From: an uncultured Ignavibacteria bacterium
GTDB lineage: Bacteria > Bacteroidota > Ignavibacteria > SZUA-365
DNA: 43,485 bases
NCBI GenBank assembly: GCA_913061095.1
Contig: CAJXVM010000031.1
Span: 1 to 43,485 of the forward strand
Reading direction: 5' to 3'
Shown here: positions 1-43,485 of the stretch, one piece after another
Layout of the letters: every line of letters starts with the position of its first letter
Numbering within the stretch: position 1 is the first letter of the stretch
The notes under the pieces: generated by a model
What the model was told of the DNA's origin: nothing
Seen by the model: the letters and a program-made list of their open reading frames with translations, nothing else
Databases searched by the model: none
Position numbers and translations under genes: made by a program

Positions 1-3000
1 TCCGAGACCGACGTCGTGCCGTTGATCGGATCTTCCCACATACCCAGCGGCGCCGGCTGGCGCACGCCGCGCAGCTGGTTACGATCCATCACCATCGACG
101 CCTCGTGATCCGCGTACGGGAACGTCACGTTCGCCGTCCAACCCGAACCGACGTGGTCAAACTGCCAGTACCGCTTCACATACAGCAAACGCGAGAGATT
201 CTGCGGCAGCTGATTCGGATAGGTGCGGATCGTCAGTTCATCGATCTGACCCGCCGTCACTTCCAGTGTCGCGATCGGGTCGCCCGTCTGCGTATCGACG
301 AAGTGATACGGACTGCCCGGCACCGTGAACGGGCCCGGAAGCTTCCCGACCAGCGTCGTGCGTCCTGTTCCGCCACCGGTGTTGGTGATGCGCAGATGCA
401 CTTCCACCTCAAGCGGCTGATTGGTCGCCACAAGACCCTGGTTCGGGGGCGGGAAGTCGTCGTTGAACAGCACCGCGTAGAACGTCAGATGCCCGATGTG
501 CAGCCCCGGTGACATCCCCGAGGGATCCACCGTCATCGTGAACGTCTGGAACTGACGCGGACGCGGCGGCGTGAAATTGTAGCCCTGCTCGGTCGGATCC
601 GGGTTCTCCTTGGTGATCGTGATCCACGAATCCGCCGACTCGACGTCCCAGAGCATGTCGCCCCGGAATCCGTAAATGTTTGTCGTCGTCGCAACCTGGA
701 AGGTCTTGTTGATCAGACCCGGCTGCTTGTAGTTCGCCGTCACCTGAATCGGATCGCTGTCGTCATCGACGAAGTCCTCGATCGGCGAGCCCGGAAGGGC
801 GTACCCGATTTTGGGCGGCGGTGACGGATTGTCGTCGAGCTTGATGTTGTCGATCGACCATTCAGCCCCGTCCGCTGTCGATACCACACGGATACCGATG
901 TAATACATGCCCGTCGCCGGCGGCGTGTTGAAGTACGGATCCCCGGCTTCACCGGAATTGATCCACAGCTCCTTGGCCGTGTACGTGCCCTGGCCGACGC
1001 TCGAGAACGTCGCGAACGTCGTCATTGACGACGGCGTCGGCGCATTGCCCCAGGCCATCTCGATCGACACCGGCACCGAGGCGATGTTTTCGAAATCGAA
1101 GCCGATCCGGTAGCTCGCCGCTGGAAGCAGCGACGCCGCCGGCGTGACAATCCACTCGTCGGAGGGATTGCCGCCGTCATTGAAGTAGATCGCCGTTGTG
1201 CCGCCGGAGCCCACCCCGGTTTCGGTCACCGGCTGCTCGCCGCCGTTGTTGTCGATGATCGTCCACGGCAGATCCATCCAACCCGGATAGTACGAGAATT
1301 CCGGTGTGGCGAACCTGTCGAAGTTCTCGAATCCGTGTACCTTCTCGCCGAAGATCTCGTGCGTATCGCTTGCCTGGTCGTTCGCGCCGTTCGCGTCATT
1401 CGCCCAGAAACTCCGCACGTACAGTGTCGTGCTCGGTGATTCGGCGAGACCGGTCAGCGGCGTGGCAAACTCCACGAGGCCCTCGCTGCCGTTCCACGTC
1501 GGCGTCAGGTTCTCCACCACCGCCGCGTCGCCCTGGTTCGCCATTGGCATCCCGGCGAAGCCGAGGTCCAGCGACGTCGGATTGTCCTTGAGACCCATGT
1601 TCTCGATGACGGCTTTCACCGTGTGGTTGTTTGCGCCTGCCAGGCGGGCCCATTTGTCGGTCGCGTAGCCGACCTGCACGAGTTTGACCGCCATGTCGTA
1701 CTCAGGCGGCGGCGTCGGGTACTCGTCAGCGCCGATGCAGGGAGTCGTCCCGCGTGATTCGCCGTCGATATCCTCGGTGATCCCGAGATTCGCGCCTGCG
1801 AGGTACGCCTTGTGCGAACGCGAGTGCAGATCCGTCGGAGACACGTAGTACGCCTCGCCCCACTGCGAATTCGCGTTGAACGTCGTCTTCGGCAGTGTCG
1901 CCCACGTCTTCGCACCTTCCCAGTCGAAGGGCGTCGACGAACTGTAGCTGTAGAAAACGTTGTAATCAAAGGTCGTAAATTTCGCATCATTCGACACGTA
2001 GAGCAGATAGGCTGTCCCCTGCGCCGTTCCCGTCGACGGTTCGTCGATCTGGATCATGTTGTTGCGCACGTCCCAGTCCCCGTAACCCGAATAGTAGTAC
2101 AGGTACATGCCGTACTTGGTGTTCGAGTCATTGCCCGGCGGAACGATGTTGATGCTGTTGTGGAAACAGTCCACGTAGCGATCGTAGTACCTGCTGTACA
2201 GGCCGTACTGCGTCGACGCGTTCGTCGGTGTCGCCGGAACCGTCGTGATCATGTTGTTGATGATCTTCGCACGGTTCGAGCTCGAGGAATAGCGGTTGGT
2301 GTAATACAGGTAGATCCCGTACTGCTTGGCCTGGATCACGTTGTCTTCGATCCGCGGTCCATTCTGTGCGCGGTAACAGTACACTCCATATCCCCCGGTA
2401 TAGGTGTTCCCCATCCGCTGCTTGATCGTGTTTCCGATGATCTGCGGCCCGGAATGATAGTAATAGAGGTAAATTCCGTAAACGTAGAAATCCGTGATCG
2501 TGTTGTTGAGGAAGCGGTTGTTCTGCGTCCATAACGACGAGCTGCTGCTGCTGTAGGTGCGCAGGTAAATCCCCGTGCCCCCGCCGGTCAGCGTGCAGTT
2601 CTGCACCGTCAGGTTCTCAGCGTATTTGCGATACGTCGTCGTACTCGTCGTCGTACGTCCGGCGATTGCCGCCGTATACGTGTCGGTGGTGGTCGTACTC
2701 ATGTTGATCGTGCAGTTGTCGATCGTGATGTGATCGCAGGGATTCGAGTACGAGGTGTTCGTCATCAGAATGATGCCAGCGCCTTCCGCGCCATCATTAT
2801 TGATCGTCAGACCCTTGAATGTGATGTAGTCCGCCCGGTCCAGACGGATGACGTAATCGTAGTCGCTCGTCGTGTTGTACGCGATCACCGGGTTGTTCGT
2901 CCCTCCGTCGAAAGTGATCGTGTTCGTCGCACTGGATCCCGTGATCTGCTGGATCTCGAACTGTTCGCTGTACGTGCCCGAAGCCACGTTGAACGTCACC

Positions 3001-4160
3001 GGTCCCGTAATGCCAGCCAGGTTCAGCACCGTGACGGCCGCGCTGAACGAAGTGAAGTTCGTCGGTCCCGAACCATTCGGATCGATGGTGTAGGTGCCGC
3101 TGAGCGGACCAAATATCCCGATCGATCCCGCAGGCGAGGATGGATTTGGCGTGGAGCTCGATCCGTCGAAGGTGAAACTCGTGCACGACGCATCGATCTG
3201 GTTGCCCGACATCGCCGTGGGAGAGACATCTACCACCAGCCAGAAATAATTCGAACCCAGCGTCAGCGTCTGCGTGTCGGTAAACGACAGCGTGCCGCCC
3301 GGCGTGGCGACGGCACTGCCGAACATGTTGCTCGTCGAGAAGTTCGAGCTGTTGCCCGTGTAGTACAGCCGCGCGTTCGAAATATCACCGAGATTCGTCG
3401 TGCCGGCCGTGCTGAAATTCATTGCCGTGACGTCCTTCGGATTCGTCGGACTGCTGGTCAGCAGATTCACTCGCAGGACCTGCAGATTGCTTGTGCCGGC
3501 TCCGCTCACGGTCGTCGGATGCTCGGCGTAGCTGCTGAGCAGGCTCATGTTGCCTGGCTCGTAGAGCTGGAACAGATCCACCGCCATGTCGCTGGTGAAA
3601 CTCGACCCGCGTACGCCCTTGAAACGTACCCAGAGATCCGTGGACGTGTTGTAGGCTGCAAGACTGACTGAAGCCTGCGTCCAGGGTGCTGTCATGGAAC
3701 TGTGCTGCTGACCGGTTTTCGACCACAGTGACGTCCAACTCACACCCGAGTTCGTGGAAACCTCAAAAGCCAGCGTTCCCATCGCGGAACCATACATATG
3801 ATACCAGAAATATGCGGTGGGACTTGTCATCGCCGAAACGTCAAAACGATTTGTCAGGTATGCCGTCCCGGAGCTTGTACTCGTCTCGAGATAGACGTAG
3901 TACGTGCCGTCATACGGACCGCTTGGTCCGGTGTTCGATGAACCAGTATTGTTGTTATCCCATTGCCAATATGGACCACTACCACTTCGTGTCCATCCGT
4001 CCCATGGGCCACTCGATCCCCCGGTATCAAAACTTGTCTGATATGGCGCCGGCATCGTGGTCTGCGCCTGACCCGGCGGTGTGGCGAGAAAACCAAGGAC
4101 CGCAACAAGGGCGATTGCGAGAGGGAGTCCCCGGCCGAAATGGATGACATAGCCTTTCAT
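1..4160 (-). CDS. Giant secreted beta-helix (adhesin-like) protein, 3' end outside window
   Basis: One uninterrupted frame runs from ATG at 4160 to base 1 (1386 codons, no stop), so the C-terminus lies outside the window. AGGTGA precedes the start. Residues 1-33 look like a signal peptide ending in GQAQ. Next come a beta-sandwich region (about 40-190), a linker, and a region beginning SGTYTIDPNGSG (about 350) that leads into right-handed parallel beta-helix repeats. These are rich in Asn and Tyr and repeat the pattern (Y)G(I/V/L/M)Y. After about residue 900 there is a choice-of-anchor/cleaved-adhesin-like sandwich (GWMDLPW, WIVTPA) and further beta domains. The SGTY...PTF...AAV layout recurs in the proteins at 36392-39646 and 39787-43047, so a T9SS sorting domain beyond the edge is likely but unseen. 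Probably a surface or secreted carbohydrate-binding or adhesive protein; no catalytic motif was recognised. Confidence 0.85.
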   Translation of the reverse strand, partial: MKGYVIHFGRGLPLAIALVAVLGFLATPPGQAQTTMPAPYQTSFDTGGSSGPWDGWTRSGSGPYWQWDNNNTGSSNTGPSGPYDGTYYVYLETSTSSGTAYLTNRFDVSAMTSPTAYFWYHMYGSAMGTLAFEVSTNSGVSWTSLWSKTGQQHSSMTAPWTQASVSLAAYNTSTDLWVRFKGVRGSSFTSDMAVDLFQLYEPGNMSLLSSYAEHPTTVSGAGTSNLQVLRVNLLTSSPTNPKDVTAMNFSTAGTTNLGDISNARLYYTGNSSNFSTSNMFGSAVATPGGTLSFTDTQTLTLGSNYFWLVVDVSPTAMSGNQIDASCTSFTFDGSSSTPNPSSPAGSIGIFGPLSGTYTIDPNGSGPTNFTSFSAAVTVLNLAGITGPVTFNVASGTYSEQFEIQQITGSSATNTITFDGGTNNPVIAYNTTSDYDYVIRLDRADYITFKGLTINNDGAEGAGIILMTNTSYSNPCDHITIDNCTINMSTTTTDTYTAAIAGRTTTSTTTYRKYAENLTVQNCTLTGGGTGIYLRTYSSSSSSLWTQNNRFLNNTITDFYVYGIYLYYYHSGPQIIGNTIKQRMGNTYTGGYGVYCYRAQNGPRIEDNVIQAKQYGIYLYYTNRYSSSSNRAKIINNMITTVPATPTNASTQYGLYSRYYDRYVDCFHNSINIVPPGNDSNTKYGMYLYYYSGYGDWDVRNNMIQIDEPSTGTAQGTAYLLYVSNDAKFTTFDYNVFYSYSSSTPFDWEGAKTWATLPKTTFNANSQWGEAYYVSPTDLHSRSHKAYLAGANLGITEDIDGESRGTTPCIGADEYPTPPPEYDMAVKLVQVGYATDKWARLAGANNHTVKAVIENMGLKDNPTSLDLGFAGMPMANQGDAAVVENLTPTWNGSEGLVEFATPLTGLAESPSTTLYVRSFWANDANGANDQASDTHEIFGEKVHGFENFDRFATPEFSYYPGWMDLPWTIIDNNGGEQPVTETGVGSGGTTAIYFNDGGNPSDEWIVTPAASLLPAASYRIGFDFENIASVPVSIEMAWGNAPTPSSMTTFATFSSVGQGTYTAKELWINSGEAGDPYFNTPPATGMYYIGIRVVSTADGAEWSIDNIKLDDNPSPPPKIGYALPGSPIEDFVDDDSDPIQVTANYKQPGLINKTFQVATTTNIYGFRGDMLWDVESADSWITITKENPDPTEQGYNFTPPRPRQFQTFTMTVDPSGMSPGLHIGHLTFYAVLFNDDFPPPNQGLVATNQPLEVEVHLRITNTGGGTGRTTLVGKLPGPFTVPGSPYHFVDTQTGDPIATLEVTAGQIDELTIRTYPNQLPQNLSRLLYVKRYWQFDHVGSGWTANVTFPYADHEASMVMDRNQLRGVRQPAPLGMWEDPINGTTSVS

Positions 4161-4291
4161 ACGTTCACCTGTAAATTGTGAAAGGGAGAAAATTGCATAA
4201 ATGAACTCCAGTGACAGAAAACACCCATATCAGGATGCTCACCTCTGTCCTGAATCGTTTGGAATCATATGTACATCGAGCCGTAGTGTAT

Positions 4292-4322
4292 GAAAGATAG
4301 GCCCTTTGCTTTCTCAACGCAA
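4292..4322 (-). promoter_or_regulatory. Bacteroidota-type promoter for the 1-4160 gene
   Basis: On the minus strand, TTG (4320-4322) is followed after exactly 20 bases by TATCTTTC (4292-4299), close to the Bacteroidota -33 TTTG / -7 TAnnTTTG consensus. The predicted transcript start leaves a leader of about 125 nt before ATG 4160. An AT-rich motif lies immediately upstream. Confidence 0.6.
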
Positions 4323-4355
4323 GACAAAAAGTGCTTTTTTTTCACAGTGAAAAAA
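4323..4355 (-). promoter_or_regulatory. AT-rich palindromic upstream element
   Basis: The 308-base gap 4161-4468 holds only this gene's leader, promoter and this element. Bases 4323-4339 read GACAAAAAGTGCTTTTT on the plus strand. They overlap a perfect palindrome, TTTTTTCAC-A-GTGAAAAAA (4337-4355). A close relative of the first motif sits at 43302-43326, upstream of another beta-helix gene. This may be an activator/repressor site or an UP-like element; the function is inferred. Confidence 0.4.
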
Positions 4356-4468
4356 TGGGCCGCTTTCAGGGGAAAGAATATACGATATATCGCACTTCCC
4401 GAAGCCCTGCAGAAGGGATATGCCCGTCTGGGAATGAAATGACAGTCAGAACAACGAAACGGAAGGTG

Positions 4469-6754
4469 TCAGGGCAGGGTCTGAAGCAGTGAAGCCGCTG
4501 TTCCGGCTTCGTCCGAGGAGGGAGCGTGTTCGATGCACGCTTCCAGAAGGGAACGCGCTCTGGCGGTGTCGCGGCGTACGTCGAGGTGGAAACGCGCCGC
4601 AACGAGATACCAGGAGGGATAGGTGGAGGGTTCGCGCTCGAGGGCGCGGTCGTAATAGCGGGCGGCCCGATCGAGCAGGCCATAGCGGTGATATAGACTG
4701 CCCGCCGTCATGAGCAGAAACGCGTCACGGGTATCCTCATCCGTCGCGGCGGAGAGCATGGCAGCGGCCTGCGTTTCGTCCGCCGGCGGCTGCACGAGCA
4801 GATTCAGCAGTCCCCGCTCGGGCCACGACGGCAGCATCGTGCTGAAATCCCCCATGTATTCCAGAACGATATCACGCCGCTTTACCTGCCAGGCCGAAAG
4901 CAGCGCGCGTGCCGCGAATTCGCGGAAAAAACGGGACGACGCCTCGGGCCGGGCGTCATCCTGCGCTGAACGAGCATCCGATTTTCGTCCATCGGCAGGA
5001 AGCGAATCCCCCCTGTCGCCCTCACGTGCCGTGCGCGCATCCTCGAGGAGGGTATCCATCAGCCAGCGCCATTCCCGCGCAGCCGCGTCGGCATCCCGCA
5101 GGCGGAGCACGGAGCTGAGGTATTCCTCGTAGCTGACATCCCGGCGATAGCCGGTTTCGATGAGACGCCGCATCACACGGAAATATGCATCCCCCTCCCC
5201 GCCCGAGCGGTAGAATTTGCGGAGATTCTCCCAGGCGGTGAAGGTGTTCATCGGAAGAAGTATCCCTGCATCCATGGAAGCGATCTGCTCGAAGCGCTCG
5301 GCGGAGGCCTCCTCGTCGGTGTTGACCATGACCCAGAGCGCGAGCTGCGAGAGCACGGCGGCGGCGAGGGCCGGAAGGAAGAGACGCACGCGCTGGCTGC
5401 TGCGCTCGTCGAGCACGAGGATGAGGACGAAAAGCAGGAAGACGCCGCCCAGCACCGCGAATGCCGCGACATCCCAGTCGCGCGCGAGACCGAGGAAGGT
5501 GTTGCCGAAGATCAGCAGGGTGAAGCCGCCCGCCGCGGCAGTGGCGCCGAAGAGCACCGGTGGCGCGGAAAGAAGTTGCTTTCGCCGGGCGGAGAAAAGC
5601 AGCACCGGGAGGACGAAAATCATCGCGCCCATCGTGAGGAACAGCGCGTTGAGGAGGTCGGCCCAGCGCTCCGGCGCGGTGAGCACGTACCGCTGCCATC
5701 CGGTGGAGAGTCCGTCGACGATACGTTCGTACGGCGTGAGCGGCACGAGGTAGGCGCTGTCGCCGCTGCCGCCTCCCGCCACATAGAGCACGGCGATGCC
5801 GGCGAGCGGCAGCAGCATGAGCACGACCGCGGCGCGGCGGAGCGGGAACGCGCCCTCCTCGCCGCGGAATTTCCAGTGGAGCAGCAGCAGATAGGATGGA
5901 ATCCAGACGACGGCCGAGGCGCCGAAGAGGATGGCGGCGAACAGGAGCGCACCGGGCAGCCAGACGGAATTGCGGCCGCGCAGGCACTGCCAGGCGGTCA
6001 TGAAATACGCGATGCTCAGCGCGTACACCAGGGCGTAGAGCTCGATGTAGCCGAGGAAGATCAGCGAGCCGGAGGAGCCGAGCAGCAGCAGCATGGCGAG
6101 CCCGGTCGTGCGGGAGCGCTCCTTCAGCGTGGCGAACAGCACGGCGGCGGTGGCGATCACGGCACCGGCGGCATCCGCGACGACGAAGGGAAGACGGAGA
6201 TCGTCGGGTTGAAACATCCGCGCGCCGGCATCGATCAGAAGTCCGGTCAGCCACGCGCTGGGCTTGATCATGCTGTTGGCGTAACCGGAGACGTTCATGC
6301 TGCGGTACAGTTCGGCGGGATACCAGGTACCGTCTCCGAGGAAGGCATAGCTCACGTGCACGGTCATCGCCACGGCGCCCGCGGCCACGGTGAGCAGCAG
6401 CGCCAGGGTCAGGCGGACGGGCGCCGCACCACCGGAATCCGTATCGCCGGCAGCCGCCCCGCTGCGTCCGGTGAAGAGACGCGCGACGGCGGGAAAGATG
6501 AACAGCAGCGGCAGCCATGCGAGCAGCAGGGGCAGAGCTCCGTCGAGCACGGAGAAAAAGTCAATCCCCCACAGCCGCAGTCCCCCGGTGGGCGCTGCCG
6601 CGGCGATGCCGCGCAGCACGACGAAGGCGCCGACGGCCCAGAGCACGCTGCGCTCGGTGCGCGACAGCTCCGGCGCGGCGCTGAGCGGCTTGCGGCCGCT
6701 GCCGTCGGATCTGGCGTTGCCCTGCTTCTGCTGCTTTTTCCGTTTCTGAGCCAA
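4469..6754 (-). CDS. Polytopic membrane protein with C-terminal TPR region (GT-C-like)
   Basis: 761 aa. A basic cytoplasmic N-terminus (MAQKRKKQQK) is followed by about eleven hydrophobic segments between residues 35 and 470. The C-terminal half is hydrophilic and ends in a tetratricopeptide-like region (roughly 660-755; LLDRAARYYDRALEREPSTY). The first large loop carries FLGDGTWYPAELYR. An acidic residue early in an outer loop is typical of GT-C glycosyltransferases of the PMT/ArnT type, and the fold layout (multi-helix core plus soluble TPR tail) is compatible. I could not confirm a donor-binding motif, so the function stays open: a lipid-linked glycosyltransferase, or a membrane protein of unknown role. 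It has its own promoter at 6827-6857. No Shine-Dalgarno sequence is evident before ATG 6754. Confidence 0.75.
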   Translation of the reverse strand: MAQKRKKQQKQGNARSDGSGRKPLSAAPELSRTERSVLWAVGAFVVLRGIAAAAPTGGLRLWGIDFFSVLDGALPLLLAWLPLLFIFPAVARLFTGRSGAAAGDTDSGGAAPVRLTLALLLTVAAGAVAMTVHVSYAFLGDGTWYPAELYRSMNVSGYANSMIKPSAWLTGLLIDAGARMFQPDDLRLPFVVADAAGAVIATAAVLFATLKERSRTTGLAMLLLLGSSGSLIFLGYIELYALVYALSIAYFMTAWQCLRGRNSVWLPGALLFAAILFGASAVVWIPSYLLLLHWKFRGEEGAFPLRRAAVVLMLLPLAGIAVLYVAGGGSGDSAYLVPLTPYERIVDGLSTGWQRYVLTAPERWADLLNALFLTMGAMIFVLPVLLFSARRKQLLSAPPVLFGATAAAGGFTLLIFGNTFLGLARDWDVAAFAVLGGVFLLFVLILVLDERSSQRVRLFLPALAAAVLSQLALWVMVNTDEEASAERFEQIASMDAGILLPMNTFTAWENLRKFYRSGGEGDAYFRVMRRLIETGYRRDVSYEEYLSSVLRLRDADAAAREWRWLMDTLLEDARTAREGDRGDSLPADGRKSDARSAQDDARPEASSRFFREFAARALLSAWQVKRRDIVLEYMGDFSTMLPSWPERGLLNLLVQPPADETQAAAMLSAATDEDTRDAFLLMTAGSLYHRYGLLDRAARYYDRALEREPSTYPSWYLVAARFHLDVRRDTARARSLLEACIEHAPSSDEAGTAASLLQTLP

Positions 6755-6826
6755 TGGTGATCTGATTGTGGGGATGCGGCGCCGGGGGACGCTGACAGGC
6801 AGTGCCGGTCCGGCTGTGTGAACCGT

Positions 6827-6857
6827 TCAATATAGCTGATGGAGGGAGGATGGACAA
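6827..6857 (-). promoter_or_regulatory. Promoter for the GT-C-like membrane protein gene
   Basis: The minus strand has TTG (6855-6857), 20 bases, then TATATTGA (6827-6834); it can equally be read as TTGTCC-N17-TATATT. The expected leader is about 65 nt to ATG 6754. Confidence 0.55.
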
Positions 6858-6872
6858 CGGGGGAAGCGGCTG

Positions 6873-6982
6873 TGTCGGGTGACCACACGCTCACGCGTGT
6901 GGATACCGCCGGCGGCTCGGGATGTCGGGTGACCACACATTCACGCGTGTGGATACCGCTAGCCACACCCGTCAGGGTGTGG
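6873..6982. repeat. Hairpin cluster with GTGA-type tetraloops, two tandem units plus one relative
   Basis: Two copies of a 37-bp unit (6873-6909 and 6923-6959, two mismatches) are spaced exactly 50 bp apart. Each contains a hairpin: CCACACGC-TCAC-GCGTGTGG at 6883-6902 and a slightly mispaired copy at 6933-6952. On the minus strand, the coding direction, the loop reads GTGA. A third hairpin, CCACACCC-GTCA-GGGTGTGG, follows at 6963-6982. The cluster lies just past the stop of the GH18-like gene (7000) and could act as a terminator or mRNA-stabilising structure. There is no T-tract. It is related to the hairpins at 11163-11192 and 26743-27081. Confidence 0.8.
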
Positions 6983-6999
6983 ACACGGACGCTCCGCCA

Positions 7000-8544
7000 C
7001 TAGCGAACAACAATAAACGGCCGTACCGTCCGCTCCCCCGCCGATGTCAGCTCCAGCAGATATGTGCCTGCGCCGACATCACGCAGCGGCAGCGCCGCGC
7101 GTTCATCCCCCCGAAAAAGACTTTTCTCCCAGAGGATACGTCCCAGCAAATCGCGCATCACCAGGCGCGCCTGTCCACCCGCCGGGAGGGTGAAACGGCA
7201 GTGCGCGACGCCCTCCGCCCGCACGGGCTGGGGATACACGTCGAGCGCAATCCCGCCGGCCAGCGGCGGCTCAGCGACCGTGGTCGTGCGCGTGAAGCTG
7301 CGCGCGAGCAGATCCCACAGCTCCGGATGCTCGCCGTCATAGCCGAGCGCCCACATCCCCGCGCCGGCGATGCCGAGATTCTTCACGAGTTCGTACTTGT
7401 ATTCGAGGCTTTCGGCGTCGTCGTACCAGACCTGCCGCCAGTCCGCCACGAGATACGGGAACCAGGGATTCAGAAAGACCGTGCTCCACCGGCGATCATG
7501 GCTCTGCAGCATCTCCTGAACGCGTGAATAGGTGCGCGCCTGTCCCCTGCCCTGCGTCGAGGACTGTGGCGCCTCCGAGACCACCGGCCAGTCGTAGCCG
7601 TAATACGGCACGCCCATGACCATGCGTTCGGCGGGGATGCCGTTCTGCAGCCAGGTGGTGAGACTGCGCGTGACGTTGTACGTGCTGCCCTGCAGGGGAG
7701 CGACCGGACCGGCGGTACTGCTGCCCGACCACCAGTAATCGTAGCACATGATGAAGAAGATGTCGATGTGCTGCGCGAGGGCTGCGGCGTTCCACGAGTC
7801 GCTCCAGTCCACCGCGGGAAGGGCGGCGCTGATCTCCGCATCAGGCAGTTCCGACGCGAGCGCCGCGTCGAGCGTGGCGAAGAATGCGGTGAGGTTGTCG
7901 CGCTGATCGCCCGGCACCGCCTCGAAATCGATGTTCACGCCGTCGGCGCCGCGGAGGCGCATGAGTTCGATCAGGCGGCGCACCAGCGTGTCCCGCGCGG
8001 CGGGTGATGACAGCAGCGTGCGGTTGGCGGAGGCGCCGAAGTTCGTCGCGACCAGGTGCACGCGCACACCCGCCGCCTTCGCGCTGTCGATGACCGGCGA
8101 AACGAGCCATCCGTAATAATCGGCGATTTCACCGCTGCCGGGATCCACCGCCGCGCCGAAATACGCGAAATGAGAGAGCAGCTCGAAACGATAGAACTCT
8201 GCCGCCGCGTCGGGAATCCAGTACGGGTGGTAACCGAATACGGTGTGCGTGAGATCGGCATCTTGCGTGAGATCGGCATCTTGCGTGAGATCGGCATCTT
8301 GCGTGAGATCGGCATCCGCGGAGCGGCGAAGGGCATGCAGCTGTTCAGACGCGGCAGGCCGGCCGGGACTTTTGTCCGGGGAGGAAAGACGTGGCGCCGG
8401 GCGCGCGGCCGACTGCCGGGCATGCGGCATGGATGTCCGCTCGCGCAGCAGCTCCCGCGCGGAATCCTGCGCGCGCATGGACGGTGCGGCCGGGAAGCAC
8501 AGCAGGACCGCAAGAACAAAACGCATACGGACAGGGATGTTCAT
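7000..8544 (-). CDS. GH18-family-like secreted glycosidase with T9SS sorting domain
   Basis: 514 aa. The N-terminal signal peptide is MRFVLAVLLCFPAAPSMRAQ; the start may be ATG 8544 or the internal ATG at 8526. Residues about 76-99 are a run of DADLTQ repeats encoded by an 18-bp tandem repeat. The GH18 TIM-barrel domain spans about 102-420, with DGVNIDFE at 201-208. This matches the DxxDxDxE catalytic signature except that the second Asp is Asn; the catalytic Glu and preceding Asp are present. FGYHPYW and MCYDYWW are typical of YdhD/spore-cortex-like and chitinase-like GH18 proteins. The last 85 residues (LDVYPQPV...GTYLLEL...) form a T9SS sorting domain. It likely acts on chitin, peptidoglycan or another N-acetylglucosamine polymer at the surface. 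It starts 7 bases after the stop of the eIF-2B-like gene, so it is probably co-transcribed. Confidence 0.85.
   Translation of the reverse strand: MNIPVRMRFVLAVLLCFPAAPSMRAQDSARELLRERTSMPHARQSAARPAPRLSSPDKSPGRPAASEQLHALRRSADADLTQDADLTQDADLTQDADLTHTVFGYHPYWIPDAAAEFYRFELLSHFAYFGAAVDPGSGEIADYYGWLVSPVIDSAKAAGVRVHLVATNFGASANRTLLSSPAARDTLVRRLIELMRLRGADGVNIDFEAVPGDQRDNLTAFFATLDAALASELPDAEISAALPAVDWSDSWNAAALAQHIDIFFIMCYDYWWSGSSTAGPVAPLQGSTYNVTRSLTTWLQNGIPAERMVMGVPYYGYDWPVVSEAPQSSTQGRGQARTYSRVQEMLQSHDRRWSTVFLNPWFPYLVADWRQVWYDDAESLEYKYELVKNLGIAGAGMWALGYDGEHPELWDLLARSFTRTTTVAEPPLAGGIALDVYPQPVRAEGVAHCRFTLPAGGQARLVMRDLLGRILWEKSLFRGDERAALPLRDVGAGTYLLELTSAGERTVRPFIVVR
8247..8315 (-). repeat. 18-bp tandem repeat inside the GH18-like gene, about 3.8 copies
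   Basis: The unit GCGTGAGATCGGCATCTT (plus strand) occurs at 8247, 8265 and 8283 and partially at 8301-8315, apparently without mismatches. It stays in frame and encodes DADLTQ in the linker between the signal peptide region and the catalytic domain. Perfect identity points to recent slippage expansion and possible length variation between strains. Confidence 0.9.
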
Positions 8545-8551
8545 GGAGTGA

Positions 8552-9418
8552 TCAGGCGCTCTCCTCTCCCACGAGCGCGCTGAGCTGATCGGGGGCGAAA
8601 ATGCCCCGCTCGGTGATGAATGCGGTGCAGTAATCGACCGGCGTCCATTCGAAATAGCGGTTCCAGATGTCGAAGCTGTCTCCTTCCTGCCGCTCGAGCA
8701 GCTGCTCGGCCGGTTTATCCTCGACGAGAATATCCTCCCGCAGCTGCGGGGAAAATTTCAGCGAATCGCAGACGACGTACAGCGGGATGTTCAGCTCCCT
8801 GCAGCACATCGCCAGGGGGAACGTACCGGTTTTGTTGAGCAGGTAGCCGTCGGCGCTGATGCTGTCGGCGCCCACGATGGCGAAATCGACGCGAGCCAGT
8901 GCCTCCGCCATGGCGGCATCTGTCATGAGCGTGGCCTGCACCCCTTTGTCCGTCATGTCGCGGATGGTGCGGTGTCCCTCCAGCATCGGACGCGCCTCGA
9001 GCACATAGGCATGCCGGAGCAGTTCATGTTCGTGCAGCCGCCGCAGGGTTGCCAGCACGGTGGAACTGCGGGAAATGGTGACCGCGGACTGCGGTTCGGG
9101 CACCTTTTCCAGGAACAGCGCTGCGATGGTCTCCCCCGACTCGGAGAGGATTTTCTCCAGTGAGGCGATGTATTGGATGGCGTCGGCGTTTTCCTCGCCC
9201 TCGATGAGTTTCGGCAGGAAATCAGACTTGAGGATATGCAGCACGGCATGCAGCGACGGCATGCTGAGCTGCGACTGCTCGAGGAGCGCGAAGCCCTCGC
9301 GCAGCGCATCGACATGGTAGCCGATGGCACAGTTCTCACAGAGCGCCAGGAGCTTGTGGATCAGCTCGGTGGCACCGGAGGTATTATCGTCGGCAAGTTC
9401 CTTGAATTGCTTGAGCAC
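8552..9418 (-). CDS. eIF-2B alpha/beta/delta-like family protein (sugar-phosphate isomerase-like)
   Basis: 288 aa with a GTG start at 9418. The family signature is visible: SRSSTV (116-121), EARPMLEG (141-148), a TLMTDAA segment (163-169), and VGADSISADGYLLNKTGT (182-199). This superfamily includes the eukaryotic eIF2B regulatory subunits, methylthioribose-1-phosphate isomerase (MtnA) and archaeal ribose-1,5-bisphosphate isomerase. In bacteria a translation-factor role is not expected, so an aldose-phosphate isomerase activity is more likely; the substrate cannot be read from sequence. It has its own promoter at 9442-9472 and is followed by the GH18-like gene in the same transcript. That pairing offers no obvious functional link. 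Confidence 0.85.
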   Translation of the reverse strand: MLKQFKELADDNTSGATELIHKLLALCENCAIGYHVDALREGFALLEQSQLSMPSLHAVLHILKSDFLPKLIEGEENADAIQYIASLEKILSESGETIAALFLEKVPEPQSAVTISRSSTVLATLRRLHEHELLRHAYVLEARPMLEGHRTIRDMTDKGVQATLMTDAAMAEALARVDFAIVGADSISADGYLLNKTGTFPLAMCCRELNIPLYVVCDSLKFSPQLREDILVEDKPAEQLLERQEGDSFDIWNRYFEWTPVDYCTAFITERGIFAPDQLSALVGEESA

Positions 9419-9441
9419 GTGGATTCAGACTGTTGTGCCTG

Positions 9442-9472
9442 AGAAAATAGGGGGAATGCGGGCGGGATGCAA
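9442..9472 (-). promoter_or_regulatory. Promoter for the eIF-2B-like/GH18-like operon
   Basis: Minus strand: TTG (9470-9472), 20 bases, TATTTTCT (9442-9449). The predicted start lies about 18 nt upstream of the GTG start at 9418. Confidence 0.5.
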
Positions 9473-9507
9473 ACCGGAAGGGAGCAGGAGTACGATCCTC
9501 GCGTCCC

Positions 9508-9545
9508 AAACAAAACAGCCCGGACGTGCAGACACATCCGGGCTT
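9508..9545 (-). terminator. Rho-independent terminator downstream of the KamA-family gene
   Basis: On the minus strand, the stem AGCCCGGA / TCCGGGCT (arms 9537-9544 and 9517-9524) with a 12-base loop is followed by TGTTTTGTTT. It begins 27 bases after the stop codon at 9572 and separates this gene from the eIF-2B-like operon promoter. Confidence 0.85.
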
Positions 9546-9571
9546 GAAAAGGAGCCAAAAATCGACCGAAT

Positions 9572-10972
9572 CTACGCCGCGTCGACTTCCTTCATTTTTT
9601 CGTCCGTCATGCGGGCGAGTTCATCCTCGAAGAAGAATTTCTCCTGTCCGAAGGCCGGTTTCAGGTGATGCAGCCAGGACGCTTCCTCGTCGTACTTCGC
9701 GAAGAAGGGGCGCCCGACCCAGTCGGGATTGCGGCCCTGCAGGAAGCGCAGCGCCAGCACCTTCTCGCCGTTGACTTCGCTCATGCCGGTGACCTCGACC
9801 TTGCCGGGGGTGGCCGACATCGACGGGCCGCGCACCGTGCGCGCCAGTCCATTCACGTGACGGAAAGCCTCGCGGAAAATCTTTGTTGCCTTGACGAGCG
9901 GGATTTTGAAATAATGCTCGGCACCCGTGTCGCGCTCAACAAACATGTAGTACGGAATGATGCCGAGACGCACCTGCTCGCGCCACATCAGCTCCCAGAC
10001 GCCGGCGGAGTCGTTGATATGCGCCAGTACGGGCGACTGGCTGCGGATCACCGCGCCGGTGTCGCGGATGCGGCGCACCGCTTCCCGAGCGAGCGAGGTT
10101 TCCAGCTCTCTGTGATGATTGTAATGCGCCATGACGGCCACCGAGCGTCCGGAAGCGATGATGCGCTCGAACATGCGCAGCAGATCGTCGGCGTCGGGAT
10201 CGTTCACAAAACGCTGCGGCCAGTAGGCCATTGATTTCGTACCGAAACGGATGGTCTGAAGATGCTCGAGTGCGGGATCGAGCAGCGGCTCGACGTACTG
10301 CTCGAGCTTGTGCGTCTTCATGACCATGGGATCGCCGCCGGTGAAAAGCACGTTGGTCACCTCCGGATGGCGGCGGATGTACTCTTTCAGCTGGCTCGCC
10401 TCCTTCGCGGCGAAACGCAGATCGCTCATACCCACGAACTGCGCCCAGCGGAAGCAGAACGTGCAGTAGGAGTGACAGGTCTGTCCCGCGGCGGGGAAAA
10501 ACAGCACCGTCTCGCGGTACTTGTGCTGCAGCCCGGGCAGCACCTCGCCGTCCAGCGTCGGGACGTTCAGCGTCGTCTGTCCCGCCGGATGCGGGTTCAG
10601 CTCGAGGCGGATGCGGTTGGCCTCTTCCTTGATGTCCTTGCGCGGTGCGTCGTTTTTCAGCAGCGCAGCCATGCGGTTGAAATGATCCTCGGTCAGCATG
10701 CCCTTCTGCGGGAAGGTCAGCTGAAAAATGGGATCGTCGGGGATGTCAGACCAGTCGATGAGCTGGTTGACGACGTAGGAATTGACTTTGAAGGGGAGAA
10801 CGCTCGACACGACCTGCATGTCGAAACGAAGTTCGGGGGGGAGTTCGTTGACCTGGGTGATATTCTCGAAGTTCCGTTCCGTGAAGTACGTGAACGGCTC
10901 GGGATCCCGCTGCGTCTTGGGAAAGACGTGCGGCCTTGCCCTGCCAGGCGGAGAAATCGATCTCATGTCCAT
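9572..10972 (-). CDS. KamA-family radical SAM protein (lysine 2,3-aminomutase-like)
   Basis: 466 aa. The radical SAM cluster motif CHSYCTFC has Cys at 166, 170 and 173 (CxxxCxxC), followed by TGGDPMVM (211-218), the SAM-binding GGD-type motif. The family couples a 4Fe-4S cluster, S-adenosylmethionine and PLP to shift an amino group from the alpha to the beta carbon of lysine or a relative. The expected PLP lysine region is SATPGKVEV (386-394, Lys391). It keeps a Lys but lacks the Gly-rich PGGGGK form known from characterised aminomutases, so substrate and even PLP dependence are uncertain. A strong Shine-Dalgarno TAGGAGGAT stands about 5 bases before ATG 10972. The gene is monocistronic, with terminator 9508-9545. 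Confidence 0.85.
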   Translation of the reverse strand: MDMRSISPPGRARPHVFPKTQRDPEPFTYFTERNFENITQVNELPPELRFDMQVVSSVLPFKVNSYVVNQLIDWSDIPDDPIFQLTFPQKGMLTEDHFNRMAALLKNDAPRKDIKEEANRIRLELNPHPAGQTTLNVPTLDGEVLPGLQHKYRETVLFFPAAGQTCHSYCTFCFRWAQFVGMSDLRFAAKEASQLKEYIRRHPEVTNVLFTGGDPMVMKTHKLEQYVEPLLDPALEHLQTIRFGTKSMAYWPQRFVNDPDADDLLRMFERIIASGRSVAVMAHYNHHRELETSLAREAVRRIRDTGAVIRSQSPVLAHINDSAGVWELMWREQVRLGIIPYYMFVERDTGAEHYFKIPLVKATKIFREAFRHVNGLARTVRGPSMSATPGKVEVTGMSEVNGEKVLALRFLQGRNPDWVGRPFFAKYDEEASWLHHLKPAFGQEKFFFEDELARMTDEKMKEVDAA

Positions 10973-11082
10973 GGTATCCTCCTATCGATTCGTATAAAGA
11001 CAACTATCCTGTTAAAGAACTCGCTTCATTCGCTCTTTCGTGCTTCCCTGGAGACTATGTCTGAAAGTGAAGCGTAGCATAG

Positions 11083-11112
11083 ATAAAATACGATTTTGAC
11101 AATATGATGCAA
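11083..11112 (-). promoter_or_regulatory. Possible promoter for the KamA-family gene
   Basis: Minus strand: TTG (11110-11112), 19 bases, TATTTTAT (11083-11090). The spacing is one base shorter than in most other promoters here. The predicted leader is about 105 nt. The rest of the 250-base gap 10973-11222 holds only the hairpin at 11163-11192. Confidence 0.4.
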
Positions 11113-11162
11113 GGGGGAAAGACGTGAGAAGCGTGGAGGATCGGGCGGATCGGGCGAAATGC

Positions 11163-11192
11163 GATAGCCCCACCCGTGAGGGTGGGGCTATC
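11163..11192. terminator. Perfect 13-bp hairpin with GTGA loop after sdhB
   Basis: Perfect stem GATAGCCCCACCC / GGGTGGGGCTATC with loop GTGA at 11176-11179. It begins 30 bases after the sdhB stop. No T-tract follows on the minus strand, so it may be a processing or stability structure rather than a classical terminator. Its core CCCCACCC-GTGA-GGGTGGGG belongs to the same hairpin family as 6873-6982 and 26743-27081. Confidence 0.75.
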
Positions 11193-11222
11193 TGAAACGT
11201 CGATAAGAGCGATTTACCTGAA

Positions 11223-11983
11223 TCAGCGATCCAGCGCCTTCTCCTCCGATAGCGAAGCGCGGAGGAAATCACGGTTCATCAGCGCGATTGATGCGACACT
11301 GATGCCCTTCGGACAGACGGCTTCGCACTCATAGTAATTCGTGCAGTTGCCGAAACCCTCGCGGTCCATCTGCGCGACCATGTTGAGAACGCGCCGCTTC
11401 CGCTCGGTCTGTCCCTGCGGCAGGTACGCGTACTGGGCGACCTTCGCGGAGACAAAAAGCATGGCCGATGCGTTCTTGCAGGCCGCCACGCAGGCGCCGC
11501 AGCCGATGCAAGCCGCATTATCCATCGCGAGATCGGCATCCTTCTTGCTGATGGGAATGGCGTTCGCATCGGGTATGCCACCGGTGTTGGCCGAAACAAA
11601 GCCGCCCGCCTGCATGATGCGGTCGAAGGCGGTGCGGTCGGTCACGAGATCGCGCAGCACGGGGAAGGCCCGCGCGCGGAACGGCTCGACATAAATCTCA
11701 TCGCCATCTTTGAAATGCCGCATGTGCAGCTGGCAGATGGTGGTTTCTTTTTCGGGACCATGCGGAATGCCGTTAATGGTCAGTGAGCAGGCGCCGCAGA
11801 TGCCCTCGCGGCAGTCGTGGTCGAACGCCACCGGTTCCTCCTCGTTGAGGATCAGTTTCTCGTTGAGCACGTCGAGCATTTCGAGGAAAGACATATCCTC
11901 GATGATGCCATCCACTTCGTAGGTGACCATCTTCCCCTTGTCCTGCGTGCTCTTCTGGCGCCAAATGTGCAGTTTGAGTTTCA

Positions 11984-11984
<1 letters not shown>
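11223..11984 (-). CDS. sdhB: Succinate dehydrogenase/fumarate reductase iron-sulfur subunit
   Basis: 253 aa. It carries the electron-transfer clusters between the SdhA flavin and the membrane quinone site. N-terminal 2Fe-2S ligands are Cys58, 63, 66 and 84 (CREGICGAC, then TTICQ). C-terminal ferredoxin-type ligands are [11 protein letters not shown] (159, 162, 165, 169) and [11 protein letters not shown] (214, 220, 224). The start ATG at 11984 shares one base with the sdhA stop (TAATG), so translation is probably coupled. It is the last gene of the sdhCAB operon, and a hairpin follows at 11163-11192. Length and motif order are typical for the B-type enzymes of Bacteroidota and Bacillus. Direction in vivo (succinate oxidation or fumarate reduction) cannot be told from sequence. 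Confidence 0.97.
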
Positions 11985-13896
<1,912 letters not shown>

Positions 13897-13900
<4 letters not shown>

Positions 13901-14598
13901 AGTATTATCACTCCTGCAGGTAGTTCGATCCAACCGAATAACACGCCGATGGGAATGGAAAGGAAGCCCACCATGATGATGCTCGCCACCGTCAGACTCA
14001 GACCGTGGATGAAGGGATTGTACTTCTCGTGATTCACGCCGAGCGTCTGGAACATGCTCTCGATGGCATGAAAGAGGTGGAAGGCGAGCAGGATCATCGC
14101 CGCGATGTACACCAGGGAGATCAGCACGTTGCTGTATCCGAGCACCACCATGGAGTACACGTCATGGCGCCCCATCGCGTCGTACAGTCCGCCGTACGCG
14201 GGATTCGTCGCGTGGATGGTGAAATGCAGCAGATGATAGGTGACGAACAGAAAGATCATGATCCCCGTCCAGATCATCGTGCGCGACGAAAGCGACGCGC
14301 GCACGTATTTCCGCATGGCGTACTGTTCGGGACGGGCGTTGTAGTTTTCCCACTTCAGCTTGATGGAAGTGATGACATGGAGGACCAGCATGATGAACAG
14401 CGCGGCGCGAATGACCCAGAGCAGACCGCCGAGGCCCTGCAGGGTTTCCGCGTAGGTGTTCATGGCATCCTGGCCGAGATACATCTGGAGGTTGCCCGCC
14501 ATGTGACCGAGCAGGAACAGTACGAGGACCAGTCCTGTCGCTGCCATGACGATCTTGCTCAAGATGGATGATGTGAGAAAGCGTACCAGTGCAGCCAT
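13897..14598 (-). CDS. sdhC: Succinate dehydrogenase cytochrome b subunit (five-helix, diheme type)
   Basis: 233 aa with five hydrophobic segments and no separate SdhD gene, the arrangement of type B succinate:quinone oxidoreductases. His residues placed for heme ligation occur in LGHMAGN (His32), [14 protein letters not shown] and [10 protein letters not shown]. The subunit anchors SdhAB in the membrane and passes electrons to or from the quinone, usually menaquinone in this lineage. Start ATG 14598; the promoter is 14729-14759 and the leader about 125 nt. Its stop overlaps the sdhA start by four bases. Confidence 0.95.
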
Positions 14599-14728
14599 AG
14601 TACCTTACGAGTATGTGAAAGATGGTTGATGTCGCATGCCGCGGTAAGCGTTCGGCATGTGCATGTAGGGTGATCCCGCGTTCAAGAAGTTACCGGTAGG
14701 GATATGTGGCAGATCAGTATAACCGTCT

Positions 14729-14759
14729 GAAAAGTAGCAACTTCCTTTCAGGATATCAA
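14729..14759 (-). promoter_or_regulatory. Promoter for the sdhCAB operon
   Basis: Minus strand: TTG (14757-14759), 20 bases, TACTTTTC (14729-14736). It sits in the 187-base gap between the antiporter stop (14786) and sdhC (14598). Confidence 0.6.
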
Positions 14760-14785
14760 CAGCCGGCACTCGGAAAGCGGTTCCG

Positions 14786-16480
14786 TCACGGAAGGGCGGA
14801 ATCCCGTCCCCGGAACGTCGCGTACCCGTCCTCACGCAGGTGCAGCACGCGCTCACGGATTTCCTCCTCGCCGATGCCCAGCCGCGTGAGTGTGCGGGCG
14901 AAAATCTCAATGGCGGTTTCGAATTCTTCGGGAATGACCTCGTCTGCGCCAAGCGCGAACAGTTTCGGCACCTCGGATGTGAAGCGCGTGCGGGCGATGA
15001 CATGCGCAGAGGGATTGAGCGCATTGACGCGCTCGGTGATGCGCCCGGTGGCGGCCGGATCCGAAATGGCGATGACCACGACACGCGCCTCCTTCACGCC
15101 GGCGTGCGCGAGCACGGCATCCTGCGTGGCGTCGCCGAACTGTATCGGCACACCCGCCGCACGTTCCTTCCGCACGGTGTCGGGATTCATCTCGAGAATG
15201 GACACCGGGATGTCGGAGTCCCGCACCGCGAGATAGAGATTCCTCCCGTTGAGCCCGTAGCCCACGATGAGCAGGCCGTCTTTCGCCTCGCCGCCCTTCC
15301 CCTCCGGCTCGCGGCGTTTCGCTCCCAGCACCTCCGCGAGACGCGGGGCGACCGCCATCAGCACCGGCGTCAGCGCCATCGTGAGGATACTGACGGAAAG
15401 AAAAAGCTGGTACATGCCCCCGGAGAGCAGCCCGGCCTCCACTCCCACGCGGGATAGAATGAATGAAAACTCCCCGATCTGGCTGAGGCCCAGTCCCGTA
15501 ATAATCGCCGTGCGCAGCGGGAAGCGCAGCAGCAGCATGGCGCCGCCGGCGAGCACGCTCTTGCCGACGAGCACGGCGAGCGTGAGCAGCACGACGGTGA
15601 CCGGACGCGCGGCGATGGCGGCGGGATCGAGCAGCATGCCGACGGAAACAAAGAAAAAGCTGGTGAACAGGTCCCGGAACGGGATGACGTTGCCGAGCGC
15701 ATGATGGCTGTACTCCGAGTCGGCGATGATCATGCCGGCAAGAAAGGCACCGAGTGCGAGCGACAGTCCGATGCTGGATGTCAGCCACGCCACGAGGAAG
15801 CAGATCGACACGATCGCCAGGAAAAACAGTTCCTTGTCGCGCGTGGCGGCCACCTGATGCAGGAGCTTCGGAATGACGTAGCGCGCGGCCAGCAGCACGA
15901 GCAGCACCGCGCCGGCGCTCTTGGCGAGCAGAATGAGGATCTCTTCTCCGATACTGCCCTGAGCGGCGCCGGCCAGCAGCGGTGTCAGCAGCATCATCGG
16001 CACGATGATGATGTCCTGGAAAATGAGGATGCCGAGGGATGCGCGGCCGTGCGGACTCTCGATCTGCGCGCTGCTCTGCAGTTGCTTGAGGACGATGGCG
16101 GTGGAGCTGAGCGCGGCGAGGAAGCCGGCGAACAGTCCGACCGCCGGAGGAAATCCCATCAGCGCGAAAATGCCGAACGTGGCCGCGATGCTGAGACCGA
16201 CCTGCAGCCCGCCGCCGCCGAGCACCGCCTTTTTCATGCGCAGCAGCTCGCGGATGGACAGCTCGAGTCCGATGGTGAACATCAGCAGGATGACACCGAT
16301 CTCGGCGAGCACTTCCACCTCTTCGATTGCCGTCACCGCGCCAAGACCGTTCGGCCCCGCCAGCACACCGGTGAACAGAAATCCGATAATGGGCGGGATT
16401 TTCAGCCGGTGGAAGATGAATACGACCAGCACGCTGATCGCGAAAATGACGACGATATCTGCGAGGATCGGGAAATGCAT
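14786..16480 (-). CDS. CPA2-family cation:proton antiporter with TrkA-N domain (Kef/YbaL type)
   Basis: 564 aa. About twelve transmembrane segments fill residues 5-390. They include the conserved GLELSIRELL, SSTAIVLK (125-132) and FQDIIIVP (154-161) stretches of the Na+/H+ exchanger fold. A cytoplasmic TrkA-N/RCK_N domain follows (about 410-530), opening with the NAD(H)-binding motif IVGYGLNGRNL. Such proteins exchange K+ or Na+ for H+ under control of nucleotide binding. The RCK_C domain is absent, which matches the YbaL/Kef layout. ATG 16480 is the assumed start. No clear promoter was seen; a dispersed inverted repeat lies just upstream (16519-16613). It runs in the same direction as sdhCAB, which has its own promoter. 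Confidence 0.92.
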   Translation of the reverse strand: MHFPILADIVVIFAISVLVVFIFHRLKIPPIIGFLFTGVLAGPNGLGAVTAIEEVEVLAEIGVILLMFTIGLELSIRELLRMKKAVLGGGGLQVGLSIAATFGIFALMGFPPAVGLFAGFLAALSSTAIVLKQLQSSAQIESPHGRASLGILIFQDIIIVPMMLLTPLLAGAAQGSIGEEILILLAKSAGAVLLVLLAARYVIPKLLHQVAATRDKELFFLAIVSICFLVAWLTSSIGLSLALGAFLAGMIIADSEYSHHALGNVIPFRDLFTSFFFVSVGMLLDPAAIAARPVTVVLLTLAVLVGKSVLAGGAMLLLRFPLRTAIITGLGLSQIGEFSFILSRVGVEAGLLSGGMYQLFLSVSILTMALTPVLMAVAPRLAEVLGAKRREPEGKGGEAKDGLLIVGYGLNGRNLYLAVRDSDIPVSILEMNPDTVRKERAAGVPIQFGDATQDAVLAHAGVKEARVVVIAISDPAATGRITERVNALNPSAHVIARTRFTSEVPKLFALGADEVIPEEFETAIEIFARTLTRLGIGEEEIRERVLHLREDGYATFRGRDSALP

Positions 16481-16518
16481 CAGGATAATACCATTACAGT
16501 GGCAGTGAAATATGCGCG

Positions 16519-16613
16519 AAAGGCAACCACGGATTCAGCAGATTCGGGTGCCAGAGTTCATCTCGTTTCCGTGTGAATCTGTGCAATAATCTGCGAAATC
16601 CGTGGTTGCCTTT
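16519..16613. repeat. Intergenic inverted repeat with CCACGGATT motifs
   Basis: Arms 16519-16544 and 16588-16613 (about 26 bases, one mismatch and one indel) begin AAAGGCAACCACGGATT and end GCAGATT. Between them are relatives of the same word (GTGTGAATCTGTGCAA). It lies between the metalloprotease stop and the antiporter start. Similar ACCACGGATTnCACGGATT intergenic repeats are familiar from many unrelated genomes, so this is probably a member of a dispersed repeat family. Confidence 0.8.
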
Positions 16614-16641
16614 CAATGGCGGCGGCAAAAAGCCGCGGATA

Positions 16642-19600
16642 CTAGCGCATCACATGCAGCACACGCGTCACCGCGCCGCTGTTCGTGGTCAGGCGGTACA
16701 GGTACATGCCCGCCGACAGACCGTCGAGCGAAACGGCGAAGGTATGACGTCCCGCTTCGCGCGTTCCCTCGAACAGCGTGCGCACTTTCTGTCCGAGCGT
16801 GTTGTACAGCACCAGCGAGACGCCGGCGCGGCGCGGCAGCTCGAAGATGATATTGGTGCGCCCGCCCAGCGAGAGGGAAACGGGATTCGGGTAGTTCTGA
16901 TCGAGCAGCAGATGCTGCGGACGCGGAACGTCACCGGTCGAGGTGGTAATAAATCCTTCGCCGAATACCGGGATGGTATCGGGCGAACCGGCGTTGTGAA
17001 TGACGATGAGCTTGCCGTCCATGCGCAGCGCCGCGGTGGGCTCATAGGCGAGCATGAGATCATAGCTCTCACCCGGCGCGACGGTAAACGGCGCACCGTT
17101 TTTCACCGTGACTTCTGACGTCCCGAGAATGGTCGTGGCGGTCACTTCGAGTGACGCCCGGCCCGTGTTCTCAATGCCGAGCGGCTGCTCGGACACTTCA
17201 CCGACCTCGACCCAGCTGAATCCAACACCTTCGAGCGCGTATTCCCTGACAGGCATGTCCTTGATTCTGAACTGCTTCGACTGTCCCAGCGTGGCGGGAT
17301 TGTCGGCATCCGAAATCCGGATGAAGCACTGCTCGGCTTCGATCTCGGGGACACTCCATGTGTAGGATTCCGCGCTCGCATCGAAGCTGCCGGTGATCAG
17401 GCTCCATGCCGATCCGCCGTCAGTGGAATACTCGATTTTCACGCTGTTGAGGCAGTACTGCTTCCACAGGATCTCGTACGTGCCAGCGGCGGGAATCTCT
17501 TCGTTCCAGACCGACGGCGTGAGCACTTCGACGCTCTTGTCAGGAACGATGAGGAAGCGCGTCTTGCTCGTGGTCTTCCCGCAGGAACTGTTGACGTCGA
17601 CCCAGTATGCACCGAAGTCCTCCTCGCTCACGTCGGTGATCACCAGCACGGAGCTGTCAACCTCGAAGGTGCGGTTCTGTCCACCGGTGCTGCGGAAATA
17701 CCACTTGTACGTCAGGTTCGAGCCCTCAGCGACAACTTCAAACATCGCGCTGCCACCGATGCAGGCGGTGTCGTTGACAATATCCTCGACGATGACCGCG
17801 GAGGTGAACACCTTCAGCAGGGCGGGCTCGGATTCGATGGTGCCGCATTCGCCGGTGATGGCGCAGGTGTACTGCGTCAGGTTGTCCCCGATCTCCAGAT
17901 TCTCGAGCTGCAGTTCATCACCGGTCTCGCCCGGGATGGGCACACCGTCTTTCTTCCACTGATAGCTCAGCTCTCCCGCGCCGGTGGCCCGCACGTAGAA
18001 CCATGCGCCTTCGCCAACGCAGACATTCCGCCAGTATACCTGGTCGGTAATGACCGTTCCTTCCTTGATGGAGAAACTGGCCTCCATCTCGTCTTCGAGG
18101 TCGGGATTCTTGTTGTCGATGATACGGACGCGGTAGCTGCTGCCGATCGGGAAATCCGACGGGATGTTCCATTCCCAGACGCGGGTGTTGCGCGTCAGAT
18201 CGTCAACCAGTACGGTGTCCCACGTCGCCCCGTCGTCGGAGGAGAGATAGACGGAAAAGTCATTGTTGCCCTCTGCGGTCCAGCTCAGCTGCAGCGGCAT
18301 GCCGGCACAGACTTCCTCGCCGCCCATCGGCGTGACGAGTTCGAGCGAACGGACAAAGCTGGTGACGTTCATGCAGAGGGCCTTCTCGGCGTTGCCGCGC
18401 ACCAGCGCGCCCGTACGGTCGCGGAACACTTTGTGCACGTTGCTGTTGCCGAAGCGCATATGGCAGTAGCTCATCAGCTCGCCGCCGCCGAGAATCAGGT
18501 GGATGTCGCCGTTGTCGAAGCAGGGCGCCTGGCCGCGTACCGGCTCGGCCTGGTAGCAGGAATCGATCGGAGGATTCCAGACGCAGGCGTGTGTGTGCGG
18601 GGAACCGAAGTTGTGCCCGAGTTCATGCGCCCAGACGCCGGTGTGTCCCTCGATGTTGGAGTTGTTGGAGGAAAGCTTCACAAACGCGTAGCCATGCGTC
18701 TTGCTGCACAGCTGGTTGACCCACGCGAGTCCCTGAGTGACACGCGAGGAGGAAATCGGCTTGCGCGAGATCATTGTGGCCAGTGTGCGGTCCACATCGT
18801 CCATGTTATCGCGCCAGTATTTCGTGAAGGAATCCAGCGCCGCGTCGTCGCTGGCCGGACTGTACGGATCCTCGGTCTCCCAGGTCCGCATGTACGAAAC
18901 CTCGAAGGTCACGGCCACATCGCGCTCGTAAATGGCGGCTACGCCGACCAGCAGTGAGGACACGTAATTCTCGGCATCCGTTACGGTGCCGTAATGCTCA
19001 AAGGCCTCGTAATCGATATCGATGGCGAGTTTCGCCTTGAGCGTATCGAGATCGTCCTCGAGAATGTCGACCTCGGCGGGCATGCCGCGCAGGACGTCAT
19101 CGATGAACAGATCGTCTTCGACCGTGCAGGTAAAGGCGCGCATTTCAGGTGTCGCCTCGAAAATGCTCAGCAGGCGGTCGCCCTGCTGCGGCGCGCCGTT
19201 GAGGCGCGTGCTGAAACTGAATTCCACGCCGTCGCGCAGCACGCTGCCCGTCATGCCGCCGTCCTCGACGGCCATCCAGACGAAGCTGCCTGTTTCGCCG
19301 CCAACCGTGCCGCGGTAGGCGCGCAGATCGGGAAGCGGACGCCGGACTTCCCCGGCTTCCGTCTGCGAGACGACGATGGCGTTGTCACTGAAGAGATCGA
19401 AGGCGCGGAGCCGCAGATCGGCGGTCGTGCCGTCGGGCATGGGGAACTGCGTCAGCAGCAGGTTGTCCGCCGCACGCAGTTTCGAGAAGGATGCCAGCGG
19501 CACCTCCACGGTTGTAACGGACGGCGACTCCACGGCGGGAGCCTTGCGCAATCCGCGTTCACTGACCGGACGAAAGACATCTCCGGCGCGAACGGTGGTG

Positions 19601-19719
19601 AAATCACTGTCGCCCGCGCGCGTCTGCGCGTTGAGGGCAGGTGCGGCAGTCATCATGACACAGAACAGCGCGATGGCGAACTGCCGCGCCTTCTGAGGAA
19701 ACATCGAAGCAAACATCAT
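16642..19719 (-). CDS. Secreted zinc metalloprotease (M12/reprolysin-like) with Ig-like domains and T9SS sorting domain
   Basis: 1025 aa from ATG 19719, which has GAGGT 7 bases upstream; the upstream start at 19824 lacks this and would bury the signal peptide. The signal peptide ends near APALNAQ. A propeptide-like region is followed by the catalytic domain with HELGHNFGSPH at 365-375. This is the metzincin zinc motif HExxHxxGxxH; a Met-turn candidate, LMSYCHM, lies downstream. Then come Ig/PKD-like beta domains, paired Cys residues (CVGEGAWF, YTCAITGEC), and a C-terminal T9SS sorting domain (PNPVSLSLGG...LSAGMYLYRL). Expected to digest extracellular protein after export across the outer membrane. 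A TATCTTTT -7-like box lies at 19788-19795 without a well-spaced -33 partner. Confidence 0.9.
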   Translation of the reverse strand: MMFASMFPQKARQFAIALFCVMMTAAPALNAQTRAGDSDFTTVRAGDVFRPVSERGLRKAPAVESPSVTTVEVPLASFSKLRAADNLLLTQFPMPDGTTADLRLRAFDLFSDNAIVVSQTEAGEVRRPLPDLRAYRGTVGGETGSFVWMAVEDGGMTGSVLRDGVEFSFSTRLNGAPQQGDRLLSIFEATPEMRAFTCTVEDDLFIDDVLRGMPAEVDILEDDLDTLKAKLAIDIDYEAFEHYGTVTDAENYVSSLLVGVAAIYERDVAVTFEVSYMRTWETEDPYSPASDDAALDSFTKYWRDNMDDVDRTLATMISRKPISSSRVTQGLAWVNQLCSKTHGYAFVKLSSNNSNIEGHTGVWAHELGHNFGSPHTHACVWNPPIDSCYQAEPVRGQAPCFDNGDIHLILGGGELMSYCHMRFGNSNVHKVFRDRTGALVRGNAEKALCMNVTSFVRSLELVTPMGGEEVCAGMPLQLSWTAEGNNDFSVYLSSDDGATWDTVLVDDLTRNTRVWEWNIPSDFPIGSSYRVRIIDNKNPDLEDEMEASFSIKEGTVITDQVYWRNVCVGEGAWFYVRATGAGELSYQWKKDGVPIPGETGDELQLENLEIGDNLTQYTCAITGECGTIESEPALLKVFTSAVIVEDIVNDTACIGGSAMFEVVAEGSNLTYKWYFRSTGGQNRTFEVDSSVLVITDVSEEDFGAYWVDVNSSCGKTTSKTRFLIVPDKSVEVLTPSVWNEEIPAAGTYEILWKQYCLNSVKIEYSTDGGSAWSLITGSFDASAESYTWSVPEIEAEQCFIRISDADNPATLGQSKQFRIKDMPVREYALEGVGFSWVEVGEVSEQPLGIENTGRASLEVTATTILGTSEVTVKNGAPFTVAPGESYDLMLAYEPTAALRMDGKLIVIHNAGSPDTIPVFGEGFITTSTGDVPRPQHLLLDQNYPNPVSLSLGGRTNIIFELPRRAGVSLVLYNTLGQKVRTLFEGTREAGRHTFAVSLDGLSAGMYLYRLTTNSGAVTRVLHVMR

Positions 19720-19865
19720 CAACCGTACCTCATCATTGATCGTATTACGGAACCGGGACCGCGGGCCTGCGATCCCAAAGGCAGGAGAAAAGATACACAA
19801 TTTCGCGATATGGAAAGAGTTCAAAAGCGGGTGACGGCGGAGGCCCCTCAGGCGCAGACGAGTCG

Positions 19866-20501
19866 CTATCCCCGTGAGACGAGCAGGGCGCGGGCGGGAG
19901 CGCCGTCTCCGCCGGTGATCAACAGCGGCGCGACAATCAGCGTATAGCGGCCGGGAGCGACCTTTTCGAGGCGGAGGTTTTCGATGATGAGCACGTTGTT
20001 GCGCAGCAAACGCCTGTGCACGGGGAAGGATGGATCGTCATAGGATTCAATCGAAAGCGTGTCGATGCCCACCATGTTGATCTTGCGCGAGACCAGATAG
20101 GATGCCGCCTCGAGGGTCAGCGCCGAGGCGCTCTCCGGCGGTGCGTCTTCGCGGCGGCTGTTGTTCGCGCGCAGCAGCACGGTATCGCCGGTGCGGATCC
20201 CCTGCCGTTCGAGCTGTTCCGCGGCGATCGGTCCGCCGTCGGGAAGGTCGATGACAATCGCGGGAGAGACCCAGCGGCGCGGCTGAATCTGATCGATGGT
20301 CTTGCCGCGCGCGACGAAATGCGCGGGAGCATCCACATGCGTTCCGCTGTGCGCGCTCATCGAGAGCGTTGAAAGATTGTATCCCTCACCGTCCTCATTG
20401 ATGGAAGCGACGACCGTGCGTTCGAACACCGGATCACCCTCGTACGCGGGCGTGTGCTCGTCAAGTGGCGTGCTGATATCGATGATGCGTGAAACGGCCA
20501 T
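19866..20501 (-). CDS. Cyclase-family metal-dependent hydrolase (kynurenine formamidase-like)
   Basis: 211 aa from ATG 20501, which follows GCGAGGATGT. A longer frame to 20615 would overlap the neighbouring gene. The family motif HSGTHVDAPAHF (51-62) supplies the His and Asp metal ligands of the HxGTHxDxPxHF signature; IDTLSIE and GRYTLIVAPL are also typical. Members include bacterial arylformamidase (KynB) and isatin hydrolase. No other tryptophan catabolism genes are nearby, so the substrate is open. It lies 22 bases downstream of the TlpA-like gene, probably in the same transcript. Confidence 0.88.
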   Translation of the reverse strand: MAVSRIIDISTPLDEHTPAYEGDPVFERTVVASINEDGEGYNLSTLSMSAHSGTHVDAPAHFVARGKTIDQIQPRRWVSPAIVIDLPDGGPIAAEQLERQGIRTGDTVLLRANNSRREDAPPESASALTLEAASYLVSRKINMVGIDTLSIESYDDPSFPVHRRLLRNNVLIIENLRLEKVAPGRYTLIVAPLLITGGDGAPARALLVSRG

Positions 20502-20523
20502 ACATCCTCGCTTCGGTTTCGTG

Positions 20524-21762
20524 TTACGGAAGAATACTGCGCACGGATACGCGCAGCGCATCGCGCTGCCGGGCGTCGTATCCGACCATGATGTCGCGGA
20601 CGGTGTTCTCTGCATCGATGAAATACACGATGGGTATGCTGTCGACGCCGAGCATTTGCAGCGTGCTGCCCTGATTGTACAGTAATTCGAACGGCAGTCC
20701 CTGTTCGGCGAACCACTGCGCGCCGTCCTCCGGTTTCACATCCAGACAGACCGTGGTAACGTGCAGCGAAGCGCTGCCCGCCTCCCCGGCCGCGACCTCG
20801 AGCGCCTGCAGCAACTGACGTGAGCGCTCCGATGTCGAAGCCCAGAAGACCAGCACCGTCGACTTGCCGTCACTGCGCGGGAACGCGACTTTCTCGTCGT
20901 CGGCATTGTGCAGATTGAACGACGGCAGCTCCGCGCCGCGCAGTTCCATGCGGCGGTTCTCTGCGGCGGTCATGCGGGCGATCTCCTGCTTCTGCTTCTC
21001 CTCGCGATCGAAGATGCGCAGCACCTGCGGCCAGAGTTTGTTCGCCGGTATCCTGTTGCGATATTCCAGCGCTTTTTCCGCGTCCTGAAGGATATAGAAC
21101 CAGGTTTCCGCCGCCATGTTGAGGAAATCCGTATCCTCGCCGTATTCTTTTTCCATCCGCGCAATGCGGTTGGCGATGCGCTCCTGCGTGCGCGGACTTC
21201 CCTTCCCCTGCTCCAGCAGCAACTTGAAGTACTGATGATAGGCGCGGAAGTTTTCCGGGTAGGCGCTGATCTCCCGCTCCGCCTCGCGCACAAGTTCACC
21301 GATCGGTGCACGCGCCAGCCGGAGGAAGGGGATCTTGAAATACCGCGCATTCATCACCGGTTCCCCCTGTCCGTTGAGCACATAGCGTGTGAAGGTTTTT
21401 TCCCCGTTGCCGTCCATCCCCTGTGCGCCCGAAACGATGTACGAGAGCAGCGATGCCCTCTCGGGAATCGGGATCTCCGCCTTCCAGCTGCTGCCCTCTT
21501 TTTTCATCCGTGCAACATGGATACGGCTGGTGTCGGGACGCAGCACGTTGTACCACAGCGCGAGCCGTGTGCCGTACCGCCGGTTCCACAGGTCGAACAC
21601 GTAGACGAGATCGAGCGAGGCGGCATCCGCGAGGGAGGAATTCTTCGGGGGATTGTACACCACCGTGAACGTTTCTCCCGCTACCGGACCCGGACTCTGC
21701 GCCGTGGCCGGCAGTGCGTGTGTGAGTGTGACGAGAATGGCGATGAAAAGCGTGCGCTTCAT
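20524..21762 (-). CDS. Periplasmic TlpA/thioredoxin-fold protein lacking the CXXC site
   Basis: 412 aa. Signal peptide MKRTLFIAILVTLTHALPATAQ. The N-terminal half is a beta-sandwich plus a helical (TPR-like) region, and residues about 275-410 form a thioredoxin-like domain. Where redox-active relatives have WCxxC, this one reads FWASTSERSR (306-315), so both cysteines are replaced. The cis-Pro region is present (VDSIPIVYFID). It resembles the TlpA/AhpC-TSA-like proteins with an extra N-terminal domain common in Bacteroidota. A thiol oxidoreductase function is unlikely; a binding or structural role in the periplasm is more probable. The gap 21763-21829 contains a short GGCGG-TT-CCGCC stem and no convincing promoter. 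Confidence 0.75.
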   Translation of the reverse strand: MKRTLFIAILVTLTHALPATAQSPGPVAGETFTVVYNPPKNSSLADAASLDLVYVFDLWNRRYGTRLALWYNVLRPDTSRIHVARMKKEGSSWKAEIPIPERASLLSYIVSGAQGMDGNGEKTFTRYVLNGQGEPVMNARYFKIPFLRLARAPIGELVREAEREISAYPENFRAYHQYFKLLLEQGKGSPRTQERIANRIARMEKEYGEDTDFLNMAAETWFYILQDAEKALEYRNRIPANKLWPQVLRIFDREEKQKQEIARMTAAENRRMELRGAELPSFNLHNADDEKVAFPRSDGKSTVLVFWASTSERSRQLLQALEVAAGEAGSASLHVTTVCLDVKPEDGAQWFAEQGLPFELLYNQGSTLQMLGVDSIPIVYFIDAENTVRDIMVGYDARQRDALRVSVRSILP

Positions 21763-21829
21763 GTCTGATGATCACTGGTGAAACAGGGACGGCGGAACCG
21801 CCATTTCCTTCTACGCGCAAAGGACCGGA

Positions 21830-22360
21830 TCAGTTCTCCGGCGGCGGGGCGGGAATCACGCGGGTCTTGAAAATATTTCCGCCGATGACACCGCCAAGGG
21901 CGCCGAAACCGACATAGATGAACAGGGCGAACAGCAGTCCGACCAGGAAGAGCATCAATGGATTCCCGACCAGCTGCATGATCACATCGCGGGCGGCCTC
22001 CATCGCGGCGGGATCGGTGGCGCGTGTCTGTGCCTCATCGAGCGCGCGTTCGATCTGAAAGGTGAAATCGGTGGAGCCGAATCCCATAATCAGCGACTGC
22101 AGCAGGGAAGTCAGCACGGCACCGACCAGTCCGGACAGCGCACCGATGGCGGCGCCGTCGCTGACGGTGAACGGCATGTCGGCCGGAAAACTCTTCTTGT
22201 AGAACCAGACGCCCAGCACCGCGGCGCCCATGATGCCCGCGCAGCAGGCACAGTTGATCCAGTTGAGCACGGGAATAATGCTGATCGCCGTCATGGCGCT
22301 CCCGCCGATGAGGACGGGCATGAGTTTGCTCGGCTTCTGTCCTTGCACCATCATGTTCAT
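21830..22360 (-). CDS. Small multi-pass membrane protein, unknown function
   Basis: 176 aa from ATG 22360, preceded by GAGGAG at good spacing. The start overlaps the stop of the upstream gene in an ATGA (22357-22360), showing translational coupling. Hydrophobic segments occur at about 12-50 (with CACC), 68-93 and 132-165, the last Gly-rich (YVGFGALGGVIGGNIF). Short charged loops separate them, and the C-terminus is Pro-rich. I do not recognise the family. The coupling to a DUF2085 protein suggests that the two act together in the membrane. Confidence 0.7.
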   Translation of the reverse strand: MNMMVQGQKPSKLMPVLIGGSAMTAISIIPVLNWINCACCAGIMGAAVLGVWFYKKSFPADMPFTVSDGAAIGALSGLVGAVLTSLLQSLIMGFGSTDFTFQIERALDEAQTRATDPAAMEAARDVIMQLVGNPLMLFLVGLLFALFIYVGFGALGGVIGGNIFKTRVIPAPPPEN

Positions 22361-22854
22361 GATTTCTCCTCTGTATGCATATGAGAGATCCGGCGACGTT
22401 TCGCGGTCCACAACTCCATCCACGCGGGCACGATGAACACCGCGAGTCCCGCCCCCGCGATCATTCCCGACATCCCGCGCGACAGCGCGGAATTATTCCA
22501 CACCCCGAGCACGTCGAACACGTAGTCGAGGATCATGGGAACAATAAATATAGCAAGACCCGGCAATGCAAGGGAATGGAAAATACGCGCCCGCCGGATC
22601 AGCGGGAAGAGCAGGACGACAGCCGTGAAGGAAAGATAAATCGCGCTGCAGCGGTGACAGACCGAGAGCGGCCATCCGAAGAGGACAAACGACCGCGCTT
22701 CATCCTGGTGACAGATCGGTGCATAGAAAACGCGGCCGAGGATGGCGGCCGTGTCATTTCCCAGATGATGAAACAGCGGTGCGAGGAACAGGCCCGCCGT
22801 CCATGCCAGCGAAACAGTCAGAAGAACGGCATACCCGCGGGATGACCAGCGCAT
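22357..22854 (-). CDS. DUF2085-family membrane protein
   Basis: 165 aa from ATG 22854, which has GGAG 8 bases upstream; a GTG at 22875 is possible but has no ribosome-binding site. Four to five hydrophobic segments. The family hallmark is seen in order: ICHQ (47-50) and VCHRCSAIYLSF (65-76), with conserved Cys/His residues that may bind a metal or form a redox pair. Function is unknown for the family. It stop-start overlaps the next membrane protein by four bases. Confidence 0.82.
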   Translation of the reverse strand: MRWSSRGYAVLLTVSLAWTAGLFLAPLFHHLGNDTAAILGRVFYAPICHQDEARSFVLFGWPLSVCHRCSAIYLSFTAVVLLFPLIRRARIFHSLALPGLAIFIVPMILDYVFDVLGVWNNSALSRGMSGMIAGAGLAVFIVPAWMELWTAKRRRISHMHTEEKS

Positions 22855-22887
22855 CGATTCAGCTCCGGGGCGCACCGCGCCGGTGCA

Positions 22888-24318
22888 TCACTGCTTGTCC
22901 CCTTCCTCGAACATCCAGCGGAACTGACGGATGGAGCGCAGGTCGGGAAGCGGATTGCCGTCCGAATCGAGTCCGTCGGGCGCGATCGTACTCAGCGAGT
23001 CAAGAGCATCGAGGGCTTTTCTGCGGTCCCTGCGCAGGATGCTGGCCTGGGCGAGGAAAAAATAAGCTTCCGGCAGGCGGTCGCCGAGGGCGATGGCGCG
23101 CTCCGCGGCCAGGGCGCTCTCGGTGTATTTCCCCGCCTCGAGGTTCATTTCCGCGAAGTCGATCCATGCGGTGGCGTTCCGCGGTTCGAGCCGGATCACG
23201 TTGCTGAAGCTCGTCAGTGCCTCGTCGATGCGTCCGAGCTGAAATTCCACGTCGGCCCGCGCGTACCACAGATCGCTGAGGTCGGGATTGAGACGCGTCG
23301 CGGTGACATAATCACCGAGGGCACGGTCGAAATCTCCGAGCGATTCGTAGACGCTCGCCCGGCCGAAGAGCGAGTCCGCGTTGTGCGGCGCGAGCGTCAC
23401 CGCCCGCGAGTAGGCCTGCACGGCGTCGACGTACCGCTCCAGTTCCTCGTAGGCGTTACCCAGGTTGTGCCATGCATGCGCGTCGTCGGGCTCGATCTCG
23501 AGCGTCTTCAGGAAGCAGTCGACGGCTTCCTCGAACCAGCGGAGACTGGCGCAGCTGTTTCCGCGATTGTACCACGCCGATGCGAATTCGTCGTCGATGG
23601 CCAGCGCGTAATCGTAGCTGTCGATGGCCCGCCGCCAGGCCCCCATGCGGTTGAGGATAATACCGCGATTGTACCAGGCATTGTGGTTGAACGGCATCAG
23701 ATCGATGGCGCGGTCGTAGCAGCGCAGGGACGCCTGCAGGTCGTCGAGAAAGTCATGGCAGTACCCGAGTTCATACCAGGCTTCGCCGTGATCGGGATCC
23801 TGCGCCACGAGATGCTCGAACAGCGTCACCGCCTCGCGGTAGCGTCCCGTATGCTCGAGCGTGAGCGCCTTGCTGAACAGCGCTTCGCCGTTGTCGGGCT
23901 CCATCGAGAGCGCCGTGTCGAAGCACTGCAGCGCGCCCTCGGCATCGCCGAGGTTGTCGAGCGTGATGCCCTTGTTGATGAGCAGTTCCATGTCGGCCGG
24001 ATTCAGTCCCTCGGCCCGTTCGAAGGCCGTGAGCGCATGCTCGTAGCGGCCGAGATTGTTGAGCGTCATCCCCATGCGCTCCCACGCTTCGGCACTGTAG
24101 GGCGCGCGCTCTGCGAGCACCTCGAGAAACTGCAGCGCATCCTCAAAACTGCCCTTTTCGAAGTACCAGCCGGCGATTTCCTCTATCGTGTCGGTACTGA
24201 GAGATCCTTCCCGCGCGGCGGCGAGCAGCTCCGACGGATTCATGTCGGAGAATCGCCTGCCGGGGTCTTCGTGACCGCCCGGTCCGTCATAACCATCATC
24301 GTAATCGAAAAAACTCAT
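22888..24318 (-). CDS. Cytoplasmic tetratricopeptide (TPR) repeat protein
   Basis: 476 aa from ATG 24318 (MSFFDYDD...); a GTG at 24333 is an alternative. An acidic, Gly-rich N-terminus (1-25) is followed by about eleven to twelve 34-residue TPR units covering nearly the whole protein, for example AWYNRGIILNRMGAWRRAID. No signal peptide or membrane segment. TPR arrays bind partner proteins; the partner is unknown. It is divergent from cutA-parA-parB with promoters back to back in a 158-base gap, so joint control is possible. Its own promoter is at 24359-24389. Confidence 0.88.
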   Translation of the reverse strand: MSFFDYDDGYDGPGGHEDPGRRFSDMNPSELLAAAREGSLSTDTIEEIAGWYFEKGSFEDALQFLEVLAERAPYSAEAWERMGMTLNNLGRYEHALTAFERAEGLNPADMELLINKGITLDNLGDAEGALQCFDTALSMEPDNGEALFSKALTLEHTGRYREAVTLFEHLVAQDPDHGEAWYELGYCHDFLDDLQASLRCYDRAIDLMPFNHNAWYNRGIILNRMGAWRRAIDSYDYALAIDDEFASAWYNRGNSCASLRWFEEAVDCFLKTLEIEPDDAHAWHNLGNAYEELERYVDAVQAYSRAVTLAPHNADSLFGRASVYESLGDFDRALGDYVTATRLNPDLSDLWYARADVEFQLGRIDEALTSFSNVIRLEPRNATAWIDFAEMNLEAGKYTESALAAERAIALGDRLPEAYFFLAQASILRRDRRKALDALDSLSTIAPDGLDSDGNPLPDLRSIRQFRWMFEEGDKQ

Positions 24319-24358
24319 ATCCTCTGGTTTCACGCTGCGAAATCAAGAATTCCTTGGA

Positions 24359-24389
24359 AAAACTTATTCCTTCCCCGGAGAAAATGCAA
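24359..24389 (-). promoter_or_regulatory. Promoter for the TPR protein gene
   Basis: Minus strand: TTG (24387-24389), 20 bases, TAAGTTTT (24359-24366). The predicted leader is about 35 nt to ATG 24318. Confidence 0.6.
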
Positions 24390-24439
24390 GCGCATACGGC
24401 ATGACATATGGTACGGTGACCGAGCACCGCGCTCCTGCA

Positions 24440-24470
24440 TTGCTTCTCAGCTCGCCTCGCGCTAGTTTAG
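24440..24470 (+). promoter_or_regulatory. Promoter for cutA-parA-parB; transcript may be leaderless
   Basis: Plus strand: TTG (24440-24442), 20 bases, TAGTTTAG (24463-24470). The ATG of cutA begins at 24477, about where transcription would start, so the cutA mRNA may have little or no 5' leader. No Shine-Dalgarno is needed in that case; only a weak TGGGAT is present. Confidence 0.5.
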
Positions 24471-24476
24471 TGGGAT

Positions 24477-24815
24477 ATGGTGCACGCGGATGCCACATAC
24501 TGCGTCGTGCTTGTCACGGCCGGATCGCGCGAAAACGCGTCGCTGATCGCCGGAACGCTCATCGAGGAGCGCCTGGCTGCCTGTTGCAACATCCTCCCGG
24601 GTTTGACATCCGTGTATCGCTGGGAAGGCCGTGTCGCGGAGGATGAGGAAGTGCTGCTGATCTGCAAGACGCGGACGGAGCATTTCCCGCAGCTGGAGCG
24701 TCGTGTTCGGGATCTGCACACCTACGACGTACCGGAGGTCATTCAGCTGCCGGTTACCGCAGGATCCGCACCGTATCTCGCATGGATTGATGAATCACTT
24801 ACCGGGAGTCCGTGA
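24477..24815 (+). CDS. cutA: Divalent cation tolerance protein CutA
   Basis: 112 aa, the usual length of this small trimeric ferredoxin-like-fold protein. Family signatures: [18 protein letters not shown] near the N-terminus, LAACCNI (33-39), YRWEGRV and the C-terminal [10 protein letters not shown]. CutA was named for copper tolerance in E. coli; the actual biochemical role remains unsettled and includes metal binding. It is the first gene of a three-gene run with parA and parB, and parA starts 35 bases after its stop. Confidence 0.95.
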
Positions 24816-24849
24816 CGGACGGAAGTCCGCACAGCAGCAGACCGCATAT

Positions 24850-25809
24850 ATGTCAAAAGTTATTGCCGTAGCAAATCAGAAGGGCGGTGTCGGGAAAACC
24901 ACGACAGCGGTGAATCTCGCCGCCAGCCTGGCCGTCGCTGAATACAAAACCCTGCTCATCGATATCGACCCGCAGGCCAACGCCTCCAGCGGCGTCGGCA
25001 TCGAGGTGAGCGAGGTTCCCGTCACCATTTACGAGGTGCTGATCGAGCGCACGTCGGTCGGTGAGGGACTCCGCGAAACGATGCTTCCCTACCTCGAAGT
25101 CGTTCCCTCGCATATCAATCTTGTGGGAGCGGAGATCGAGCTGATCGACAAGAAGCACCGCGAACATGTGCTCAAGCAGGCGCTGGAGCCCATCCGCGAC
25201 AAGTACGAATACATCGTCATCGACTGTCCCCCCTCGCTGGGACTGCTGACGCTGAACTCGCTGACCGCCGCGGATTCGGTGCTGATTCCCGTACAGTGCG
25301 AATACTACGCGCTCGAGGGACTCGGCAAGCTGCTGAACACGATCAACATTGTGCGTCAGCACCTCAACTCCCGGCTCGACATCGAGGGCGTGCTGCTGAC
25401 CATGTACGACATGCGCCTTCGCCTCTCGAAGCAGGTGGCCGAGGAGGTTCGGAATTATTTCGGCGAGAAAGTATTCGACACCATCATCAGCAGGAATGTC
25501 CGGCTCAGTGAGGCTCCGAGTTTCGGCAAGCCGGTGATTCTCTACGATGCCCTGTCAGTCGGCACGCAGAATTACATCGATCTCGCCCAGGAAATCGCCC
25601 TCGGCAAGGAGGCGCTGCGCCGCAGCAAGGCCGAAGCGCATGCAAGTCCGTCCGCCGCGTCCAGGAGCCGCTCGGGCAGCATCGCCCCGCGCGACGCCGC
25701 AGACAGCGACACAGACGGTGACGCCGCAGACGGTGACGCCGCAGACGGCGGCAACGCGACGAGCGCATCGTCGGCCGCAGGCACATCCGACAACGATTCC
25801 CATGACTAA
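24850..25809 (+). CDS. parA: Chromosome-partitioning ATPase ParA/Soj
   Basis: 319 aa from ATG 24850 ([13 protein letters not shown]). An upstream in-frame GTG would add 49 non-conserved residues inside cutA. The deviant Walker A KGGVGKTT (11-18), switch [12 protein letters not shown] (38-48) and the Walker B region [10 protein letters not shown] define a ParA/MinD-type ATPase. It binds DNA non-specifically as an ATP dimer and moves ParB-parS complexes. Unusually, the last 60 or so residues form a low-complexity Ala/Ser/Asp tail encoded partly by a 15-bp repeat (25714-25755). parB starts 12 bases downstream. Confidence 0.96.
25714..25755 (+). repeat. 15-bp tandem repeat in the 3' end of parA
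   Basis: The unit GACGGTGACGCCGCA occurs at 25714-25728 and 25729-25743, and a degenerate copy follows to about 25755. It encodes DGDAA repeats in the acidic, disordered C-terminal tail of ParA. Confidence 0.8.
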
Positions 25810-25821
25810 CAGCAGGCCAGC

Positions 25822-26745
25822 GTGACCAAATCGAAAAAGGTTCTCGGCAAGGGACTCGGCGCGCTGATTCGTCCGGAGCCCGAAGCGGAAGAGGAAATCA
25901 GCCTCGAGCCGACCCCGGAGACGCAGGACGACGGGGTCTCGGTGGAGATCATGGCGCATGTCGCCGTGGAGAAAATCTCGGCGAATCCCTACCAGCCCCG
26001 GCAGGATTTCGATCCGCAGGAGCTGCGCGAGCTGGCACAGTCCATCACGGAAAACGGTCTCGTGCAGCCGGTCACCGTCCGCCGCTGGAAGGACGGCTTC
26101 CAGCTGATCTCTGGCGAGCGCCGCGTGCGCGCCTGCCGGGAGGCCGGGATCAGCCACATTCCCGCCTACATCCGCCAGGTGGAAACCGACGAGGAAATGC
26201 TGGAACTCGCGCTGGTGGAAAACATTCAGCGTACCACACTGAATCCCGTGGAAATCGCGCACTCCTACCAGCAGCTGGTTGAGACCTACGGCCACGCGCC
26301 GGAGGACATCGCGAAGCGCGTCGGCAAGGATCGCAGCACGGTGGTGAATTTCATCCGTCTGCTCAAGCTCCCGAAGAAAATCCTCACAAGCCTGCAGAAA
26401 GGCGAGATCAGCACGGGACATGCCCGGGCGCTGATCACGCTGCCCGACGAGCGCGCGCAGCTGCACATGTGGCAGCGCATCGTGCGCGACGGACTTTCAG
26501 TGCGCAAGACCGAAGAGCTGGCAAACAGCATTTACCGGCGCTCCGGCACTCCCGAGCCGGCGAAGAAGAAGAAATCACCCCCCCGCAGCAGCACGCCCCA
26601 TCTCGAAGAGCTGAGCGAGAAACTCAAGCCCGTCTACGGAACGCGCGTGCACATCACGGCCGGGAAAGACGGCCGCGGAACGATCTCGCTCGAATTCTAC
26701 AACGACGAGGATCTCGAGCGCCTCCTCGAACTGCTCCTGAAATAA
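25822..26745 (+). CDS. parB: Chromosome-partitioning protein ParB/Spo0J
   Basis: 307 aa with GTG start at 25822. N-terminal GKGLGALI box; a ParB/Srx nuclease-like CTPase domain with NPYQPR and SGERRVRACREAG (the C-motif that contacts CTP); and a central helix-turn-helix (EDIAKRVGKDRSTVVNFIRLLKLP region) for parS recognition. A Lys/Pro/Ser-rich linker leads to the C-terminal dimer domain. No match to the usual parS palindrome TGTTTCACGTGAAACA was noticed in the window. Its stop codon TAA (26743-26745) is also the first three bases of the 50-bp tandem array, so the array abuts or invaded the 3' end of the gene. Confidence 0.96.
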   Translation: MTKSKKVLGKGLGALIRPEPEAEEEISLEPTPETQDDGVSVEIMAHVAVEKISANPYQPRQDFDPQELRELAQSITENGLVQPVTVRRWKDGFQLISGERRVRACREAGISHIPAYIRQVETDEEMLELALVENIQRTTLNPVEIAHSYQQLVETYGHAPEDIAKRVGKDRSTVVNFIRLLKLPKKILTSLQKGEISTGHARALITLPDERAQLHMWQRIVRDGLSVRKTEELANSIYRRSGTPEPAKKKKSPPRSSTPHLEELSEKLKPVYGTRVHITAGKDGRGTISLEFYNDEDLERLLELLLK

Positions 26746-27081
26746 CCCCACGCGTGAGCGTGGGGACCACCCCGTCCACCGCACGACACATGTAACCCCA
26801 CGCGTGAGCGTGGGGACCACCCCGTCCACCTCACGACAAATGTAACCCCACGCGTGAGCGTGGGGACCACCCCGTCCACCGCACGACACATGTAACCCCA
26901 CGCGTGAGCGTGGGGACTACCCCGTCCACCGCACGACACATGTAACCCCACGCGTGAGCGTGGGGACCACCCCGTCCACCTCACGACACATGTAACCCCA
27001 CGCGTGAGCGTGGGGACTACCCCGTCCACCTCACGACACATGTAACCCCACGCGTGAGCGTGGGGACCACCCCGTCCACCT
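26743..27081 (+). repeat. 50-bp tandem hairpin array behind parB (six full units plus partial)
   Basis: Units start at 26743, 26793, 26843, 26893, 26943, 26993 and 27043 (the last partial). Each begins TAA, then CCCCACGC-GTGA-GCGTGGGG: a perfect 8-bp stem with a GTGA loop, which as RNA is a GNRA tetraloop. A spacer rich in CCACCCCGTCCACC follows. Units differ at only three sites: C/T in ACCAC/ACTAC, G/T before CACGAC, and one C/A. The array would form the 3' untranslated part of the parB mRNA. The spacers are identical between units and no cas genes are present, so it is not CRISPR. Together with the terminator it fills the 419-base gap 26746-27164. Confidence 0.95.
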
Positions 27082-27087
27082 GATTCC

Positions 27088-27128
27088 AAAAAAAAAACGT
27101 CCCGCCCACTCTCCGGTGGACGGGACGT
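27088..27128 (-). terminator. Strong rho-independent terminator of the Kelch/Omp28 gene
   Basis: The minus-strand stem ACGTCCCGTCCAC / GTGGGCGGGACGT (13 bp, one G-T pair; arms 27116-27128 and 27097-27109) is followed by a run of ten T. A further small stem, CCGGCC-ACAC-GGCCGG, is at 27136-27151. It separates the converging parB and Kelch/Omp28 transcripts. Confidence 0.92.
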
Positions 27129-27164
27129 CTCACACCCGGCCACACGGCCGGATGAGTATTCAGA

Positions 27165-29591
27165 TCACTTCACCAGCGTCATCGAGCGGGTCTCCACGAC
27201 GTCGCCCGAGTGCATGGTGATATAGTACGTGCCCGACTGCAGGTCGCCGGCATCGAAGACGATGCTGTGCGAACCGGCTTCGTAGCTCTCATCGGCGATG
27301 GCACCGAGCGTGCGGCCGAGCGCGTCATGCAGCATGATGCGCACATGCGAACGCTCCGGCACGTCGAAGGCGATCGTCGTGGTCGGGTTGAAGGGGTTCG
27401 GGAAATTCTGATGCAGCGCAAACGCGCCGGGCGCAGGAGTGTCCTCGACATCCAGCACGAGACCGAACATCAGCGGTTCCTGGTAGCTCTGCAGCACCGG
27501 CCCCGGTGTGCCGTTGGCATTCACCTGATGCACGAACACGACAATCTGCGCATTTTCGGAGTTCATGTGCGGCGAAGTGAACGAGAAGCTCTTCGTCGTC
27601 TCCGTCTGCGTCACATGTTCCGCCGACATGTTCAGGGGCTCACCGAGTGCACTCGGATAGATGCCCAGCACCACGTCATCATGCACGTAATTCGGATACT
27701 GATTCACCTGACCATTCTCGTACTTCCGCTGGGGACTGTTCGGGAAGGTCATTCCGTTTTCCGTGACCATCGCGTTGATGCGGAGATCACCCTTCCAGCC
27801 GCGGTGGAAAAAGACGTCTGCACTGAAGCTGTACTGCTTTGTGCTCTCGTCATAGGTCTTGTCTGTGAGCGTAATGGTAACGGGACTGCGCCAGTCATTC
27901 AGCACAGTGCCGACACCCGTTTCCCAGCTGCCGCGGCTGATGGGAATGCCGCCCACGCCGGGGAACTGTGTGCGGTTGATCGAGGCGGAAGGGAAACTCG
28001 ACACACCGATATATCCGTCGATTTCCGGCCATGCTTCGATCTGCATGGGATCATTATAATGCCAGGCTGCGCGGTGAATTTTCGCACCGTACGTGCGGGC
28101 GACCTGCTTCAGCACGTCTACTCCGTAGGGACAGTACGGACACCATGTGCCGGTGTACTGCTCGACGAGCACGAACGGATCGGTGTCGACGTCCTCATCC
28201 TGCACGTTCAGCGTAACAGGCACACGCAACTCGCCGTTCTCGGGATCGTTGGTGGTGAACACGACCTCACCGGTGTACTCTCCCTCCGTCAGGGCCGCGG
28301 TGGCCATGCTGACCATGAAGGTGTCTCCGACGAGCGGCTGCAGCGTTCCGCTTTCCTTGCCGAGGGTGGTCCATGAACCTGCATCACCTTCCACCGTGGC
28401 CGACCAGGTCAGGGGATCGACGCCCCAGTTGACGACGATGAGTTCCGCGGTGACGGAGGCGGAGCCGGTCTTCACCCAGGGATCGAGTGAGAGAATCGGG
28501 AAATATGCCACCGGACCGGCTTCCTTCGAAGTCGAGAGCACTTCCACGGCATCGGTGGGAACGCCGTTGGGGTTGCTGCCGCCGACGAAATAGATATCGC
28601 CGTCGATCACGGGCGCCTGCGACACACCCTGCACACCCGTCGGCTTCATCTCGAGCATGGCCCAGGTATCGCCTGCGGGATCGTAGGAATAGCCGCGCTG
28701 CGTGGCAGGCGCATTCCCGTCAGCTGCCGGGCGGCCGCCCACGAAGTAAGCCATGTCATCCGTTCCTGCTGCCGCGGGGAAGATCACGGGACCGATACCG
28801 GCATCCGCGCCCTTGGTCCACTCGAGCGTCCCGTCGACGAGCTCACCGACATAGGTATCGGCGATGTAGCGGCTCGGGGAGTAATTGACGTTGAAACCGC
28901 CCATGCAGACGATCTTGTCTCCGACGGTCGTCGCGCCCAGGTACACCACGTCGCGCGGATAGTCGGTATTGCTGAACCAGGCGTCGGCAGCGGGATCGTA
29001 CACCTGCACATCGGTGACATACACCGACGCGGTCGCGCCGTTCCCGGCAATAACATAAATATTGTCGTTCAGCACTGCAGAACCGGGCATCCCCTGCGGA
29101 TCAGGCATGGGCGTCTTCTGCGCGTAGGTGTCCGTGGCGGGATCGTACTCGATCATCGCATCGACAGCTTTATAACTGGTGCCGAAGTTCTCGACGCCGC
29201 CGAAGATGTATATTTTTCCGTTCACGGTTTCCGCGCGACCAAAGAGGTAGCGTTCGAGTGGAAAATCCGCGATCGAACTCCACGTGTCCGTGGCGGGATC
29301 GTACTTGTAGCTGGAGACATCGAACTGATTTGCTGTATTGATGCCGGCAAAGACATACAGCATGCCGTTGGCCTGCGCGACGGTATGGTAGTTCTTGCCG
29401 CCGACGATCGGGGCGGCCGTCGACCACTGTCCCATGACGGTTCCGGGATTATCCTTCAGGAAACCGTCCGGCAGGACAATGGAGTTGGGAACATCCAGCG
29501 GCGCGGGCATCGAAGCCTGCTGCGCATGGATGCTGACGGTCGAGAGCATTGCCAGCAGCAATACTGCAATCACTGTAGCATGACGTTTCAT
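27165..29591 (-). CDS. Secreted Kelch-propeller/Omp28-like fusion protein with T9SS sorting domain
   Basis: 808 aa. The signal peptide ends at IHAQ (about 24). Residues about 55-355 form six Kelch-type beta-propeller blades (repeated YVFAG, YIFGG, YVIAGN, YFVGG and YDPATDTW). Residues 360-465 are an Ig-like beta domain. Residues 470-715 resemble Omp28 with a thioredoxin-like motif GTWCPYCPYG (Cys484, Cys487). The last 80 or so residues form a T9SS sorting domain (NFPNPFNPTTT...SGTYYITM). The Cys pair suggests possible disulfide chemistry at the surface. The fusion of a Kelch propeller to an Omp28 module is the odd feature. Promoter at 29676-29707; terminator at 27088-27128. Confidence 0.9.
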   Translation of the reverse strand: MKRHATVIAVLLLAMLSTVSIHAQQASMPAPLDVPNSIVLPDGFLKDNPGTVMGQWSTAAPIVGGKNYHTVAQANGMLYVFAGINTANQFDVSSYKYDPATDTWSSIADFPLERYLFGRAETVNGKIYIFGGVENFGTSYKAVDAMIEYDPATDTYAQKTPMPDPQGMPGSAVLNDNIYVIAGNGATASVYVTDVQVYDPAADAWFSNTDYPRDVVYLGATTVGDKIVCMGGFNVNYSPSRYIADTYVGELVDGTLEWTKGADAGIGPVIFPAAAGTDDMAYFVGGRPAADGNAPATQRGYSYDPAGDTWAMLEMKPTGVQGVSQAPVIDGDIYFVGGSNPNGVPTDAVEVLSTSKEAGPVAYFPILSLDPWVKTGSASVTAELIVVNWGVDPLTWSATVEGDAGSWTTLGKESGTLQPLVGDTFMVSMATAALTEGEYTGEVVFTTNDPENGELRVPVTLNVQDEDVDTDPFVLVEQYTGTWCPYCPYGVDVLKQVARTYGAKIHRAAWHYNDPMQIEAWPEIDGYIGVSSFPSASINRTQFPGVGGIPISRGSWETGVGTVLNDWRSPVTITLTDKTYDESTKQYSFSADVFFHRGWKGDLRINAMVTENGMTFPNSPQRKYENGQVNQYPNYVHDDVVLGIYPSALGEPLNMSAEHVTQTETTKSFSFTSPHMNSENAQIVVFVHQVNANGTPGPVLQSYQEPLMFGLVLDVEDTPAPGAFALHQNFPNPFNPTTTIAFDVPERSHVRIMLHDALGRTLGAIADESYEAGSHSIVFDAGDLQSGTYYITMHSGDVVETRSMTLVK

Positions 29592-29675
29592 CCAGTAACT
29601 CCTGTTATGATGGGGGGATTGTACAACGATTCAATAGAAGTGCGAATGCGGAGAGAAGGACTCCGGGGTAACAAA

Positions 29676-29707
29676 TTAAAGTACGAAAAATCATGACTTT
29701 CGAACAA
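29676..29707 (-). promoter_or_regulatory. Promoter for the Kelch/Omp28 gene
   Basis: Minus strand: TTG (29705-29707), 21 bases, TACTTTAA (29676-29683). The predicted leader is about 80 nt to ATG 29591, and a CAGGAG motif stands upstream of the start. Confidence 0.55.
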
Positions 29708-29730
29708 GGGATATATCGGGGGGAAAATTC

Positions 29731-30312
29731 TCACTCCTCGATATACTTCACCAGATCATCGCGCAGGGGCAGATGCACGAGCCAGTCATGCGCGGCCAGC
29801 TGGCGCACCGCTTCCTTGCCGCGCAGCACGGGAACGTCGTATCGATAGCAGAAATGCCAGATGTCGATCGGCGCGCGGACGATCTCGAACATCAGCACCT
29901 CCTCCACCGCAAGTTCCTCCCCGCGCTCGGCTTTCAGGAGAATATCCTTCAGCGCTTCGGTTCCCTCCTGCTTGATATGACGAGGGACAAAAAAGTAGTT
30001 GGCGTGCTCTTCCAGCTCGCAGATCTGAAAACCGGGACCGCCCTGCCGGAAATCCGGCAGGAAGGACAGCGACACGAGCAGGTCGGCATCCGCGGACCAC
30101 AGGTCGTCGTAAACCCCTGGATCCGCCTCGCGCAGCCACTGCATGAAGCGGTGCTCCCGCGGCGGAATGCGCATCAGCGCGGAACTTCCGTATTCCGCCT
30201 GCAGCAGTTCGACGTCGCGGTCGCTGAGCGCGTCGATCTCCTCGTCGCTCAGCTCGAGAATATGTTCGGGATGCTCGCGCAGGCGCGCGCGGATGCGTTC
30301 AACTGTGTTCAT
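29731..30312 (-). CDS. Conserved hypothetical protein coupled to a histidine kinase
   Basis: 193 aa, soluble, acidic, with no signal peptide. The N-terminus is helical (ERIRARLREHPEHILELSDEEIDALSD) and Trp/Phe residues are clustered (RFMQWLREADPGVYDDLW; IWHFCYRYD). No family recognised. The ATG at 30312 overlaps the stop of the histidine kinase in ATGA (30309-30312), so the two are translated together. This makes it a candidate output or regulatory partner of the kinase, which has no response regulator next to it. Confidence 0.7.
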   Translation of the reverse strand: MNTVERIRARLREHPEHILELSDEEIDALSDRDVELLQAEYGSSALMRIPPREHRFMQWLREADPGVYDDLWSADADLLVSLSFLPDFRQGGPGFQICELEEHANYFFVPRHIKQEGTEALKDILLKAERGEELAVEEVLMFEIVRAPIDIWHFCYRYDVPVLRGKEAVRQLAAHDWLVHLPLRDDLVKYIEE

Positions 30313-31511
30313 TCCGTTTCAGGTGTATCGTGTTGGGAGCTGTCGGGGGGCGTATCCGGTGAAGACTGCGCGCCGTTCGCAGGCAAGGTGATTTCGAAGC
30401 GCGTTCCGTCCTCTTCACCGGTGCTGAAGCGCACGGTGCCGCCGAGAAAGCGTTCGACGATGAGCCGCACGCTGTACGTCCCGACGCCGCGGCCGGGACC
30501 CTTGGTGCTGAATGAGCGCTGAAACACCTGCAGACGGGCCGCCTCAGCCATCGTACCGGGATTGTGCACGGCGAAATGCAGCAGATCAAATTCATCCTTC
30601 CTGCACGTCAGTGTCACGACATCCCCAGGCACGCTCGCCTCAAGTGCGTTTTTAACGAGATTACTGAGCGCCCGCGAAAGCAGACGCGCATCGGTCACCA
30701 CCACTTCCTCGGGAGCGAGATTGACACTGCGCAGTTCCCGCTCCTGCGTCAGGGTGTGAAAGCGATAGAGGGAGATGACATGATCGAGCAGGTCGGCCGT
30801 CGAGGTGACATGCGATTCCACGGGGAGTTCCCCGTTCTCCGCCGCGAGAAGGTCCCGCTGCGCCTCGATTTCGCCGATCAGCTGATTGGTCAGCGCTTCG
30901 AGGTCACCGAGCATCTCCGCCTGCTGCTCCTGCGGCACCGTACGGAATATCTCGGCGAGCGACCGGAGCCCCCCGGCGGTGTTCAGGATATCGTGAAAGA
31001 AAATCCTCTCGAGAATACGGCGACGCTTCGCATCGCTGATATCCGTCAGCGAGAGAATGGTGTACTCCTGCTGCTCGAGTTCCACGGGCATGGCATAGAC
31101 GCGGTAATCCAGCGCGCGCACACCGTCGTCCTCACGGATGGTGATGCGGCATTCCTCCACGCTGCGCCGTCCCTTCTGCGCTTCAAGCATGGCGATGACC
31201 GCCCCGCACATGCGGCAGGGCTCGCCGGTGCCGCAGCCCGACGGGGCCTCGGCTGCGTTCACACAGCCGACCGCCTCCCCGATGCGCAGGGCCAGCATGC
31301 GGTCGTACTCGCTGTCAGGCATCACCTCGGCGAAACGCCGGTTGTGCAGCACGATCTGCCGGTCGGTGTTCAGTACGACCGCGGGCGTGGGAAACGCCTC
31401 GAGCAGCGGCAGCAGATTCGGGATGCTGCGGAGCTGCTGCCGGATGGCCGCGACCTCGAGAATATCCCGGCGGCCGGCGGAGGCGAAATATGTATCTGTC
31501 GAACGGGCCAT
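30309..31511 (-). CDS. PAS-domain sensor histidine kinase with Cys cluster
   Basis: 400 aa from ATG 31511, which has AGGA at proper spacing and its own promoter; an upstream frame start at 31565 is less likely. No transmembrane segments. A PAS domain covers about 35-165 and contains four Cys (83, 93, 99, 102; SGCGTGEPCRMCG), a pattern suited to a metal, Fe-S or redox sensor. The H-box is FFHDILNTAGGLRSL (phospho-acceptor His173), the N-box NLVKNALEAS, and the G2 region STKGPGRGVGTYSVRLIVE. The G1 box appears as HNPGTM, weaker than DxGxG. The protein is cytoplasmic; the signal is unknown. It is coupled to the hypothetical gene downstream, and no response regulator is present. Confidence 0.88.
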   Translation of the reverse strand: MARSTDTYFASAGRRDILEVAAIRQQLRSIPNLLPLLEAFPTPAVVLNTDRQIVLHNRRFAEVMPDSEYDRMLALRIGEAVGCVNAAEAPSGCGTGEPCRMCGAVIAMLEAQKGRRSVEECRITIREDDGVRALDYRVYAMPVELEQQEYTILSLTDISDAKRRRILERIFFHDILNTAGGLRSLAEIFRTVPQEQQAEMLGDLEALTNQLIGEIEAQRDLLAAENGELPVESHVTSTADLLDHVISLYRFHTLTQERELRSVNLAPEEVVVTDARLLSRALSNLVKNALEASVPGDVVTLTCRKDEFDLLHFAVHNPGTMAEAARLQVFQRSFSTKGPGRGVGTYSVRLIVERFLGGTVRFSTGEEDGTRFEITLPANGAQSSPDTPPDSSQHDTPETE

Positions 31512-31538
31512 GGCTGTCCTTTCGGAAGCGAATGTCCC

Positions 31539-31570
31539 GTAACATAGCCCCTGCTGATGGCTCAAGGCAA
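31539..31570 (-). promoter_or_regulatory. Promoter for the histidine kinase operon
   Basis: Minus strand: TTG (31568-31570), 21 bases, TATGTTAC (31539-31546). The predicted start is about 20 nt upstream of ATG 31511. It lies between the DUF3160 gene stop and the kinase start. Confidence 0.45.
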
Positions 31571-31593
31571 ATAAAAAGCAATCCCCCTGCCCG

Positions 31594-34134
31594 CTATTTG
31601 AGCAGGATGATCGCGGTCGTCACACGGCCCTGCGCGGATTCAAGCGCCGCGAGATACTGTCCCGCGGGGAGCAGAACACCCGCATCGTCGCGGCCGTCCC
31701 ACTGCGTCATGTAGCTTCCCGTGGAAAGATCCCGCGCAAGCAGCCGCCGCACGCGGCGTCCGTTCATGTCATACACGGAGAGTTCCACCGTTCCGGCAGC
31801 CGGATGCTGCACGGTGAACGAAATCATGGTGGGATCGTCTGCCGTGAATGGATTGGGATAGCTCTCATGCAGGACGAACGACTGCGCGGCGGTCTCCGCG
31901 GGCGGCTGAACCAAGGTTACGCCGGTCAGCAGTGAGGGACCCGGCGCCCGGCGCGTCCCGGACGCGTCGGCCAGCCAGTTGTTTGTCCAGGCGGGACGCA
32001 CGAATGCGTTGCGGTCGAGCATCTCCTCCCACCGCTCGTCGGTGAGGCGATCGAAATTCGTGGTGACATGCTCGTGGAAGCTCATCATCGGTCCCACGTA
32101 GGCCGTCTGTCCGCCATTCTGCGACGGGGCTACGACCACGCCGAGGTTGATGCGTCCCGTACCGACATGGTACACCCAGCCGACCGGACTGCCCGCGGCG
32201 TCGGTGGGCGCGGTGTGCACGTCGGCGACCACGTAGTCCTCCTGCGCCTCCTCCCAGCCGTAAAAGAGCCGGAAAAACCAGCCGTCGAACTTCATGCCGC
32301 AGATGCCGCGCAGGAAGAGCAGGCTCTTCACGAAGCTGATCTCCCGCACGCTGAGCGGATCACCGGTCAGTTCCTTCTCGGCGACAGTCTGCAGCGTGTC
32401 CATGGTATTCGCCATGTTCCTGAAGAAATAGGCAACGCCCGGCATCGGTTCACCGAAGGTAGTCTCAGCCGAACGGGCGAAGGCAGCGATGCGGCCGTAA
32501 AAATCCGGATACGGCTCCACCCAGACCTCGGGGAAGGAGCAGGTGACGCCGCCGGAATAGGACTGCTTCGCATACAGCAGATTGTCATGCCGCAGCTGCG
32601 CCCAGGAGGAAAGCTGCGTGTTCATTTTCTGCTGCCACCACGCCGCGGTCTGCATGAATGCCGGCAGCGATTCCACCTCGTCGGGGATGTTCAGCGCCCG
32701 CACGGCGTGCAGCCAGCTGTTGTACAGCGATGCGGACCAGAAGTCCTCTTCGTAGGAATCGATCAGGTAGCGCAGTGCGTTGAGATTGGACGCGTAGGGA
32801 TAACGCGAGAATTCATCCTGCAGGAACTGCGCCGCCGCATCGTTACCGAGGGCGAAGAGCGCATCCATGGAACTGGGGAGCATGCGCCGCACTTTCGTGC
32901 CCCGGAAGACGATTTTATCATAGACGACATTGCCGAACACGTAGGAGTCGATGATGAAGCGCTGGCCGAGCAGCATGAATGCCGAGGGCGGCTGCAGCTG
33001 CTCGGGACTGAACGGATCGGAGTACAGAATCTGCGAGTTGATGCGCTGTCCGGCGAAGGATTTCGTCGCCAGCACGGCCTGCAGATCCTTCACGCGCTGC
33101 ATGTCGAGCAGTTCCGCGGGACCGCTGAGCGCGATATCCCCCGCGAGCTCCTCGAGATGCGCGGCGCGCACGTTGTCGCTTTCGCCCACGATCATTTCCA
33201 GCAGCTGATCGACCTCCTGCAGGCGGCCACGCACATCGGCGATGTTCATGGCCTCGGCCAGCAGGTACGCATCGATGATCTGCCGCTGGATGTCCTCGTC
33301 CGTCTGCTGCGGCATGTCGTGCTGCACCGGCTTGGTGAGCATCAGCTCGGTGCGTCCGATCCAGATCATGGACTGGAAGTAGCGGCCGAGCTCGGGACTG
33401 TCGGTGTAATGTCCGCGAATCGTGAACTGGCTGAAGTCATAGAGCCGCGGCGTTGAGCTGAAGAGCTTCACCATTGCCGGCTTTTCGGCCTCGATGAATC
33501 CGAGCAGATCACTCACGGTTGCGGCATTCTCGGAATAGCGCATGCGCGTCTCGCCGGTGAGCAGCTTCCAGGCCACGGCGAGATACGCGTCAACGTCGCG
33601 CAGCATGGGCTGCAGGTCTTCCGTCGAACCGTAGCGGTCCGCCAGGCGTCCCTGTGCGTCGTACATGCCCTGGAGGATCGTGCGCAGTTCCCCGATCAGG
33701 TACTGCCGCTCAGTGTCCTTCAGGATGCGGTCGTACGACATGTGCAGGGCATGCAGGATGGCGTCGGTCGTGACCATGACGGGGAGGTCTTTATGCCAGA
33801 TGTCCTCGTAGGCCGCCTGAAACGTTTCCGCCGTGAGGCGTTCGGTGACCACGAAGCCGTTTTCCGCGAGGAGGTCCAGTTCGTCGGGAGTGAGATCGTA
33901 TTTAAGGGATATCGAATCCAGCCACGCCGCCTGCGCGGGCGTTCCCGCCGCGGTCGCGCGGAGCCGCGGAGCGGGATGGCTCGTGAGCAGCGCGCTGCCC
34001 TCCATGTCCTGATGCTGTTCGAGAAACTGCCGGTAGGCCTCCACGTCGAAGGAGGACTGCTGTGCGGCGGCTTCATAGGCAAACAGCAGAACAAACAGGA
34101 AGAAAACGGCTGCAACCTGTTGCAAACATCTCAT
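31594..34134 (-). CDS. DUF3160-family secreted protein with T9SS sorting domain
   Basis: 846 aa from ATG 34134, which has GGAG 9 bases upstream; this start exposes a clean signal peptide (MRCLQQVAAVFFLFVLLFAYEAAAQ). A long helical domain matches the DUF3160 pattern: LTPDELDLLAENGFVVT, LPVMVTTDAILHALHMSYD, and repeated Tyr/Trp motifs to about residue 720. The last 85 or so residues are a FlgD/T9SS-type sorting domain (YPNPFTADDPT...LLPAGQYLAALE). Function is unknown for the family. A surface or periplasmic location is inferred. It is divergent from the OPT transporter; I found no convincing promoter for it in the gap. Confidence 0.85.
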   Translation of the reverse strand: MRCLQQVAAVFFLFVLLFAYEAAAQQSSFDVEAYRQFLEQHQDMEGSALLTSHPAPRLRATAAGTPAQAAWLDSISLKYDLTPDELDLLAENGFVVTERLTAETFQAAYEDIWHKDLPVMVTTDAILHALHMSYDRILKDTERQYLIGELRTILQGMYDAQGRLADRYGSTEDLQPMLRDVDAYLAVAWKLLTGETRMRYSENAATVSDLLGFIEAEKPAMVKLFSSTPRLYDFSQFTIRGHYTDSPELGRYFQSMIWIGRTELMLTKPVQHDMPQQTDEDIQRQIIDAYLLAEAMNIADVRGRLQEVDQLLEMIVGESDNVRAAHLEELAGDIALSGPAELLDMQRVKDLQAVLATKSFAGQRINSQILYSDPFSPEQLQPPSAFMLLGQRFIIDSYVFGNVVYDKIVFRGTKVRRMLPSSMDALFALGNDAAAQFLQDEFSRYPYASNLNALRYLIDSYEEDFWSASLYNSWLHAVRALNIPDEVESLPAFMQTAAWWQQKMNTQLSSWAQLRHDNLLYAKQSYSGGVTCSFPEVWVEPYPDFYGRIAAFARSAETTFGEPMPGVAYFFRNMANTMDTLQTVAEKELTGDPLSVREISFVKSLLFLRGICGMKFDGWFFRLFYGWEEAQEDYVVADVHTAPTDAAGSPVGWVYHVGTGRINLGVVVAPSQNGGQTAYVGPMMSFHEHVTTNFDRLTDERWEEMLDRNAFVRPAWTNNWLADASGTRRAPGPSLLTGVTLVQPPAETAAQSFVLHESYPNPFTADDPTMISFTVQHPAAGTVELSVYDMNGRRVRRLLARDLSTGSYMTQWDGRDDAGVLLPAGQYLAALESAQGRVTTAIILLK

Positions 34135-34232
34135 TGTATCAGCTCCAGAGGTGAAGATGGTATGAATGTACGGAATTCTGCTACTAGATGTAAGACACTT
34201 CGGAATCATGAAAGTTACGGGGGGAATCAATC

Positions 34233-34263
34233 TTGTTCGATCCCCGCAATTTCAGTAGTTTTT
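34233..34263 (+). promoter_or_regulatory. Promoter for the OPT transporter gene
   Basis: Plus strand: TTG (34233-34235), 20 bases, TAGTTTTT (34256-34263). The predicted leader is about 60 nt to ATG 34329. A longer reading frame using the TTG at 34233 as start codon would begin on this -33 element, which argues against that start. Confidence 0.6.
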
Positions 34264-34328
34264 CCCACCGGGATGTCCGTATCCCGGCGAGCCTGTCAAT
34301 CCCACCAGCCACCAGCGCAGGAGAGTGT

Positions 34329-36311
34329 ATGGAACCTTCCGCACGCAGTCTTCCCAAAAACGCCTATACGCCCCTCAAGGAAGGCGAAGAGTATGTATCC
34401 GTCGTACCGTCGAGCGTGACGCCGCGGGAAATCAGCGCGTACTCGGTCGGCTGGGGCCTGTTTTTCTCGGTGCTCTTCTCTGCCGCCGCCGCGTATCTCG
34501 GACTGAAAATCGGCCAGGTGTTCGAGGCCGCGATTCCCATCGCCATCATCGCCGTGGGCATTTCCACCGCGATGAAGCGGAAAAACGCCCTTTCCGAGAA
34601 TGTGATCATCCAGTCCATCGGCGCCGCGAGCGGCGTGGTCGTGGCGGGAGCGATTTTCACCATCCCCGCACTCTACATCCTCGAGCTGCCGGCGAATTTC
34701 TGGCATGTGTTCCTCGCATCGATGTTCGGCGGCTTTCTCGGTATTCTCTACCTGATCCCCTTCCGGCGGTATTTCGTGCAGGACATGCACGGACAGCTTC
34801 CCTTCCCCGAAGCCACCGCGACCACCGAGGTGCTCGTGGCCGGCGAGAGCGGCGGACAGCAGGCGAAGACGCTGCTCGTGGCATCCGCGGTCGGCGGGCT
34901 CTATGATTTCATGGTGACGACGTTTGGCTTCTGGAAGGAGACGTTTTCGACGAAGGTCGTTCCGGGGCTCGATTACGTCGCCGAACATTTCCGCATCGAA
35001 TTCCGCATGAACATCCTAGCGGCGATCACCGGATTGGGGTACATCATCGGTCTGAAGTACGCGGCGATCATCGCGGCGGGATCCTTCCTGTCGTGGTTCG
35101 TGCTGGTGCCGCTGATCGCCTATATCGGGCAGGGACTGACCGAACCGATCGGCACCGGCGTCACGCAGATGATCAATACGATGGATGCGCACACGATTTA
35201 TTTCCATTACGTGCGGCATATCGGCATCGGCGGCATCGCCATGGCCGGCATCATCGGCATCGTCAAGAGCAGCAAAATCATCGGCGGCGCATTCAAGCTC
35301 GCGGCCACCGAGATTTTCGGCAAGAAACATGCGGCTGACGTGGAAGGAGGCAAGCGGACGGACACCGACATCCCCATGGGAACCATCGTGTCGCTGATCG
35401 TGGTCGTTCTCGCCGGCATTTTCGTGTTTTTCTGGCAGGGTGTGACCGGACAGTTCGGCCAGGCCCTTGCCGGTCTGCTGATCGTGGGCGTCATCGCTTT
35501 CCTTTTCACCACCGTTGCGGCGCGCGCCATCGCGATCGTGGGCTCGAATCCCGTCTCCGGGATGACGCTCATGACGCTGATCGTCTCGTCGTTCATTCTG
35601 GTGCAGGTGGGACTCACGGGTCCGACCGGCATGGTCTCCGCGCTGATCATCGGCGGCGTGGTCTGCACAGCGCTGTCCATGGCAGGCGGATTCATCACCG
35701 ACCTGAAGATCGGCTACTGGCTGGGCAACACGCCCAAGCACCAGGAGCGCTGGAAATTTCTCGGCACGCTGCTCGCGGCCGCGTCCGTCGGCGGCGTGAT
35801 CATCCTGCTCAACGCCACGTACGGATTCACCGGCGAGGGCGCCCTGCCGGCGCCGCAGGCCAACGCCATGGCCGCCGTCATCCAGCCGCTGATGTCCGAC
35901 CAGCCCGCGCCCTGGGTGCTGTACATCGCCGGCGCGCTGTTCGCGCTGACGCTGGAATCCATTCACATCCCCCCCCTCGCCTTTGCGCTGGGCATGTATC
36001 TTCCGCTGGAGCTGAACACCCCCGTGCTCGCCGGCGGCATCATCGCGCATTTCGTCTCCACCCGTTCGAAGGACGAGGCCGTCAACAACGCCCGCCGCGA
36101 GCGCGGAACGCTGATTGCCTCCGGACTCATCGCCGGCGGCGCCATCATGGGCGTGGTCAGTGCGGGACTGAAATTCTTCGGCATCAACTACGAGGATTTC
36201 GGCTGGGTCTGGGTACACACCGACGGCGCGGAAATCCTCGCCCTCGCCATGTTTGCCGTCATCGCGGGATACCTGTACTGGGATTCCATGCGCGCGAAGA
36301 AAGCAAAGTAG
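34329..36311 (+). CDS. OPT-family oligopeptide transporter
   Basis: 660 aa from ATG 34329, preceded by AGGAG at 5 bases. A cytoplasmic N-terminus of about 45 residues is followed by about fifteen to sixteen hydrophobic segments. Typical of bacterial OPT members: SVGWGLFFSVLFSAAAAYLG, ALYILELPANFWHVFLASMFGG, LPFPEATATTEVL and the C-terminal FALTLESIHIPPLAFALGMYLPL. The family imports small peptides or metal chelates by proton symport. It may salvage products of the secreted protease, but that link is inference. The gene ends in front of a hairpin (36321-36358) shared with the convergent beta-helix gene. Confidence 0.93.
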   Translation: MEPSARSLPKNAYTPLKEGEEYVSVVPSSVTPREISAYSVGWGLFFSVLFSAAAAYLGLKIGQVFEAAIPIAIIAVGISTAMKRKNALSENVIIQSIGAASGVVVAGAIFTIPALYILELPANFWHVFLASMFGGFLGILYLIPFRRYFVQDMHGQLPFPEATATTEVLVAGESGGQQAKTLLVASAVGGLYDFMVTTFGFWKETFSTKVVPGLDYVAEHFRIEFRMNILAAITGLGYIIGLKYAAIIAAGSFLSWFVLVPLIAYIGQGLTEPIGTGVTQMINTMDAHTIYFHYVRHIGIGGIAMAGIIGIVKSSKIIGGAFKLAATEIFGKKHAADVEGGKRTDTDIPMGTIVSLIVVVLAGIFVFFWQGVTGQFGQALAGLLIVGVIAFLFTTVAARAIAIVGSNPVSGMTLMTLIVSSFILVQVGLTGPTGMVSALIIGGVVCTALSMAGGFITDLKIGYWLGNTPKHQERWKFLGTLLAAASVGGVIILLNATYGFTGEGALPAPQANAMAAVIQPLMSDQPAPWVLYIAGALFALTLESIHIPPLAFALGMYLPLELNTPVLAGGIIAHFVSTRSKDEAVNNARRERGTLIASGLIAGGAIMGVVSAGLKFFGINYEDFGWVWVHTDGAEILALAMFAVIAGYLYWDSMRAKKAK

Positions 36312-36320
36312 TGTCTTACC

Positions 36321-36358
36321 AAAAACAGGTCCCCCCGCCCATACGCGGGGGGACCTGC
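36321..36358 (-). terminator. Terminator of the beta-helix gene, bidirectional between converging genes
   Basis: A perfect 13-bp stem, CAGGTCCCCCCGC / GCGGGGGGACCTG (36327-36339 / 36346-36358), has a 6-base loop and is followed on the minus strand by TTTTT. It is one of three near-identical copies (also 39722-39760 and 43399-43437). Confidence 0.92.
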
Positions 36359-36391
36359 ATCCATGAGGTAATCGAGACAGTGCTCAGCGCG

Positions 36392-39300
36392 TCAGCGCAT
36401 CAGCGCCATCTTGATTGTCTTTGTGTACGTCGCGCCCGAGGCGATGCTGGTCATCGTCATCGTCGCGATGTACGTCCCGCTCGGCAGTTGTGAACCGTCG
36501 AAGGGAATTTCGTGCATGCCCTGCTCCATCTGGTCACGCTGCTCCTCGTACACGCGGCGGCCCAGTGCGTCGGTCACCACCAGGTGCATGCTGCTGGCTT
36601 CCGGCACGGCGCAGCGGATCAGCGTCGATGGGTAGAAGGGATTCGGGTAATTCTGGTCAAGTGTGAATCCGGCTGCCGTCCCCGGCTCCGATTTCGGATT
36701 GCCGCCAAACCACGGTGTCATCTTCGACCAGTTCATCTTCATGGCGATGTAATCGAGGTTGTTGATCACACCGTTGCCGTCGGTGTCCATGTAACAGCCC
36801 TCGGGCGTCTGCCACGGCGAGGAGGCCTGCGGTTTCCACTCGAGATACGTGAACGGATTGGTCTCCTGGTCGACCAGGTAGCGCTTCGGACCGTTGAGCC
36901 AGCTCGTGCGCAGGTTCGCGTTGTAAATGTACATGTTCAGGTCGCGGCGGTCGCTGTAGTTGACCACACCGTCGTTGTTCGCATCGCCCGGCCAGACCAC
37001 GCAGGGCGTGCGGCCTTCCGGCACCACCAGCAGCGCGGAGGGATACGGCATGTAATCGCGGTAATTTCCGCAGCTGTTCATCGTGTGGAAAATCACTTCC
37101 ATGCGGTAGGCCCCCGGCGGCAGTGTGGGCGGCAGGCTGATGTACTGCGTGCCCTGCAGCGGGACGCCGAACTTCTTCGGGGCACTGAAGGAAGTCTCAT
37201 AGACCAGCGCGTTGGTGAACGGATCGTAGAACTGCACGGTGAAGGTGACCGTCGATGCGAAGTCGGGGAAGGTCACGCTGTACTTGACACCGACCGCGCC
37301 GGGTGCCTCGGCATAGGCGGCGGGCAGTCCCGAGCGATCGACGAATTCGTAATTGAGGCTGCCGGGCAGAAGGTAGCAGGCCTCATCGGCGCCGCGGTAC
37401 GGAACGATCCGGGGATTGTGATCGATATCGTCGGTGACGGTGGGAAGCAGCAGACCGGTCAAATCGGCGTCGTCCTGTGATGCACCGGCGAGGTGAAGAT
37501 CGCCGATTTTCACATCCGCAAACTCGACGGTCTTTTCAATCGAGTTCTGATCCATGCCTGAGACGGCCTGCAGGGCTGCCAGATCCGTGCGATCCCCGCT
37601 CCAGTACGCGAGGGGGCTGTGGTTGGAGTAAAACACATTGTAATCCGAGGTGACCGGATCGTACGTGCTCCCGCTGGGATACGTCGCAAACACATTCCCG
37701 CGTGATCCCTCATGATAATAAATATTGTTGAGGAATTCGGCTCCCGTGGAATAGCGGTTGATCACCAGTCCGTAATAATAGGTCGTGGAAATCGGAGAAT
37801 TGCTGTAGACCGTGTTGTACGCGATATAGCTCGTGGACCAGTAGTTATACAGAGCGGCATAACTGACACTGCTGTTGTTCACAAGCGAAATGAAGTTGTT
37901 GACCACGCGCGTCGTCCCGGAAATGTAGTACCCCTGATCGTAGAGGTACAATCCCGCGTACACGTAGCCGCCCGGGAGGAAGATGGAATTCCGCTCGATG
38001 TTGTTGTTATACCCGCCGTAAATATAGACCCCGTACCGGGTGGAAGTTGAACTGGTTGTGAAATCAATGATATTGTCGATGAAGTCCATTTCGGTCTGGT
38101 AGTACATCATGGCCGCTGCGTAGTAATACTGTCCCGTGAACTCGCAGTTCTCCACGATGTTGTACTGCTCGGGAGTAGTGGTGCCGGGACCATAGAACAG
38201 CATCCCGCGAGACCCCTCGCGAATGCCGCAGTTCCGGAACGTGATGTGGCTGTCGTCCCCGCCCGGGGAATAGACGACGTACAGATAGCTAGATGTCGAG
38301 TTCGCGTTGACACCCATCAGTTCGCAGTTCTCGATCGTGATGTATTCCGAACCTCCCGGGAAATGGAGCACATAGCCGTAAGAAGACCCCGCAGCCATGA
38401 TCGTCATGTTCCGGAAGGTGACGTATTTCGCGGCGTTGAATTCGACGACGTAATTCGAGGCACTCGAGCTTGCGCTGTAGGTCAGGTTCACATCCGGCGT
38501 GTTTCCGGACTCGGACTGGAACGTCACGGTGTTCACAGCTGAAGCGCCGTCGATGTCCCCGATGGAAATCTGTTCTTTGTAGGTGCCTGAACGGACATTA
38601 AAGACCACAGGACCGCACAGGCCGTAGGAATTGAGATCCTTGACCGCGGCAGCGAAGGTCGGGTAGTCGGGATTAACCCCGCCAATGGTGAATGTCCCTG
38701 CGATGGCAGCCTGCCCGCTGATACTGGCCGTGTCATTGTTGTTGACCGTATCCTGCACGCCGTTTGGCATGCTGGTCCACGCCGTGATGGTGTACGGCGT
38801 GTTGGTCAGGAAATTATGGGATCCCAGCGTGAGCTGTGTCTCGCGGTTGTTGAGCGTATCGAGACTGCCCGACCAGTTGTACGCAGCCTGCGGCGCGCCG
38901 TTGATCGTCCAGTTGACCGTTGCGGATGTCAGGTAGTTTGTGCCGTTGTTGCGGAGTGTGACCTTGACATCATACTTTCCAGCGCAGAACGGAATCGGCG
39001 GCGAGTCGATGGAGGCGATGCCCGCGTCGTTCGGACCGGTGCGACCTTCGTCATAGTAGATCGTGCCGCAGAACGAGCGTGGATAGTTCTGGAAATCGAA
39101 ATTCGCTGTCCCGGCACCGGGATTGGTCGTGCCACTTCCTCCGTAGCCTTCAACATCAACGGTAAGATAGTTGTCCGAGAAAATATAGTTCCCCGGCACA
39201 CCATTTGCGTATCTGGAGCCGAGGCTCGAAGAGTAAATCGCGAAGCCCCAGGTTTCGTTGGGATTGATGAGAAAATCGAGATCCGCCGGGATCTCCGTAA

Positions 39301-39646
39301 TGGTGGTCGAATTCGTCGCGGTGACTGAAGCCTGGCCGATAAGCTGCCAGCCCGTGTTGTCATACCTCGTAAGCCCACCGTAACGAGCCCAGATCTCCAC
39401 ACTCCCGGTACCGGGATAGGCGAAAATATTCCAGAATCGATACAACCGTACCGACTGTTTCGCCGTGATCGTGAACATGACGACATCAAACTGGTTGTTC
39501 GGAGTTATCCCGGTACTGATGGAATACTGTCCCTGTGCGTGTACCTGTTGTGTCGGTGCCGGGAGAACCAAAAAACACAGCAGAAGGAAAAGCGGCAGCC
39601 ACACGGGCACTGCATGGACAAATCGTGTTGTTCTCAATGTGTGCAT
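36392..39646 (-). CDS. T9SS-exported beta-helix protein with dockerin-like module (paralog 2)
   Basis: 1084 aa from ATG 39646. GAGGTG stands 4 bases upstream, exactly as in the paralog at 43047, and both proteins then begin MHT; a frame start at 39706 lacks this support. Signal peptide to about VHA (37). An N-terminal beta domain is followed by a CARDB/Ig-like domain (PNDAGIASIDSP...). A beta-helix (about 330-690) opens with GTFTIGG and VVFNVRSGTYKEQ and is rich in Tyr and Asn. A conserved block (EKTVEF...LHLAGASQ...) leads to a pair of dockerin/EF-hand-like Ca sites (DANNDGVVNYSD at 888, DTDGNGVINNLD at 954) and a T9SS sorting domain to the C-terminal KMALMR. Probably surface adhesion or carbohydrate binding. 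Confidence 0.9.
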   Translation of the reverse strand: MHTLRTTRFVHAVPVWLPLFLLLCFLVLPAPTQQVHAQGQYSISTGITPNNQFDVVMFTITAKQSVRLYRFWNIFAYPGTGSVEIWARYGGLTRYDNTGWQLIGQASVTATNSTTITEIPADLDFLINPNETWGFAIYSSSLGSRYANGVPGNYIFSDNYLTVDVEGYGGSGTTNPGAGTANFDFQNYPRSFCGTIYYDEGRTGPNDAGIASIDSPPIPFCAGKYDVKVTLRNNGTNYLTSATVNWTINGAPQAAYNWSGSLDTLNNRETQLTLGSHNFLTNTPYTITAWTSMPNGVQDTVNNNDTASISGQAAIAGTFTIGGVNPDYPTFAAAVKDLNSYGLCGPVVFNVRSGTYKEQISIGDIDGASAVNTVTFQSESGNTPDVNLTYSASSSASNYVVEFNAAKYVTFRNMTIMAAGSSYGYVLHFPGGSEYITIENCELMGVNANSTSSYLYVVYSPGGDDSHITFRNCGIREGSRGMLFYGPGTTTPEQYNIVENCEFTGQYYYAAAMMYYQTEMDFIDNIIDFTTSSTSTRYGVYIYGGYNNNIERNSIFLPGGYVYAGLYLYDQGYYISGTTRVVNNFISLVNNSSVSYAALYNYWSTSYIAYNTVYSNSPISTTYYYGLVINRYSTGAEFLNNIYYHEGSRGNVFATYPSGSTYDPVTSDYNVFYSNHSPLAYWSGDRTDLAALQAVSGMDQNSIEKTVEFADVKIGDLHLAGASQDDADLTGLLLPTVTDDIDHNPRIVPYRGADEACYLLPGSLNYEFVDRSGLPAAYAEAPGAVGVKYSVTFPDFASTVTFTVQFYDPFTNALVYETSFSAPKKFGVPLQGTQYISLPPTLPPGAYRMEVIFHTMNSCGNYRDYMPYPSALLVVPEGRTPCVVWPGDANNDGVVNYSDRRDLNMYIYNANLRTSWLNGPKRYLVDQETNPFTYLEWKPQASSPWQTPEGCYMDTDGNGVINNLDYIAMKMNWSKMTPWFGGNPKSEPGTAAGFTLDQNYPNPFYPSTLIRCAVPEASSMHLVVTDALGRRVYEEQRDQMEQGMHEIPFDGSQLPSGTYIATMTMTSIASGATYTKTIKMALMR

Positions 39647-39721
39647 GACACACCTCGTGGATGGTGAATAGATGACAGACTCTATGTCAGTGACACGTCG
39701 GTACACGCATCATCGTTGAAT

Positions 39722-39760
39722 ACAAATAACAGGCCCCCCGCCCATACGCGGGGGGACCTG
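39722..39760 (-). terminator. Terminator hairpin between the tandem beta-helix genes
   Basis: The stem CAGGCCCCCCGC / GCGGGGGGACCTG (one-base bulge) with loop CCATAC is followed on the minus strand by GTTATTTGTA. The T-tract is weak, so read-through into the next gene is plausible; that gene has no clear promoter of its own in the 140-base gap. Confidence 0.8.
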
Positions 39761-39786
39761 CATCCATGAGGTCATCAAGACAGCGC

Positions 39787-42700
39787 TTAGCGCATCAGCG
39801 CCATCTTGATTGTCTTTGTGTACGTCGCGCCCGAGGCGATGCTGGTCATCGTCATCGTCGCAACGTACATACCACTCGACAGCCCGGAGCCGTCGAAGGT
39901 GTATTCATGTACTCCCTTATCCAGAGCCCGGTATTCCTGATCGGTGACGACATGACCGAGCGCGTCAAGAATCACCAGATGCACATCGCTCGCCTCGGGG
40001 AGGCTGTAGCGGATCACCGTGGTCGGATTGAAGGGATTCGGGTAATTCTGGTCCATCGCGAAACTGCCCGCCGCGCCCGGCTCCGCCTTCGGCGGTCCTC
40101 CGAACCACGGGGTCATCTTCGACCAGTTCAGCTTCATCGCGATGTAGTCGAGGTTGTTGATCACACCGTTTCCGTCGGTGTCCATGTAGCAGCCGTCCAG
40201 CGTGTACCACGGCGTCGCCGGCTGCGGCTTCCACTCCAGGTAGGTGAACGGATTCGTCCCTTCATCGACCTGGTAGCGCCGCGGACCGCTGAGCCAGGTC
40301 GTGCGCAGGTTGGCATCGTAGATGTACATGTTCAGCGCACGACGATCCGCATACGTGACCACGCCGTCGTTGTTCGCATCACCCGGCCAGACAATGCAGG
40401 GCACGCGGCCTTCCGGCACCACCAGAAGCGCCGTGGCATACGGCATGTAGTCGCTGTACACATCGCAGCTGTTCTTCGTGTGGAATATCACTTCGACGCG
40501 ATACGGACCCGGCGGCAGTGTCGCCGGCAGGGTGATGTACTGCGTGCCCTGCAGCGGGACGCCGTACTGCTTCGAGGCGCTGAAGGAGGTCTGATACACC
40601 AGCTGGCTGGTGAACGGATCGTAGAACTGCACGGTAAACGTCACCGTCGCGGCGTATTCGGGGAAGCTCACGCCATACTGCACGCCGATCGTGCCGGGCG
40701 CCTCGACGTAGGTGGTCGGCTGACCCTGCCGGTCGACGAACGCGTAGGTCAGGCTGCCGGGCAGCACGTAGCAGGCTTCGTCCGCACCGCGGTAGGGATT
40801 GACCCGCACATCGTTGTCGATATCCTCTGGGACTTCATTGAGCAGAAGCCCGAACAGATCGCTGTCGTTCTCGGATGCTCCGGCAAGGTGCAGGTCACCG
40901 CTCTTCACATCCTTGAATGTGACCGTTTTCTCGATTGCGTGGGCGGCCATGCCCGATGCCGCCTGCAGTTCGGCGACATTCATGCATGCCGTGTACGCCG
41001 GGTAATCCCAGAGAACGAAGTTCGGTCCGTCGGAGTAGTATACGTTGTAATCCATCTCGGAAACCGCGCTCGGAGCGATATGCCAGACCGTGAGACTGTT
41101 CCCGCCGGTGGCGTAAAAGATATTGTTGAGCCACCTCTGGTTTGACCCGTACGCCGATTCGACACAGCGATTGTTGAGGTTCAGGCTGCTGGACACGTAG
41201 AAGGTATTGTGCGCCACCAGCAGGTTGGTCCCGTACTGGAGAATCAGACCCGCCGACCAGTAACTGGCGTTGTTGTGAATGTTGGTAAGGAAGTTGTTGA
41301 CGAAACGGTTACTCGTCCCCTGATTGTTATATGCATATATATACACCAGGTACCGCGTGTATGAATCCTCATCGGAGAAGAACCAGTTCCGTTCGATGGA
41401 GAAATCGCCCGGATAGGAGAGGTACAGAAGATACTGTGCATAAAGATACACCGGCGCAGTCTGGATAAGACGATTGTCATGAAATGTCAGACGCTCGGTG
41501 TAAGGACCGTAGAACAGGTAATACGCCTGGCCGGTGAATTCGCATCCCTTCACCGTCAGGTCTTCTGTGCGCGAGGCGGACGAAGAACCGTACATGTACA
41601 TGCCGTACGTCCCCTCACGGATACCGCAGTTCTCGAACGTCGTGCGATGATTGAGAACTCCGGAAGCGGAATACACCACCGCATAGTAGCTCGAACTCGT
41701 GGTGTTGATGTTCGGTGAAATCAGCTCGCAGTTGATAAAACTGCCGTCGGTCGATGTGCCCATTTCAACCGCCCGTCCGTAGGAAGCTCCCGTCGCGGTT
41801 ACCGTCATGTCCTTGAACGTAATGAACTTCGAATCGCCCATCGAGATGACATAATTCGACGCACTGGATGTCGCCGAATACGTCAGATTGACCGTGGCGG
41901 GATTCGCGGATTCGGACTGGAAGGTGACCGTGTTGACCGCCGATGTGCCGGCGATATCCGACAGCTCCACCTGCTCGGTGTACGTCCCCGACCGCACGTT
42001 GAAGACCACCGGCCCGCACAGGCCAAGCGTTTTCAGATCCTTGACGGCGTCAGCGAACGTCGGGTAGTCCGGACTGGCCCCGCCGATCGTGAATGTTCCG
42101 GATAGAGCCGCCTTCCCGGTATACGAGGCTGTATCATTGCTGATCATCGTATCCTGCACACCGTTCGGCATCGCGGTCCATGCCGTGAACGTGTACGGGA
42201 CGCCGCTCTGCAGGTTCATCGTGCCGAGTGTCACCTGTGTCTGGCGCGTGGTCTGATTGAGCGTATCGAGCAGTCCCGACCAGTTATTGGTGGGCTGCGG
42301 CACGCCGTTGACCGACCAGTGAATCTGTGCCGATGTGACCTGATTGGTACCGAAATTCTTCAGTGTCACCTTCACGTCATTCATCCCCGCACAGAAGTTC
42401 ACCGGCGAATCGATCGAGGCGATGCCTACGTCGTTAGGAACGGTCACAGCCGCGGCATAGTAGATTTCCACCCGGCAGATCGATCCTGTGAGCTCTGTCC
42501 ACACGCCACCGGTGATGGGCAGGTTCCCCCCCTGATGACCGAAACGGGTGATGTTGACCGGATTTCCGAAAATACTCGACTGCCAGGGACTTGGTCCGTC
42601 ATAGGAGTTGTACAGCGTGCCGCCATTCGTCCCTCGGGCACCGACGATACCGATGTAATCACCGGTTTGCACGAGAATATCGCAGGGAATAATCGCCGTT

Positions 42701-43047
42701 GAGTTCACGTTCGTCCAGTAACCCAGTGTGGTGTAATTCGTTGTTAATGTGGAATACACACAACAGATCGCCGGATTGCACCCCAATTTGAACACCTGGA
42801 TGTTCTGCGCCGCGGTGCTGGCGTCCGTCGGAACACGCACACCAACGATGCGGAAATCCGTCGGAGCCTGGAACCAGAAACCGCGAATCATTGACGACGT
42901 ATAGGTGCTGCTGTGGGGTGGGATTGGCATCATGGTCTGTGCGTGCAGGTCCTTCGCGATGAACACTGACAGGCAGAACATCAGAAGACCGAGCAGTAGT
43001 CGCGCCGGTGCTTCACTACGGGAGCGATTCAGTAACATGGTGTGCAT
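39787..43047 (-). CDS. T9SS-exported beta-helix protein with dockerin-like module (paralog 1)
   Basis: 1086 aa from ATG 43047, with GAGGTG 4 bases upstream. Signal peptide to about LHA (36), an N-terminal beta domain (40-205), a CARDB/Ig-like domain (PNDVGIASIDSP...), and a parallel beta-helix opening with GTFTIGG and VVFNVRSGTYTEQ. A conserved C-terminal third carries dockerin-like sites (DANNDGVVTYAD, DTDGNGVINNLD) and a T9SS sorting domain (NYPNPFNPTTV...) to KMALMR. The N-terminal CARDB block and C-terminal third align closely with the downstream paralog, and the last 25 or so residues are identical. The central helix and first 200 residues differ. It has a strong promoter at 43267-43295 with a leader of about 210 nt. 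Confidence 0.92.
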   Translation of the reverse strand: MHTMLLNRSRSEAPARLLLGLLMFCLSVFIAKDLHAQTMMPIPPHSSTYTSSMIRGFWFQAPTDFRIVGVRVPTDASTAAQNIQVFKLGCNPAICCVYSTLTTNYTTLGYWTNVNSTAIIPCDILVQTGDYIGIVGARGTNGGTLYNSYDGPSPWQSSIFGNPVNITRFGHQGGNLPITGGVWTELTGSICRVEIYYAAAVTVPNDVGIASIDSPVNFCAGMNDVKVTLKNFGTNQVTSAQIHWSVNGVPQPTNNWSGLLDTLNQTTRQTQVTLGTMNLQSGVPYTFTAWTAMPNGVQDTMISNDTASYTGKAALSGTFTIGGASPDYPTFADAVKDLKTLGLCGPVVFNVRSGTYTEQVELSDIAGTSAVNTVTFQSESANPATVNLTYSATSSASNYVISMGDSKFITFKDMTVTATGASYGRAVEMGTSTDGSFINCELISPNINTTSSSYYAVVYSASGVLNHRTTFENCGIREGTYGMYMYGSSSASRTEDLTVKGCEFTGQAYYLFYGPYTERLTFHDNRLIQTAPVYLYAQYLLYLSYPGDFSIERNWFFSDEDSYTRYLVYIYAYNNQGTSNRFVNNFLTNIHNNASYWSAGLILQYGTNLLVAHNTFYVSSSLNLNNRCVESAYGSNQRWLNNIFYATGGNSLTVWHIAPSAVSEMDYNVYYSDGPNFVLWDYPAYTACMNVAELQAASGMAAHAIEKTVTFKDVKSGDLHLAGASENDSDLFGLLLNEVPEDIDNDVRVNPYRGADEACYVLPGSLTYAFVDRQGQPTTYVEAPGTIGVQYGVSFPEYAATVTFTVQFYDPFTSQLVYQTSFSASKQYGVPLQGTQYITLPATLPPGPYRVEVIFHTKNSCDVYSDYMPYATALLVVPEGRVPCIVWPGDANNDGVVTYADRRALNMYIYDANLRTTWLSGPRRYQVDEGTNPFTYLEWKPQPATPWYTLDGCYMDTDGNGVINNLDYIAMKLNWSKMTPWFGGPPKAEPGAAGSFAMDQNYPNPFNPTTVIRYSLPEASDVHLVILDALGHVVTDQEYRALDKGVHEYTFDGSGLSSGMYVATMTMTSIASGATYTKTIKMALMR

Positions 43048-43266
43048 GGCGCACCTCTTGGATGGTGAGAAAGTGGAAGATGTATCTCATTGATGCGCCG
43101 GCACACGCATCATCATATCATCATTGTCTTCACTTCAACACACAGAGATCCGCTTCCACGGCACGGGCAGACAACGTGTGCCGGGAAACACGAACGGACT
43201 CGACGAAAGCACGCTCCGGAAAGCGTGTTTGCAGGAGAGGCTTATCTTCTGATGAGAGACGTGCGG

Positions 43267-43295
43267 AATATACGACAATTACCGGGTGCTGTCAA
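43267..43295 (-). promoter_or_regulatory. Near-consensus promoter for the beta-helix gene
   Basis: Minus strand: TTGACA (43290-43295), 17 bases, TATATT (43267-43272). This is both a textbook sigma-70 layout and the local TTG-N20-TAnnTT form. The gap 43048-43463 (416 bases) otherwise holds the leader, the element at 43302-43326 and the terminator at 43399-43437. Confidence 0.75.
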
Positions 43296-43301
43296 GGCAT
43301 C

Positions 43302-43326
43302 GGACAAAAAAGTTGCTTTTTCGTCC
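43302..43326 (-). promoter_or_regulatory. AT-rich inverted repeat just upstream of the -35 box
   Basis: Arms GGACAAAAAAG and CTTTTTCGTCC (one mismatch) flank TTG. It is placed 6 bases upstream of the -35 element, where a regulator or UP-type element would act. The sequence is closely related to 4323-4339 upstream of the giant beta-helix gene. Confidence 0.45.
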
Positions 43327-43398
43327 ATGCGCGCCGATGCCGAACATCAGCAGGGATTACGCAGCTGCAACTCGTCTGGCCCCAAACCCCCGTCAATC

Positions 43399-43437
43399 AA
43401 AAAACAGGCCCCCCGCCCTGGTGCGCGGGGGGACCTG
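43399..43437 (-). terminator. Terminator of a third tandem paralog
   Basis: The stem CAGGCCCCCCGC / GCGGGGGGACCTG is followed on the minus strand by six T. It is the third copy of the hairpin also found at 36321-36358 and 39722-39760, and lies 26 bases past the stop codon at 43464. Confidence 0.9.
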
Positions 43438-43463
43438 CATCCATGAGGTCATCAAGAGGGCGC

Positions 43464-43485
43464 CTAGCGCGTCAGCGCCATCTTG
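43464..43485 (-). CDS. C-terminal end of a third beta-helix paralog (partial)
   Basis: Only the last codons are inside the window: they read KMALTR then TAG (43464-43466). They match the final residues KMALMR of the proteins at 36392-39646 and 39787-43047, and the same 3' spacer and terminator hairpin follow. This shows that the tandem family continues beyond the window's right edge. Confidence 0.85.

Follow-up and report, generated by a model that had tools for sequence, protein, structure and literature searches.

A GTAG-type REP family of an uncultured Ignavibacteria bacterium, probably spread as inverted pairs and most likely mobilised by an IS200-like protein

The hairpin repeats found behind a GH18-like gene and behind parB in a stretch of 43,485 nucleotides from an uncultured Ignavibacteria bacterium (contig CAJXVM010000031.1; hereafter, the window) belong to a GTAG-type REP family of this species. 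We are fairly confident that this family has spread as REPIN/BIME-like inverted pairs, most likely mobilised by the IS200-like protein of C16, and that its direct arrays are local duplications. By their sequence, the GH18 and parB units are GTAG-type REP elements, with a tag G[GC]TA[AGT], an 8-bp C-rich stem and a GTGA-type loop. The family and its tags, its spacing rule, the periods of its arrays, its position behind genes, the REPs around the C16 gene and the separate hairpin families around the paralogue of that gene and around the genes of some relatives can all be read directly from the DNA.

Three REPs make up the cluster behind the GH18-like gene, the edge of which is about 10 bp from the gene (Table 1). 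The unit tgtcgggtgaccacac[gc/at]tcacgcgtgtggataccgc is found at 6873 and again at 6923, and this spacing of exactly 50 bp, equal to the period of the parB array, was correctly recognised in the original prediction. On the minus strand the unit consists of the tag GGTAT, an 8-bp stem beginning CCACACGC and a GTGA loop; both copies are identical at 35 of 37 bases, the repetition does not extend to the remaining 13 bp of the period, and the direct repeat is absent from the TRF output at a score of 30. As a DNA hairpin, copy 1 folds better than its shuffles (z −2.66; 4/200 as good) and copy 2 no better than its own (z −0.88; 36/200 as good). The inverted copy 3 and the single REP on the other side of the gene had both been overlooked; the stem of copy 3 is CCACACCC, and its loop centre lies 30 bp from that of copy 2. 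Model R1, a covariance model of the family that both copies match better than expected by chance, was trained on 35 sequences including the third GH18 unit, the unit at 11165 and one parB unit, copies 1 and 2 being excluded. The chitinase-like GH18 reading frame also contains a perfect 18-bp tandem repeat of 3.9 copies (window 8246-8316).

The array behind parB was delimited by TRF at 26743-27081, with 6.8 copies of 50 bp and 96% matches, and the TAA stop codon of parB coincides with the TAA in the tag of the first REP of the array. CRISPR was ruled out for this array, because unique spacers would be expected and it is 96% identical throughout. Behind the array, a hairpin beside an A run (window 27088-27130) looks like the terminator of a minus-strand Kelch/Omp28-like gene.

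Table 1. REPs and associated genes in the window.
Feature	Position	Strand	Evidence
REP copy 1, GH18 cluster, G/C stem type	6875..6910	-	model R1 46.7 bits, E 1.9e-10
REP copy 2, two stem changes	6925..6960	-	model R1 36.1 bits, E 1.9e-7
REP copy 3, inverted, C/C stem type	6955..6990	+	41.8 bits; pattern match 6960-6982
GH18-like gene, 3' end towards cluster	7000..8544	-	Pfam Glyco_hydro_18, 124.5 bits
Single REP, C/C stem type	11160..11195	+	43.6 bits
parB	25822..26745	+	ParB_N and HTH_ParB
Seven direct REPs, period 50	26738..27073	+	37.2 to 38.8 bits each

The core pattern, allowing up to two mismatches, yielded 339 matches in the 4.6-Mb genome versus 65 for the reversed control, and the second (C/C) stem type with its tag yielded 86 versus none. 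In 82 aligned copies, a GTAG-type tetranucleotide directly precedes the stem on its 5' side in a degenerate form: its first letter is G in 51 and C in 18, followed by T in 72 and A in 77, and the last letter is A in 37, G in 31 and T in 14. The columns preceding the stem favour G-C-G-[GC]-T-A-[AGT], and those behind it are weakly constrained. The REP alignment comprises 35 sequences, chosen from 57 non-redundant ones among the 82; stem covariation was 0.250 versus 0.069 in shuffled alignments, with 97.9% of cells paired, and none of 500 shuffles was as high on either measure. Two stem positions covary, with 28 cells changed on both sides.

A weight matrix that found no match in shuffled sequence, even at a threshold below that used, was applied to 70 stretches around hits plus the window (282 kb). 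It located 260 REPs in 97 clusters, 55 of them with more than one REP; this is no census, because the 71 stretches were picked for holding hits. The repeat is thus, as REPs are, a short palindrome present in more than 100 copies and mainly extragenic: 90 of the 97 clusters overlap no gene predicted from codon usage, in stretches that are 83% coding. Several contigs of G000 (C2, C5, C14, C15 and C36) end within or close to REP arrays, probably because the assembly was interrupted there, and the end of C14 and the start of C36 look like one array.

Inverted pairs with inward tags keep a strict spacing, as expected of REPINs or BIMEs: in 46 of 51 adjacent pairs the loop centres are 49-50 bp apart (19 at 49, 27 at 50), and of the 31 clusters with inward pairs, 27 have one at this distance. 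The remaining five lie at 23, 30, 30, 52 and 136 bp, one of those at 30 bp being that of the GH18 cluster. Pairs with outward tags are found at 32-48 bp (44/45), and a composite period of 91 bp, from 50 + 41 or 49 + 42, is common. Most inverted pairs closer than 60 bp (78/94) join both stem types. The spacer cores of inward pairs measure 13 or 14 bp and, for heterodimers with one taken per locus and spacing class, show 33-41% identity across loci versus 25% when shuffled; since they are weakly alike, the spacing would be held by old descent, by a length constraint or by both, and common descent of the inward pairs may explain part of it. The spacers of two loci, L140 and L172, are identical, and these loci may be parts of a single array that the assembly divided.

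Pfam Y1_Tnp was found at three places in the genome. The HUH/Y1 protein of C16 (C16:102169-102621; Y1_Tnp, 85.8 bits) has 151 amino acids, its start being set by likeness in an open frame that continues through REPs, and carries the motifs DHIH and YIQNQEEHH. It scored 67.7 bits with the IS200 model of NCBIfam (cut-off 55) and 21.8 bits with the RAYT model NF047646 (cut-off 80), and its YIQNQEEHH motif does not conform to Y---NP. Eleven perfect hairpins of the family flank the gene, two on one side and nine on the other. This association alone is not decisive, because some 5% of genes taken at random would have one of the 97 clusters within 1 kb. A paralogue on C8, 52% identical to the C16 protein, has its own hairpins on both sides of the gene, which share the loop type of the family (GTCA, GTGA or ATGA) but have another stem, CCCCGAC, and the tags CATAG or CGTAG; these occur at six places in the genome, five of them at the C8 gene. 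Both proteins contain the HuH and Y---Q--HH motifs and, set beside the published description, are TnpAY1 of subclass 1.2 by motif. There are two gene copies, 52% identical, and not the several near-identical copies of an IS200/IS605 element, and PADLOC returned no match for either protein. A Y1 gene between cognate REPs on both sides, as in a REPtron, was found at C16, at C8 and in the relative G399.

Each gene also has an inner hairpin pair close to it (L009:1349-1369 and 1944-1964 at C16; L010:1277-1293 and 1958-1974 at C8), with related stems, GCCCGCCG and GTCCGCC; these pairs may represent the ends of the element itself. Among 236 loci, the C16 form recurs exactly at one other place (L131).

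The genome also encodes, on C5, a RAYT proper (99.6 bits with the RAYT model, cut-off 80) beside a weaker one of 48.7 bits (L011:1435-1962 and 2077-2718). RAYTs are known to partner GTAG REPs (PMC3733652), and the class-2 RAYT of C5 could in principle mobilise the REPs, the C16 and C8 genes having come to lie within or next to hairpin arrays by chance. We regard this as unlikely: the 3.3-kb stretch surrounding the C5 genes has no repeated hairpin, and the hairpins of C8 and of the relatives G321 and G251 are almost confined to the transposase gene, for which chance landing offers no explanation. Among the matches listed (the first 100 of 339; 150 of 2717 candidates scored), the family REP nearest to the C5 RAYT is about 11.6 kb away.

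Matches to the C16 protein at E 1e-15 occur in 158 of 395 genomes of the phylum. We examined 49 genes of relatives, which are among the best-scoring matches and not a random draw; the subclass 1.2 motifs were recognised by pattern in 29/29 (L076-L104) and in 17/20 (L195-L214). Repeated hairpins flank 15 of the 49 genes versus 1 of 19 shifted controls (p 0.029), a twentieth control, L189, having been dropped for overlapping another C16-protein match. By set, they flank 10/29 in the first (p 0.032 versus 1/19), which was inspected before the control was fixed, and 5/20 in the second (p 0.18). One hairpin family is present on both sides of the gene in 8/49, counted at true gene positions (the stretches of L079 and L202 are incomplete and not both-sided), and 34/49 have no repeated hairpins by the test used. 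Repeated hairpins were detected at 3 of 9 further loci (L222, L226 and L229; the weaker G399 loci L230-L232 lay outside the scan). None were seen at L220, L221, L224, L225 and L228, although these loci come from members of the same genus, family or order.

The relatives differ in how far their hairpins extend beyond the gene. All the hairpins of G251 and G321 (6/6 in each) are located at the transposase gene, and in G399 each side of the gene carries three copies, those of the two sides being inverted, with GTGA as the loop and CCCACGCC as the stem. G402, from the same taxonomic family, contains 39 copies of CCCCACAC-GTGA-GTGTGGGG in 11 regions; the largest region is at its own subclass-1.2-type gene, with 11 copies no more than 1 kb away, ten to one side and a single weaker one to the other, and the probability of a random gene lying that near a hairpin region is about 0.006. 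Model R1 at E 1e-4 matched 3 of 61 genomes, the source genome included, and had no match in the other four genomes of the genus; the absence of the REP family from relatives is provisional, because filters were strict and at most 113 candidates were scored per genome. At E 1e-6, those four genomes have no full-length counterpart of the C16 protein, and one contains a fragment with 41% identity. A scan of genome contigs yielded three distant loci, the best of them in an Ignavibacteriae MAG with 36% identity.

The four R1 matches in G035 correspond to a related but double-footed hairpin. One such hairpin per side, TATAGCCCC...GGGGCTATA, accompanies a subclass-1.2 gene of that genome (L223:1426-1455 and 1985-2014), a locus that fails the repeated-hairpin test, and hairpins of the form TTAACCCCACGCTTAAGCGTGGGGTTAA appear at other sites (L215, L217-L219). 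In G140, CCCACGACTTAAGTCGTGGG is found at five scattered places on five contigs and is possibly another dispersed family; the best subclass-1.2 gene there has other flanking hairpins.

An evenly poised broader reading is that subclass 1.2 constitutes, alongside the RAYTs, a second lineage of transposases associated with REPs. Its genes would be bracketed by their own hairpin arrays, most families staying at the gene and the hairpins having escaped in some genomes, as in this one in the form of 49-50 bp REPINs and in G402; within the taxonomic family, the GTGA-type loop would be kept and the stem would change with the protein. IS200-like proteins with hairpin arrays only at the gene, and others with dispersed REPs, would then offer comparable and assayable intermediate stages, and the origin of REP-mobilising transposases from IS200-type enzymes is stated to be open in PMC8266576.

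With respect to genes, the clusters occupy 50 codirectional, 18 convergent and 17 divergent gaps, with five at an edge and seven overlapping, and those facing the 3' end of a gene are mostly within 50 bp of it (52/68). The latter would suit RNA-level elements, such as terminators or stabilisers of mRNA 3' ends, multiplied for their function with no transposase involved. We find this improbable, since the gap mix of the clusters is like that of all gaps (101, 27 and 27), the window has no Rfam match at the gathering score, and a conserved unpaired tag and a fixed inverted spacing would presumably be needless for a terminator. Some effect of the REPs on transcripts is conceivable.

Directly repeated neighbours follow no such rule as the inward pairs: 67 pairs are spaced from 21 to 99 bp, and each direct array has one period and its own spacers, with periods of, for example, 21, 36, 48, 50, 55, 63, 64-65 and 72 bp. 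The arrays with periods of 36 and 72 bp comprise 10 copies (96% matches) and 6.5 copies (95%), respectively. The search for a preferred period of tandem copies, proposed with the original prediction, consequently gave a divided answer. Inverted pairs have a rule of about 50 bp; direct copies mostly lack one, with exactly 50 bp in 3 of the 33 clusters with direct neighbours (two of them in the window) and 49-51 bp in eight; 50 bp in direct arrays is not quite meaningless, however, because 48-51 bp (11/33) is the commonest narrow class.

The flanks of the GH18 and parB units had been taken to align with each other, and this did not hold up as a special likeness. The TAnCC at both loci is the tag common to the whole REP family, and the likeness of the 3' flanks, TCACCCGACA and ACCACCCCGT, does not exceed that among REPs in general: of 246 other REPs, 68 fit the GH18 flank no worse than parB does, and an equally high score was reached by 1609 of 3906 random pairs of REPs. 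Because the flank likeness is ordinary and direct arrays have their own periods, a shared direct unit of 50 bp is unsupported. A single mobile 50-bp tandem unit, copied to both loci, is very improbable, and we reject it: the period is exactly 50 bp at both and 48-51 bp in a third of the clusters with direct neighbours, but the two spacers are mutually unrelated and the varied periods of the other arrays largely refute it. What survives of the predicted unit larger than the hairpin is the inward inverted pair at 49-50 bp. In a REP-rich genome, equal array periods at two loci are no evidence of one shared unit.

We return to the REP family, probably spread as inverted pairs, tags inward and loop centres 49-50 bp apart, the mobiliser of which is most likely the IS200-like HUH/Y1 protein of C16, bracketed by the same REPs. 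By analogy with TnpAREP as described in PMC8266576, this protein would bind the folded single strand, the tag would choose the cut, and inverted pairs would move; the strict inverted spacing provides a concrete substrate for tests. Insertion would usually occur close behind a gene, after which a REP and some neighbouring DNA would be duplicated locally, giving each array a period of its own. The near-identity of copies within arrays and the different spacers between arrays support local duplication, and the 50-bp periods at GH18 and parB would thus result from two separate events. As a conjecture, near-palindromic hairpins 50 bp apart might slip against each other and turn an inverted pair into a direct 50-bp array. 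Slippage should leave an inverted tag behind the stem, a trace that only 3 of the 11 direct clusters with spacings near 50 bp show clearly, and the slippage score averages 4.03 in 32 REPs of direct 48-51 clusters versus 3.31 at random positions; slippage stays conjectural because this excess comes largely from the seven parB units and the trace is clear in so few clusters.

REPs and REPINs are known kinds of elements, and the present family resembles several of them. The GTAG REPs, of which 24 families are described in PMC3733652, are likewise extragenic hairpins with a tag 5' of the stem that form inverted heterodimers, as well as large clusters in which singletons or dimers recur together with varying lengths of flanking DNA; we liken our family to them by description. 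Unlike in that account, where variable spacers in tail-to-tail dimers are a rule of thumb, tail-to-tail spacing is strict here and the tag is degenerate (GTAG, GTAA, GTAT, CTAN). As described for the REPINs of Pseudomonas fluorescens SBW25 (PMC3116915), inverted pairs occur at preferred distances, tandem clusters include flanking DNA, and clusters lie beside transposase genes. In contrast to the 71 and 110 bp given for that strain, the distance here is 49-50 bp, the partners are mostly of two stem types, and the adjoining transposase is no RAYT by model or by motif.

The C16 locus recalls the RAYT/TnpAREP REPtrons (PMC2817692, PMC8266576) in that a small HUH/Y1 gene is bracketed by REPs, some families are concentrated at the gene, and protein and hairpin seem to co-evolve; it differs from them in its protein, which lacks Y---NP and scores far better with the IS200 than with the RAYT model. 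That protein and its C8 paralogue instead agree with TnpAY1 subclass 1.2, which is defined by Y---Q--HH (PMC6006769), in their size of about 150 amino acids, the HuH motif DH[IV]H, Y---Q--HH itself and a low copy number, with WS in the C16 protein where the published table has WQ. Among titles and abstract openings of the literature searched, which left subscription papers mostly outside, we found no report of REPs for this subclass, and a term search of papers since 2018 retrieved only PMC6006769. Table 1 of that paper gives "REP: no" for subclass 1.2, whereas both of the two such genes in this genome are flanked by repeated hairpins; judged from these loci, a REPtron built on a subclass 1.2 protein would probably be a new form of these known elements.

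What the first reader, a model, noticed from the sequence alone, without database searches (positions are those of the whole stretch)
36321..43485. Tandem family of large surface proteins with fixed ends and divergent beta-helix cores
Two full paralogs and the end of a third lie head to tail. Seen directly: the same leader words (GATGATGCGTGT, TCACCATCCA), the same GAGGTG-4-ATG start, near-identical C-terminal third, identical last 25 or so residues and the same terminator. The first 200 residues and the Tyr/Asn-rich beta-helix differ strongly. Conserved flanks with a variable exposed middle is what a recombining or phase-variable surface repertoire would look like. That interpretation is inference; a simple ancient duplication with selection on the ends is the alternative.
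Basis: partly seen in the sequence, partly recalled or inferred. Interest (0 to 1): 0.65.

Follow-up and report, generated by a model that had tools for sequence, protein, structure and literature searches.

The report
Surface-protein gene array sharing recombined tails
A group of uncultured bacteria carries rows of genes for large secreted surface proteins that keep a few ancient, different outer 'heads' while recombination within each genome keeps overwriting their shared stalks and anchors, a known evolutionary trick seen here in an apparently undescribed protein family.

Summary
The "near-identical C-terminal third" is overstated (72-82% aa, sorting domain 52%); only the last 73 nt and the terminator are near-identical.

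They belong to a lineage-wide family (window = whole contig C31 of a 4.6-Mb Ignavibacteria-related genome) found in tandem arrays; a single-contig relative has 13 full copies in a row. Architecture: signal peptide, head, CARDB domain, predicted beta-helix, beta-sandwich, dockerin-like motif, T9SS sorting domain; SprA and PorU occur in the same genome.

Three head types recur across genera, whereas the C-terminal part groups by genome. Silent sites agree: long matching tracts join copies with unrelated heads, significant in 62/183 within-genome pairs against 2/807 between genomes. This indicates intragenomic gene conversion (concerted evolution) of stalk and anchor. In the window itself the signal is weak (last ~25 codons). 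No phase-variable repeats or nearby recombinases were found.

Recombining, yes; phase-variable, no evidence; the stable variable part is the N-terminal head, not the middle. Closest in behaviour: H. pylori Bab and P. gingivalis gingipain/HagA genes. New variant of a known kind.

The parts
36392..39646 (-). Paralogue A, likely CDS (ATG 39646; GAGGTG Shine-Dalgarno-like motif 4 nt upstream); head type I
39787..43047 (-). Paralogue B, CDS (ATG 43047); head type II
43464..43485 (-). Last six codons and stop of a third copy (KMALTR*), cut by the contig end
   Evidence: terminator similarity (D3)
39062..39532 (-). A: N-terminal head domain (residues 59-215 of the open frame), beta-sandwich
   Evidence: model; type clusters
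38708..39061 (-). A: CARDB-like domain (residues 216-333)
   Evidence: homologous segment of B matches CARDB 3idu, Z 12.1
37382..38707 (-). A: predicted right-handed beta-helix (residues 334-775)
   Evidence: AlphaFold model, regular short strands, pLDDT mostly 70-95 up to about residue 730
36872..37381 (-). A: post-helix beta-sandwich and first dockerin-like calcium motif (residues 776-945), weak Wzt_C match
36677..36871 (-). A: second dockerin-like calcium motif region (residues 946-1010)
   Evidence: Dockerin_1 in 14 of 15 members at E<=0.01
36395..36676 (-). A: T9SS type A sorting domain (residues 1011-1104)
   Evidence: Por_Secre_tail, 15 of 15 members
36394..36466 (-). 73-nt tract identical to the end of B: best candidate for a short conversion tract in the window
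39789..39861 (-). Same 73-nt tract in B
36325..36358 (-). Intrinsic terminator of A
39734..39755 (-). Terminator-like hairpin of B with an interrupted T run (possible read-through into A)
   Evidence: sequence
43409..43432 (-). Terminator of the third copy
43267..43295 (-). Promoter-like site TTGACA-17-TATATT upstream of B (11 of 12 matches; such sites as a class are no commoner than in shuffles)
34233..36311 (+). OPT oligopeptide transporter: conserved neighbour of this array locus (91% aa to the neighbour of the G001 C8 array)

Best explanation
A and B belong to an array of type IX-secreted, surface-attached head-stalk-anchor proteins. Each protein carries one of a few ancient N-terminal beta-sandwich heads (probably ligand- or glycan-binding) on a CARDB plus beta-helix stalk, ending in a sandwich, a dockerin-like module and a T9SS sorting domain that exports it and attaches it to the surface. 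Within each genome, homologous recombination between paralogues (mainly non-reciprocal gene conversion, plus tandem duplication and loss) keeps overwriting the 3' half, so stalk and anchor evolve in concert while the heads are kept as a repertoire. Shown: the architecture by profile and model, the mosaic phylogeny, silent-site identity tracts, T9SS machinery in the genome. Inferred: surface location, binding role of the heads, that selection maintains the heads, and that conversion rather than another recombination route is the main mechanism.
For: Family and arrays: (13 full tandem copies in one-contig G008). T9SS: sorting domain in 15/15 members, SprA 1069 bits and PorU 974 bits in the same genome. 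Head trees cross genera, C-terminal trees group 14/14 (G008), 11/11 (G001), 5/5 (G009), 3/3 (G000) by genome; the three segment topologies reject each other (AU). Fourfold sites: post-helix to end within G008 and G009 0.65-0.84, against about 0.35-0.5 in head and most core segments and 0.45-0.65 between G008 and G009. Runs of silent-identical codons: 62/183 within-genome pairs p<=0.01 against 2/807 between, e.g. G008 copies 8 and 13: heads 41-59% DNA identity, then 309 matching codons; G008 3 and 5: heads 36-46%, last 281 compared codons identical, 3' flanks unrelated right after the stop, so the tract is bounded on both sides. Positional orthologues (G000 C4 / G001 C7a) share a head type while C4's C region is closer to its own paralogues at silent sites (52% against 72-82%). 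Contig ends cut copies in the C-terminal third in 20 of 26 cases.
Against: In the window pair itself only the last ~25 codons show a recent tract (p=0.013). Several relatives are metagenome assemblies, where chimeric joins at repeats can mimic conversion; reads could not be checked. The run test compares against uniform shuffling, so segment-wise differences in age would also score. The dockerin-like region has low model confidence. No strain-level data. No experimental evidence of surface location or binding. Some same-genome heads are also close (26/45 nearest mates), reflecting recent duplication.
Confidence: 0.76

Rival explanations
1. Ancient duplication with purifying selection on the ends and relaxed or diversifying selection in the middle, no recombination.
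For: Explains the A-B pair over most of its length: fourfold sites of the sorting domain are only 39% identical and no long exact tract exists.
Against: Silent sites in C regions of relatives are homogenised per genome, with matching tracts of 100-430 codons next to unrelated or diverged heads; C-terminal trees group by genome while heads cross genera.
Confidence: 0.12
2. Programmed antigenic or phase variation: silent cassettes, invertase or slipped-strand switching generate variants of an exposed region.
For: Tandem surface genes with conserved flanks resemble such systems; recombination does occur.
Against: Every complete copy examined has its own start and sorting domain, no slippage tracts in A or B or their leaders, no recombinase among the neighbours scanned, head types are stable across genera rather than hypervariable.
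Confidence: 0.06
3. Head shuffling is the driver: N-terminal heads are moved onto a constant stalk and anchor, rather than the tails being overwritten.
For: The syntenic window locus carries different heads in the second position (B type II, G001 C8a type I, 17% identity).
Against: At the C4/C7a/C212 locus the heads are positional orthologues of one type, while the C4 tail looks like the tails of its own genome; G008 tracts run to the stop with differing 3' flanks, which fits tail overwriting.
Confidence: 0.15

Closest known systems
Helicobacter pylori Bab (BabA/BabB/BabC) outer membrane adhesin family (PMC4552749)
   Same: Paralogues with nearly identical ends, a divergent part held responsible for adhesion, and chimeras made by intragenomic gene conversion.
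   Different: Bab proteins are outer membrane proteins with a variable middle and CT-repeat phase variation; here the divergent part is the N-terminal head, the export signal is a T9SS sorting domain, and no phase-variable repeats were found. No homology was tested or claimed.
Porphyromonas gingivalis gingipain / HagA adhesin genes (PMC5266723)
   Same: T9SS-exported surface proteins whose modules rearrange and are exchanged, with a conserved C-terminal sorting domain.
   Different: Gingipains are proteases with adhesin domains at few loci; here beta-helix proteins without a recognised catalytic domain, in long tandem arrays.
Tannerella forsythia KLIKK proteases (PMC4404884)
   Different: Six proteases with catalytic domains; that paper does not mention recombination or gene conversion; here the stalk is shared as well.
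T9SS type A sorting domain proteins in general (PF18962 / TIGR04183)
   Same: C-terminal sorting domain; over 100 such genes in this genome.
   Different: This family is singled out by tandem arrays and per-genome homogenised 3' halves; the sorting domains of unrelated proteins in the genome are about 24-47% identical to A's.

Membership tests
T9SS type A cargo | C-terminal Por_Secre_tail sorting domain | tested here: met
   15 of 15 members at E<=0.01; B 30.3 bits over the cut-off of 27, A 25.4 just under
T9SS type A cargo | N-terminal signal peptide | tested here: met
   Hydrophobic leader ending in AQ, invariant in 15 members; no dedicated predictor was run
T9SS type A cargo | T9SS machinery in the genome | tested here: met
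   SprA and PorU sortase over their cut-offs; 0 of 14 control genomes over cut-off
T9SS type A cargo | Demonstrated surface attachment | not testable with these tools
   needs proteomics or microscopy
Dockerin type I | Two calcium-binding repeats matching PF00404 | tested here: inconclusive
   14 of 15 members match at E<=0.01 but A and B are under the cut-off; weak cohesin-like matches exist in the genome; fold not confidently modelled
Right-handed beta-helix / pectin-lyase-like | Parallel beta-helix fold | tested here: inconclusive
   AlphaFold strands fit but no Pfam Beta_helix match for A or B and only weak Foldseek matches
CARDB domain | CARDB fold after the head | tested here: met
   3idu Z 12.1, rmsd 2.7 over 107 residues for B
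Concertedly evolving paralogue family | Paralogues more alike within than between genomes, at silent sites, in part of the gene | tested here: met
Phase-variable / antigenic-variation locus | Slippage tracts, adjacent invertase or recombinase, or silent cassettes | tested here: not met
   (window and arrays read); strain-level switching itself could not be tested

The most novel reading that the evidence does not exclude
The arrays are a maintained 'head code': three or more ancient ligand-binding heads kept through genus divergence on interchangeable stalks, with the dockerin-like module docking to cohesin-like surface proteins of the same genome, so that a T9SS-secreted, cellulosome-like modular coat is built whose shared parts are kept compatible by gene conversion.
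Probability: 0.08. Interest if true: 0.75.

Novelty: new variant of a known kind. Interest (0 to 1): 0.45.

Why it matters
It gives a clear natural case, in an uncultured lineage, where silent-site data separate recombination from selection in a tandem T9SS surface family, and it shows which part of such proteins is preserved as a repertoire (heads) and which is kept uniform (stalk and export signal). It also explains why assemblies of this lineage tend to break at these genes and warns that MAGs may under-count them.

Tried and rejected
Phase variation by slipped-strand repeats (none in A, B or leaders; a few poly-A and triplet runs in relatives, not shared). Site-specific recombinase next to the array (OPT transporter, DUF3160, histidine kinase; AbgT transporter and an AIR synthase in G008). 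Shared terminator as part of the recombination unit: not general, G008 terminators differ between copies with identical tails. Whole-profile search of solved structures gave only weak dockerin and FlgD matches. IQ-TREE with bootstrap timed out and was replaced by FastTree topologies with AU tests at 1000 replicates (the program warns that 10000 are advised, but log-likelihood gaps exceed 900). Foldseek with the full-length model was uninformative. The neighbour protein beside the G001 C5 array looked cohesin-like by eye but has no cohesin match in Pfam. A head-type script missed several copies lacking the motif used, so type counts are lower bounds.

Full report
What is there. The two genes are on the minus strand. 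Paralogue A is best read from ATG 39646 to the stop at 36392-36394 (the open frame extends to a GTG at 39706), paralogue B is 39787-43047, and the contig ends inside a third copy of which only KMALTR-stop remains. The window is the complete contig C31 of a 4.6-Mb, 42-contig genome. Segment identities between A and B are 12-22% (N-terminal region), 64% (CARDB), 26-66% (helix), 72-82% (post-helix and dockerin-like), 52% (sorting domain) and 93% (last 29 residues). The longest exact DNA matches are 73 nt at the 3' end and 39 nt across the terminator.

The family. A search of the genome finds the closest relatives on contigs C4, C23, C16, C7 and C22 besides A and B, and more than 100 other places sharing only the sorting domain. 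Relatives in the same genus, family and order carry up to 13 full tandem copies, most clearly in G008, a one-contig genome: C1 2208629-2258646, followed by two related genes. Named contigs identical in length and layout to several of these genomes are labelled Ignavibacteria bacterium BM516, Bacteroidetes bacterium MAG20 and SZUA-365, so the lineage is an uncultured Ignavibacteria-related group; I did not determine its exact taxonomy.

Architecture. Signal peptide ending in AQ (invariant), an N-terminal head, a CARDB domain, a long region of regular short strands modelled as a beta-helix, a beta-sandwich with a weak Wzt_C match, two dockerin-like calcium motifs and a T9SS type A sorting domain. 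The separately modelled N-terminal part of B (pLDDT 78) has a CARDB domain (3idu, Z 12.1) and a head resembling the PHR domain 3gbw (Z 12.0, rmsd 2.9 over 139 residues) and domains of phage baseplates and tail tips (Z 9-11). A shared fold shows no function. The T9SS translocon SprA and the sortase PorU are encoded in the same genome.

Recombination. Trees of the head, core and C-terminal segments conflict. Heads group across genera, with at least three types found together in G000, G001, G008 and G009; C-terminal segments group by genome in all four genomes tested. Each segment alignment rejects the other segments' topologies. Selection on the export signal alone cannot explain this, because silent positions behave the same way: within a genome fourfold sites of the C region agree more than those of head and core, and more than between genomes, most strongly in G008 and G009. 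Runs of codons identical at silent positions are significant in 62 of 183 within-genome pairs and 2 of 807 between-genome pairs. G008 copies 3 and 5 have heads at 36-46% DNA identity, 98-100% identity from about residue 690 to the stop, and unrelated sequence right after the stop: the tract is bounded on both sides, which tandem duplication alone does not give. G001 C7a and C7b have heads at 21-33% and a stretch of 218 silent-identical codons. Contig ends that cut family copies fall in the C-terminal third in 20 of 26 cases (p = 3e-5; 14 of 20 without G009, p = 0.002; positions read by hand; test), as expected if that third is the real repeat in these genomes.

Arrangement between relatives. 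The window array has the same neighbours as the G001 C8 array (OPT transporter 91%, DUF3160 protein 67%, histidine kinase 56%). The gene next to the OPT transporter has a type I head in both (43% identical), but the next one is type II in the window (B) and type I in G001 (C8a), 17% identical. C16 corresponds to G001 C21, C4 to G001 C7 and G003 C212, and C22 to G001 C5 through the 379-aa neighbour. From orientations I infer two array loci in this genus, one from the C16 side to the window (G001: C21 to C8) and one from C4 to C22 (G001: C7 to C5). If so, G000 may hold as few as three copies and one copy there, against at least five and six in G001. These joins are inference across unassembled gaps.

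How it most likely works. [quoted passage not shown] the head probably binds something outside; stalk and anchor are generic. Homologous recombination between paralogues continually overwrites 3' halves. Whether this is merely a by-product of repeated sequence or is favoured because it keeps export and assembly parts compatible cannot be told from sequence. In the window itself the only recent trace is the 3' end (21 silent-identical codons, p = 0.013).

Known precedents. H. pylori Bab genes combine near-identical ends, a divergent adhesive part and intragenomic gene conversion (PMC4552749). P. gingivalis gingipain and HagA genes exchange modules (PMC5266723). [quoted passage not shown] The literature searches made here found no description of this family; only open-licence papers were searched. 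The behaviour is therefore known; the family and its head-versus-tail pattern appear undescribed.

Limits. Most relatives are MAGs; reads could not be inspected; no two strains of one species were available; surface location and binding are untested; segment trees were built with FastTree; the run test assumes exchangeable codons along a gene.

Noticed in passing
window 3-4160 (-): The left end of the contig cuts another large secreted protein with MAM, BNR_assoc_N and Beta_helix domains, a distant relative of A's helix (26% over 752 residues), so both ends of this contig stop in surface-protein genes.
   Followed up: partly
L052 9461-14029 (G000 C7), G008 C1 2604001-2624000 (L074): Longer relatives share head and helix with A but lack its C-terminal module.
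   Followed up: no
G006 C43 and C123, G010 C133, G012 C196: Separate tandem rows of roughly 500-600-aa proteins share only the C-terminal third with A: the anchor module has been combined with other front parts and also forms arrays.
   Followed up: no
G000 C16:86918-87160, C40:1367-1726; G008 nine places: Weak cohesin-like matches around the Pfam cut-off occur in the same genomes as the dockerin-like modules.
   Followed up: partly
G000 C22:505-1626; L043 3394-4533: A conserved 379-386-aa secreted protein of unknown function sits directly downstream of the array in both G000 and G001 (53% identical).
   Followed up: partly
window 43267-43295 (-): Near-consensus TTGACA-17-TATATT promoter-like site upstream of B, with a leader of about 220 nt; A has none and B's terminator has an interrupted T run, so A may depend on read-through.
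   Followed up: no
family-wide: Signal peptides end in AQ in every aligned member, as in the Bacteroidetes 'Q-rule' (PMC5837995), which that paper reports also for Ignavibacterium album.
   Followed up: partly
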